Positions 1 through 64,000 of a stretch of 64,000 nucleotides of DNA are shown here, one piece after another. The notes under the pieces are model-generated. The model was not told the origin of the DNA and made no database searches. It saw nothing but the letters and a program-made list of their open reading frames with translations. Each line of letters opens with the position of its first letter. Within the stretch, counting starts at the first letter, position 1. The stretch is taken from NCBI GenBank assembly GCA_902606835.1, contig CACLHW010000001.1, positions 1-64,000 of the forward strand, given 5' to 3'. The DNA is from an uncultured Pelagibacteraceae bacterium. GTDB lineage: Bacteria; Pseudomonadota; Alphaproteobacteria; Pelagibacterales; Pelagibacteraceae. A program made the translations under genes and the position numbers.

Positions 1-403
1 TATTGGATACAGTTTTTTTAGGAGCTTGTTTTGCAAATTGTTTGGTTAAAATGGCTGGCGCAAGAAGATTAATGTTTAAATGATCGTTCCAGCTTTTATT
101 TGTGAAATTTGCAATGTCATCTTTTTCAAATAGAGCAGCGTTGTTAACAAGACAATTAATGGCACCAAGTTTTTTTTTTGCTAAGGGTATAATTTTTTCT
201 GTTTGTTTTGGATTTTTTAAATCAGCCTTTATTAAAGCTACTTTTACCCAGTGCTGTTCTATAATTTTTTTTAACTCTTTTGCTTTTGCTGATGAACGAA
301 AATAATGTAGTGCAATATTCCAGCCTCTTTCAGCAAAATGCAAGGCTATGGCTTTACCTACTCTCGTTGCCGCACCAGTAATTAATAAATTTTTATTTTT
401 CAT
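1..403 (-). CDS. SDR-family short-chain dehydrogenase/reductase (pteridine reductase/FolM-like), C-terminus truncated by window edge
   Basis: Reverse-strand frame from ATG at 403 reads [35 protein letters not shown]...CLVNNAALF; TGxxxxxG and NNA motifs; overlaps the uvrB stop. Absent from the ORF track because it runs off the edge. Confidence 0.8.
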
Positions 404-2550
404 CTTTTTCTTCTTGGTTTTGTTCCCGGTTTACCTTGCGTGGATCTACCTTCTGGATAAATTTTATTTTGAAGTTTAGATTGTCTTATTTTTGGATTAA
501 TGCCAATCTCTAATTCACTTGCTTCCAATTTTCTTATTTCATCTCTAATTTTTGCAGCTTCTTCGAATTCAAGATTTTCAGCAGCTTCTTTCATTTTTTT
601 CTTAAGAGATTTTAAATGTTTTTTTAAATTATGACCTATAGATGTATCAACATTAATCTTTGTATAATCTCTTTCATATATACTTTCTAAAATATCTGTT
701 ATTTCTTTTTTAATTGATGTTGCACTAATATTATTTTTTTTATTGTATGTGACTTGCAACTTTCTTCTTCTATCAGTTTCTTCAATTGCTTTTTCAATAC
801 TTTTAGTTTTTTTATCTGCATATAAAATAGCTTTTCCTTCTATATTTCTTGCTGCCCGTCCTATTGTTTGAATTAAAGATCTTTCTGATCTCAAAAAACC
901 TTCTTTGTCCGCATCTAATATTGCTACTAAAGCACATTCAGGAATATCTAATCCTTCTCTTAATAAATTAATTCCCACAAGGACATCAAAAACTCCCATT
1001 CTTAAATCTCTCATAATTTCAATTCTTTCTAAAGTATCTATGTCAGAGTGCATATATCTTACCTTCACACCATTTTCATGAAGGTATTCAGTTAAATCTT
1101 CAGCCATTTTTTTTGTTAAAGTTGTTACCAATGATCTAAAATTTTTTTTTGCTGCTTCTTTACATTCACCCAAAAGGTCATCAACTTGATTTTTTGCTGG
1201 TCTGATCTGAACTTCTGGATCACATAATCCTGTTGGTCTTATTACTTGATCAACAAATTTTCCAGATGTTTGCTCAAGCTCCCAGGGACCTGGAGTAGCT
1301 GAAACAAAAATAGTTTGGGTTCTCATAGCATCCCATTCTTGGAATTTTAGAGGTCGGTTATCCATGCATGACGGAAGTCTGAAACCGTACTCAGATAAAG
1401 TTTTTTTCCTTGTATGGTCACCTTTATACATCCCGTTTAATTGTGGAACTGTTACGTGACTTTCATCAACAAAAACTAAAGTGTTATCTGGAAAATATTC
1501 AAAAAGAGTAGGAGGAGGTTCTCCAGGTTTTCTTCCTGTTAAAAATCTGGAATAATTTTCTATTCCAGCGCAAGTTCCAGTCGCTTCTATCATTTCTAAA
1601 TCAAACCGTGTTCTTTCTTCTAATCTTTGCGCTTCTAAAAGTTTGTTTTCAGATTTATGTTTTTTTAAAGTAATTTCTAATTCTTTTTTTATTTCTATCA
1701 TTGCCTGTTCGATAGTAGGTCTAGGAGTTATATAGTGGCTATTTGCGTATAATTTAATTAAATCTAAATCTTTGGTTTTGCTTCCTGTCAAAGGATCAAA
1801 TTCAACAATTTTTTCAATCTTATTTCCAAATAAAGAAATTCTCCAAGCTCTATCTTCCAAATGAGATGGAAAAACTTCTACATTATCTCCTCTTACTCTA
1901 AATGTGCCTCTATGAAAATTTTGATCATTTCGTTTGTATTGAAGATTAACTAAAGTTTTTATAATTTGTTCACGGTTGTGTTCATGATTTTTTTTAATTC
2001 CTAGAGTCATTTTACTATAGGATTCAACTGAACCTAAACCATAGATACAGGAAACGCTTGCAACAATAATTACATCATCCCTTTCAAGCAGTGATCGAGT
2101 TGCTGAATGTCGCATTCTATCTATCTGTTCATTAATGGATGCTTCTTTTTCAATATACGTGTCAGATCTCGGCACATATGCTTCTGGAGTATAATAATCA
2201 TAATAAGATACAAAATATTCTACTGCATTATTAGGAAAGAAAGTTTTCATCTCCCCATATAATTGAGCAGCTAAAGTTTTATTTGGCGCCAGAATTAAAG
2301 CGGGTCTATTTAATGCTTCAATTATTTTTGCCATAGAAAATGTTTTGCCAGATCCCGTTACACCTAAAAGAACTTGATCATTTTTTTTGTCTTTTATTCC
2401 TGTAATTAACTTTTTTATAGCTCCAGGCTGATCTCCCGCAGGCTTAAAATCAGATACAGTAGATAGCTTAATTCCACCTTCTAACTTTTTTCCAAATAAA
2501 AAGTCTTTATCAATTGGATCCAGAGACTTTTCTTGATATGTATTTTGCAT
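400..2550 (-). CDS. uvrB: Excinuclease ABC subunit B
   Basis: [15 protein letters not shown] Walker [14 protein letters not shown]-terminal UVR motif ([17 protein letters not shown]). Confidence 0.97.
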
Positions 2551-2562
2551 AGTAACTAATAA

Positions 2563-3771
<1,209 letters not shown>

Positions 3772-4722
3772 TTAGGCTTTAGATGACAAATGTTTTTCCG
3801 CTTCAAGTGCAGCCATACATCCCATCCCAGCCGCAGTAACTGCTTGTCTAAATATTTTATCTTTAACATCACCTGCCGCAAAAACACCAGGTATATTAGT
3901 GATTGTAGAATCAGGTTTGGTAACTATGTATCCTTCTTTATCCATATTTAACTGACCTTTAAAAAGAGATGTTGCCGGATCATGTCCGATAGCGATAAAT
4001 AAGCCATCTATTTTCAATTCTTCAATCTTATTTGTTTTTACATTTTTAATTTTTAATCCTTTAACATTTTTTGGCTCATTATCTCCAATAACTTCTTCGA
4101 CAACATTATCCCAAATAATTTCAATTTTTTTGTTAGCCATTAGTTTTTCTTGAAGCATTTTCTCAGCTCTTAAAGCATTTCTTCTATGTATTAGTTTAAC
4201 CTTTGAAGCAAACTTAGTTAAAAACATAGCTTCCTCGACAGCAGCATTACCCCCTCCAACTACTGCAACAGTTTTATCTTTAAAGAAAAAGCCATCACAA
4301 GTCGCGCATGCTGAAACTCCAAATCCTCTAAATTTTTGCTCTGACTCTATATTAAGCCATCTTGCCTGAGCTCCTGTTGAAATAATAATTGAGTCCGCGG
4401 TATACTTTTGTCCACCATCTCCAACAGCTTCGAAAGGTTTAGATTTTAAGTTTATTGAAGCAATGTGGTCCTCAATCATTTCTGTTCCAACAGCTTTTGC
4501 TTGATCTCTCATTTGTTCCATCAACCAAGGACCTTGAATAACTTTGGAAAATCCAGGATAATTTTCTACATCAGTAGTTGTTGATAATTGTCCTCCAGGT
4601 TCCATACCATGTACAAGCATAGGCTTTAACATTGCTCTAGCTGCATAAACTGCAGCAGTATACCCCGCAGGACCAGATCCTATAATTAAGACTTTAGAAT
4701 GTTTTTTTGAATTATTGTTCAT
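3772..4722 (-). CDS. trxB: Thioredoxin reductase
   Basis: GSGPAGYTAAVYAARA, redox-active CATC, GGGNAAVEEA. Confidence 0.96.
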   Translation of the reverse strand: MNNNSKKHSKVLIIGSGPAGYTAAVYAARAMLKPMLVHGMEPGGQLSTTTDVENYPGFSKVIQGPWLMEQMRDQAKAVGTEMIEDHIASINLKSKPFEAVGDGGQKYTADSIIISTGAQARWLNIESEQKFRGFGVSACATCDGFFFKDKTVAVVGGGNAAVEEAMFLTKFASKVKLIHRRNALRAEKMLQEKLMANKKIEIIWDNVVEEVIGDNEPKNVKGLKIKNVKTNKIEELKIDGLFIAIGHDPATSLFKGQLNMDKEGYIVTKPDSTITNIPGVFAAGDVKDKIFRQAVTAAGMGCMAALEAEKHLSSKA

Positions 4723-4770
4723 ACTTCTAACTAATATGGGTACTTTTAATAAAATTTAAAGATTTTAATC

Positions 4771-5802
4771 TTATTCAAAAGTATCGTTAAACTGTTGGTT
4801 AACTCTTACAAAAGTTGTGCACTTGCTAAGTTGTTTAAGAGAAGGGGCCCCAACATAAGTGCAACTACTTCTTAAACCACCCAATATATTTTGCACGGTA
4901 TCTTTTATTTTGCCACGATATTTCAATTGAACTTTCTTTCCTTCGCTGCTTCTATAATCTGAAAGTCCTCCATAATGTTTTTCAAGTGCCGTATCCGAAC
5001 TTGATCCATAAAATTCAATAAATTTAGATCCATTTTTTTTTACTTTTTTTCCACCACCTTCTTCATGGCCAGCGAACATTCCTCCCAACATAACAAAGTC
5101 AGCTCCACCACCAAATGCTTTTGCAACATCCCCAGGACATGTACAGCCACCATCAGCTATTATATGAGCGCCTAAACCATGAGCCGCATCAGCACATTCT
5201 ATAACAGCACTAAGCTGAGGGTAACCAACTCCTGTTTGAATTCGAGTCGTACAAACACTACCTGGACCAATACCAACTTTAACTATGTCAGCTCCATTCA
5301 TAACTAATTCTTGTGTCATATCTGCCGTCACTACATTTCCAGCAATAATGGTTTTAGTAGGATATTTTTCTCTTACTGAACTTACGAATTTACTGAAATG
5401 ATCAGAATAACCATTAGCGATATCGATACATATAAATTCAAAAAAACTACATTCTTTCATTATTTCATTAAGTCGTTTGTAATCCTCATTACTTGTTCCA
5501 GTGCTTAAAATTAAATGTTTGTGAATTCCTTTTACAGATGAATTACGTTTAATTGTTTTGAGATCATGCTGTTTTGTTAAACATGTCATTATTTCAAATG
5601 TGGCCAAGTTTTTGGCAACTTCTATTTCTCCAACCCCATCCATATTAGCAGCCATGATTGGAACGCCCTTCCACTGATGATTGCTGTATTTAAATTTGTA
5701 GATTCGTTTTAGTTCTACGTCTTTACGACTAGATAGCGTACTGCGTTTTGGCCGAAACAAAACATCGGCATAGTCGAGCTTGATATCTTCTTCAATACGC
5801 AT
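4771..5802 (-). CDS. guaC: GMP reductase (IMPDH/GMPR family)
   Basis: [29 protein letters not shown] active-site loop; no CBS domains. Confidence 0.92.
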
Positions 5803-5897
5803 ATTTCCATAGAGGATGTATAAAGGTTTATTATTTTAAGTAAAACATATTTATTATGCTGTGGATAAATAATATTTAGGAATATATATAAGTATCT

Positions 5898-6845
5898 ATG
5901 GGAAAGCTAAAAGCCTTACTTTTAACCGAAGGAATGCATGGTATGATTAGCCAGGTCGAAGGAATGGCCAAAGCCTTGCATACTGAATATAGTCATAAAA
6001 TTGTAAGATTAAGTTTTCCATGGAATTTAGTGCCACCTAAACTAACACCAATTTCCCAAATAGTGTTAAAAGATAAAATTTATATAACTAATAATGAAAT
6101 TCCAGATCTAATAATTTCCTGTGGAAGAAAAAGTGTAATACCATCAATTTTTCTTAAAAAAAAAAATCCAAAAATATTTACAATTCATATTCAAGATCCA
6201 AAAGTAGATTTTAAAAATTTTGATGCAATAGTAGCTCCAGAACACGACAATTTAAAAGGAGATAATATTTATAGTTCTAAAGGCGCTATTCATTATATAA
6301 CTCAAGCAGAAATAAATGAGGCTAAAAAATATTTAGTTGATAAAATTAAAGGTGAAAAAATAGTTTCATTAATTTTAGGAGGTCCAAATAAATATTATAG
6401 TTTTAATTCTGAGCAAATAAATAATATATTTAATCAAATAAAGTCCATTTTTGTTTCTGATGGGTATAAAGTAATTATAATTCCTTCAATGAGGACACCC
6501 AGAGAAATCATTAATTTAGCAATAAAAGAAATGGGCTCATGTGGACATGTTGTAAACAGAGTTGATAAGCAAGCTTATTTGTCAGCATATGCGCTTGCAA
6601 ATTATGTAATTGTAACATGTGATTCTACTTCAATGATTTCTGAAGCAGCTACTTCTGGCAAACCTATATTTGTTGCTCACATGAAAGCAAAAAAAAATAA
6701 TTATAGATTTAAAAGATTTTTTGAATTATTTAAACAAATGGGAATTACTAGAGATTTGGGAGAAAAAGTTGAACACTGGACATACAATAAACACAATGAA
6801 GCACAAAGAATAGCACTTGAGTTAAAAAATAAAATAGAAAATTAG
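5898..6845 (+). CDS. Mitochondrial-fission ELM1 (DUF1022) family protein, putative nucleoside-diphosphate-sugar epimerase-like
   Basis: Family-like architecture (EGMHGMISQVEGMAKAL...SCGRKSVIPSIFLK...LILGGPNKYY...VTCDSTSMISEAATSGKPIFV). Confidence 0.75.
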   Translation: MGKLKALLLTEGMHGMISQVEGMAKALHTEYSHKIVRLSFPWNLVPPKLTPISQIVLKDKIYITNNEIPDLIISCGRKSVIPSIFLKKKNPKIFTIHIQDPKVDFKNFDAIVAPEHDNLKGDNIYSSKGAIHYITQAEINEAKKYLVDKIKGEKIVSLILGGPNKYYSFNSEQINNIFNQIKSIFVSDGYKVIIIPSMRTPREIINLAIKEMGSCGHVVNRVDKQAYLSAYALANYVIVTCDSTSMISEAATSGKPIFVAHMKAKKNNYRFKRFFELFKQMGITRDLGEKVEHWTYNKHNEAQRIALELKNKIEN

Positions 6846-6849
6846 TTTA

Positions 6850-7515
6850 ATGGAATTTTTAAATTCTTTAAAAAAAAGATCTAAACATTATAGTTCACCT
6901 TTTAGTCATTGGGAATTAAACGAACCATTAACAGAAGGCGCTATAAAAGAAATTTGTAAAACTGAAATTACCGATTTAACTAAAATGGATATAAATTATG
7001 ACGGAACTAGAGCCGTTGATGGAGGGGAAGGTAAATTTAGGGCGGGCATATCAGATGGTGGAAAGGCAATAAAATTTAGATGCTTCGTTAGCAAAGATAA
7101 TTCAAAAGATTTTCCTAATCTAAATAGTTTAATAGAAGAACTCAGATCAAAAGATACTTACGGATATATTAGTGAATTAATAAAAAAAGATCTTTCAAAT
7201 TCATATGTAAGAGTTGAAGTAATATGTGATCGCCAAGGATTTTGGTTAAAGCCCCACTGTGATATAAAAGAAAAATTAATTTCTTGCCTTTTATTTGCAA
7301 ATCCATTTAATGAAAACGAAAATCTAGGAACTGACTTTTACGACGAAAAGCTAAATAAAGTTAAAACAGTTCCCTATAAAAATAATTATGGGTATTTTTT
7401 TACAAGTGGTCCGAATACTTGGCACGGTATGGAGAAAAAGGAAATAAAAAAAGAGAGAAGGTGTTTGCAAATTAATTATGTTTCATTTGAAACTGACTGG
7501 AAAGTCAAAACTTAA
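6850..7515 (+). CDS. 2OG-Fe(II) oxygenase-like protein
   Basis: HCD ... WHGMEKKEIKKERRCLQINY resembles HxD...H iron site and 2OG-binding Arg. Confidence 0.5.
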   Translation: MEFLNSLKKRSKHYSSPFSHWELNEPLTEGAIKEICKTEITDLTKMDINYDGTRAVDGGEGKFRAGISDGGKAIKFRCFVSKDNSKDFPNLNSLIEELRSKDTYGYISELIKKDLSNSYVRVEVICDRQGFWLKPHCDIKEKLISCLLFANPFNENENLGTDFYDEKLNKVKTVPYKNNYGYFFTSGPNTWHGMEKKEIKKERRCLQINYVSFETDWKVKT

Positions 7516-10500
7516 AGTTCTTGAATAGCTTTTACATTAATTTTTTTGGATTTAAGTGACTTTATGCCTTCTAAACATGCATAAGCAGTTGACATATTGG
7601 TACAATAAGGAACTTTATTAATCAAAGTAGCTCTTCTTAATGAGGTCGAATCTAAAATACGATAAGCTCTTTTTCCTCCCCCGGTATTGATTACTAATGC
7701 AATTTTTTTTGCATTTAACACATCGACAATATGTGGAGATCCTCCGCTTACTTTATTGATTTTTTTGCATTTAATACCATTTTTTTGAATTGCATTTGCT
7801 GTGCCTTCAGTGCCACAAAGAGTAAAATTTAACTCAACTAGTTTTTTCGCTAAATCTATTCCTTCATTTTTATGTTTATCTTTTAAAGAAATAAATGCTA
7901 ATCCTTTTGTAGGCAATGAATTTCCTGAAGAAATTTGACTTTTTGCGTACGCAAGCCCAAAATCTTTATCCATTCCCATTACTTCTCCTGTAGATTTCAT
8001 TTCAGGTCCTAGCAAAACATCAACATTTGGAAATTTATTAAACGGAAATACAGCTTCTTTCACAGCAAAAATATTTTTGTTTTTATTTACTAAATTGAAT
8101 TTTGATAACTTTTCACCGGTCATTACTCTTGATGCAATCTTTGCTAATGGAATTCCTTTAGCTTTTGAAACAAATGGTACGGTTCTACTTGCTCTTGGGT
8201 TTACTTCAATAATATAAATCTCATCATTTTTGATTGCATACTGCACATTCATAAATCCTTTTACTTTTAATGCTAAAGCTAATTTTTTAGTTTGGTTCTT
8301 AATTTCAGTTATTAGTTCTTTTTTAATAGCAACCGGAGGTAAACAACACGCCGAATCTCCCGAATGAATTCCTGCTTCTTCTATATGTTGCATTATTCCA
8401 GCAACAAAAACTTCTTTTCCATCTGAAATAGCATCAACATCAACTTCCATGGCATTATTAATAAATTTGTCAATTAATATGGGGTTATTTTCTGCTGCTT
8501 TAAAAGCTTCTTCTACAAAGTTTTTTTAATTGATTTTTTTCATGAACTATTTCCATTGCTCTTCCACCTAAAACATAAGAGGGTCTTACAACTAAAGGTA
8601 AACCAATTTTATTAGCAATTTTAATTGCCTCATTATAGGATTTTGCGATTCCACTTTCTGCTTGTCTTAATTTTAATTTAATCAAAAGTTTTCTAAACCT
8701 GTCCCTGTCTTCTGCAAGATCAATTGAAGAATATTGAGTACCTAGAATAGGCAATGAATTTTCATGTAAAAATTTTGCTAATTTGATGGGAGTCTGACCG
8801 CCAAACTGAGCTATTATTCCCAGCAAACTTCCTTTGGATTTTTCTTTTAAAATTATGTTGTGCACATATTCTTCAATTAAAGGCTCAAAATATAATCGAT
8901 CACTTGTATCATAATCGGTTGAAACAGTTTCAGGATTACAATTTATCATTATAGTTTCATATCCCGCTTCTTTTAATGAGAAACTTGCTTGGCAGCAGCA
9001 ATAATCAAATTCTATACCTTGGCCAATTCTATTTGGTCCTCCTCCTAAAATAATCACTTTCTTTTTAGAAGATGGTTCAGCTTCACATTCTGCGTTGATC
9101 ATAAAATTTCTTTGGTATGTAGAGTACATATATGGTGTAAAAGATTTAAATTCAGCAGCACAAGTATCTACTTTCTTAAAAACGGGTAAAATTTTTAAGG
9201 CTGATCTTTTTCTTCTCACAATTTTTTCATTTAAACCAGATAATTCAGATAATTTTTTATCTGAAAATCCTATAGATTTAATTCTATTAAACTCATTGAA
9301 GTTTTTAGGCAATCCTTTTTTCAATAAACTATTTTCAGTATCTACAATTTCTTTAATTTGTTCTAAAAACCAAGGATCTATTTTTGATAATTTATAAATC
9401 TTAGTAATACTAATTTTCTTACGTATTGCTTCAGCAATTAGTAAAATTTTATTTGGTATATTAATTTTTAATTTTTTTTCAATTTCCATCTTACTTAAAT
9501 TAAAAATTCTATCTAATCCTGAAAAACCAATTTCTAGAGACACCAAAGCTTTTTGAAGGGATTCTTTAAAATTTCTCCCAATTGCCATAGCTTCGCCAAC
9601 TGATTTCATCGAAGTTCCCAATATTGCTGGAGTGGTTGAAAATTTTTCAAAAGTAAATCTTGGAATTTTGGTAACCACATAATCAATTGTTGGTTCAAAT
9701 GATGCAGGAGTTACTTTTGTGATTTCATTTTTTAATTCGTCAAGCGTATAGCCTATAGCTAGTTTTGTTGCCACTTTTGCAATTGGAAAACCAGTTGCCT
9801 TAGAAGCGAGCGCGGACGATCTAGATACTCTTGGGTTCATTTCTATTACAACCATTCTTCCATTTTTTGGGTTTATAGCGAACTGGACATTAGAACCACC
9901 AGTTTCAACTCCAATTTTTCTAAGGCATGCTATCGAAGCGTTCCTCATAATTTGATACTCTTTATCTGTTAACGTTAGTGCTGGTGCTATTGTTACAGAA
10001 TCTCCCGTATGAATTCCCATTGGATCCACATTTTCTATTGAACATATAATGATACAGTTATCTTTTTTATCTCTTACAACTTCCATTTCAAATTCCTTCC
10101 AACCTTCCAGGCACTCTTCTACTAGAACTTGACTTACTGGTGATGCGGCTAAACCTTTTTTTACAATTTTAAAAAATTCTTTTTTGTTTTTTGCAATACC
10201 ACTTCCAAGACCCCCAAGTGTAAAAGCCGGTCTAATAATTGCAGGTAACCCTATTTTTTTTAAAGATTTTTTTGCATGTTTGAAGTTTTTAACTATGTCT
10301 GATTTTGGGAGATCTAGTCCAATATCCGACATATTTTTCCTGAATTTTTTTCTATCCTCAGCGTTTGCAATTGCTTTAGAATTTGCTCCTATTAATTCAA
10401 TTTTATATTTTTTTAAGACTCCACTTTTTTCAGCTTCCATAGCTAAATTTAGAGCTGTTTGACCTCCCATGGTTGGTAAAATAGCATCAGGTTTTTCTTT

Positions 10501-10737
10501 GATTAATATTTTTTCTAAAATATTTATTGTGATTGGTTCAATATAAGTTTTATCTGCAACCCCTGGATCAGTCATTATAGTTGCGGGATTAGAATTTATT
10601 AAAACTACTTTATAACCTTCATCTTTTAAAGCTTTACATGCTTGAGTACCTGAGTAATCGAACTCACATGCCTGACCAATAATTATTGGTCCAGCTCCTA
10701 CTACTAAAATTTTTTTAAGATCTTTTCTTTTTGGCAT
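7512..10737 (-). CDS. carB: Carbamoyl-phosphate synthase large subunit, interrupted by an apparent +1 nt in a T7 run at 8521-8527
   Basis: Two ORFs (8500..10779 and 7512..8450) are the two parts of one CarB; removing one T from 8521-8527 joins [38 protein letters not shown] in frame. Start taken as [17 protein letters not shown]. Confidence 0.93.
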
Positions 10738-11926
10738 TTTTTTTAATATTATTAATAAACTCTTGAAATAAATAAACACTATCTTGTGGCCCAGGATTAG
10801 ATTCTGGATGATATTGAACAGAAAAAACTGGTTTGTTTTTTAATCTTATTCCCTCAATGCAACCATCAAATAAAGATTTATGTGTAATTTCAATATCCCT
10901 TGGTAAATTTTCTTTTACAATTTCAAAACCATGATTTTGTGATGTAATTTCTACTTGGCTATTAATTAAATTTTTGACAGGGTGGTTGGCTCCTCTGTGA
11001 CCAAGATTCATTTTTTTTGTTTTTGCACCAAGCGCCAAAGCAAGTATTTGATGTCCAAGACAGATTCCAAAAATAGGTATTTTACTCTTAATTAAAGTTT
11101 TAATAATTTTAATTGCATATTTTCCTGTAGCAGCCGGGTCACCAGGTCCATTAGATAAAAATACACCATCTGGTTTCATTTTTAATATCTTTTCTGCGCT
11201 TGTCTTACAAGAAACTATAATTACCTCACATCTAAAATCAGAAAAATATCTTAGAATATTTTTTTTAATTCCATAGTCGATTGCCACAATTTTAAATGTT
11301 CTAATTTTACTTTTTAGAAAACGACTTTCTTTTTTCCAGGTTTTAAAACCAGACCATTTATAATTTTTTTTAGTTGTAACTTTTTCAGCTAAATCTAAAT
11401 TTTTTAAGCCACTCCATTTATTTGATAAATTTTTTAATTTATTAATATTAAATTTCCCTTTTCTAGAGTATGAAATAGTTCCTTTAGGAGCACCTTTATC
11501 TCTTATAAAGTTTGTTAAACTTCTAGTATCAAAACCGGTAATACCTATAATTTTATTTTTTTTTAACCAATTGTCTAAATGTTTTAAAGCTCTATAGTTT
11601 GATGGGTTTGTAATTTCAGAATTGAAAATAACTCCTCTCGTCCAGATTTTTTCGGATTCGTGATCATCGTTATTTGTTCCAACGTTTCCAATATGAGGAA
11701 ATGTAAAATTAATAATTTGACCAGCGTAAGAAGGGTCTGAAATTATTTCCTGATAACCTGTTATAGAAGTGTTAAAACAAATTTCTCCAGTTGTTGTGCC
11801 CTCATAGCCAAATCCATGGCCATTAAAAAAACTGCCATTTTCTAAAACTAAAATTCCTGTGGGATTAATCTTTTTGAGATTATCTTTTTTTTGATGCGTT
11901 AAATTTGTTTTTTCTAACAAATACAA
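10715..11926 (-). CDS. carA: Carbamoyl-phosphate synthase small subunit
   Basis: GLNQ amidotransferase motif [32 protein letters not shown]. Confidence 0.96.
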
Positions 11927-11968
11927 CTCATGAGTTAAAGGCTTTTACTATAAAACATGATTTTGCGC

Positions 11969-11997
11969 AACATATGAAAAACATTTTATCTCGTCAA
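11969..11997 (-). promoter_or_regulatory. Candidate sigma70-type promoter for carAB
   Basis: On minus strand TTGACG (11997-11992), 17 nt spacer, TATGTT (11974-11969), about 40 nt upstream of carA ATG. Confidence 0.5.
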
Positions 11998-12059
11998 GAT
12001 GGAATTTTTTTCTTTTGAAGAAATTTGACGAGTACAGTAAATTGATATTTTTATAAATC

Positions 12060-12521
12060 ATGTCATTACGAAAAAAAATAAACGAACAGTTTAATACTGC
12101 CCAAAAAAACAAAAATAAAACTTTAGTTTCTACTTTTAGGTTAATTTTGGCAGCTATAAAGGAGAGAGATATTGCTAATAGAACTAGCGGAAAAAAAGAC
12201 GAAGCTAAAGACTCAGAAATTATACAAGTGCTTCAAAAAATGAAGAAACAAAGACAGGACTCTGCAGATTTATATAAAAAAGGTGATAGACCCGAATTGC
12301 TGGAAGTTGAAGAATCTGAAATTAAAATTATAGATACATTTTTACCCAAACAACTAAGTGAAGAAGAAACAAAAAAGATTTGTAAAGAGATCATAGAATC
12401 ACTTGGTGCATCCAACATGAAAGACATGGGAAAAATCATGGGATCTTTAAAACAAAAATATTCTAATTCAATAGATTTTTCTAAAGCTAATGTAATAGTT
12501 AAGGAATTGTTAAGTTCATGA
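12060..12521 (+). CDS. yqeY: GatB/YqeY domain protein
   Basis: LRKKINEQFNTAQKNKNKTLVSTFRLILAAIKERDI, GKIMGSLKQKY. Confidence 0.9.
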   Translation: MSLRKKINEQFNTAQKNKNKTLVSTFRLILAAIKERDIANRTSGKKDEAKDSEIIQVLQKMKKQRQDSADLYKKGDRPELLEVEESEIKIIDTFLPKQLSEEETKKICKEIIESLGASNMKDMGKIMGSLKQKYSNSIDFSKANVIVKELLSS

Positions 12522-14305
12522 AATATCCAAAAGAATACCTTGAAGAAATTAAGTTAAGAATAAAAGTATCGCAAGTTGTTGGAAAGTCAGTAAAGCTTAA
12601 AAGACGTGGTAAAGAATTTATTGGATTATCACCATTCTCTAATGAAAAAACACCTTCATTTACTGTTAATGATGACAAAGGTTTTTACCATTGTTTTAGT
12701 TCAGGAGAACATGGAAATATTTTTGATTTTTTAATAAAAATAAAAAATTATAAATTTGGGGAAGCCGTCAGGGAACTTGCGAGTGATGCAGGCTTACAAC
12801 CATATCGATTTACTAAACAAGATGAGGAAAAACAAAATAGATGGACGATTTATACAAAGATTTTGGAACAATACACTAATTTCTGCCATGAGGAATTATT
12901 ATCAAAAAGAAATTCAGAAGTTTTGGATTATTTAAATAGAAGAAAAATAACACATAAAGAAATTAATTTTTTTAAAATTGGGTACACTCCAGGAAAAAAC
13001 GATTTTTACGAAAAATTAAATAAAGAATTTGATGAAAAACAAATTGGCGCTTCGGGCATTTACTATTTTGATGAAAATAAGAAAAAATATTTTGATAGAT
13101 TTAAAAATAGAATTATTTTTCCTGTTAAAAGCTTAAATGGCTCTGTTCTTGCTTTGGGAGGAAGAACGCTCTCCAAAACTAATTTTGCTAAGTATGTGAA
13201 TTCTCCAGAAACTGAATTTTATAAAAAAGGAAATAATCTATATAATATTAATTCTGCCAGGGAAGTAAAAAACAAAAACAGCGAGGCCTTTATAGTTGAA
13301 GGCTATATGGATGTCATAAATTTACATAAATTTGGAATTCAAAATGTTGTCGCAAATTTAGGTACAGCGATGACCGAAAGACAATTAGATTTAGTTTGGA
13401 GATTTTTTAAAAATCCAATTATTTGCTTAGACGGGGATGAAAGTGGAAAAAAAGCTGCACTAAGAGCAGCAGAAAGACTGTTTCCGCTAATGAAACCAGA
13501 TTTAAATATTTATTTTTTAACATTGCCAGAAAATTTAGATCCAGATTCTTACATAAATGAAAAAGGAAAAGAATCTTTTGTAGAACTTGCTAAAAATAAA
13601 ATTGAAATCCAAAATTTTATTTGGAATTCTTATTACCAGGAAATAGACCAAAACAACCCGCGCTCTTTAACAGTATTTGAAAAAAAAATTAAGGCACTTT
13701 GCAATGAATTAAAGGATAAAACTTTAGCTAAATATTTTTTAGACTACTTCATAAAACGGATCAATGAACTAACACCAAACTTAAATTTAAATAAAAACAA
13801 TTTTTATAAATTTAAAAAATTAACAAATCCATTACAACAAACAAAAGATATTTATGAAAAAAGAAATAAATTTAATGAAAGAGAATTAAAAGAATTTTCA
13901 GCTTTATTTTTAATTATAAATAATTTGGATATTTTCAGAAAAAATATAGAGCTAATTTCAGATTTAACTTTTTCAGAAAATTTAGTTAATGAGTTCAAAC
14001 AAAAGTTGATAAACTACCTATTGTCTGAAAAATTTTTTGATAGAAAACAACTAATGCAAGAAGATTTTGAAGACAAATATAAAAATATAATTGAAATGGT
14101 AAATAATAATGCTGCTGTAAAGATAATTTACAAAAACAAAAATGATGCTGAGATTATTTTAATGTTTAATGAAATTTTAATGGAAATTAAAAAAATAGAA
14201 CTCAGGGAAAAAATCGAGTCTTTAGAGGATAAAGTTTCATTAAATCTTGATGAAAATCTCTATACGGAACTTTTATCCCTTAGAAATCAATTAAAAGGGG
14301 GTTAA
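12518..14305 (+). CDS. dnaG: DNA primase
   Basis: LSPFSNEKTPSFTVNDDKGFYHCFSSGEHGNIFDF, toprim EGYMDV, LDGDESGKKAA. Confidence 0.95.
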   Translation: MKYPKEYLEEIKLRIKVSQVVGKSVKLKRRGKEFIGLSPFSNEKTPSFTVNDDKGFYHCFSSGEHGNIFDFLIKIKNYKFGEAVRELASDAGLQPYRFTKQDEEKQNRWTIYTKILEQYTNFCHEELLSKRNSEVLDYLNRRKITHKEINFFKIGYTPGKNDFYEKLNKEFDEKQIGASGIYYFDENKKKYFDRFKNRIIFPVKSLNGSVLALGGRTLSKTNFAKYVNSPETEFYKKGNNLYNINSAREVKNKNSEAFIVEGYMDVINLHKFGIQNVVANLGTAMTERQLDLVWRFFKNPIICLDGDESGKKAALRAAERLFPLMKPDLNIYFLTLPENLDPDSYINEKGKESFVELAKNKIEIQNFIWNSYYQEIDQNNPRSLTVFEKKIKALCNELKDKTLAKYFLDYFIKRINELTPNLNLNKNNFYKFKKLTNPLQQTKDIYEKRNKFNERELKEFSALFLIINNLDIFRKNIELISDLTFSENLVNEFKQKLINYLLSEKFFDRKQLMQEDFEDKYKNIIEMVNNNAAVKIIYKNKNDAEIILMFNEILMEIKKIELREKIESLEDKVSLNLDENLYTELLSLRNQLKGG

Positions 14306-14366
14306 ATATACCCTAGATTTTATTGATTTTATTATTATATATGACTCCTCTATTTAGTTTTAATGG

Positions 14367-16283
14367 GTGAAAAATACAGTGGAAAAATTAATTACAAAAT
14401 CATTTAAAAGGCTTTTAGATAAGGGAATTCACAGAGGCTTTATAACCTATGAAGAATTAGGAAAATCACTTGGCAAAAGACACTTTAGCCAAGAAAATCT
14501 TGAATCAGCTTTTCTACATATTTTTGATAACAAGATTAGTTTAGTAGAAAAAAAATCTGATTATAGCGTTACTAAAAAAAGAGATTCATCTCCCTCTGAG
14601 TCTCAAAAAAATAAAGATGTAGAAAAAAGTGACGATCCAATAAGAATGTATTTAAGAGAAATGGGAGGAGTGGAACTCCTCTCTCGTGAAGGTGAGATTG
14701 CTATAGCAAAAAGAATAGTTGCTGGTAAGGATTATATGATCAATGGGCTTTTTCAAAGTCCTTTAAGCGCAAGGAAAGTTTTTGAATGGAAAGAAAAATT
14801 AGAAAAGAATGAATTATTAGTTAGAGAAATTATAGATATAGATTCATCTTATATTGAGTCTGAAAATGAAGAAGAAGATTTAAGTTTAAAGAAAAAAAAA
14901 TCTCAAGATAAAAAGGAAATAAACAATAAATCAAGCAAACCCAAAAAAGATTCAGATGAAGGTGAAAATAGTCAGTCCGATGATAATAATAATCAAGAAA
15001 CCGTAGAAGAGGATGAATTCAATCCATCTTTGGCTGCGATGGAAGAAGAAATTAAACCACAAGTTATTTTAACAATAAATAATCTTTGTAAAGATTATAC
15101 AAAATTACTTAAATTTCAAAATGATAAATTAGACTGCGCTTTAAATTCTCAAGAATTTTCGCGAGCAAAAGAAAAAAGTTATCAAAAAATGCAAGATGGT
15201 ATTGTTAAAAAAATAAAAACACTCCAACTTAATGCTACAGTTCTTGAGGAATTGCTTGAAATACATTTTCAAGAAAACAAAAAAATAACTTCTTTAGAGG
15301 GAGTATTATTACGCTTAGTTATGGATAACAAAATTTCTAGAGAAGAATTTCTTAAATATTATTTAGGAAACGAAATTAATCCAAAATTCGAAAATTTTTT
15401 AAATGAAAATAGTAATTGGAAAAATTTTTTCAAGAAAAAGAAAAAAGAGTTTCTAGAGATCAAAGATAGATTGGTTGAATTTAGTAAAAAAATTGGGCTA
15501 CCTGTTTCTGATTTTAAAAAATTAGTGAAAAGAATACAAAAAGGAGAAAAAGAATCAAGAATAGCAAAAAAAGAAATGGTTGAAGCTAATTTAAGATTAG
15601 TAATATCTATAGCTAAAAAATACACAAATAGGGGTTTGCAATTTTTAGACTTAATTCAGGAAGGGAATATAGGACTTATGAAGGCTGTTGATAAATTTGA
15701 ATATCAGAGAGGGTATAAATTTTCAACGTATGCCACATGGTGGATTAGACAAGCTATAACTCGATCAATCGCAGACCAAGCAAGAACAATTAGAATACCT
15801 GTTCACATGATTGAAACAATTAATAAAATAGTGAGAACTTCAAGACAAATTTTAAGTGAGAAAGGTAGAGAAGCTACTCCCGAAGAATTAGCAAAAAAAT
15901 TGGCTATGCCACTTGATAGAGTGAGAAAAGTTTTAAAAATTTCTAAAGAACCAGTATCCTTAGAAACCCCCGTAGGAGACGAAGAAGATAGTAGCCTTGG
16001 TGATTTTATAGAAGATCAAAATGCTTTACAGCCTCTTGACGCTTCAATCAGATCAAATTTGGGAGAATCAACGACAAAAATTTTAGCTACTTTGACTCCA
16101 AGGGAAGAACGAGTTCTTAGAATGAGATTTGGTATTGGTATGAATACTGACCATACTTTAGAGGAGGTTGGTTTACAATTTTCTGTAACAAGAGAAAGAA
16201 TAAGACAGATAGAAGCCAAAGCTCTTAGAAAACTTAAACACCCAAGTAGATCAAAACATTTAAAAAGTTTCTTAGAAAAATGA
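14367..16283 (+). CDS. rpoD: RNA polymerase primary sigma factor RpoD (GTG start)
   Basis: [54 protein letters not shown], region 4 [19 protein letters not shown]. Confidence 0.97.
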
Positions 16284-16297
16284 AATTTTGATCATTA

Positions 16298-17191
16298 ATG
16301 ATTAAACTATTTTGGAATACACATAACCAAAAAAAACCTCATTCATCAGATAAAAAAATAAGAGAAAAGCAACAATTAGATTATGGATGGGGTCAATATC
16401 ATCAAAAAAGCTCAGACAAATGGATCTTCAAAATTCTTGAACAGGTCAAATACACTATTATCGAAAGTGAAACTGAACTTAAAAAGGAAGACATTTTAAT
16501 AATTATAGACTCAAGCGTTGAAGAAAAGACAGAATTTTACAATAAACTTAACTTATCTTGCGCGAAAATATTTTTATTTCATTTAGGGGACGAGTTTGGT
16601 TTTCACAATTTAGCACCTATTTATAATGCTTGTAACTACGTTTGGAGACCATTTTGTTCAAGCAAGTATTTAAATAATAATGGTAAAGTTAAGTGTATAC
16701 CTATTGGTTATAAATCAGGGGTTTTACATAAAAAAAATCTTGAAAGAAAATATAAATGGGCTTTTACTGGAACCCCTCATAAAACAAGTAGGCACGATCT
16801 ACTATTTCAATTTTCTAACATAAAACCATTTTTTTGTCATAAAACACAAAAATTTGATAGAAATATTATTTCTGTTGACGAAATGAATGAAGTTTTATCA
16901 TCTACAGAATTTATACCGTGTCCGAATGGTTTTTTTCATCCCGAAACCTACAGAGTGTATGAGGCATTGGAATGTGGATGCATTCCAATTGTTGAAAATG
17001 CATACAAATACTACGATCGTTTATTTCCAAAAAATCCTTTTATAAAAGTTGATAAATGGCAGGATGCAATACCAATAATCCAGGGCTGGGGATCTGATCA
17101 GATTAAAAAAAAGAGAACAGAATGTGAATTATGGTGGAATGAAGAAAAAAATAATATACAGAAATCTATCAGTAGCAGGATTATTTTATGA
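16298..17191 (+). CDS. Exostosin/GT47-like glycosyltransferase family protein
   Basis: KWAFTGTPHKTSRHDLL ... FIPCPNGFFHPETYRVYEALECGCIPIV. Confidence 0.65.
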   Translation: MIKLFWNTHNQKKPHSSDKKIREKQQLDYGWGQYHQKSSDKWIFKILEQVKYTIIESETELKKEDILIIIDSSVEEKTEFYNKLNLSCAKIFLFHLGDEFGFHNLAPIYNACNYVWRPFCSSKYLNNNGKVKCIPIGYKSGVLHKKNLERKYKWAFTGTPHKTSRHDLLFQFSNIKPFFCHKTQKFDRNIISVDEMNEVLSSTEFIPCPNGFFHPETYRVYEALECGCIPIVENAYKYYDRLFPKNPFIKVDKWQDAIPIIQGWGSDQIKKKRTECELWWNEEKNNIQKSISSRIIL

Positions 17192-17538
17192 TTGAAAATG
17201 AACTAAATAAAATTGATAGATTGATTAAAATTAAAAAAATAAAAGAAGCTGAGCTTGAATTATCTAAACTTGGGCCAGAATTTTATAAAAATACAGACTA
17301 CCTTTATTTAAGAGCTAAGATTTTTTTTGCAAACAAATTGTATTATATGGCTTTAGATGCTTTATTGATAGCTACTGAATTTCAAGAAAAAGAAAAAGTT
17401 TATAACCTAATTTCAAAAATCTATAATGCCATAGGGAACAAGGAGTTGAGTAAAAAAATTTCCAACCCAGAACAAAGACTAGTTACTATTAACAATTTAA
17501 AGAAAGAGTTAACGGGTATTATACAAAAGGAGGAGTAA
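17188..17538 (+). CDS. Small TPR-like helical-repeat protein
   Basis: Helical-hairpin pattern (KEAELELSKLGPEFYKNTDYLYLRAKIFFANKLYYMALDALLIATEFQ); ATGA overlap with upstream gene. Confidence 0.5.
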   Translation: MIENELNKIDRLIKIKKIKEAELELSKLGPEFYKNTDYLYLRAKIFFANKLYYMALDALLIATEFQEKEKVYNLISKIYNAIGNKELSKKISNPEQRLVTINNLKKELTGIIQKEE

Positions 17539-17549
17539 AAAATTTACGT

Positions 17550-18374
17550 ATGATAGTTTGGTTATCATCTTATCCCAAAAGTGGAAATACGTGGGTAAGA
17601 GCTTTTTTAAGTGCATATTTGCATTCATCTAAAGGTAAATTTGATTTTACTTTAATTGATAAAATTGAGGAGTTTCCACAACATAATTTGATGAAAAAAT
17701 TTATGGAGAACAAAGATTTCCATAATTTAAAAGAAATTTCGAAAAATTGGATAAAGGTTCAAGAGTTTATGAACTTAAATAAAAAGACTAAATTTTTAAA
17801 AACTCATAGCGCTTTTTGTAATATAAATGGAAATTTTTTCACTGATGAAAAAAATACTTTAGCTTTCATCTATATTGTTAGAGACCCAAGAAACGTAATT
17901 CTTTCAATGTCTAACCATTTCGGAAAATCCCAGGAAGAAAGTTTTAGAACTTTAATTGATGAAAAATATACAATTTACCCCATGGTTAATAATCAATTAT
18001 TTCTTGCTACTCATGTTTCAAGTTGGAATAAAAATTATCTATCTTGGAAAAATTTTAAATCAATAAATAAAATAATTATTAAATACGAAGACTTAATTAA
18101 TAATCCTAAAAATACCTTCAAAAGTATAATCAATTTTTTAGAAAAATATGTAGATATTAAGTATGATGAAGAAAAATTAACAAATTCAATTAACACAACT
18201 AATTTTGAGGATTTTAAAAAATATGAAAATAAATATGGATTTAACAAAGGACAAAAAAATAAATTTTTTCATTTAGGAAAACAAAATGACTGGAGAAATT
18301 TATTAGATGCAAAAATTTGCGATAAAGTTAACGCTCAGTTTGAATCTGAAATGAGTGAATTAGGATATATTTGA
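17550..18374 (+). CDS. PAPS-dependent sulfotransferase
   Basis: 5'-PSB loop YPKSGNTWVRAFL and 3'-PB motif YIVRDPRNVILSMSNH. Confidence 0.85.
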   Translation: MIVWLSSYPKSGNTWVRAFLSAYLHSSKGKFDFTLIDKIEEFPQHNLMKKFMENKDFHNLKEISKNWIKVQEFMNLNKKTKFLKTHSAFCNINGNFFTDEKNTLAFIYIVRDPRNVILSMSNHFGKSQEESFRTLIDEKYTIYPMVNNQLFLATHVSSWNKNYLSWKNFKSINKIIIKYEDLINNPKNTFKSIINFLEKYVDIKYDEEKLTNSINTTNFEDFKKYENKYGFNKGQKNKFFHLGKQNDWRNLLDAKICDKVNAQFESEMSELGYI

Positions 18375-18450
18375 ATTTTTTTTTAATAATTGTGAATCGT
18401 TAGCTTGAAAGAATTTATAAACTCAAGTAAAACATTTAATTATTATGAAA

Positions 18451-18527
18451 GGGCCTGTAGCTCAGCTGGTTAGAGCAGTACACTCATAATGTATTGGTCC
18501 CAGGTTCGAATCCTGGCGGGCCCACCA
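18451..18527 (+). tRNA. tRNA with CAT anticodon; probably tRNA-Ile2 (lysidine-type), elongator tRNA-Met not excluded
   Basis: GGGCCTG/CGGGCCC acceptor stem, anticodon loop CTCATAA, TTCGAAT T-loop, encoded CCA; acceptor/D-arm is tRNA-Ile-like. Confidence 0.93.
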
Positions 18528-18531
18528 TTTT

Positions 18532-19410
18532 TTACCTAGAATTAAAAATATCAATTATATTTTTCGCAATATTTTTTTTATCGAATTGTACCTTATATTT
18601 TTTCCCTAATTCTAAGGCTAATTTTCTATTTTCTTCATATTTTTTATCTAATTCTTCTATTTTTTTTACCATTGCGAATGGATCAGGTTCACAAATAAAG
18701 TTTTGAGGTGAAAATTCTTTCGCAGTCAAATTATCTGAACAAGTTATAGGTATTGCTCCACAAATCATTCCTTCAATCATGGGCAAACCAAGACCTTCAG
18801 CGATTGAAGGCAGCAAAACATATCTTGAAGAGTTATAAACATTATTTAATTCTTCATCTTTTATGACTCCAAGATATTTTCCAAATCCAGGGTCTTTTAG
18901 ACCACAAATTTTTATTTTTTTCTCGCCATCTTTAATTTTTTTGAGACTATTTACTACAAGACTAAATCTTTTCACTTCATCAAAAACTCTTCCAACATAA
19001 AAAAAATCATTATTTTTTTTTATATTTTCATCAAGATAGACATCTTTAATTGGGTTATAAACTACATGAATATTTTTATTATAAAATTCAGCTAAATCTT
19101 TTTTTACTTTAAAACTTATTGTAGTTATTGCGTCTGCATTTAAAAAAAAATGTTTTACCAGTAAACGGGTTTTATCCTCAACATGAGGTATATGCCATGG
19201 CACGTCTAAAAAATTCAAAATTAAATATGATTTTGGATATTTTTTTTTTAAAAATAATGCTTTTTCGTAGCCCACGGGATCATTAGAATATATTAAGTCT
19301 GGAGATTCCTCTGATAAAATATGACCTAGAGCCTTCATACCTTCTTTTATCCTTGGTATTTGACAGACATATCCGTCGGAACCTAATATGGATACTTTAA
19401 TATTATTCAT
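18532..19410 (-). CDS. Glycosyltransferase family 1 (GT4-like)
   Basis: VVYNPIKDVYLDE...FFYVGRVFDEVKRFSLVVNSLKKI...LLPSIAEGLGLPMIEGMICGAIPITC. Confidence 0.8.
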   Translation of the reverse strand: MNNIKVSILGSDGYVCQIPRIKEGMKALGHILSEESPDLIYSNDPVGYEKALFLKKKYPKSYLILNFLDVPWHIPHVEDKTRLLVKHFFLNADAITTISFKVKKDLAEFYNKNIHVVYNPIKDVYLDENIKKNNDFFYVGRVFDEVKRFSLVVNSLKKIKDGEKKIKICGLKDPGFGKYLGVIKDEELNNVYNSSRYVLLPSIAEGLGLPMIEGMICGAIPITCSDNLTAKEFSPQNFICEPDPFAMVKKIEELDKKYEENRKLALELGKKYKVQFDKKNIAKNIIDIFNSR

Positions 19411-19473
19411 AAAATAAGTTTATAAATTTTAAAATATACAAAGCAAGACACGATATATATATATAATAAAATT

Positions 19474-20298
19474 ATGTTAATAGACTCTTTTTTATTTTTC
19501 AACGAATCTGAACTAGCTGAATTAAGGATTAAATATTTAGAAAAAATAGTTGATTATTTTATAGTTATAGAGGCTAATATCACGCATCAAGGAAAAAAAA
19601 AGCCATGGAATTTTCCAACATTATTAGAAAATAATTTAAAGCCATTTTCAAATAAAATACAATATCACCAGATAAACATTGACCCTGATAAAATAAAAAA
19701 TAAAGAAAGTTGGATAATTGATGATGTGAAAGGTGACGACGCATGGAGAATAGAAAATTTTCAAAGAAATTACATTAAAGAGGCATGTAAACAATTTGCT
19801 AATAAAGATATTTTAGTAATCAGTGATGTTGATGAAATTCCTTCAAAATTAAAACTTGAATTTATAAAATCCTGTGATTTTAAAAAAATTGCTCCTATAG
19901 CTTTTGAACAATACCTATTTCACATAGATTGTAACTTTCTAAAACTAGAAAGCTGGAGAGGAAGTATTGTTACTACTTTGGAAGTGTGTAATGCTTTCTC
20001 CCCACATCGACTTAGAAGATCAAGGAATAGAATATCACATTTTACAGACTCCGGATGGAGCTTTTCTTCATTTGGAGGGCCTGAAAAGGTTAAAGAAAAA
20101 CTAGAGTCAATAGCACATACAGAATTTAATAATGAAAAATTTAAAAATTTTAATCATATAATTAATTGTCAGAAGACTGGTGCAGATTTATTTCATAGAG
20201 ATGTTAAAGCAAAAAGAATAAACAAATCATTTTTTCCAAAAGATTTACTAAAGTTAATGGAAGAAAATCCTGATTATTATTTTGGAGCTAAAGTTTGA
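19474..20298 (+). CDS. Glycosyltransferase family 17-like (beta-1,4-GlcNAc transferase type)
   Basis: MLIDSFLFFNESELAELRIKYLEKIVDYFIVIEANITHQGKKKPW...DDAWRIENFQRNYI...ISDVDEIP. Confidence 0.8.
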   Translation: MLIDSFLFFNESELAELRIKYLEKIVDYFIVIEANITHQGKKKPWNFPTLLENNLKPFSNKIQYHQINIDPDKIKNKESWIIDDVKGDDAWRIENFQRNYIKEACKQFANKDILVISDVDEIPSKLKLEFIKSCDFKKIAPIAFEQYLFHIDCNFLKLESWRGSIVTTLEVCNAFSPHRLRRSRNRISHFTDSGWSFSSFGGPEKVKEKLESIAHTEFNNEKFKNFNHIINCQKTGADLFHRDVKAKRINKSFFPKDLLKLMEENPDYYFGAKV

Positions 20299-20301
20299 AA
20301 A

Positions 20302-21033
20302 ATGATTTATGTTTCTTTAAGCACCATTCCGCAAAGAGTTAAAAATATAAACCTTTCCATTGATTCATTATTAAAACAAACAAAAAAACCTGATAAAATT
20401 TTTATTAATATACCTCATAAGTACAATCGTTTTGATGAAATTATTCATGATAATGAAATACCAAAATTTTCTAATGATATTGTTGAAGTAACTAGATGTG
20501 AGGACTGCGGTCCAGGAACTAAATTATTAGGATCATTGAAAAAATTAAAAAAAAATTCTTTGATAATATTAGCTGATGACGATCATATTTATGAAGATTA
20601 TATGATAGAAAAATTTTATTATTTTTATTCTAAAGCGCCTAATAATGCATATAGTTTTTATGTTCATCCTTTAGGTAATTTTGGTGTTGGACAAGGAGCT
20701 GATGGTTTTGCAATAAACACAAACCATCTAGAGGGTATTAAATTTTTTTATGATAAAATTATAAAAGATTATAAAGAACTTTTTTTATATGATGATTTAT
20801 GGATTTCCTATTTCTTGTATTTTTTTAAAAAAAATAAAATTCTTTCTTTACAAGAACACCTTAAAAAAAATGAACATAATAAAAAATCCTTAATTTATAA
20901 GACCCACATTGTAGCTTCAGGACTTGTTTCAACTTATGGAAAAAATTTAATTGAAGCAGTAAAAAAAAGAGATCAAATTGCTTTTGAAAGTTTAAAGTAT
21001 ATGAATGAGAAGACGAAAGGTTTATCTTTTTGA
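20302..21033 (+). CDS. Glycosyltransferase family 2-like
   Basis: YVSLSTIPQRVKNINLSIDSLLKQTKKPDKIFINIP...LADDDHIYEDYMIE. Confidence 0.65.
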   Translation: MIYVSLSTIPQRVKNINLSIDSLLKQTKKPDKIFINIPHKYNRFDEIIHDNEIPKFSNDIVEVTRCEDCGPGTKLLGSLKKLKKNSLIILADDDHIYEDYMIEKFYYFYSKAPNNAYSFYVHPLGNFGVGQGADGFAINTNHLEGIKFFYDKIIKDYKELFLYDDLWISYFLYFFKKNKILSLQEHLKKNEHNKKSLIYKTHIVASGLVSTYGKNLIEAVKKRDQIAFESLKYMNEKTKGLSF

Positions 21034-22006
21034 AACCCTAGCTTTATCTAAGAAGCTTTTCCACTCTAAAGATCTTACATCCCATGAATAAATATCATTA
21101 ATTTTTTCTCTTTGTAATTTTAGTTTTTTTTTGCGTTGAGGCTGACCAAAAATTTTTAATACTATCTAAAAGAGCTTCTTGATACTTTTTTTCTAATTCT
21201 TCTGGTGTTTTTTCAAAATTTATTATTTTTCCAAATGGTGAACAGGTTTCGTTAAGAGCTCCAAGATTTGTAGTTACTACTTCGCAACCAGCAGCTAACG
21301 ATTCTATTGCAGCTATGCAACTTGTTTCTGGCCAAATACTGGGATAAGAAAAAATATGCATTTTTTTTAATTTTTCTATTATTTTTTCATTCTTTAAAAA
21401 ACCAAAGTAATTAACATTTTTTGTATTTTTACATTCATCAAAAAGTTCCTTGTAAGTTTTTCCAAGAATTGAATCAAATTTTTTTCCATAAATTATTGTA
21501 GAAGAGCAGACATTTAGCTCTACATTTTCCAAATTTAAATTTTTAAAAACTTTTAATAAAAGTTTTAGTCCTCTCCAGGGTGTAGTGTGGTAAATTAAAT
21601 TTATTTTATCTGAAGGTTTTTCAATAAAATTTATTTTTTCTATAGCATTTTTAATCACAACTGTTTTATTTCGAGGAATATGAAAATATTTTATATGCTG
21701 CTCAAGATTCCAGTTGGAGTTATATACAATCCAATCTAATTTATTTATAAATTCTTTAGAGCCCAAATTCTTGGCTTCATTCTGGTTAACAAAATGATGC
21801 ATCCAAAGAACATTAATCTTATCTTTTTCTAGCAAGTTTTGATTTGTGCTATTTAAAATGAGATTTATATCTTTAAAACTTTCATCAGGTAGAAACTTTA
21901 ATAATAATCTAAATTGACTTTCACTTCCTCCAAACGAGTCTTGAAAGGAAACAGGTCTAGATTTATCATCAGTTGCTTTTTTTAGAATTCTAGATTTTTC
22001 TTCCAC
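21022..22006 (-). CDS. Glycosyltransferase (GT4-like), C-terminus apparently frameshifted at a T9 run
   Basis: ORF 21098..22006 plus, after removing one T from the T9 run at about 21124-21132, the tail QKKLKLQREKINDIYSWDVRSLEWKSFLDKARVSKR* ending at 21022; body LIYHTTPWRGLKLLLKVFKNL...SYPSIWPETSCIAAIESLAAGCEVVTTN. Confidence 0.75.
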
Positions 22007-22022
22007 AAATAATCTTGATAAA

Positions 22023-22616
22023 TTACTTAGCTATAAATTCTCTTAAAGTGTCAAATAATTTTGTAATGTCACCATTGTTACTTTCAATAACAGAAGCAAA
22101 CTCCTCTTTCTGAGTTCTTGCTAAGCTTAATCCTTCTATAATTAGATCTCTTATTAAGGGATTGTCGGGATTTTTAGTGTAAACTCTCCATTCAATTTTA
22201 ACCTCTGGTTTTTTGTCTGTAGCCAAAAGAACGCTTTTCACTATTGTGTATTTAGGATTTAGTACCTCTGTCCCAATGACATCAATTTTTGGATCAGAAT
22301 AGTCTGTTAGTCTAGAAGTAAAACTTTTTAAAAAATACTTTTCAAATAAAGACAAATATTCATTTAACTGATCTTCATTTAAATTTTTTCTATACTTACC
22401 TATGGAATAATAAGCGACCCCCTTAATATCAACAGTTTTCAAAGCCATTTCAGAAAGTTTTTTAGTCTTAAATTCTTTTGAGTTTGAATCAACAAGTACT
22501 TTTTTTGCCTCATCAACTATTTCAGTAATAAATTGTTTTGGATCGCTGCTGTATCCATAACTTTTTTGTGTTAATGAAAAAAGAAAAAAAATAATAATGA
22601 AAAAATTTTTTTTCAT
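22023..22616 (-). CDS. mlaC: Phospholipid-binding ABC transport protein MlaC/Ttg2D
   Basis: Signal peptide, VDIKGVAYYSIGKYRKNLNEDQLNEYLSLFEKYFLKSFTSRL, EGLSLARTQKEEFASVIESNNGDITKLFDTLRE. Confidence 0.88.
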   Translation of the reverse strand: MKKNFFIIIFFLFSLTQKSYGYSSDPKQFITEIVDEAKKVLVDSNSKEFKTKKLSEMALKTVDIKGVAYYSIGKYRKNLNEDQLNEYLSLFEKYFLKSFTSRLTDYSDPKIDVIGTEVLNPKYTIVKSVLLATDKKPEVKIEWRVYTKNPDNPLIRDLIIEGLSLARTQKEEFASVIESNNGDITKLFDTLREFIAK

Positions 22617-22633
22617 AAAGTTTTTATTTTAAA

Positions 22634-23440
22634 TTAATTTTCTATCTCTTCCCAATCGCTATCGTTCTGGGTCTCAACAGTAGATGTTGAGTTTGCTATT
22701 TTTTTAGCTCTATTTTGTAGATATAAACTTTTTAAGGAAGCATAAAGATCAATAGAATTTTCTTCTAGGCTTTCAAAAGATTCAATATTTTTTGCTCTAA
22801 AATCAACTGCGCCTGTTCCTCTATAATAATAATAGTTATGTTCAGAATAAGAACTATTACCAACAACACCGTTATCTATTTCAGTGTTATGAGTTATTTG
22901 GTAAACTGGATCTATAAATATATTGCCAACTAAGCCCACTGCATCTCTAGTCGTTGTTGGACCTAATATTGGTAAAACAAAGTAGCAACCACTATCAGCT
23001 CCCCACGCTCCTAAAGTTTGGCCAAAATCTTCTTTACCTTGATCTTCAAATCCCATTCTTGTTGCTGGATCAAAAATTCCTAATATACCTGCTGTAGTGT
23101 TAATGCCAAACCTTGCTGCAGTATTTCCTGCTCTACCTAAATCTCCTTGCAATAAATTATTTGAAAACGTTAAAAGTGAACGTAAATTATCTACAGCATT
23201 ACCCGTTCCTTTTCTAATTGGAGCAGGAAGCGCTCTATAACCCTTTGCAACTGGTTTAAAAATCACTTTATCTAAAGCGTGATTAAATTTAAACATTGCT
23301 CTACTTACACCTTCAAAACATTCTTTAGCAGAAGCCTCACTTGATTTACTAAGATCTTCACTTCCTTCTGTGCCCGCAAATACAAAATTTGTTTGTAATA
23401 GAAGGGAAATAACCGTTATAAATACAAATTTTCTTATCAT
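22634..23440 (-). CDS. mlaA: MlaA/VacJ family lipid transport protein
   Basis: FEGVSRAMFKFNHALDKVIFKPVAKGYRALPAPIRKGTGNAVDNLRSLLTFSNNLLQG, FGQTLGAWGADSGCYFVLPILGPTTTRDA. Confidence 0.93.
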   Translation of the reverse strand: MIRKFVFITVISLLLQTNFVFAGTEGSEDLSKSSEASAKECFEGVSRAMFKFNHALDKVIFKPVAKGYRALPAPIRKGTGNAVDNLRSLLTFSNNLLQGDLGRAGNTAARFGINTTAGILGIFDPATRMGFEDQGKEDFGQTLGAWGADSGCYFVLPILGPTTTRDAVGLVGNIFIDPVYQITHNTEIDNGVVGNSSYSEHNYYYYRGTGAVDFRAKNIESFESLEENSIDLYASLKSLYLQNRAKKIANSTSTVETQNDSDWEEIEN

Positions 23441-23546
23441 TTAGGTTCCTTTTTGTATGTTATATATATTATTTGTTGCTAATAACTAGTTAAAATTGCA
23501 TCAACAATAAGTTGTATTTATAAAGTTTTAATGAAGATTTAACAAT

Positions 23547-24269
23547 ATGAAAATTGAAAATTATTATTCACCAAATTTTGATAGAAAAAAAAGACCACCT
23601 AATCAAATAAAAATAATAGTAATTCACTATACTGGAATGCAATCTGAACGCGAATCTATAAAAAGACTTTGTAATCCTCAATCAAAAGTTAGCAGTCACT
23701 TCGTCATTAACCGCTCTGGTAAAATTTACAGGTTAGTTGAAAACAATAAAGTAGCTTGGCATGCCGGAAAATCCTGTTGGGGAAAATTTAAAAATTTAAA
23801 TAAAAATTCAATTGGAATTGAATTGGTAAACAAGGGACATAGATTTAATTATTTAAATTTTAAAACAAAACAAATTTCAAGTTTGGTTAATCTTTGTAAG
23901 GTCTTAATTAAAAAATATAAAATTGAGAAAAAAAATATTGTTGGTCATTCTGATATTGCTCCACTAAGAAAAAAAGATCCAGGAGAGAAATTTCCATGGG
24001 GAAAATTAGCTAATAAAAAAATAGGAATTTGGCATAATTACAGGCCTAGCTTTTTAAAAAAATTTAGAAAAACTAAGATTTTAAAAAAACAAGATAAAAT
24101 CAAATTTATAAATTATTTAAAAAAAATTGGTTACTGCTTCAAAGCTAACAACAAATTTTTTTTTAATAAAACAGTAAAGGCTTTTCAAAGGCATTATAGA
24201 AAAGAACTTATTAATGGAGTAGTAGATATGGAATGCTTTATTATTAGTAAAAATTTGTCAAAAAAATAA
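23547..24269 (+). CDS. N-acetylmuramoyl-L-alanine amidase (Amidase_2/AmiD type)
   Basis: IVIHYTGMQSERESIKRLCNPQSKVSSHFVINRSGKIYRLVENNKVAWHAGKSCWG...VGHSDIAPLRKKDPGEKFPW. Confidence 0.92.
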   Translation: MKIENYYSPNFDRKKRPPNQIKIIVIHYTGMQSERESIKRLCNPQSKVSSHFVINRSGKIYRLVENNKVAWHAGKSCWGKFKNLNKNSIGIELVNKGHRFNYLNFKTKQISSLVNLCKVLIKKYKIEKKNIVGHSDIAPLRKKDPGEKFPWGKLANKKIGIWHNYRPSFLKKFRKTKILKKQDKIKFINYLKKIGYCFKANNKFFFNKTVKAFQRHYRKELINGVVDMECFIISKNLSKK

Positions 24270-24313
24270 TAAAAAACCCTTGATTTTTACTAATTTCTTC
24301 CTTATTAAGCCTT

Positions 24314-24676
24314 CTGCCAGACAACTGATTGGTCGCTTTTGTTGAAAAACAAGAGAGGAAAGTCCGGGCTCTATAGGAACGCGGTGCCAGATAACATCTG
24401 GCGAGGGCAACCTTAGGGATAGTGCCACAGAAAATAAACCGCCTGATCGAGGCAAGGGTGAAAAGGTGTGGTAAGAGCACACCGGTTTTTTGGTAACAAA
24501 AAACGCATGGAAAACCCCACCGGGAGCAAGACCAAATAGAGATAGCAAGGCCTTTTTGGCCGAAAACAGTTCTTAGTTAGCTATCTGGGTTGGTTGCTTG
24601 AGGCTAGGTGCGAACCTAGTCCTAGATAAATGACCAATTTAAATGACAGAACCCGGCTTATAGGTTGTCTGGCTAA
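24314..24676 (+). ncRNA. rnpB: RNase P RNA, bacterial type A
   Basis: P1 pairing GCCAGACAAC (24316..) with GTTGTCTGGC (24664-24673); conserved GAGGAAAGTCCGGGCTC, AAACCGCC, GGGTGAAAAGGTGTGGTAAGAGCACACCG, GGAGCAAGACCAAATAG, ACAGAACCCGGCTTA. Confidence 0.97.
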
Positions 24677-24829
24677 CAATTAATAAAATATCTACACACC
24701 CAAGATTAGAAAAATCAGCAATGTTCTTGTTTTGATTCTATAAAGATTCAAATCTGTACCTAAAAAACAACTTATAGTATTAAACTTAAAATTCACAATT
24801 TTCCTGAAAAAAGGCAAAAAATTAAGGTA

Positions 24830-24858
24830 TTGACGTATAGGTTGAAAACCCATATTAT
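24830..24858 (+). promoter_or_regulatory. Candidate promoter of the mraZ/ftsZ cluster
   Basis: TTGACG (24830-24835), 17 nt spacer, TATTAT (24853-24858). Confidence 0.65.
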
Positions 24859-24872
24859 CCCATGTATTCCCA
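24849..24872 (+). promoter_or_regulatory. Putative MraZ operator: three CCCA (TGGG on the other strand) boxes at exact 10-bp spacing
   Basis: CCCA at 24849-24852, 24859-24862 and 24869-24872, surrounding the -10 hexamer, upstream of mraZ. Confidence 0.7.
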
Positions 24873-24954
24873 AGGAGGGGGATTTAGTGCTCAAAACAGA
24901 AAAATACATGCCGTTTCATGATTTTTTTTGGGGTGCTGCTGACTTAAAAAAAAC

Positions 24955-25419
24955 ATGTTTTTATCTACTTACGAAAACAAATTGGACAAAAAATGGAGGG
25001 TATCTGTGCCTGCAAGTTTTAGATCATATCTAAGCAGCCTTGGTTATAATGGAGTTATTTGCTACCCATCTTTTAATAATCCCTCTATAGAAGGATGTCC
25101 ACAAAATAGAATTGAAAAAATTTCAAACTCAATAGATTCATTAAATCCTTTTGAAGAAAAAAGAGATATTTTTGCTACATCAGTTTTAGCTGAAAGTGTT
25201 AATCTCCAATTTGATAGCGAAGGAAGAATATCTATACCTGATAAATTATTAAGTCATGCAAAAATAAACCAAACAATGCTTTTTGTTGGTCAAGGAGCAA
25301 CTTTCCAAATTTGGGAACCAAAACTTTTTGAAAAATTTAAAATTCAAGCTAGAAAAAAAGCTAATTTGAATAGAGCAAGTCTAAAATGGGAGTCACAATT
25401 CAAAAAGGAGGATAGATGA
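24955..25419 (+). CDS. mraZ: Transcriptional regulator/division protein MraZ
   Basis: FLSTYENKLDKKWRVSVPASFRSYL, LQFDSEGRISIPDKLLSHAKI, FVGQGATFQIWEP. Confidence 0.93.
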   Translation: MFLSTYENKLDKKWRVSVPASFRSYLSSLGYNGVICYPSFNNPSIEGCPQNRIEKISNSIDSLNPFEEKRDIFATSVLAESVNLQFDSEGRISIPDKLLSHAKINQTMLFVGQGATFQIWEPKLFEKFKIQARKKANLNRASLKWESQFKKEDR

Positions 25420-26912
25420 CAATTAATATAAAAGGTCCAGAATTAAGAGAGTTAAAGCCAAGAATTTTAGTTTTAGGAGTTGGAGGAGCTGGAGGAAATG
25501 CAATTAATAGTATGATCGAATCCGGATTACAAGGTGTAGAGTTTGTTGCAATCAATACGGATGCTCAAGATTTAAAAAATAATAAAGCGCATGCCAAAAT
25601 TCAAATAGGAACTAATTTAACCAAAGGACTTGGAGCGGGAGCAAAACACGATATTGGTCAAGCTGCAGCCGATGAATCTTTAAATGATATTATAGACTAC
25701 ATAAAAGGTAGTAATATGGTTTTTATAACCGCTGGAATGGGGGGTGGAACTGGTACTGGAGCATCTCATGTAATAGCGAGGGCAGCAAAAGAACTAAATA
25801 TTCTGACAGTTGGAGTTGTAACACTTCCTTTTTCTTATGAAGGTCCAAAAAGAATGAGAATAGCTTTTGAAGGATTAGAAGAATTAAAAAAACATTTAGA
25901 CACAAACATTATAGTTCCAAATCAAAATTTGTTTAAAATTATTAACGAAAAGACAACTTTTAAAAATTCTTTTGGACTATCTAATGATGTACTAAAATTT
26001 GGTGTTCAAAGCGTTACAGATTTAATGGTAAGACCAGGTTTAGTGAATTTAGATTTTGCTGATGTTGAAACCATCATGAAAGGAATGGGAAAAGCTATGA
26101 TGGGAACTGGAGAAGCAGAAGGAGAGAAAAGAGCTGAAGAAGCGACAAATGCAGCATTAATAAATCCTTTAATTGATGAATATTCTTTAAAAGGCGCCAA
26201 AGGTCTTTTGGTAAATATTACTGGTGGTAATGATTTAACTTTATTTGAAGTAGATGAAGTAGTGAACAAGATTAGAGCAGAAGTAGATCCGGAAGCAGAA
26301 TTAATTTGTGGTTCTATTGAAGATCAAAGTTTAAATGGAAAAATTAGAGTTTCTATTGTAGCCACATCTTTAGATGGTCAAGAACCAGAAAGAAAACCAA
26401 TAATAAGTATGGTGCATAGACTACATAACAGAAATTCTGGTTATTCTAGTAATCCAAATAACATCCCATCATCTAATCAGGCTGCTTTAAATGCAACAGA
26501 AGGAGCAACTGCTTTAGATATAAATGTGGTCAATGAGCAAAACCCAATAGTAGAAAATGAGATAAATCATAATGAAATTACAGAAGTTCAAACAGAAACT
26601 CAAAAAGAACCTTCCCTAGAAAACATTTCACTTGAAAATGCAGCCTATCTACAAAGTATGGAAGCCGAGTCTAATGAAGAAAACATGCCTAAATTTGAAG
26701 TAGATAGCATTGAATTAGCAACCCCAGAGCTTTTTTCTGAAAGTTCTAATGACAATTCATTTAGTCAAAGTGAAAATAAAAATGAACCTCAGATATTTGA
26801 CAATAAAACACCTAAGGAAGAATCCGAAATAAAAGAGCCAGAAATGTTCGAAGATAATAATCAGGAGGAAGACTTTGAAATACCAGCTTTTTTACGAAGA
26901 CAAAAAAATTAA
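25416..26912 (+). CDS. ftsZ: Cell division protein FtsZ
   Basis: VGGAGGNAINSMI, AGMGGGTGTGASHVIA, C-terminal conserved peptide IPAFLRRQ. Confidence 0.98.
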   Translation: MTINIKGPELRELKPRILVLGVGGAGGNAINSMIESGLQGVEFVAINTDAQDLKNNKAHAKIQIGTNLTKGLGAGAKHDIGQAAADESLNDIIDYIKGSNMVFITAGMGGGTGTGASHVIARAAKELNILTVGVVTLPFSYEGPKRMRIAFEGLEELKKHLDTNIIVPNQNLFKIINEKTTFKNSFGLSNDVLKFGVQSVTDLMVRPGLVNLDFADVETIMKGMGKAMMGTGEAEGEKRAEEATNAALINPLIDEYSLKGAKGLLVNITGGNDLTLFEVDEVVNKIRAEVDPEAELICGSIEDQSLNGKIRVSIVATSLDGQEPERKPIISMVHRLHNRNSGYSSNPNNIPSSNQAALNATEGATALDINVVNEQNPIVENEINHNEITEVQTETQKEPSLENISLENAAYLQSMEAESNEENMPKFEVDSIELATPELFSESSNDNSFSQSENKNEPQIFDNKTPKEESEIKEPEMFEDNNQEEDFEIPAFLRRQKN

Positions 26913-26937
26913 ATGGAAAACAATAGAGAATTTTATG

Positions 26938-27948
26938 AATGCCACCATGTCACTGGAAAAAACAAAACATTATCCAGTGATGCTAAATCAAGTATTAAGC
27001 ATTATATCCCCTCAACATGGTGGCACATTTATTGACTGTACTTTTGGTGGAGGGGGCTATTCAGAAGCCATATTAAAATTTCCACAAACTCAAGTCACAG
27101 CTATTGATAGAGACAAGCTAGTTGAAAGATTTTCAAAGCCATTAACAAAAAGGTTTCCAAAAAGATTTAATTTTTTTCAAGAAAAATTCAGCAATATAGG
27201 AAAATTAGATCAAAACAAACTTAATGCACGTGCCATAATATTTGATTTAGGTCTTTCTTCTTTTCAACTATCAGATGATAAAAGAGGTTTTTCATTTGGA
27301 TCAAAAAATTTTTTAAATATGGAAATGGGAATTAACGAATATTCTACCTATGAAGTTATAAATACTTTAGATAAGGAATATTTAGCAAAAATTATAAAAA
27401 TTTTAGGAGATGAAAAAGATGGAAAACTTATAGCTAATAAAATTGATAAGTATAGGAAAAAAAAACCTATAAAAAGTTCTGAACAATTAGCTTCTATAAT
27501 TAAGGAAGCAAAGAAAAATTATAATCGTTATAAAATAAATCCAGCAACTAAAACTTTTCAAGCAATAAGAATATTTGTAAATAAAGAACTCACCGAATTA
27601 ATTTTAGGTTTAATCGAAGCAACAAAACTTCTCTCAAATGGGGGAGTGCTTGCTGTTGTTAGTTTTCATTCTTTAGAAGACAAAATAGTAAAAAACTTTT
27701 TTAATCTTTATTCTAATTTAAAAACAAATCCTTCCAGATATCTTCCTGAAAGAAATGAAAAATCTATTTTGTTTAAAAATGTATCTAAAAAACCAATTGT
27801 GCCACATCAAGATGAAATAATTAAAAATAAACGTTCACGATCTGCAAAACTTAGATATGCGATTAGAAATGCCAATTCTTTTTTCTACCCTGAAGATTTT
27901 AAAAATAAATTCATTAAATACACAGAACTAGAGGGAGGAAAAATATGA
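26938..27948 (+). CDS. rsmH (mraW): 16S rRNA m4C1402 methyltransferase
   Basis: HYPVMLNQVLSII...GTFIDCTFGGGGYSEAIL, FDLGLSSFQLSDDKRGFSF, VSFHSLEDKIVKNFF; the ORF opens at 26875 inside ftsZ, ATG at 26938 or 26950 is more plausible. Confidence 0.95.
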   Translation, partial: NATMSLEKTKHYPVMLNQVLSIISPQHGGTFIDCTFGGGGYSEAILKFPQTQVTAIDRDKLVERFSKPLTKRFPKRFNFFQEKFSNIGKLDQNKLNARAIIFDLGLSSFQLSDDKRGFSFGSKNFLNMEMGINEYSTYEVINTLDKEYLAKIIKILGDEKDGKLIANKIDKYRKKKPIKSSEQLASIIKEAKKNYNRYKINPATKTFQAIRIFVNKELTELILGLIEATKLLSNGGVLAVVSFHSLEDKIVKNFFNLYSNLKTNPSRYLPERNEKSILFKNVSKKPIVPHQDEIIKNKRSRSAKLRYAIRNANSFFYPEDFKNKFIKYTELEGGKI

Positions 27949-28655
27949 TCAACAATGATAAGTGGATAAATACTCTTCCTAGAAAAGGATCTAATTTTGA
28001 TGAAAATTTTAGCAAAATAGATCATGATATATGGATAAAAACTATTCCTGAAAAAAATACTTTTAACTCAGTAAAAAAATACACAGTAATGATGGTTTTG
28101 TTTGTAAGTGGTTTCTTTTTAGTTTCTGCCGTAAAAAATGAAACAAGGAATTTACAAAAAGAAATAAATTTTCTTAAGGCAAACATAAAAGAAGTTCAAT
28201 TCGATTTAAGCCAAGCTATTTTAGATAATGAGGTTATTACTTCCCCGGAAAATATAACAAAATTAGCCAAAGAGCATTTAAATGATGATTTAGTAACTTA
28301 TAAAAGATATCAAATTAAAAGTTTAAACAATAAAAACGAGAATGTTTCTGAGATAGATAAAATTAAGAAAGAAAAAATAAAAAGTCTTTCAAAAAGTGCA
28401 AAAGCTAAATTGGTTAAAAAAATAGAAAAGAAGAAAACAGAAATAAGAAAGCTTCAAGAGCTATATAAAAATCCGGATTCAATACCTGGTGAAATAAAAA
28501 CACAAGTTGCTAAAAAAATTGAAACTAAAAAAATTGAGTTAAAGAATCTTTATGATTCTCCGAGTCACATATTTACTTTTGAAAGAATTACCAGGTGGAG
28601 TATAGTTCAAGTTGTTAAAGTCTTTTTGGGCATGCCAGTTGTTCCGGGTAAATAG
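27945..28655 (+). CDS. FtsL-like division protein (assigned by position and topology)
   Basis: Single TM segment followed by a coiled coil, between mraW and ftsI; extended N-terminal and charged C-terminal regions. Confidence 0.55.
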   Translation: MINNDKWINTLPRKGSNFDENFSKIDHDIWIKTIPEKNTFNSVKKYTVMMVLFVSGFFLVSAVKNETRNLQKEINFLKANIKEVQFDLSQAILDNEVITSPENITKLAKEHLNDDLVTYKRYQIKSLNNKNENVSEIDKIKKEKIKSLSKSAKAKLVKKIEKKKTEIRKLQELYKNPDSIPGEIKTQVAKKIETKKIELKNLYDSPSHIFTFERITRWSIVQVVKVFLGMPVVPGK

Positions 28656-28661
28656 TTTTTA

Positions 28662-30381
28662 ATGAAAAATAAAAAAAAAAGTTTTTATTTTCAAGATTAT
28701 AGTGAATCTGAGATATTTGATAACAATATAGTATTTAATGCTCACAAAATTTCTATAAACAGAATAACTTTTTTATCTTTTATTTTTTTAAGCTTATTAA
28801 TTATCTGCAGTATTAAAATTATTTATTTATCATTATCGTTTGAAAAAAACCTTTATAAAAATAATGTTGAAGAAAATTTTATTAAAAGTAGAAGAGATAT
28901 TATAGATAGAAACGGTTCGGTATTAGCAACCAATGTAGTTCTTTATGATGTTGGAGTAAGACCACAATTACTTAAAGAAGAAGAAAAAAAAAATTTAATA
29001 ATTAAATTAGCCTTATTATTCCCTGATAAAAATTTAAAAGAAATAAAAGTAAAATTAAATAAAAATGAATTTTTTTGGCTTGATAAAAGATTAACCCCTC
29101 AGGAAAAAGATCAAATTTGGCTGATAGGAAATAAAGCTTTTGTTTTTGAACCAAAGCCTTACAGAATTTACCCACAAAAAAATCTTTTTAGTCATATTTT
29201 AGGCCAAACTGATGATATGAACAAAGGTATTTCGGGTCTAGAAAAGTTTTTTTGACAATAATTTAAACAATAATTTAAAAATTAAGACGCCTTTAAAACT
29301 AACGTTAGATTCAAATTTACAATACCTTATTAGAGGTGAGCTGATAAAAGCCCAGCAAAGTTTTAAAAATATCGGAAGCGCTGCTGTATTGATGAATGTT
29401 GAAAACGGAGAAATATTATCTCTAATTTCTATTCCAGATTATGATTTAAATAAAAGAATTGCAATTAAATCTGACGAGTACACAAATAAAATAACTCTTG
29501 GAGTATATGAGTTAGGTTCAGTATTTAAAACTTTTACTATAGCAGCTGGTATTGAAAATAAATTAATAAACTCTAACACAATATTTGAAAATTTAGAAAA
29601 TAGTTTAACGTGCGATAAATATACAATTAAAGAGCACGACAAATTGCCAAAAAATTTAAGCACAGAACAAATTTTAATTCGGTCATCAAATATTGGTGCA
29701 GTTCGCATAGCCCAAAAGCTAGGTGTTCAAAAATATAAAAATTTTTTAAATTCTTTAGGACTTCTTAGTACGATTAATTTTGATTTAGAAGAAGTTGGTA
29801 CACCGCTTCCATTCAAATGGGGAAAATGTAAGCTTGCTACTAGTTCATATGGTCATGGAATTACAACAACCCCTCTACAGTTAGCTAGAGCATATGCTAT
29901 TTTAGGTAATGGAGGGTATAAAATTCAACCAACACTTACTAAAAAGGACGAAACTCATCTTAAAAAACAAGAACAAATTATTTCTGGAAAAACAAGCAGT
30001 GTAATTAACTTAATGTTAAGGAAAGTTGTCAGCCAAGAAGAAGGAACGGCAAATTTTGCCAATGTTCAAGGTTATGATATAGCTGGCAAAACTGGAACAG
30101 CTGTTAAATATAATTCTAAGGAAAAATTAAATACCTTTGTTTCACTTTTTCCCTCAGATAAGCCAAAGTATGTTTTGTTAGTAATGTTAGATGAGCCAAA
30201 AGCTGCTCCAGATTTCGTATACGAAATGCCTCCCTCAGAAAAACACCCTAATGGATACAAATATAAAGGTGAAAAAAGAAATACCTCAGGGTGGAATACA
30301 GTTGTTGTTGCTGGCAAAATTATAGAAAAAATTGGTCCAATTTTAGCCATAAATAACCTACAAGCTTCTATAAATTATTAA
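28662..30381 (+). CDS. ftsI: Peptidoglycan D,D-transpeptidase FtsI (PBP3), interrupted by an apparent +1 nt in a T7 run at 29247-29253
   Basis: N-part SRRDIIDRNGSVLATNV; C-part GSVFKTFTIAAG, SSNIGAVRIA, AGKTGTA; removing one T restores GLEKFFDNNLNNNLKIKTPLKLTLDSNLQ. Confidence 0.95.
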
Positions 30382-33232
30382 ATGCTTCTAGGAAATTTGC
30401 TTACATCTATAAAAAAAAAAGATAAAAAAATACATATCAAAGACATTTCCTTTGACAGTAGAAAATTAAAAAAAAAAGATATTTTTTTTGCAATTAGAGG
30501 AAATCATACTTCAGGACTTAAATTTGTAGATGAGGCCATTGCTAAAGGAGCGGCAGCAATTGTTAGTGATAAAAAATTAAAATTTAAAAACAATAAAATT
30601 CCTTTTCTTTTGGTAAAAGATGCTAGAAAAAGTCTTGCTGAAGCTTGCTCAAAATTTTATAAAGAAAAACCGTCAAATATAACCGCAATCACAGGAACAA
30701 ATGGAAAATCTTCTGTTGCTAATTTTTTTTCATCAAATATTAACATTTAATAAAATTCCAGTAGCATCTATTGGAACTTTAGGAATTTTTTCAAAAAATT
30801 TTAATAAAAAAATTAATCTTACTTCGATAGATCCTTTATCGTTACATAAATATCTTAAAATTTTATCAAAAAAAAAAATAAATAATGTAATTTTGGAGGC
30901 TTCTAGCCATGGTTTAGATCAAGGAAGATTAGATTGTTTAGATATAAAAACAGGCATATTTACTAATCTTAGCCATGATCATCTCGATTATCATAAAAAT
31001 ATGAGATCTTATTTAAATTCAAAAATGTACCTTTTTAAAAAATTACTTATAAAAAATTCAAAAATAATTACTGATGAAGAAAATAAAGAATTCAAAATTA
31101 TTAAAAATATAGCTAAAAGAAAAAAATTAAAAATAATTACAATTGGTAAAAATTTTGGAAATATAAAAATTTTAAATAATCAATATAAAAATAATAAACA
31201 AATTATTAAAATTTTATTTAATTCAGAAATTTTTACATTGCAAGTACCACTTATAGGTTTTTTTCAGATAAAAAATTTACTTATGGCAATATTAGCAGCA
31301 TCTGCTTCGGGATTAAATTGTAAAAATATTTTTCAGCAGGTTCACAAAATACGACCTACACCTGGTAGACTTGAATGTGTTAGTTACCTACCTAATAATT
31401 CTAGTATTATTGTTGATTTTGCACATACGCCTGATGCACTCGAACAAGCTTTATTAGCACTAAAAAAACAATTTAAAAAAGAAATCATAATAGTTTTTGG
31501 ATGTGGCGGCGAAAGGGATTTAAAAAAAAGATTTAAAATGGGAAAAATCGCAAGCAAATACTGTAGAAAAATTTTTATAACAGACGATAATCCAAGGAAT
31601 GAAAATCCTAAAAAAATTAGAGAAGAGATAATTAGAGGTTGCAAAAAAACAGCTATAGATATTGGAAACAGAAAACGAGCCATAGATGTTGCTATAAAAG
31701 AATTAAAATCAAACGAAATACTTTTAGTCGCAGGAAAGGGACATGAAAAAAATCAAGATTATGGAAATAAAATTATAAGCTTTTCAGATAAAAATGTAAT
31801 AAAAAATATTGTTAAGAAAAAAAAATTTCTTTTTAGAAAAAATATTTATCAAGATTTTTTATTAGGTAAAATTTTTAATAAAAAGTATATTAAAAATACC
31901 AAATATAGTGGAGTTTCTATAAATACAAAAACAATAAAAAAAAATGATTTATTTTTTTGTATCCGAGGAAAAAATACTGATGGACACAAATATGCAAAAC
32001 ACGCTATTAAAAAAGGGGCAATAAAAACAGTAATTAGCAAAAAAGTAAAACAAATCCCTCTTAATAAAATTATAAAGGTAAAAAATACTTTTAATTCATT
32101 GAACGACTTAGCAAAAATTACAAGAGAAAATACTTCAGCAAAAATTATTGGTATAACTGGCAGCGTAGGAAAAACTACTTTAAAAAATCTTACTAGCTTT
32201 GCTATCAATAATTACGGAAAAGTTTTTTATTCACCTCACTCATACAATAATAAATATGGTGTACCTTTAAGCCTATGTAATTTAAAGAAAAATACAGAAT
32301 ATGGAGTATTTGAAATTGGAATGGATAAAAAAGGTGAGATTGATAAATTATCAAAAATTGTAAAACCCGAAGTAGCCGTAATTACTAATGTTGCAGGAGC
32401 TCATTTTAAAAATTTTAACACCATAAAAGATATAGCAAGAGCAAAAGGAGAAATAATTAATAACATTTCACCTAAGGGAAGTATTGTATTAAATAGAGAT
32501 GATAGATTTTTCGAATTTTTTTTAAACAAAGCAAAAAAAAGAAACATAAATACCATCTCTTTCAGTTCCAAAAAGATTGCTGATATTTTTCTTTTAAAAA
32601 TTATAAAAATTAGAGATTATTTTAGATTAAAAATAAGCATCAAAAAGAAAATATTTTATTTTGATGTTTCATATTCAAATGATAGCTTTATAAATAATAT
32701 TTTAGCATGTATTTCTGTCTTATATTCATTAAATTTAAGTTTAAAGAAAGTTAGTAAAAAATTAAAAAATTTTTCTATACCTAGTGGAAGAGGCGATATT
32801 AAAATTGTAAAAAAATTCAAAAAGAAATTTATATTTATTGACGAAAGTTATAATGCCAACCCTTTATCTATGGAGACAGCTATTAAAAATATTAAAAATC
32901 AAAAAATGAAAACTAATGCTCAAAAACTAGTTTTTTTAGGTGATATGCTTGAACTAGGTAAAAAATCAAAAAAATTTCATAAAGAATTATCAAAAGTAAT
33001 AAATAAAAGTGATATAGACAAAGTTTATATTTACGGAAAATATATAAAAGAGACATTTAATTCTTTATCAAAAAATAAAAAAGGCAAAGTATTTAACAAT
33101 TTTAAAGAGGCTAATGAACACTTTAGCAAGATAATTAACAATAATGATTTACTTATGGTAAAAGGATCGAATGCAACAGGACTGAATCGATTTTCAAAAA
33201 ATATTAAAAGAGGATACATAAGTGCTATATAA
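30382..33232 (+). CDS. murE-murF: Fused MurE-MurF ligase, interrupted by an apparent +1 nt in a T8 run at 30723-30730
   Basis: MurE: ITGTNGKSSVANFF-HQILTFNKIPVASIGTLG, GRLECV; MurF: GITGSVGKTTLKNL, DESYNANPLSMETAI, GDMLELG; no stop and no ATG/GTG start near the junction. Confidence 0.93.
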
Positions 33233-34308
33233 TTTTTTAATTTCCTTAGTAGATCAATTTTCTGCTTTAAATGTATTTCGTTATCTTACTTTCAGAACAG
33301 GACTTTCAGTAATGTCTTCAATGATCATTGTATTTATAATTGGAGGACCTTTTATAAGATTTATTGAATCTCGCAAAATAACAGGACCCATAAGAGATGA
33401 TGGACCATTGGATCATATAGTAAAAAAAGTTGGAACACCGACAATGGGAGGGGTTCTAATTTTAATTGGAATACTTTTTGGCACTTTACTTTGGGCAGAT
33501 TTAAAAAATTCTTATATTTGGGTTTTATTAATGGTTGCAACAAGTTTTGGATTACTAGGTGCTGCCGATGATTACCTAAAAATAAAAAGAAAAAATTCAG
33601 TAGGGATATCCTCAGGAATGAAAATCCTTTGGCAAATTATTCTTTCTTTAATTGCAGTATTTTTACTATTAGAATTTGGTTACAACGAGCATCTTAAAAA
33701 TCTTTATTTTCCCTTTTTTAAAAATCTAGTTATTCACTTGGGTTTATTTTTTATTCCCTTTTTTATATTTGTAATTGTGGGATCTTCAAATGCAGTTAAT
33801 TTAACAGATGGTTTAGACGGCTTAGCAACTGTACCAGTAATGCTTGTTGCATTATCGTTTACTTTAATTTGTTATGTAGTAGGAAATACAGTTTTTTCTG
33901 AATATTTACAAATACCTTACATTGCTAACGTTGGAGAGGCTTCAATCTTTTGTGGTTCTATTGTCGGTTCATGTTTAGGTTTTTTATGGTATAACGCTCC
34001 GCCAGCAAAAATTTTTATGGGAGATACTGGATCGCTATCTTTGGGAGGATCTCTAGGAGCTGTTAGTATAATTTCAAAACACGAAATAGTTCTTGCAATA
34101 ATAGGGGGGCTTTTTGTTCTTGAAACCGTTTCAGTCATTATTCAAGTAATATCTTTTAAATTTTTTGGAAAGAGAGTTTTTATGATGGCACCGCTTCATC
34201 ATCATTTTGAAAAAAAAGGGATGGGCAGAGTCAACTGTTGTAATACGATTCTGGATAATATCTATAATTCTAGCATTAATAGGTTTGGCAACGCTAAAAT
34301 TAAGATAG
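33222..34308 (+). CDS. mraY: Phospho-MurNAc-pentapeptide transferase, C-terminus apparently frameshifted at A8/G3 (about 34210-34220)
   Basis: [47 protein letters not shown]; removing one base gives [29 protein letters not shown] ending 34308, just before murD. Confidence 0.95.
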
Positions 34309-34311
34309 TTA

Positions 34312-35634
34312 ATGTTTACTTTACAAAAATATCAAAATAAAAAAATTGCGATTTATGGCATGGGAATAACAGGCTTTTCAACAGCAAAAGTTTTTAAAAG
34401 AATAAAAGCCAAGGTTTATTGTTGGGATGATGACAAAAAAAAAAGAAAAAAAGCAAAAAATTTAAACTTTAATATTGAAAAATTTTGGATCAATAAAGAA
34501 CCAATAGATAAAATTGTAATTAGTCCTGGTATAGACATTAACAAATGTAGATTAAAAAATTATTTAATAAAAAATAAAAGTAAAATAATTACAGACCTGG
34601 ATTTATTTTTTGAAATAAACAAAAATTCATTAATTATATCAGTGACTGGAACAAACGGAAAATCTACAACATGTAAATTAATTGAAAAAATTCTTAAAAC
34701 AGCAAAACGAAGTGTGAAAACTGTAGGTAATATAGGATATCCTATTTTATTTAACAGTAAATTAAAAAAAAAAGATATTTATATTTTAGAAGTATCTTCA
34801 TATCAGCTTGAGTATTCCAAACCTTTTCGATCAAGACATGCAGCTATTTTAAATATCTCTCCAGATCATTTAGAGAGGCATAAAAATTTAAAAAATTATA
34901 TAAAGATTAAGTCAAAGATATTTTTAGCCCAAAAAAAATCAGATTTTTCCTATATAAATGGAATAAATAAGTATTCAAAAGTACTAAAAAAAATATTTAA
35001 GAATAAAAAATTAAAATCAAATCTAATTCAAATTAAAAAATCAAAAAAAGTATTATTTTTAAATAAAATAAAAAATAAATATTTTAAAAGTGATGGAAAT
35101 ATTGAAAACCTGCTTTTTGCTTATAAAATAGTTAAGAAATTAAAAATTAAGGATGAAATTATAATAAAAGCTGTAAACAATTTTAAAGGGCTTGCTCACC
35201 GTCAAGAAAAAGTATTATCAAATAAAAAATTTGTATGTATTAACGATTCTAAAGCAACAAGTTTTGATGCAAGTCTACAATCTTTGTCAAATTATGATAA
35301 TATTTATTGGATTGTAGGTGGGCTTCCAAAACGTCACGACCGCTTCAATTTAAAAAAAGTAAAAAAAAATATAGTTAAAGCATATATAATTGGTAACAAT
35401 ATTTCTTTTTTTAAAAAACAAATTAATAGAAATATTAAGTACCAAATTTCAAAAAATATCAAAAGTGCCTTAGCCCATATTTACCAAGATTTCAGATTAG
35501 ATAAAAATAAAAAAAAAACTATTCTTCTTAGCCCTTCTGCTGCCTCTTTTGACCAATTCAAAAATTTTGAAAGTAGAGGTAATTACTTTAAAAACTTGGC
35601 GATTAAAAAATTTAACAGAGGATATAATGTTTAG
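34312..35634 (+). CDS. murD: UDP-N-acetylmuramoylalanine--D-glutamate ligase
   Basis: SVTGTNGKSTTCKLI, LNISPDHLERH, NDSKATSFDA. Confidence 0.95.
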   Translation: MFTLQKYQNKKIAIYGMGITGFSTAKVFKRIKAKVYCWDDDKKKRKKAKNLNFNIEKFWINKEPIDKIVISPGIDINKCRLKNYLIKNKSKIITDLDLFFEINKNSLIISVTGTNGKSTTCKLIEKILKTAKRSVKTVGNIGYPILFNSKLKKKDIYILEVSSYQLEYSKPFRSRHAAILNISPDHLERHKNLKNYIKIKSKIFLAQKKSDFSYINGINKYSKVLKKIFKNKKLKSNLIQIKKSKKVLFLNKIKNKYFKSDGNIENLLFAYKIVKKLKIKDEIIIKAVNNFKGLAHRQEKVLSNKKFVCINDSKATSFDASLQSLSNYDNIYWIVGGLPKRHDRFNLKKVKKNIVKAYIIGNNISFFKKQINRNIKYQISKNIKSALAHIYQDFRLDKNKKKTILLSPSAASFDQFKNFESRGNYFKNLAIKKFNRGYNV

Positions 35635-36772
35635 TTTTAATAGAGAAAATACCAGCTTAATAGCCAAAATGTGGAGAAATGTGGATAAACAAATTTTATT
35701 TTTATTTATATTTCTTTTTTTATTAGGATTATTCTTTTCATTTTCATCAACCTCATCTGTTGTAGCAGAGAAAATGAATAAACAAACATATTTTTTTTTC
35801 ATTAAACATTTAATTTTTGTTCTAATCTCACTTTTATTAGTTCTAATAATTTCCATTCAAGATAAAGATAGATTGATAAAACTTTTGCCATACTTATTTT
35901 TTGTATCACTTTTATTACTTTCGTTAGTTCCTTTGTTTGGAGTCGAAGTTAAAGGTTCAAAAAGATGGATGGATTTTCCATTTCTTCCAAGATTTCAACC
36001 AGTAGAACTTTTAAAACCATTATTTATAATTTTTGCAGCCAAAATTATTGTTTTAGAAAATAAAATTAACATTTACAGGAGATATTTTTATACTTTTTTA
36101 ATTCTGCTATTTGTTATTGTATTATTAATTAATCAGCCCGATCTTGGACAAAGTTTGTTGTTAATAATTACTTGGATTACTATGATTTTTGTTTCAGGAT
36201 TTAATATGGTAGTTTTAACTATATTGGGCTTAGTATTTATAAGCGTCATTGCACTTTTAATTATTTTTCTTCCAGAGAAATTTGGCTATGTTTTTTTAAG
36301 AATCAAAACTTTTTTTGATCCAGAATCAGGGGATAATTTTCAATCGCAAAAAGCTTTAGATGCCATTAAACAAGGAGGGCTTACCGGGCAAGGCATGGGC
36401 GAAGGTATATTAAAAGACAAAGTTCCAGAAGCCCACACGGACTATATTATTGCAGTAATTTCAGAAGAGTTTGGTGCGATATCAGTTTTATTTATACTTA
36501 TATTATTTTTATTTATTGGATATAGAGCTTTAAGTAAAATTTTTTTTGAAAAAGATGAATTTTTAAAATTAGCTTTATCAGGTTTAGTTTCACTTTTAAT
36601 CATACAAACATTTATTCATGTAGGTGTTAATATTAGGCTGTTACCAACAACAGGAATGACTCTTCCATTTTTAAGTTATGGAGGGTCATCTTTAATAGGA
36701 AGTGCATTTATAGCAGGGGTTATTTTGAATTTTACCAGAAAAGATTCAACGAGGTATTTTAAAAATGACTAA
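35627..36772 (+). CDS. ftsW: SEDS peptidoglycan glycosyltransferase FtsW
   Basis: Multi-TM, GSKRWMDFPFLPRFQPVELLKPLFI, LPTTGMTLPFLSYGGSSLIGSAF; start at 35627 preferred to the ORF start 35549. Confidence 0.95.
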   Translation: MFSFNRENTSLIAKMWRNVDKQILFLFIFLFLLGLFFSFSSTSSVVAEKMNKQTYFFFIKHLIFVLISLLLVLIISIQDKDRLIKLLPYLFFVSLLLLSLVPLFGVEVKGSKRWMDFPFLPRFQPVELLKPLFIIFAAKIIVLENKINIYRRYFYTFLILLFVIVLLINQPDLGQSLLLIITWITMIFVSGFNMVVLTILGLVFISVIALLIIFLPEKFGYVFLRIKTFFDPESGDNFQSQKALDAIKQGGLTGQGMGEGILKDKVPEAHTDYIIAVISEEFGAISVLFILILFLFIGYRALSKIFFEKDEFLKLALSGLVSLLIIQTFIHVGVNIRLLPTTGMTLPFLSYGGSSLIGSAFIAGVILNFTRKDSTRYFKND

Positions 36773-37838
36773 AAAAATAATATTTTCAGCCGGAGGGACT
36801 GGCGGCCATATATTTCCTGCAATAAATTTAATGAAACATTTTAATGATTTGGGACATAAAGTATTATTAGTAACTGATAAAAGAGGAATTAATTTTATAG
36901 ATAACTATTCACAATTTAAATCATATGTTTTATCAGCGGGTACACCAACTAATAAAAATTTTTTAAAGAAAATTTTATCTTTATTTATTATTTTTTATTC
37001 ATTAATAAAATCAGCAATAATACTAAAGAAAGAGAAAGTCGATTTAGTCGTTGGGTTTGGAGGCTACGTTTCTTTTCCAATTTCTTACACATCCAAATTT
37101 TTTAATTTGCCTCTAATTATATATGAAAATAATTCGATTTTGGGAAGAACAAATAAATATTTATTACCATCAGCAAAAAAAATTTTTCTGTCAAAAAATA
37201 TAAAAAATTTCCCTAAAAAATATGAACATAAAATCTGTCGCGTAGGTGCAATTTTAAACAAAAATATTATTAACTTTTCTAATAAAAAATATAATAATAA
37301 TAAAATTTTTTCTATACTGGTTTTAGGTGGCAGCCAAGGAGCAGAAATTTTTGGAAAGATTGTTCCACCAGTTGTTAAAATGATAAGGGACAAAGGATAT
37401 GAGATAAAAATTAATCAACAATGTATAAAAAATCAAAAAAATGAACTAATTAACTATTATGATAAAAACAAAATTAAAAATAATATTTTTGAATTTGATA
37501 ATAACATCATAGAATTAATACTTACTTCGGACTTGGCCATAACCAGATGTGGAGCCTCTTCAACGGCAGAGCTAGTTCATATGCTTACGCCATTTATAGC
37601 TGTTCCTTTGCCCAATTCTATAGATAACCACCAATATTTAAATGCCAAGTTTTATGAAGAAAAAGGATGTTGTTGGATAATAGAACAAAAAAATTTTAAT
37701 AGTGAAAATTTATCAAATTTAATTATAGAAATTTTAAATAATAAAAATAAATTAGAAGCAATTCACAACAATATGAAAAAAAATCATAGCAAAGAAGTGT
37801 ACAGCATTATAGAAAATGAAATTAAAGAGCTTTTATGA
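36765..37838 (+). CDS. murG: MurG GlcNAc transferase
   Basis: SAGGTGGHIFPAINL, GFGGYVSFP, LVLGGSQGAEIF, TRCGASSTAEL. Confidence 0.96.
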   Translation: MTKKIIFSAGGTGGHIFPAINLMKHFNDLGHKVLLVTDKRGINFIDNYSQFKSYVLSAGTPTNKNFLKKILSLFIIFYSLIKSAIILKKEKVDLVVGFGGYVSFPISYTSKFFNLPLIIYENNSILGRTNKYLLPSAKKIFLSKNIKNFPKKYEHKICRVGAILNKNIINFSNKKYNNNKIFSILVLGGSQGAEIFGKIVPPVVKMIRDKGYEIKINQQCIKNQKNELINYYDKNKIKNNIFEFDNNIIELILTSDLAITRCGASSTAELVHMLTPFIAVPLPNSIDNHQYLNAKFYEEKGCCWIIEQKNFNSENLSNLIIEILNNKNKLEAIHNNMKKNHSKEVYSIIENEIKELL

Positions 37839-39232
37839 AAATTAATATAGCAAGCAAAGAGATAGTTCATTTTATTGGAATTGGTGGAATTGGAATGAGT
37901 GGTCTAGTTCAAATTATGAAAAATATGGGATTCAAGACTCAAGGAAGCGATTTAAATAAAAACAAAAATACAGATAGACTAATTAAATCAGGCATTAAAG
38001 TTTTTTTTGGACATAACAAAAATAATTTAAAAAAAGCAACGATGGTTGTAATTTCCTCAGCTATTAAAAATAATAACAAAGAATTAAAAGCTGCAAGATA
38101 TAAAAAACTCCCAATATTTAAAAGAGGCGACATGTTAGCAAACATTGTAGCTCTAAAAAAAAATATTGTTATTACCGGAGCACATGGAAAAACAACAACA
38201 ACATCATTAGTTGCAAATATTTTATTAGAAGCAGGCTTAGACCCCACTGTAATTAATGGAGGTGTAATAAATTCATTTAAGAATACAGCACAACTTGGTA
38301 AAGGAGATTGGGCCGTAATAGAATCTGACGAGTCAGATGGGAGTTTTTTAAAACTACCAGTCACATATTCAATTGTAACTAATATTGATAGAGAACATCT
38401 AGATTATTACGGAAATTTTGAAATACTAAAAAAAAGTTTTTTAAAGTTTATTGAGAAAACACCTTCATTTGGCAAATCACTCATATGTGTTGATAATAAA
38501 TATTTAAAATCTTTAGTGCAAAAGTGTAAAAATAGAAATTTTTTAACTTACGGATTTAGTAAAAAAGCAAACTACCAAATAACTAATGTAAAAAAAAATA
38601 TAGATTTTTCAATTTTTGATTTAAAAATAAATTTTTTGGGCGGAAAAATTAACACGATAAAAAATATAAAAATAAATTTACTTGGAGATCATAATATAAG
38701 CAATACAGCTGCATCTATAGCTGTGGCCTTAAATTTAGGGATAAAAATAAGAAAAATTAAAAGTGCGCTAGAAAAATTTATGGGAATACAAAGAAGATTT
38801 ACTAAAATTTTTTCTATCGGAAATATAGAATTTTTTGATGATTATGCGCATCATCCAACAGAAATAAAAGCTGTTATAAATGGAGCAAGGGAAGTATATA
38901 AAAAAAGGAAAATAATTTGTATTTTTCAGCCTCACAGATATTCAAGGGTTAATGATTTAAAGTATGAATTTGCATCATCTTTCAAATTTACTGATGCAGT
39001 AGTTCTTTGTCCGGTTTATTCGGCGGGGGAAAAATTAAAATATAATTTTAATCAAATAAATTTTTCAAATTTAATTTCAAAAAAATCCAATGTTCAAGTT
39101 ATTAATATAAAAGATCAAAAAGATTTAAAAAATTATTTTAAGAAAAACTTATTAGATAATGAACTAGTAATTTGCATGGGGGCTGGAAGTATTTCAAATT
39201 GGATAAGAGAAATAGGACAAGAATTAAAATGA
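37835..39232 (+). CDS. murC: UDP-N-acetylmuramate--L-alanine ligase
   Basis: HFIGIGGIGMSGL, ITGAHGKTTTTSL, DDYAHHPTEI, FQPHRYSR. Confidence 0.97.
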   Translation: MKINIASKEIVHFIGIGGIGMSGLVQIMKNMGFKTQGSDLNKNKNTDRLIKSGIKVFFGHNKNNLKKATMVVISSAIKNNNKELKAARYKKLPIFKRGDMLANIVALKKNIVITGAHGKTTTTSLVANILLEAGLDPTVINGGVINSFKNTAQLGKGDWAVIESDESDGSFLKLPVTYSIVTNIDREHLDYYGNFEILKKSFLKFIEKTPSFGKSLICVDNKYLKSLVQKCKNRNFLTYGFSKKANYQITNVKKNIDFSIFDLKINFLGGKINTIKNIKINLLGDHNISNTAASIAVALNLGIKIRKIKSALEKFMGIQRRFTKIFSIGNIEFFDDYAHHPTEIKAVINGAREVYKKRKIICIFQPHRYSRVNDLKYEFASSFKFTDAVVLCPVYSAGEKLKYNFNQINFSNLISKKSNVQVINIKDQKDLKNYFKKNLLDNELVICMGAGSISNWIREIGQELK

Positions 39233-40137
39233 ATTTGGTTTCAAAAGCAATGAGTATAAAAAATAAGGTCTCAGGAAAAATTCTATTTGATGAAAGTCTT
39301 TCAAGATATTCATGGTTTAATTTAGGGGGGCCAGCAAAAGTTATATTTAAGCCAAAAAATTTAAATGAACTTTCGTTTTTTTTAAAAAATATAAATGGTT
39401 TTAAAAAAATTTTAGTTTTAGGAGCGGGCTCAAATACTTTAATAAGAGATAATGGTTTTAGTGGAATAGTTATTAAACTTGGTTCGGCCTTCTCTCGCAT
39501 TTCATTATTTGATGAAAACACTATAATAGCCGGCGCGTCTGCTTTCGATAAAGATCTTTCAAATTTTGCCTTTAAAAATTCTGTTTCAGGTTTTGAATTT
39601 TTATCTTGTATTCCCGGAACTATTGGAGGTGGTATTAGAATGAATTCTGGCTGTTATGAGAATGATATATCTAAAATTCTAGTTTCTGTTCAGGCAATGG
39701 ATTTAAATGGGAAAATAAGGATAATTTATTCATCAGATATAAAATTTTCTTACAGAGGATGTAGTTTAGATAATGATCTGCTTTTTATAAGCGCTACATT
39801 TAAAGGTAAAAAAAATAATAAGAAAGATATTCAAAAAAAAATAAATTATTTTGTTGAAAAAAAAAAGAAAGATCAACCATCTAAAATTAAAACTTGTGGT
39901 AGTACATTTAAAAATCCTAAAAACGAAAAAGCTTGGAAACTAATTAAAGAATCAGGATGCGCGGGAATGAAATTTGGAGATGCATATATTTCTGAAAAAC
40001 ACTGCAATTTTTTTGTTAATGGAGGCAAAGCCAAATCTTCTGATCTAGAAAATTTAATAAATCAAGTTAAAGATAAAGTGCTTGATAAAACTGGAATAAA
40101 TCTTGAATTAGAACTTAAAATTGTTGGAGAAAAATAG
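39229..40137 (+). CDS. murB: UDP-N-acetylenolpyruvoylglucosamine reductase
   Basis: SWFNLGGPA, LGAGSNTLIRD, IPGTIGGGIRMNSGCY; start at 39229 (ATGA overlap with murC) preferred to 39172. Confidence 0.95.
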   Translation: MNLVSKAMSIKNKVSGKILFDESLSRYSWFNLGGPAKVIFKPKNLNELSFFLKNINGFKKILVLGAGSNTLIRDNGFSGIVIKLGSAFSRISLFDENTIIAGASAFDKDLSNFAFKNSVSGFEFLSCIPGTIGGGIRMNSGCYENDISKILVSVQAMDLNGKIRIIYSSDIKFSYRGCSLDNDLLFISATFKGKKNNKKDIQKKINYFVEKKKKDQPSKIKTCGSTFKNPKNEKAWKLIKESGCAGMKFGDAYISEKHCNFFVNGGKAKSSDLENLINQVKDKVLDKTGINLELELKIVGEK

Positions 40138-41057
40138 TGAAAAAGTCAGTCGTCATTCTTATGGGAGGAGTATCAGGCGAAAGAGAAATAAGTTTTTTGA
40201 CAGGAAAAGCTTGTTTTAAAGCATTAAAGAATAAGGGATTTAAAGTGAAAGCTTTAGACGCAAAAGGAAATTTTATTGAAAAATTAAAAAAATTACGACC
40301 AAATTTAGTACTCAACGCCCTTCATGGAAAATATGGAGAGGATGGTTTTGTTCAAAGTATACTTGAATCATTGAAAATTCCTTACACACATTCCGGAGTT
40401 TTATCTTCAAGTCTAGCAATGGATAAGCAATTATCCAGAATAATTTTTAAAAAAAAAAAAATAAAGGTACCAAAGTATTTTTTGTTAAAAAATATGGATG
40501 AAAAATACTTAATAAAAAAAATAAAAGATAAAAAAATTAAATTTCCTATAGTCGTAAAACCTGTTAATGAAGGATCAAGCTTAGGTGTCCATATTTGTAA
40601 AAATATTTATCAACTTAAAAATAAATTCAATAAACTTATTAGTAAATATGAAAAAATACTTGTTGAAGAATATATACCTGGAAAAGAAATACAAGCTGCA
40701 GTTATGGGAGAAAAAGTACTTGGAGCCATTGAGTTAGTTCCAAAAAGAGAATTTTATGATTACACTGCCAAATATTCCTCAAAAGCAAAAACAAAACATA
40801 TAATGCCAGCACCTTTAAATAAAAAGAAATATAAAGAGGTGCTTTTTTTAGCAAAGAAAGCCCATAAGGCCTTAGGATGCAGGGGAATAACAAGATCAGA
40901 TTTTAGATATTATAAAAATAAATTTTTTCTACTAGAAACTAATACTCAACCTGGCATGACTAGACTGTCATTAGTTCCTGAAATTGCAAGGTATAATGGA
41001 ATCAGTTTTGAAAATTTAGTACTTTGGATGATTAAAGATGCAAGCTGCAATAGATGA
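40137..41057 (+). CDS. ddl: D-alanine--D-alanine ligase (GTG start)
   Basis: MGGVSGEREISFLTG, LNALHGKYGEDG, NEGSSLGV, EYIPGKEI, LETNTQPGMT. Confidence 0.96.
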   Translation: MKKSVVILMGGVSGEREISFLTGKACFKALKNKGFKVKALDAKGNFIEKLKKLRPNLVLNALHGKYGEDGFVQSILESLKIPYTHSGVLSSSLAMDKQLSRIIFKKKKIKVPKYFLLKNMDEKYLIKKIKDKKIKFPIVVKPVNEGSSLGVHICKNIYQLKNKFNKLISKYEKILVEEYIPGKEIQAAVMGEKVLGAIELVPKREFYDYTAKYSSKAKTKHIMPAPLNKKKYKEVLFLAKKAHKALGCRGITRSDFRYYKNKFFLLETNTQPGMTRLSLVPEIARYNGISFENLVLWMIKDASCNR

Positions 41058-41737
41058 AAAAATTATATAAAATAATTTTATTATTAGCAGTTTTAATTTT
41101 TATATCTACGTATAACCCAAATGAACTTGGATCAAATTTTAAAAATAATTATGATTTTTTTAAAGTACAAAAAATCCTGGTTTTAAATAATACTTTAGTA
41201 AAAAAAAATATAATTAAAAATAAATTAGACCATATATATAAAAAAAATATTTTTTTAATAAAAAGACAAGATGTTGAAGAATCTCTAAAAGAAGTGGATT
41301 TTTTAGAAAAAATTGAAGTTAAAAAAAAGTATCCAAATACAGTAATAATTAAAATTTTTGAGACAAAACCAGTTGGAATTTTGTTCAAAAATAAAGATAA
41401 ATATATAATGGATAATTTAGCTAATTTAATTCTTTTTTATGAGAATTCAAAATTTATAAAACTTCCAAATATTTTTGGTGATGGGGCAGAAAAAGACTTT
41501 CTAAATTTTTTTGATAAGCTTAATGTTAATAAGTTTCCAAAGGAAGAAATTAAAAATTTTTTTTACTTTAGAATAGGTAGATGGGACTTAGAATTGGTAA
41601 ATAACAAAACGATTAAATTTCCGCATAATGTAAAAAATGATGTTATAAAAAAATCTATAGAATTGCTACAACGTAAAGATTTTCAAAACTATAATATTAT
41701 TGATTTACGGATAGATGGTAAGATAATAGTTGAGTAA
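41054..41737 (+). CDS. ftsQ: Cell division protein FtsQ (POTRA domain)
   Basis: N-terminal TM, VEESLKEVDFLEKIEVKKKYPNTVIIKIFETKPVGI, DLRIDGKIIV, position between ddl and ftsA. Confidence 0.85.
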   Translation: MKKLYKIILLLAVLIFISTYNPNELGSNFKNNYDFFKVQKILVLNNTLVKKNIIKNKLDHIYKKNIFLIKRQDVEESLKEVDFLEKIEVKKKYPNTVIIKIFETKPVGILFKNKDKYIMDNLANLILFYENSKFIKLPNIFGDGAEKDFLNFFDKLNVNKFPKEEIKNFFYFRIGRWDLELVNNKTIKFPHNVKNDVIKKSIELLQRKDFQNYNIIDLRIDGKIIVE

Positions 41738-42969
41738 TGAATCTTGAAGATCCAATAGGAATAATAGAATTAGGCAATACAAATTTGCAATGCCTTATTT
41801 TTAAAGTCGACAAAAATAATAATACAGAAATACTATCAACATCTACAACTCCTTCAGAAGGAATAAATAATGATGTGATAACTAATTTAGCCAAAGCTTC
41901 CAATGCAATTAGATTGTCAATAAGTACAGCTGAAAAAAAAGCAAAAACTTCTCTTAAAAAAATTAATGTGATCTTGGAACAACCAGATTTTTTATGTACT
42001 AAATTTTCAAAACATAAAAAAATTGATAAGTCTAAAATACACAGACACGATATTGAATTTTTATTAAATGAGGCAAAAAAACAATTAATTCTGAATGATA
42101 AGAATCAATCAATAATTCATATATTTAATCATAACTATATTGTAGACGGAAAAATTTTTGTTGAAGAGCCCATAGATGTTTTTGCAGATACATTAAGCCA
42201 TGAGATGACTTTTATTACAGCTCCAAAAAATAATTTAAAAAATATAAATCAAGTTTTTGATGATTGCGACATAGAAGTTGAAAGATTAATTTCGCGCACT
42301 TTTACGTTAGGAGTAAAATTATTAAGCATAGGAGAATTGCAAACAGGTTCTGCATTAATTAGTTTGGGAAATAAAAAAATTAGTTTAGGTTTATTCAAAA
42401 ATTTAGCACTGGTACATTCAGCAACTATACCTGTCGGTACTGATTATATTTCAAATGATATTTCAAAAGTATGTTCATTAAATTTTAATGAGGCGGAAAT
42501 TATAAAAGAAAATATTGATTTTTCATTTCAAAATAATGAAAAGCTCTTTGATAAAAATAATTATCTCAATGAATCATATTTTTTAGATTCTAACTATAGA
42601 AAAATTAGTAAAAATTTAATTATAAATGTGATTAAGGCAAGATTAGATGAAATTTTTGAAATGTTAAAAAAACAATTAATTGTTCCTGACTTAAAGTTAA
42701 ATTCAGGATTAAATATTTTATTATCAATTGATGGAACTAATTTAATTAATTTAGAAAAATATTGTGAAAATATTTTTAAAACTAATATTAAAAAATTTAA
42801 AAAAAATGAAAATGAGAATGACAATTATTTGGAGAATAATTTTGCTTCATTATTGGGAGCTATTAAAATTATTAGAGATGGATGGGAGACAGAAGCTATA
42901 CCTGAGTTTAGGGAAAAAAATATTGATAAAATAGGCTTTTTTGGCAAATTTTTTGGTAAGCTTAAATAA
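41737..42969 (+). CDS. ftsA: Divergent FtsA-like cell division protein
   Basis: Position after ftsQ, SHEMTFITAPKNNLKNINQVFDDCDIEVERL, C-terminal amphipathic IGFFGKFFGKLK; phosphate-binding motifs atypical. Confidence 0.8.
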   Translation: MNLEDPIGIIELGNTNLQCLIFKVDKNNNTEILSTSTTPSEGINNDVITNLAKASNAIRLSISTAEKKAKTSLKKINVILEQPDFLCTKFSKHKKIDKSKIHRHDIEFLLNEAKKQLILNDKNQSIIHIFNHNYIVDGKIFVEEPIDVFADTLSHEMTFITAPKNNLKNINQVFDDCDIEVERLISRTFTLGVKLLSIGELQTGSALISLGNKKISLGLFKNLALVHSATIPVGTDYISNDISKVCSLNFNEAEIIKENIDFSFQNNEKLFDKNNYLNESYFLDSNYRKISKNLIINVIKARLDEIFEMLKKQLIVPDLKLNSGLNILLSIDGTNLINLEKYCENIFKTNIKKFKKNENENDNYLENNFASLLGAIKIIRDGWETEAIPEFREKNIDKIGFFGKFFGKLK

Positions 42970-43025
42970 AAAAAAGCCCTGTATTCTTTAGTAACATAAG
43001 TTGTCTTCCAAGAATATTTAACCTT

Positions 43026-43967
43026 TTGTATATAATTTCTATCGAGATGAATTTACAAAAAACAATTAAAGAAACAGTAGAACTTGAAGGCGTAGGTCTA
43101 CACAATGGTATAAAAGTAAATCTTTCATTAAAACCAGCTCAAGTAAATTCAGGAATCGTATTTAAAAGAACAGATGTTGATTTTCATAAAAGCATAATAG
43201 AAGCAAATTATAAAAATGTAAATTCACCAGTACTTTGCACCAAAATAAAAAATTCTTACGGAATTTCGGTTTCAACAATAGAACATTTAATGGCAGTTTT
43301 TTATGGAGAGGGCATAGATAATGTGCTTGTAGAAATTGATGCTCCAGAAGTTCCAATAATGGATGGATCTTCTTTTGATTTTGTTGAAGCAATCAGATCA
43401 GTAGGGACTTTAGATCAAAATGAAAATAAAAAATTTATTAAAGTTCTTAAAAAGGTTGAAATAAAAAATGGATCAAAACAAATTTCAATTGAACCTCTTG
43501 ATAAAGATTTAATAATTGATTTTGAAATAGTATATAAAAATCCTTTAATTAGGACTCGAAGAAAAGCATTTAAATTAAGCAATGGAGACTTGACTGCTAT
43601 TTATAATTCTAAAACATTTTGTTTATATGAGGATATAGATCAAATAAAAAGCCAGGGATTGGCCAAAGGCGGCTCCTTGGAAAACGCTATAGTAGTTAAA
43701 GAAAACAAAATATTAAATGAAGATGGGCTACGATATAGAGATGAGTTTGTAAATCATAAAATATTAGATTGTTTAGGCGATTTAATGCTTTCAGGATATA
43801 GAATTTTTGGTCACGTTAAAACTTCGCAGGGAGGACATCAGTTAACCAATGTTTTGTTAAGGGATTTTTTGTCCAACAAATCAAATTGGGAATTTGATAC
43901 GTTTGGAGCAAAACAAAAAGATAATAAAAACAATACATACTCAAGTCCAGCAGCTGTTAATGCATAA
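43026..43967 (+). CDS. lpxC: UDP-3-O-acyl-N-acetylglucosamine deacetylase (likely start at ATG 43047)
   Basis: GVGLHNGIKVNLSLKPA, STIEHLMAVFYGEGIDN, NHKILDCLGDL, GHVKTSQGGHQL. Confidence 0.96.
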   Translation: MYIISIEMNLQKTIKETVELEGVGLHNGIKVNLSLKPAQVNSGIVFKRTDVDFHKSIIEANYKNVNSPVLCTKIKNSYGISVSTIEHLMAVFYGEGIDNVLVEIDAPEVPIMDGSSFDFVEAIRSVGTLDQNENKKFIKVLKKVEIKNGSKQISIEPLDKDLIIDFEIVYKNPLIRTRRKAFKLSNGDLTAIYNSKTFCLYEDIDQIKSQGLAKGGSLENAIVVKENKILNEDGLRYRDEFVNHKILDCLGDLMLSGYRIFGHVKTSQGGHQLTNVLLRDFLSNKSNWEFDTFGAKQKDNKNNTYSSPAAVNA

Positions 43968-44030
43968 ATAAACACTCACAAAGAAAATTGTAATAGTCAA
44001 ATATTTTGATAAAATCTCAATTTATCTAAA

Positions 44031-44858
44031 ATGTTAAAAAATTTATTAATTTTGTTTTTGTCAATTTCTTTATTATTTTCCTGTTCAAAAAAGGAAGTTC
44101 AAGAAGTTGATGAACCAACCGATACAGAAATTGGAATGGCTCTTTACGAAGAGGCTGTCCAAGCTCTTAAAGAAGGGGATGCATTCTACGCAGGAAAAAA
44201 ATTTAAAGAAGCTGAAAGTTTAATGACAAAATATACATGGGCAAGTAAAGCTAGCTTAATGGCTAATTACGCAGAGTATAGTAGAAGTGCTTATTCAAAC
44301 GCAATATTTGGATTAGAAAGACATTTAAATAATTATCCAGCTGACGAAAATTTACCTTATGTACATTACTTAATTGCTATTTGTTACTACGAACAAATAT
44401 TAGATGAAAAAAAAGATTTAGCTCCATTATTGAAAGCCAAAGAAAAATTTGAATTTGTGATGGAAAATTATCCAGATACAGATTATGGAACAGATGCAAG
44501 ATTTAAAATTGATTTAATTATAGACCAGCTAGCAGCTAAAGAAATGTCAGTAGCTAGATTTTATATGAAAACTGAAAAATGGATACCAGCACTTAATAGG
44601 CTTAAAACTGTGGTAGACGAGTATGATACAACGATATTTGTTGAAGAAGCTTTACATAGACTAGTGGAAGTTTATTACAGGCTTGGACTTGAAGAAGAAG
44701 CTAAGCAAGCAGCATCAATTTTAGGATATAACTATCAATCTGGGGAATGGTATGAAAGAAGTTACAAAGTATTTAACAAAAAATATAAAACTAAAAAACT
44801 AAAAAAACAAAAAGAAATGGGAATAATAAGAAAAAAAATAAAGAGCCTTTTCGAGTAA
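44031..44858 (+). CDS. bamD: Outer-membrane assembly lipoprotein BamD
   Basis: Lipobox LLFSC, TPR-like helices, YVHYLIAICYYEQI, YPDTDYGTDARFKIDLI. Confidence 0.92.
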   Translation: MLKNLLILFLSISLLFSCSKKEVQEVDEPTDTEIGMALYEEAVQALKEGDAFYAGKKFKEAESLMTKYTWASKASLMANYAEYSRSAYSNAIFGLERHLNNYPADENLPYVHYLIAICYYEQILDEKKDLAPLLKAKEKFEFVMENYPDTDYGTDARFKIDLIIDQLAAKEMSVARFYMKTEKWIPALNRLKTVVDEYDTTIFVEEALHRLVEVYYRLGLEEEAKQAASILGYNYQSGEWYERSYKVFNKKYKTKKLKKQKEMGIIRKKIKSLFE

Positions 44859-48595
<3,737 letters not shown>

Positions 48596-48599
<4 letters not shown>

Positions 48600-50635
48600 T
48601 TAATTTTTTTTAATTTTTTTTTCTGTAATCTGGCCCAACCAGGACTTCTTATACCTTCATTATAATCTATATCTTGGTTAAAAAAGAAATCATCACTATT
48701 TTGTTCTTTTATATCTTCTTTTTTTATATTTTCTTCTGGTAGCTCATCTATAAATCTAGAAGCTAAGGATTCAACCCAGTCTCCCCTATACATTCTACTA
48801 ATTACAAAAGATATAAAAGATTCTTTTTTAGCTCTAGTTAACCCAACATAAGCGAGTCGTCTTTCTTCTTCTAAAGCTAAATCACCTTTTTCCTCCAAAG
48901 ATTTTTGATGAGGAAACAAACCTTCTTCCCATCCTGGCAAAAAAACAGCATCGAACTCTAAACCTTTGGCTGCATGCATCGTCATTAAATTAACTTTCTC
49001 GCCTTCCCAATCTTGATCTATTGAGGTAGCTAAAGCGACATGTTCTAAAAATCCTTGAAGATTATCAAAGTCGTGCATTCCTCTAATTAATTCTTTTAAA
49101 TTTTCTAACCTTCCTTCACTTTCTAAATCTTTTTTATCCTTTAACATTTTTGAATAACCTGATTCATCTAATATAATTTCCATTAATTCAAAATGTTTTT
49201 TTTCCTTTAAGTCACCTCTCCATTTATTAAATAGATTTAATATTTTTGTTAATTCTATTTTTGTTTTAGGTTTAATCTTATTTAATTGTAAAAGTTCAAG
49301 AGCAGAATCTTCCAAAGATTTTTTTTCTTTTCTTCCCCAATTATGCAATTGTTTCAAAGTTGTATCTCCAATTGATCTTTTTGGTACGTTGATTATTCTT
49401 TCAAAGGCCAGATCATCATTTTTTTGATTAACTATTCTTAAAAAGGCTACACTATCCTTAATCTCCGCTCTTTCGTAGAATTTGGTTCCTCCTATTACTC
49501 TATAACCCATTCCAATTTTAAGAAATCTTTCTTCAAACTCCCGGGTTTGAAAAATTGCTCTGACCAAAATAGCTGTATTATTTAATGAGTACTTTTTTTT
49601 TAGTTTTTTTTCAATAACATCACTAATTCCGATAGCTTCTTCTCTTCCATTTTTATAACAAGTTAGTTTTACTCGCTCCCCATCTTTGCTATCTGTCCAT
49701 AGTTTTTTTCCTAATCTATCGCTATTTTTTGAAATTAATCCAGAAGCAGCACCAAGAATATTTTGCGTTGATCTATAATTTTGTTCAAGCTTTATGATTT
49801 TTGTATTTTTGTAAGTTTTACTAAAGTCTAAGAAATTTCTTATTTCAGCACCTCTCCAGCTATAAATTGATTGATCATCATCACCTACACAACAAATATT
49901 ATAGTTCTTTTTAGCTAGGAGATTAAGCCATTTACTTTGTATGTAATTAGAATCTTGGTATTCATCTACCAAAATGTATTTAAAATTGTTTAAGTATAGT
50001 TCCAGTATATCAGAATTATTTTCAAACATGGTAACGCAATGTAAAATTAGATCACCAAAGTCACAAGAATTTAAAATTTTAAGTCTTTCTTGATAAAATT
50101 TATAAATTTTTAAAATAGCTTTTTCCAGTGGCACTCCTTTTTTTGCAACCACATCTTTAGGCAGCAAGCCTTTATTTTTCCACTGATTAATTAAACTAAG
50201 AATAAATTGAGGAGCGACTTTTTTTATGTCTATATTTTCAGCCTTACATATATTTTTTAATAATCTTAATTGGTCTTCTTGATCAATAATTGTAAACTGT
50301 GAATTTAATCCAACTGCTTCTGCATGTCTTCTTAAAAGTTTTGCACTAACAGAATGGAAAGTTCCAAGCCAAGGTAAAGATGCTACCTTTTCATTTAAAA
50401 GATTTGTAATACGATTTTGCATTTCTCTAGCCGCCTTATTTGTAAAAGTGACGCAGAGAATCTGATTGGGCCATGCTTTTTTTTCTTTAATTAAATGTAC
50501 TACTCTTGTAGTCAATACTTTAGTTTTGCCAGATCCTGCGCCAGCCACAATTAAACACGGACCATCAAGATTTATTATTGCTTCTTTTTGATTATTGTTT
50601 AAGTTGCTTAAATAATTTTTTTTGATAATTTCCAT
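48596..50635 (-). CDS. uvrD: UvrD/PcrA-type superfamily 1 DNA helicase
   Basis: LNNNQKEAI, GAGSGKTKVLTTRV, VDEYQDSN, CVGDDDQSIYSWRGA, MTMHAAKGLEFDAVFL. Confidence 0.95.
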
Positions 50636-50669
50636 TAAATTTGTACTTTATAAATTTAAATTAAATTAA

Positions 50670-52292
50670 ATGAAATACATCAATTTTAAAAGATATAAGT
50701 TTTCCACAGCAGTTAAAGCTTTAAATGCATTTATATATGATTTTACTAAAATTTTAAAAATAACAGGTTTTAAAAAAATTTATAAGCTTATAGAAATAAA
50801 AAAACTTAATTTCAGCAAAATTACAAAATATTTTGAAATAAAAAATTATAATATTAATTTTTTAAAAAAAATTGATTTTTTTAGTTCAAATTTCTTTATT
50901 ATACATCTTCCAATTGCAATTTTATTTTTTGGTTTTTTGTACCTTGCTATACCAGTATTTTACAAATATGAAAAATCAAATATCGAAAATATAATATGTA
51001 AAAAAAATAATATACAATGTAAAATACAAGGAAATATTAAATATAGATTCTTTCCCACTCCAAGATTAAAAATTAAAAATTTAATAATTAATGAAACTAA
51101 AGAAAAAAAACGTATTTTTTTAACCGTTGATCATGCTTTAATAAAACTTTCTTTTAAAAATTTGCTGGCCAAGGAAAAACATCGTTTTGTAAAAATAGAA
51201 TTAAACCAATATGAATCAAACATAGATTTAAAAAATTTTAAAAAATATAATAATATTTTAAATCAAAAAATTGATTTAATTCCAGTAAGATTTAAAAATG
51301 GAAGAATTCAATTTTTTGAAGGAGAAGAATATATAGCATCGATTACAAAAGCCAATATAGAGATTAACTTTGAAGATAATTCTGTAGATGCAGAATTAAA
51401 AGGTAAATTTTTAAACGACGATATTTTTATCGATTTATTTAGGGAAAATATAAAGAAAAAAATTCAAACCGATTTGATATTAAAAATGTCAAATTTAAAT
51501 TTTTTAACAAAAGCTAACTTTTATAAATCTGAAAATAAAAAGGATGAAATAAATGGTAATTTTTTAGTAAAAAAAGATAAAAATAAAATTACAGGAATTT
51601 TTAATTACAAAAATAATGAAATAACTATCAATAAATCAAATATAAGAAATGCTTTTATCGACGGTAAGATCGAGGGTCAAATTAAATTATTACCTTATTT
51701 TGATTTTAACTTAGATTTAAATTTAAATAGTATAAATTTTACAAAACTATACAATTATTTTTTGTCTTTGGATGAAGAAAAGCAAAAAAAATTATTTAAG
51801 ATTAGCGAGAAAATTAATGGAAAGTTAAACTTTTCAGCAGATAAAGTCTACTCCAAGCATAATTTAGTAAATTCATTTGAATCACGTTTAAAATTTTATA
51901 ATGGAAATTTAAAAATGGAACAATTTTTAGTAAATTTAGGCAAATTAGGTGCAGCTGATATATTAGGTCTAATAAGCAAAGATAAAAAATATACTAATCT
52001 AAAGTTTGAAAGCAATATATTTGTTGATAATGAAAAAAAATTTAAAAGCAAGTTTGGTATTTATGATATTGAAAAAATCTCTCCAAACTTATTTGTATCT
52101 GGTAGCATAGATTTAGAAAATGCTAGAGCAAGTTTTTATGAAATATTTGATGATGAAAAACTTAGCAACGAGAATATTAATTTTATTGAATCCGAATTTA
52201 ATGATTTAATGTTAGATAATGGGTTTTCAAATTTATTTAACTTTCAAAAATTTAAGGTTTTTTTAAAATCAGCAATAGATGAAAAAAGTTAG
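50670..52292 (+). CDS. AsmA-family protein
   Basis: N-terminal TM followed by YRFFPTPRLKIKNLIINE and long beta-rich body, KINGKLNFSADKV near C-terminus. Confidence 0.65.
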   Translation: MKYINFKRYKFSTAVKALNAFIYDFTKILKITGFKKIYKLIEIKKLNFSKITKYFEIKNYNINFLKKIDFFSSNFFIIHLPIAILFFGFLYLAIPVFYKYEKSNIENIICKKNNIQCKIQGNIKYRFFPTPRLKIKNLIINETKEKKRIFLTVDHALIKLSFKNLLAKEKHRFVKIELNQYESNIDLKNFKKYNNILNQKIDLIPVRFKNGRIQFFEGEEYIASITKANIEINFEDNSVDAELKGKFLNDDIFIDLFRENIKKKIQTDLILKMSNLNFLTKANFYKSENKKDEINGNFLVKKDKNKITGIFNYKNNEITINKSNIRNAFIDGKIEGQIKLLPYFDFNLDLNLNSINFTKLYNYFLSLDEEKQKKLFKISEKINGKLNFSADKVYSKHNLVNSFESRLKFYNGNLKMEQFLVNLGKLGAADILGLISKDKKYTNLKFESNIFVDNEKKFKSKFGIYDIEKISPNLFVSGSIDLENARASFYEIFDDEKLSNENINFIESEFNDLMLDNGFSNLFNFQKFKVFLKSAIDEKS

Positions 52293-52293
52293 T

Positions 52294-53682
52294 TTAATTT
52301 GGCTTTATCATTTTTTTTGGATCTACAATTTTATCATAATCTTTACTGCTAATTAATCCAGATTTAATAGATTCTTCTTTTAAAGTTGTTCCATTTTTGT
52401 GTGCGTTTTTTGCAATCATAGCAGCGTTGTCATATCCAACTTTTGGCGACAAAGCTGTTACCAACATTAAAGAGTTATCTAAAAATTTTTTAATTCTTTT
52501 TTTGTCTGCTTTTAATCCCTTTACACAAAAATTTGCAAAACTTTTAGAAGAGTCCGCCATGATATGTATAGATTGCAATATGTTGTGAATAATTAAAGGC
52601 TTAAATACATTTAATTCAAAATGACCATGGGAACCAGCCATTGTTATTCCATTATGGTTTCCAATAACTTTTACACAAACCATTGTCACAGCTTCACATT
52701 GTGTGGGATTTATTTTTCCAGGCATGATTGACGATCCAGGCTCATTTTCTGGCAAAATAAGTTCTCCATAACCAGCTCTTGGTCCCGAACCTAAAAACCT
52801 AATATCATTTGCTATTTTCATTAAGCAAACTGCAGTTGTATTCATTGTGCCAGAAAAATTTACTATTGAATCATGAGCTGCTAATGAGGCAAATTTATTT
52901 TTTGAAGGTTTAAATGGTAATTTTGTCATTTTTTTTAATTCTTTAACTATTTTTTTATCAAAACCTTTTTTTGTATTTAAACCTGTTCCCACAGCTGTCC
53001 CTCCTTGTGCAAGAAAATATATTTCACCAAGTGCGTACTCTATTCTACTTATACATTTGCTTAGTTGTGCGTGATATCCTGAAAATTCTTGTCCTAAAGT
53101 AATTGGAGTTGCATCCTGAAGATGTGTTCTTCCAACTTTTATAATTTTATTAAATTCTTTAGATTTTTTTTTTAAATAATGATTAAGCAATTTTAAAGAA
53201 GGAAGTAATTTTCCCGTAGCCCTTATTGCTATTGATATGTGCATTGCTGTTGGAAATACATCGTTAGTTGATTGAGATTTATTTACATGGTCATTTGGAT
53301 GCACAGGTTTTTTACTTCCAATTTTACCTCTCAAAAGTTCTATTGCTCTATTTGAAATTACTTCGTTGACATTCATATTTGTTTGAGTACCAGAGCCAGT
53401 TTGCCAAACTTTTAAAGGAAAGTGATCCTTATGTTTTCCTGAAATAATTTCATCTGCTACTTTAATAATTACCTTGCTGATTTTTTTATCAATATCACCG
53501 TTTTTTGCATTAACTATTGCAGCGGCTTTTTTAATCATAGCAATTGACTTAATTACAATGGGCCTTACTAAAAAATCTCCAATATCAAAATATTTATTTG
53601 ATCTCTGTGTGCTCGCGCCCCAATATTTGTGAGCAGGCACTTTGATTTTTCCCAACGAATCAAACTCTGTTCTAAATTTCAT
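52294..53682 (-). CDS. fumC: Fumarate hydratase class II
   Basis: [59 protein letters not shown]. Confidence 0.97.
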
Positions 53683-53685
53683 ACC

Positions 53686-53877
53686 TTATAAGAATAACCA
53701 TAAAATTAGCGAAACTATGGCAATTATTCCAATTAAGATTCTTACTCCAAACAAATACCTGGATATTTTTGTCGCTGCATTAGAATCCTTACTTTTTCCA
53801 GCTCCTATAGAAATTACAAAATAAAAAGCTAGCAAAATAATGATTATGATTATTAAAATTTCAAATTTTTCAAACAT
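53686..53877 (-). CDS. Small twin-transmembrane protein (HIG1-domain-like)
   Basis: Two hydrophobic helices with intervening GxSKDSNAATKISRYLFGVRI. Confidence 0.55.
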   Translation of the reverse strand: MFEKFEILIIIIIILLAFYFVISIGAGKSKDSNAATKISRYLFGVRILIGIIAIVSLILWLFL

Positions 53878-53964
53878 TAGCGTAATTACTTATACGTTTT
53901 TATTATTAAATTATCTATAATCAAATAGATGACATATTTAAAAAAAAATGACAAAGTTTGATAT

Positions 53965-54750
53965 ATGAAGGAAAATTCAAATATTATTTTAACTTTTTTA
54001 AGCGAAGGTATATCTCGAATCAAACTTAATGATCCAAGTAATTATAATGCATTATCTTCAAAAAATATTAATTCTTTAATTAATATTTTTAGAAGTTTAA
54101 GTAATGACAATAAAACTAAAGTTATAATTATTGAAGGATCTGGAAAAGGATTTTCTGCAGGTCATGATTTAAAAGAAGTTCGTTCTTTAAAAAATAAACC
54201 AAAATATAAAAAATTATTTAACTCATGTTCAAAATTAATGCTTGAAATTATGGAAGGTAGAAAACCTGTGATAGCAAAAGTTCATGGCGCAGCTTTTGCT
54301 GCTGGTTGCCAATTAGTTGCAAGTTGTGATTTAGCAATTAGTTCAGATGATGCAATATTTGCAACTCCAGGAGTAAATATAGGATTATTTTGTAGTACGC
54401 CGATGGTAGCAGTAAGCAGAAAAGTGAGTAGAAAAAAAACAATGAAAATGTTATTGACCGGAGATCCAATAAACGCGAACTATGCTAAAGAAATTGGATT
54501 AATTAATGATTATTATCCTAAAGAACACCTAGAAGATGAAGTTTTAAAACTTGCAAAAAAAATTGCATCTAAGTCTAACCTTACAATTAAAATTGGAAAA
54601 AAAGCCTTTTACAGACAATTGGAAATGCCTTTGCGAAAAGCTTATAAATATACAAGTGAAGTGATGACGAAGAATGCCATGGAGCTTGATGCGGAAGAAG
54701 GAATTTCTGCATTTTTAGAAAAAAGAAAACCAATCTGGAAAAACAAATAA
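53965..54750 (+). CDS. Enoyl-CoA hydratase/isomerase (crotonase) family protein, ECHDC3-like
   Basis: GSGKGFSAGHDLKEV, VHGAAFAAGCQLVASCDLAI, FATPGVNIGLFCSTPMVAVSR. Confidence 0.88.
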   Translation: MKENSNIILTFLSEGISRIKLNDPSNYNALSSKNINSLINIFRSLSNDNKTKVIIIEGSGKGFSAGHDLKEVRSLKNKPKYKKLFNSCSKLMLEIMEGRKPVIAKVHGAAFAAGCQLVASCDLAISSDDAIFATPGVNIGLFCSTPMVAVSRKVSRKKTMKMLLTGDPINANYAKEIGLINDYYPKEHLEDEVLKLAKKIASKSNLTIKIGKKAFYRQLEMPLRKAYKYTSEVMTKNAMELDAEEGISAFLEKRKPIWKNK

Positions 54751-55218
54751 ATGACCGAAGATAAATTAATAAAAAAAACTTTGGAGACGTCAAAGACTAT
54801 TGCTATGATTGGGGTAAGTTCGTTTAAAAAGGAAGTATCAACTAATGTTAAAAGAAGACCTTCGACTATAGTAATGAAGTATATGCAAGAATTTGGCTAC
54901 AAAGTTTTTCCTGTAAATCCATTTTCTGCTGGGGAAAAAATAAACGGAGAAATTATACTTTCTAAATTAAGTGATATTAAAATACCAATAGATATAGTTG
55001 ATGTATTCCGCCCTTCAAAGGAAGCTGTTGCAATAGCTGAAGATGTAATAAAAATTGGAGCAAAAACTTTTTGGCTTCAATATGGTATTCAAAATGAAGA
55101 GGCTAAAAAAATTGTGGAAACCAAAAACATATCTTATATTGCAAACAAATGTATTAAACAAGAATATCAAAGATTATTTTTACAAGTAAATCCAGTTTTT
55201 CCAGCTCTTAAAAATTAA
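54751..55218 (+). CDS. CoA-binding domain protein (YccU-like)
   Basis: TIAMIGVSSFKKEVSTNVKRRPSTIVMKYMQEFGYKVFPVNP, IDIVDVFRPSKEA, FWLQYGIQNEEA. Confidence 0.88.
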   Translation: MTEDKLIKKTLETSKTIAMIGVSSFKKEVSTNVKRRPSTIVMKYMQEFGYKVFPVNPFSAGEKINGEIILSKLSDIKIPIDIVDVFRPSKEAVAIAEDVIKIGAKTFWLQYGIQNEEAKKIVETKNISYIANKCIKQEYQRLFLQVNPVFPALKN

Positions 55219-55222
55219 ATTA

Positions 55223-56854
55223 ATGAAAAAAATTTTAAAGACAAAAATGACCGGAGGTCAAGCTCTTATTGACTGTCTTTATAAAGAAGGAGTAAGAGTT
55301 ATATTTGGTCTTCCAGGAGTTCAAATTTATCACGCAATTATTCCAATTTTAAATTATTCAAAAATGAAATTTATAACTACTCGTCATGAGCAAGCCACTA
55401 CTTATATGGCAGACGGATATGCTAGAGCCAGCAACAATGTTGGTGTAGCTATGGTAGTACCTGGTCCAGGTTTACAAAATGCATCAGCTGGTATTACAAA
55501 TGCTTATGCATCGTCATCGCCTGTTCTAATTATTTCTGGACAAATTGATAGAAAAAAAATATCAAAAAATGTAGGTATTTTACATGAAATAGATGATCAA
55601 TTAGATATTATTAAGCCTATAACCAAATGGCAAAAGAGAGTATTAAATGCTAAAAAAATTCCAACAACAGTCAAAGAAGCTTTTAAAAAAATTTGCAGCG
55701 GGAGACCAAGGCCTGTAGAAATAGAAATTCCACCCGAAGCACTTTCAGAATTTGCTAATGCGCACAATTATAAAAAAAATAAAATATCTCAACCTGAAAT
55801 TAATAATAGAGCTATAAAAAAAGCAGCAAAAATTTTAGCTTTATCTAAAAATCCAGTTATATGGGCGGGAGGAGGAGTGCAGATATCTGAGGCATCAAAC
55901 GAGTTATTAAAATTAGCAGAATATTTGCAAATACCAGTTATAACTACGCCTGAAGGCAAAGGATCTATTTCTGATAAACATTATTTATCAATTGGTACCC
56001 CACAAGGAAGATCGACTGGAAATAGCAAAGATTCTCTTCGTGATTTTTTTTATACTTCTGATGTTATTTTAGCTGTAGGAACTCGTTTTGCTACAGCTGA
56101 AGCTAAATCTAAACAAAAAGTAATTCAAATTGATATAGATCGAAAGGAAATCGGACGTAATCACAAAAATACTTTAGGTCTATTAGGAGATGCAAAAAAA
56201 GTACTTAATCAGCTTCTTAAATTTATAAAAAAAAATAGAAAAACTAAAAAAAATCAGAAGACTTTTTTTGAGAGAATGAAAAATAATAGATATAATAATT
56301 CAAAAAATAAAGTAGAACCTCTAGCTTCATATGTAAAAGCTTTACGTCAAGGGATACCAAATAATGGTATTCTCGTTGCAGATATGACAACAATTGCTTA
56401 CTATACTCGAATATATTATCAAACTTATCATCCCAGAAGTTATTTTACATCATCATACAGCGGAAATCTTGGATCGGCTTTTCCAACATCCTTAGGAATT
56501 AAAGTTGCAAAACCAAATCAAGTGGTAGTTTCTATATCAGGAGATGGAGGATTTTTATTTAATTCACAAGAACTTGCTACAGCCGTTCAATTCGGCATAA
56601 ATGTTATCGCTATAGTATTTAATGATGAAGCTTATGGTAATGTCAAAAGAGACATGAAACAAATGTTTAACAATAAATTTTTAGCATCTAAATTAAAAAA
56701 TCCAAATTTTGTAAAATTAGCAGAGTCCTATGGAGTAATTGGAATGAAAGCAAAAAATCCTAAAGCCTTAGAAAAGTCCATAAAAAAAGCAATTAAATTA
56801 AATAAGCCAGTATTAATCGAAGTTCCTACTGGAGAAACACCTTCTCCTTTTTAA
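55223..56854 (+). CDS. Thiamine-pyrophosphate-dependent enzyme of the acetolactate synthase large-subunit superfamily
   Basis: TGGQALIDCLYKEGVRVIFGLPGVQI, TTRHEQATTYMADGYARAS, TPP motif GDGGFLFNSQELATAVQFGINVIAIVFNDEAYGNV. Confidence 0.9.
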   Translation: MKKILKTKMTGGQALIDCLYKEGVRVIFGLPGVQIYHAIIPILNYSKMKFITTRHEQATTYMADGYARASNNVGVAMVVPGPGLQNASAGITNAYASSSPVLIISGQIDRKKISKNVGILHEIDDQLDIIKPITKWQKRVLNAKKIPTTVKEAFKKICSGRPRPVEIEIPPEALSEFANAHNYKKNKISQPEINNRAIKKAAKILALSKNPVIWAGGGVQISEASNELLKLAEYLQIPVITTPEGKGSISDKHYLSIGTPQGRSTGNSKDSLRDFFYTSDVILAVGTRFATAEAKSKQKVIQIDIDRKEIGRNHKNTLGLLGDAKKVLNQLLKFIKKNRKTKKNQKTFFERMKNNRYNNSKNKVEPLASYVKALRQGIPNNGILVADMTTIAYYTRIYYQTYHPRSYFTSSYSGNLGSAFPTSLGIKVAKPNQVVVSISGDGGFLFNSQELATAVQFGINVIAIVFNDEAYGNVKRDMKQMFNNKFLASKLKNPNFVKLAESYGVIGMKAKNPKALEKSIKKAIKLNKPVLIEVPTGETPSPF

Positions 56855-57642
56855 ATGTTAAATTCAGACTTTTTATCTATACCAATACGTTTTATTCTAA
56901 GTGCTTTTTCTGACAAAACATTAATAATTTTGTAAAATAAATTATTGTTTATTTTTTCTAACGCCTGGTCATAAGTTATAATTTTGTTTGAATTTTTTTC
57001 AATAAAATTTTCAAAATTTTTAAAATCATCCTCATTCCATGTATTTAAATGTAATTTAGTAGATTGAATTCCAAATGGTAGTAAAAGAACTTTGTCAAAT
57101 AATTGAGGTACAAATTTCATATCATTTTCTGTATACGGCATTAAACCGTATCCATCGATGATTTCTTTTATTCCACAGTTTTTAAGAGCAATAAAAGTAT
57201 TTTCATCATAAGTTTGATTTGGCGCAAAAAATGTTCTTATTTTTATATTTTCATCCTGAAACTTTTTTAAACCATTTTTTATCCTTAACGTTTGTGTTTC
57301 AAGAGGATGACCAAAAAATTCTGAACCTCCGCCATAATTAAAATAATCATCACTTTTTTTGCACATTTTGTCATACACGTGTGTATAACCATGCATAGCG
57401 ATTTCCCAACCTTTGTTTTTCCATTTTCTTACCTGATCCCAAAAGTCATCTTTTTTTGGAAAGTTCATGAATTCTTTATCTTTATTATTAGGAACTACGC
57501 CTAAAACAGGTTTTATTAAATATTTTTCAAATAATAATTCTGATTTTTTCATTAAATCCCAGTTCATATTTTCAGCTATATCATCAATACGAATTAGAAT
57601 TCCTGTATTATCTGTTATATAATTTTTTATTTTTGATAACAT
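56851..57642 (-). CDS. DUF2334/polysaccharide deacetylase-like protein
   Basis: GILIRIDDIAENMNWDLMKK...GWEIAMHGYTHVYD...FFAPNQTYDENTFIALKNCGIKEIIDGYG. Confidence 0.7.
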   Translation of the reverse strand: MLSKIKNYITDNTGILIRIDDIAENMNWDLMKKSELLFEKYLIKPVLGVVPNNKDKEFMNFPKKDDFWDQVRKWKNKGWEIAMHGYTHVYDKMCKKSDDYFNYGGGSEFFGHPLETQTLRIKNGLKKFQDENIKIRTFFAPNQTYDENTFIALKNCGIKEIIDGYGLMPYTENDMKFVPQLFDKVLLLPFGIQSTKLHLNTWNEDDFKNFENFIEKNSNKIITYDQALEKINNNLFYKIINVLSEKALRIKRIGIDKKSEFNI

Positions 57643-57711
57643 AATAAATTATAACTTAAAAAATTTTGCATGGTAAGATACAAAATTAATTAGAAATTGG
57701 AAATATAGATA

Positions 57712-59334
57712 GTGTCATTTAATAATTATAATATTGGTTTAGAAAAAAATAGGGCTAATTTTGTACCACTTACACCAATTTCCTTTTTAGAAAGAACAGC
57801 ACAAATATTTCCTAATTATACCTCAATCATATCTGAAAATAATAAATTTACTTGGAAAAGTACTTTTGCACGTTGTAGACTTTTTGCTTCTTCCTTAAAA
57901 AAAAGAAATATTAAAAAAGGAGACACTGTTTCAATTATTGCTCCAAATACAAGTGCTATGTACGAAGCGCATTTTGCTATTCCTATGGCTGGAGCAACTA
58001 TTAATACAATTAATATTAGACTTGATCCAAAAACTATTAGTTTCATTCTTTCGCATTCCGACTCAAAAATAATTTTTGTAGATACTGAATTTATACCTGT
58101 TGTTAAAAAGGCGTTTAAAATTGGAAATCATAAGATTCCAATTATTTTTATTGATGACAGCGAATCATTTTCAAAAAATATAGATGGCGGTCAGTCATAT
58201 GAAGATTTTTTAAATGAAGGTAATCTCGAAGACTTTGTGAACTGTGCAAATATTATAGATGACGAATGGTCTCCTATAAGTTTATCCTATACATCCGGAA
58301 CTACTGGAAATCCTAAGGGCGTGGTAACTCATCATCGAGGCGCTTACTTAAATTCAATAAGCAATTATTTAATTTGGAAAATGAAAAAAAATCCTGTGTA
58401 TCTATGGACGCTTCCGATGTTTCATTGTAATGGTTGGTGTTTTCCTTGGACAATGTCTGTTCTGGCTGGCGTAAACATTTGTTTACGAAAAATAAATGCA
58501 AAAAAAATTTTTAATTCAATAAAAAAATATGATGTTACAAATTTATGTGGGACCACTGTAATTATAAATATGCTAATTGAGGAAGGAATTAAATTGAATA
58601 AAAAAGTTGAATTTATGACTGGAGCGGCTCCACCACCTGCTTCAGTTTTAGAAAAAATTGAAAAACAAGGTTTTAATATTACACATACTTATGGATTAAC
58701 AGAAGTATATGGTCCAGCAGTTGTATGTGAATGGCAAAATGATTGGAGCAATAAAAAAACCGATAAAATTGCTGAGCTAAAGTCAAGGCAAGGTGTTAGG
58801 TGTCCAGGAGTTAGCGATTTACAAGTAATAAATAAAAAAACAAACAAACCAGTTAAAAAAAATGGAAAAGAATTAGGAGAAGTTTACATACGCGGAAATA
58901 CAGTAATGATGGGGTATTACAAAGATAAAGAATCCACAAAAAACTCTTTTAAAGATGGATGGTTTCATACCGGAGATATTGGCGTAGTATTTGATAGCGG
59001 TTATATTCAGCTTAAAGATAGATCAAAAGATATAATTATATCCGGAGGAGAAAATATTAGTACCATTGAAATTGAAAATACACTTTTTCAACATGAAGAA
59101 ATTATAGATGCCGCAGTTGTCGGTATAAAAGATGCAAAATGGGGTGAAGCACCATGTGCATTTGTGACTTTAAAAAAAAATTCTTCTTTAACAGAAGAAG
59201 AAGTTATTAAATTTTGCAAGTCTAATATGGCAAAATTTAAGATACCCAAAAAAATTATTTTTGGTGATATAGAAAAAACATCAACAGGAAAAATTCAAAA
59301 GTTTTTGCTAAGAAAAAGAGCAAATCAAGAATAA
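57712..59334 (+). CDS. AMP-forming acyl-CoA synthetase (GTG start)
   Basis: SYTSGTTGNPKGVV, PMFHCNGWCFPW, HTYGLTEVYGP, DGWFHTGDIG, GKIQKFLLR. Confidence 0.93.
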   Translation: MSFNNYNIGLEKNRANFVPLTPISFLERTAQIFPNYTSIISENNKFTWKSTFARCRLFASSLKKRNIKKGDTVSIIAPNTSAMYEAHFAIPMAGATINTINIRLDPKTISFILSHSDSKIIFVDTEFIPVVKKAFKIGNHKIPIIFIDDSESFSKNIDGGQSYEDFLNEGNLEDFVNCANIIDDEWSPISLSYTSGTTGNPKGVVTHHRGAYLNSISNYLIWKMKKNPVYLWTLPMFHCNGWCFPWTMSVLAGVNICLRKINAKKIFNSIKKYDVTNLCGTTVIINMLIEEGIKLNKKVEFMTGAAPPPASVLEKIEKQGFNITHTYGLTEVYGPAVVCEWQNDWSNKKTDKIAELKSRQGVRCPGVSDLQVINKKTNKPVKKNGKELGEVYIRGNTVMMGYYKDKESTKNSFKDGWFHTGDIGVVFDSGYIQLKDRSKDIIISGGENISTIEIENTLFQHEEIIDAAVVGIKDAKWGEAPCAFVTLKKNSSLTEEEVIKFCKSNMAKFKIPKKIIFGDIEKTSTGKIQKFLLRKRANQE

Positions 59335-59411
59335 TTTTAATAAACCTCTTCTCTGAATTGATAAAATAAGGTACAAGAAATAAGCGGTAAAATAAATAAT
59401 TGCTAACATCA

Positions 59412-60602
59412 ATGGATAAAAAAAAGCTTTTAAAAAAAAATTCAACAAATAATTGGGTTGATCCTCTTTATTTAGAAGATTTATTAACTGAAGAAGAACA
59501 ATCAATTAGAAAAACAACAAAAGACTATTGTAAAAATAAGTTATTACCTAATGTTATAGAGCATAATAAAAAATGTTATTTTGATAAAAAAATTTATAAA
59601 GAATTTGGTTCTTTAGGTTTTTTAGGTCTTAGCATAAAAGGATATGGAGCTGCCAATGCTTCTAATGTTGCGTACGGTTTGGTAACAAAGGAGTTTGAAT
59701 CAATTGATAGTAGTTATCGTTCAGCAATTTCAGTTCAATCTTCTTTAGTAATTCATCCTATATTTTATTTTGGTTCAGAAGAGCAAAAAGAAAAGTATCT
59801 ACCAGAACTAATCAAAGGAAATTTAGTAGGATGTTTTGGATTAACAGAGAGTATATCTGGATCAAATCCATCATCCATGAAAACAAATTTTGTAGAAACG
59901 TCTGACGGATATTTAATTAATGGTACTAAAAACTGGATAACAAATGCACCTATAGCTGATGTTTTTATTATTTGGGCATTAAATAATGAAAAAAAAGTAC
60001 ATGGATTTATTGTTGATAGAAAATCAAAAGGATTAACCACATCTGTTATAGAAAAAGCTAGTTTAAAAATAAGTCAAACAGGTCAAATAATTTTAAATAA
60101 CGTTAAAGTTCCTAAGAGTAGCATTTTGCCCAATACAGAAGGATGGAAATCTGTTTACTCATGCATAAATAAAGCAAGGTACGGAATAGCCTGGGGAGCT
60201 ATGGGAGCGGCTGAATCTTCCTGGTTTATTGCTAAAGATTATACTGAAAACAGAATAATTAATAATACTCAACTAGCTTCAAAGCAATTAATTCAAAAAA
60301 AATTAGCAGACATGCAAACAGAAATTTCTCTCGGCCTTGGCGCATGTCTTCATGTTGGAAGAGCCATGGATAAAAATAAGGATACGAAAATAGCTATTAG
60401 CATGTTGAAAAGAAATAATTGTCATAAGGCGCTTAAAATTGTAAGAGACGCAAGAGATATGTTGGGCGCTAATGGTATTTTAGATGAGTATCATATCATT
60501 AGACATTTAGTTAATCTTGAAACAGTAAATACATACGATGGAACAGAAGATACTCATGCTTTAATTCTTGGAAAATTTCAAACAAATATTGATGCATTCT
60601 AA
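59412..60602 (+). CDS. Acyl-CoA dehydrogenase, glutaryl-CoA dehydrogenase-like
   Basis: IDSSYRSAISVQSSLVIHPI, GCFGLTESISGSNPSSM, GTKNWITNAPIADVFIIWA, ETVNTYDGTEDTHALILGK. Confidence 0.9.
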   Translation: MDKKKLLKKNSTNNWVDPLYLEDLLTEEEQSIRKTTKDYCKNKLLPNVIEHNKKCYFDKKIYKEFGSLGFLGLSIKGYGAANASNVAYGLVTKEFESIDSSYRSAISVQSSLVIHPIFYFGSEEQKEKYLPELIKGNLVGCFGLTESISGSNPSSMKTNFVETSDGYLINGTKNWITNAPIADVFIIWALNNEKKVHGFIVDRKSKGLTTSVIEKASLKISQTGQIILNNVKVPKSSILPNTEGWKSVYSCINKARYGIAWGAMGAAESSWFIAKDYTENRIINNTQLASKQLIQKKLADMQTEISLGLGACLHVGRAMDKNKDTKIAISMLKRNNCHKALKIVRDARDMLGANGILDEYHIIRHLVNLETVNTYDGTEDTHALILGKFQTNIDAF

Positions 60603-61623
60603 AAACAATTCATTAGAAAAATATAAAATTAATAAAATTTCGGAAGTACCAAAAGACCAATTATCAGATTTTTATAAAAAAACTTATAATTTAAGATATA
60701 GAAGTTTAACAAATAATTGGAAATGGTGGTACAGAGCGGAATATAATAAATCTGAACCAATAATTATTTCTTTAGAAAATAAAGTTGTCGGTCAGGCTGC
60801 CTACTTACCTACAGAATTAAATATTTCTGGGAGAAAAGTCCCAGCTATTTGGTTTGTAGATTACGCAACCCTTCCAGAATTTAAAGGTAAAGGACTTGGC
60901 AAGCTGATGTACAGAGAATGGAAGAAAATTTGCCCAACTCAAATGGCAATTTGTAGTGATGATTCTTTACGGGTTCTTAAGAAATTTGGATGGCGAGACA
61001 ATTATGAAGTTAAAAGGTTAGCGCGCCCAATTAATACACTAAATTTTTTACCACTAATAAAAAATCTTAAGTTAAATTTTGCTAATAATGCATTAAGATA
61101 TTTTTTGAAAAAAAAATTTAGTTTTAAAGAAAACATTAAACTTTATAAAATAGATAATAATTTTAAAATTTTAAACGATTCTTTTAATTTAAGAAAAGTC
61201 ATAAAAAATGATGGAAAAGCCACAATTTTTAGAGATGAAGATTGGTTAAATTGGAGGCTGATGGAATGTCCATATAAAAATGATATATTTTTTTTTCAAT
61301 ATAAAAATAATTTTGCCATTGTTCACATTTTTTTTAAATATGTGAAAAGATTAAATATTTTATACACATATTCTACTGATGAACCTCAAGAAAAAGAACT
61401 TTATGCACACATTACAAGTTGGGCAATTAATAATAATATAGATCTAGTCTGGGCAATTAACAGAAGCAATGAACTAAGCAATTCTTTTCCCAAATTATTC
61501 AACAAACCTTTAAAATTTGCATCCTGGAGTCCAGATGAAAATGTTTTAAAAATACTGGAAAATGGAATATTGGATTTACAAGGAATAGATACTGATACCG
61601 ACAGTTGTTTATTTGTCGAATAA
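60592..61623 (+). CDS. GNAT-family acetyltransferase-like protein
   Basis: IWFVDYATLPEFKGKGLGKLMYREWKK. Confidence 0.7.
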   Translation: MHSKNNSLEKYKINKISEVPKDQLSDFYKKTYNLRYRSLTNNWKWWYRAEYNKSEPIIISLENKVVGQAAYLPTELNISGRKVPAIWFVDYATLPEFKGKGLGKLMYREWKKICPTQMAICSDDSLRVLKKFGWRDNYEVKRLARPINTLNFLPLIKNLKLNFANNALRYFLKKKFSFKENIKLYKIDNNFKILNDSFNLRKVIKNDGKATIFRDEDWLNWRLMECPYKNDIFFFQYKNNFAIVHIFFKYVKRLNILYTYSTDEPQEKELYAHITSWAINNNIDLVWAINRSNELSNSFPKLFNKPLKFASWSPDENVLKILENGILDLQGIDTDTDSCLFVE

Positions 61624-61692
61624 ACATCTCCATCATAGACAAGTATAAAAAAAACTGTCAGAATTAACGTCAAAATATTAAAGAAATAAAAT

Positions 61693-62628
61693 ATGAGTGT
61701 TTCGAGCAAAAAAATTGTAACTTTAATACCTAGTGCAACAGAAATTGTTGCATTTTTAGGTGAAAAAAAATCAATTATAGGACGTTCACATGAATGTGAT
61801 TATCCAAGAGATTTAAATAATATAGCTAAACTAACGTCACCAAAAATAAATGTTGAAGGAACGAGTGGAGAAATAGATAAACAAATTAATACCATTTTAG
61901 AAAATTCATTATCGGTTTATAAAGTAGATGTAGAAAAGTTAAAAAATTTAGATCCAGATTTCATAGTAACCCAGGCACATTGTGAAGTTTGTGCTGTAAG
62001 TTTTTCTGAAGTAGAAGATATTGTTTGTAAACACCTTAATCAAAAAACAAAAATAATTTCACTACAACCCAATACGTTAGCTGAAGTCTTTGATGATATT
62101 AGGAGAGTCGCAGATGATTTGAAAGTAGATAACGTAATGAGTAATAAGCTTATCAAAAATTTAAAGACAAGGTTAGAAAACATAAAAAACAAAACTTTAA
62201 ATCTAAAAAAAAAACCAACAGTAGCTTGCATTGAATGGATCGATCCTCTTATGATTGCTGGAAACTGGATACCAGAAATGGTAACCATATCAGGTGGAAT
62301 TGATACTTTTGGAAAACCTGGTAACAATTCTCATTGGGTAAAATTTAATGAAATTAGAAATCATGACCCAGATATAATAATTTTTTTACCTTGCGGATTT
62401 GATATTAAAAAAACTAAAAAAGAATTAGATAATCTTTTAAAAAAAGATAGTATTTGGAGCACTTTAAAAGCTTTCAAAAATAAAAAATTATTTGTGGCAG
62501 ACGGAAATCAGTTTTTTAATAGACCTGGACCAAGATTAATTGAATCAATAGAAATATTTGCTGAAATAATTCACCCAGAATTATTTAATTTTAAGCATGA
62601 AAAAACAGGATGGATCAATTTTAAATGA
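61693..62628 (+). CDS. BtuF-like cobalamin/iron-chelate periplasmic binding protein family
   Basis: KIVTLIPSATEIVAFLGEKKSIIGRSHECDYP, DPDFIVTQAHCEVCAVS, EWIDPLMIAGNWIPEMVTISGG; no obvious signal peptide. Confidence 0.75.
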   Translation: MSVSSKKIVTLIPSATEIVAFLGEKKSIIGRSHECDYPRDLNNIAKLTSPKINVEGTSGEIDKQINTILENSLSVYKVDVEKLKNLDPDFIVTQAHCEVCAVSFSEVEDIVCKHLNQKTKIISLQPNTLAEVFDDIRRVADDLKVDNVMSNKLIKNLKTRLENIKNKTLNLKKKPTVACIEWIDPLMIAGNWIPEMVTISGGIDTFGKPGNNSHWVKFNEIRNHDPDIIIFLPCGFDIKKTKKELDNLLKKDSIWSTLKAFKNKKLFVADGNQFFNRPGPRLIESIEIFAEIIHPELFNFKHEKTGWINFK

Positions 62629-64000
62629 AAAAAATTTTGGCACTTGTAGTTCTGGGTTTGCTTTTCAGTGGAAAAGCCTATGCCGCTGATTGTAATCAAG
62701 CATCAGGAGATATTACTGGAACTGAAGGCAGTCCAGATACTACGCTATATGTTTGTGAAGATGACGATGTATTTGTTCTTGACGAAGGTGTTCACACCAC
62801 AGCCAGTACAATTCGTGTTAACCTAAGCACAAACAATGCTCAAAATGTTACAATAACTAACTCAGGAACAATTAGAAGGACTGGAGACAATAGTGGTGTT
62901 ATTTTAGGGGCAGGTTCTGACACAGTTACAGTTACCAACAACAGCACAGGTACAATTCAAGGCAAGGACCAGGGAATATTTATAAACACAGGAAGCAATT
63001 GGACAATAGATAACTCAGGAACTATTTATGGTGTAGATGCGAAAGGATTTAATATTAAAGGTGGAGACAATACAAAAATTACCAATCAATCAGGTGCTAC
63101 AATTAAAACTGATGGCGCTAACGGAATATTAATATGGGGCACTGACTCTAATGATGGGGAAAATACAGAAATACATAACTATGGAACCATCTCTGCGAAC
63201 ACTAGCACAATCAAAGCTGGAGATTATTCAGACGGAACTACGATAACCAATTATAGCGGCGGAATTATTCAAGCCACTAAAACTACAGGCTCAACAGCGG
63301 CAGTACAGATTGACGGCGACAATACAACAATCACTAACAAAGGAACCATAACTGCTAGCGGCACACAACACTCAATCGAAGTTAAAAACGGAACAACAGG
63401 CACAAAAATTTATGTTGATGGCGCTCCAACATTTACAGGAGAAGTTGATTTTAATAACGCAGCTGCAAATACCACAATGTATTTGGGATGTAGCATGACA
63501 CAAGACACAACTATAGAAATTCATAACAAACCTAGTCTAAACATTACTAATAATCTTTGTGGAAATGATACTTATACAATACAAGATAGTTCCCAAGTAG
63601 CTGATGTAGATAATTCTGAAACAAATGGATACTTAGTCATTGATGAAGGTCTCGAAGTTGTAAGCAATAATGCAAAATATAGAAGTGAAAATGTTGCAAC
63701 AAAATTGAAAGGTTTATTCAGTGCTGCAAACTACATTGATGGAGTTGAACCAGAAGATAAGTTCTTTAGAGTATTTTACAGCAGCGTAAAAAGAGAAAAT
63801 ATGTATAAGGGCAGCATGAAGGGTGTTGTGGGACAATTGAGTCCAATTAACTGGGGAAATATAACGAGTAATATCTTTTTAGGTTACAGCAAACATCATG
63901 GTGATTTTGATAACGGAGAATTTTTAGGGGGAGGAAATTATGCTTTAGGACTAAAGAACGTTTTTACAAAAAATGGATTAAAAGTATCTTTCTCACCCAT
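62625..64000 (+). CDS. Secreted beta-helix repeat / autotransporter-like outer-membrane protein, truncated by window edge
   Basis: Open frame from ATG 62625 to 64000: signal peptide MKKILALVVLGLLFSGKAYAADC; repeated TITNSGTI-like units; barrel-like FFRVFYSSVKREN...SNIFLGYSKHHGDFDNGEFLGGGNYALGLKNVF. Not in the ORF track because it runs off the edge. Confidence 0.8.
   Translation, partial: MKKILALVVLGLLFSGKAYAADCNQASGDITGTEGSPDTTLYVCEDDDVFVLDEGVHTTASTIRVNLSTNNAQNVTITNSGTIRRTGDNSGVILGAGSDTVTVTNNSTGTIQGKDQGIFINTGSNWTIDNSGTIYGVDAKGFNIKGGDNTKITNQSGATIKTDGANGILIWGTDSNDGENTEIHNYGTISANTSTIKAGDYSDGTTITNYSGGIIQATKTTGSTAAVQIDGDNTTITNKGTITASGTQHSIEVKNGTTGTKIYVDGAPTFTGEVDFNNAAANTTMYLGCSMTQDTTIEIHNKPSLNITNNLCGNDTYTIQDSSQVADVDNSETNGYLVIDEGLEVVSNNAKYRSENVATKLKGLFSAANYIDGVEPEDKFFRVFYSSVKRENMYKGSMKGVVGQLSPINWGNITSNIFLGYSKHHGDFDNGEFLGGGNYALGLKNVFTKNGLKVSFSP

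Follow-up and report, generated by a model that had tools for sequence, protein, structure and literature searches.

A predicted MraZ operator enclosing the -10 element of the mraZ-ftsZ promoter in Pelagibacterales, and an out-of-frame leader reading frame overlapping mraZ

The mraZ-ftsZ locus and its promoter

The stretch of DNA analysed (64 kb of an uncultured Pelagibacteraceae bacterium, hereafter the window) carries a division cluster in which mraZ is followed by ftsZ and rsmH/mraW, and is preceded by a promoter, an array of three short boxes and the gene for RNase P RNA (Table 1). The latter was the only accepted identity in the Rfam search of the window; SNORA26 scored below its cut-off and was dismissed. 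MraZ is among the most widespread bacterial regulators. The mraZ product here is intact, PF02381 being matched in two stretches that correspond to two AbrB-like half domains, with the conserved D, K, R and P residues in place. A cluster of sulfotransferase- and glycosyltransferase-like ORFs (17550-22006) was recognized by eye upstream of the division cluster. Further downstream, the place behind ftsA (41737-42969) where ftsZ would be is taken by an lpxC-like ORF (assigned by eye; region to 43967).

Table 1. Features of the mraZ-ftsZ locus, numbered by position in the window
Feature	Position	Strand	Basis
rnpB (RNase P RNA, class A), immediately upstream of the operator	24317-24676	+	Rfam RF00010, 310 bits
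-35 hexamer, TTGACG	24830-24835	+	Sequence; TTGAC kept in upstream regions of the window's own family
Predicted MraZ box 1, CCCA (template strand TGGG)	24849-24852	+	Sequence
-10 hexamer, TATTAT (spacer of boxes 1 and 2)	24853-24858	+	Sequence, promoter scan
Predicted MraZ box 2, CCCA	24859-24862	+	Sequence and conservation
Predicted transcription start	24865-24867	+	Inferred only, 7-9 bp past the -10
Predicted MraZ box 3, CCCA	24869-24872	+	Sequence and conservation
Shine-Dalgarno-like AAGGAGGGGG, strong; touches box 3, serves the leader ORF	24872-24881	+	Sequence
Leader ORF, GTG start, 48 aa; out of frame, overlaps the first 26 mraZ codons	24887-25033	+	Sequence, relatives
A8 run just before the mraZ start	24946-24953	+	Sequence; A7 in most relatives of the genus
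mraZ, 154 aa	24955-25419	+	Pfam PF02381, 75.3 bits (cut-off 23)
ftsZ Shine-Dalgarno AAGGAGG, strong	25405-25411	+	Sequence
ftsZ, 498 aa; start overlaps the mraZ stop (ATGA)	25416-26912	+	Pfam PF00091, PF12327
rsmH/mraW, third gene (open frame, coordinates approximate at the 5' end)	26875-27948	+	Pfam PF01795

The three CCCA boxes repeat with an exact period of 10 bp; the -10 hexamer fills the spacer between boxes 1 and 2, TGTATT fills that between boxes 2 and 3, and 17 bp separate the -35 from the -10. With one mismatch allowed, the triple pattern has a single match in the window, as compared to 0.04 matches expected from dinucleotide shuffles of the same 64 kb. The coordinates given to the boxes and promoter by the first-pass annotation, including the position of the -10 between boxes 1 and 2, were all exact on re-reading. 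The promoter scan recovers the hexamers as a pair (24830-24858) with 10 of 12 consensus matches, but one such pair was found against 2.0 expected in this AT-rich window. The promoter consensus by itself was accordingly rejected as evidence; such hexamers are unremarkable in DNA as AT-rich as this, and the weight therefore rests on the array and its conservation.

The position of ftsZ as the second gene, also proposed by the first-pass annotation, is borne out in the window and is fixed across the order Pelagibacterales, where ftsZ lies directly behind mraZ in all genomes with both genes found on one contig. None of the 56 mraZ loci from other Pseudomonadota has this arrangement. The gene is single-copy in the order, apart from fragments and one genome (G032) with two copies of the whole locus. 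Throughout the order, ftsZ has been relocated from behind ftsA, at the end of the division cluster, to behind mraZ. As ftsZ is gene 2 and shares an ATGA overlap with mraZ, an operator at this promoter would control ftsZ directly, unless there is a promoter inside mraZ. Such an arrangement would give MraZ a feedback role in streamlined, regulator-poor cells, ftsZ being the first gene that it targets.

Conservation of the array and its link to MraZ

The conservation of box spacing in relatives, suggested by the first-pass annotation as a check on an MraZ operator, was assessed in a sample of 100 related genomes of the order, in 82 of which mraZ was located. Upstream regions were read for 64 loci (window counted) from two families, the window's own (f1) and its sister (f2), and all 64 contain CCCA arrays. 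The exact triple array was found at 65 distinct sites in the 100 genomes, spread over 64 of them and in all cases 28-82 bp upstream of mraZ and on the same strand as mraZ; no exact triple was found away from mraZ, and the pattern written backwards as a control did not occur in the same 100 genomes. Since the last box lies anywhere from 21 to 82 nt before mraZ, the conserved element is the array and not the entire spacer.

The boxes are also the most informative columns of the mraZ upstream region in a genus-weighted profile of 45 f1 genomes from 13 genera, a profile that is partly circular as it is anchored on the array itself. Four genera have two exact boxes, and box 1 is not part of their alignment anchor; its CCA is nevertheless invariant in them, as it is throughout the 45 genomes, the first base being C or A. 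In these four (g5, g7, g9 and g12 of f1), box 1 reads ACCA and the spacing of the -35 and -10 is less canonical, which counts against the operator reading. Most members of f2 have four or five boxes, and mostly carry an additional one between the -35 and the -10. The -10 begins directly after a CCCA in 49 of the 62 genomes of the order with a placeable -35/-10 pair, so that CCCA-TAnnAT-CCCA is operator and -10 at once in these genomes. A chance origin of the triple in a single genome has a negligible probability: CCCA is short, and single CCCA-N6-CCCA pairs number nine in this genome, roughly double the control count, but exact triples in 64 genomes, always at mraZ, against an expectation of about zero, refute it.

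Outside the order, the CCCA array occurs in nearly all alphaproteobacterial families that have mraZ. It was absent before rsmH from all seven mraZ-less alphaproteobacteria scanned up to 1.5 kb upstream, a set that leaves out two genomes scored as mraZ-less which in fact carry a divergent mraZ missed by the search. A stricter triple pattern matched 9 of 11 mraZ-bearing alphaproteobacteria as compared to none of 11 scored as mraZ-less. Read on the other strand, the alphaproteobacterial box corresponds to the repeat upstream of E. coli mraZ, TGGGaaattgTGGGgcaaagTGGG. No description of an MraZ target in Alphaproteobacteria was found in the papers examined. The two best two-box sites elsewhere in the genome (contigs C10 and C11) were rejected as further MraZ targets as they lie inside coding regions.

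The conservation of the array at mraZ, its absence where mraZ is absent, and the mraZ-ftsZ synteny make an MraZ operator over the mraZ-ftsZ promoter the best reading of the array, in support of the first-pass annotation. We consider it very probable that the array serves the division cluster as its MraZ operator, the binding of MraZ, the occlusion of the promoter, the negative sign and the start site being predictions from sequence. The division cluster of Alphaproteobacteria is subject to several regulators, one being CenR, which acts at the mraZ promoter of R. sphaeroides (PMC9275681), and the periodicity of CCCA might likewise be intrinsic to the promoter or belong to another factor. This is highly improbable as the array tracks the presence of mraZ, occurs in the order only before mraZ, and reads as the reverse complement of the GTGGG box of E. 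coli and Bacillaceae mraZ with the same 10-bp period.

The placement of the -10 inside the box array makes occlusion of the polymerase the natural mechanism. A ring-shaped MraZ oligomer would bind the three template-strand TGGG boxes, which repeat once per helical turn on a single face of the DNA. With the -10 as one of the two box spacers, MraZ on its boxes would block RNA polymerase and thereby repress mraZ together with ftsZ, which is co-transcribed with it. Occlusion, repression by MraZ, the transcription start and translation of the leader described below are all to be taken as predicted steps. The MraZ proteins of E. coli and M. genitalium are repressors, and loss of MraZ in the latter raises the expression of mraW and ftsZ (PMC8475190). 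MraZ of Neisseria elongata acts positively on the division and cell wall (dcw) cluster, the expression of which is lower without MraZ and rises on its overexpression (PMC9395523); the sign of regulation could hence differ here as well. An operator at which MraZ activates or only fine-tunes the promoter, with no occlusion, could in principle use boxes between the -35 and -10 to aid promoter opening. We regard it as distinctly unlikely, as the position of the -10 inside the array in most genomes of the order favours exclusion of the polymerase, in line with the two repressors.

A leader reading frame across the mraZ start

A second feature of the locus is the leader ORF that begins behind the array and runs out of frame into mraZ. 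An ORF with an ATG, GTG or TTG start follows the array in 44 of 44 f1 relatives, where it occupies the -1 frame and runs through the mraZ start. It overlaps the first 19-21 mraZ codons of these relatives and, in the 29 for which more sequence was available, ends at mraZ nucleotide +59 or +65. Of the 44, 42 have a closed +1 frame. In the genome of the window, the extra A of the A-run (A8 as compared to A7) puts the leader in the +1 frame, which is also open there; the A8 (24946-24953) may be real, a polymorphism or an assembly error. The leader ORF has no Pfam match, and no description of such an overlapping leader ORF was found in the papers examined.

Synonymous codon choice in the first codons of mraZ bears on how this frame is kept. 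T-ending synonyms that would close the -1 frame are used at 0 of 139 sites, as compared to 2048 of 4604 control sites (44%) in the same genes. Asn8 is AAC and Asp11 is GAC in 30 of 30 cases, while T-ending codons make up 74-78% in the controls. For ten genera, the probability that the -1 frame would be open by chance, given the protein and the codon usage, was 0-0.02 each; as the genera are related, the product of these values is not to be read at face value. The ftsZ starts of the same genomes show no such pattern, 25 of 30 being closed. The frame is thus strongly constrained in f1, being held open by selection through synonymous codon choice. The residues of the leader peptide vary freely except for the avoidance of stops, which suggests that the act of translation, and not the peptide, matters. 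In most species of the window's genus the conserved DKKGR of MraZ (residues 11-15, 24985-24999) reads DKKWR, with M or G also found at the variable position; this stretch falls within the overlap with the leader frame.

In the window's genus the leader has clear ribosome sites, and the mraZ ATG lacks a good one of its own; the leader sites of several other genera are weaker. Translation of the leader would most simply act as a brake on MraZ synthesis relative to that of FtsZ: with a strong ribosome site and a frame that crosses the mraZ start, the leader would keep MraZ low, and ftsZ, which shares the mRNA and has a strong Shine-Dalgarno to itself, would be made freely. Other roles of the leader fit less well. 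Termination-reinitiation of the ATGA type is disfavoured, as stops around the start of mraZ are not retained but avoided. A +1 shift of the prfB kind where the leader ends would suit only the genomes with TTT TAG, roughly half of them. No RNA structure was detected in the leader (z +1.1).

In f2 (loci L053-L071), the open -1 leader frame is absent and an in-frame upstream start is found instead. MraZ appears to begin about 13-14 codons earlier in this family, at an in-frame TTG behind GAGG directly after the operator, which would give MraZ an N-terminal extension. As this start lies at the same place after the operator as the f1 leader, MraZ of f1 might also be made from the leader start, through frameshifting or polymerase slippage on the A7/A8 run, as an N-terminally extended protein with no leader throttle. 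The seven to eight A before mraZ in the window's genus and the closest genera are in line with this, but the run is missing from most other genera. Furthermore, the mraZ start codon is ATG at all f1 loci, while the codon at this position in f2 is TTG, CTG, ATA or TTA, and MraZ residues are retained in the mraZ frame over codons 1-19; an extended MraZ is, on balance, unlikely in f1. For the combined proposal, in which the MraZ:FtsZ balance of f1 is set by the inverted, promoter-embedded operator together with a predicted translated out-of-frame leader that throttles MraZ while ftsZ is made freely, we judge the chances to be about even. The overlapping leader ORF yields a simple prediction on MraZ dosage.

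Orientation of the operator and comparison with known MraZ systems

The orientation of the boxes was compared by a single scoring scheme for three boxes of period 10, with CCCAC set against GTGGG on the coding strand. CCCAC wins at 45 of 45 f1 loci, 19 of 19 f2 loci and 29 of 30 other alphaproteobacterial loci (one tie), so that the array is inverted at 93 of the 94 alphaproteobacterial loci scored. GTGGG wins at 24 of 26 loci of beta- and gammaproteobacteria, the non-alpha Pseudomonadota (two ties), in E. coli, and in 80 of 80 Bacillaceae-like species, the loci of which were found with an approximate Bacillus MraZ query. No locus scored opposite to its group. A true exception is G109 (locus L219), an alphaproteobacterium whose MraZ is divergent and whose GTGG triple lies on the coding strand, some 650-680 bp before rsmH; a universal inversion in the class was accordingly rejected. 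The inverted array is a near-rule of the Alphaproteobacteria, not a law.

Most other alphaproteobacteria have TTGAC in or beside a spacer, and their common -10 region is TGnTATCCCA. Since the boxes of E. coli and Burkholderia cenocepacia lie downstream of the -10, the array of nearly the whole class has been both inverted and shifted onto the core promoter as compared to that of E. coli. The E. coli model of boxes downstream of the -10 is consequently not transferable to Alphaproteobacteria. Neither the reversed orientation nor the different place of the E. coli boxes was noted in the first-pass annotation. No description of an inverted, promoter-embedded array was found in a literature search that did not cover the key E. 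coli paper, and the novelty of the inverted operator is hence not certain.

The locus shares with Pmra (mraZ1p) of E. coli three TGGG-type boxes of exact 10-bp period upstream of mraZ, by a promoter of sigma-70 type at the head of the dcw cluster. The E. coli boxes are on the coding strand, the first beginning 8 bp past the -10, whereas the array described here has its boxes on the template strand, around the -10; ftsZ, gene 2 here, lies at the far end of the E. coli dcw cluster. PmraBc of B. cenocepacia likewise has 10-bp-period repeats at the dcw promoter that are bound by MraZ in vitro, but it has four GTG repeats, which overlap the start site and, like the boxes of E. coli, follow the -10 (PMC7761207). 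The Mollicutes element (AAAGTGK-N3)3 is also a set of direct repeats of 10-bp period, with one site per genome at mraZ and a cluster under it that includes ftsZ (PMC5282649, PMC8475190); it differs in its flanking bases, in the GTG core as written and in serving a four-gene cluster of a wall-less bacterium. The 80 Bacillaceae species have three boxes of 10-bp period directly before mraZ, in their case as coding-strand GTGG (80/80) between the promoter region and the start codon.

The leader has a partial counterpart in the UpsM region of R. sphaeroides, a long dcw leader before mraZ with a short ORF reported to be weakly translated (PMC5089854). That leader is of 268 nt and holds an sRNA terminator, and its ORF is not described as overlapping mraZ (PMC5089854). 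The MraZ proteins studied so far bind direct repeats spaced by 10 bp at the mraZ promoter (PMC7761207, PMC5282649). Coding-strand boxes placed after the -10 are a trait of the studied examples and not of binding as such, which suggests the inverted array of Alphaproteobacteria to be a variant of the same operator.
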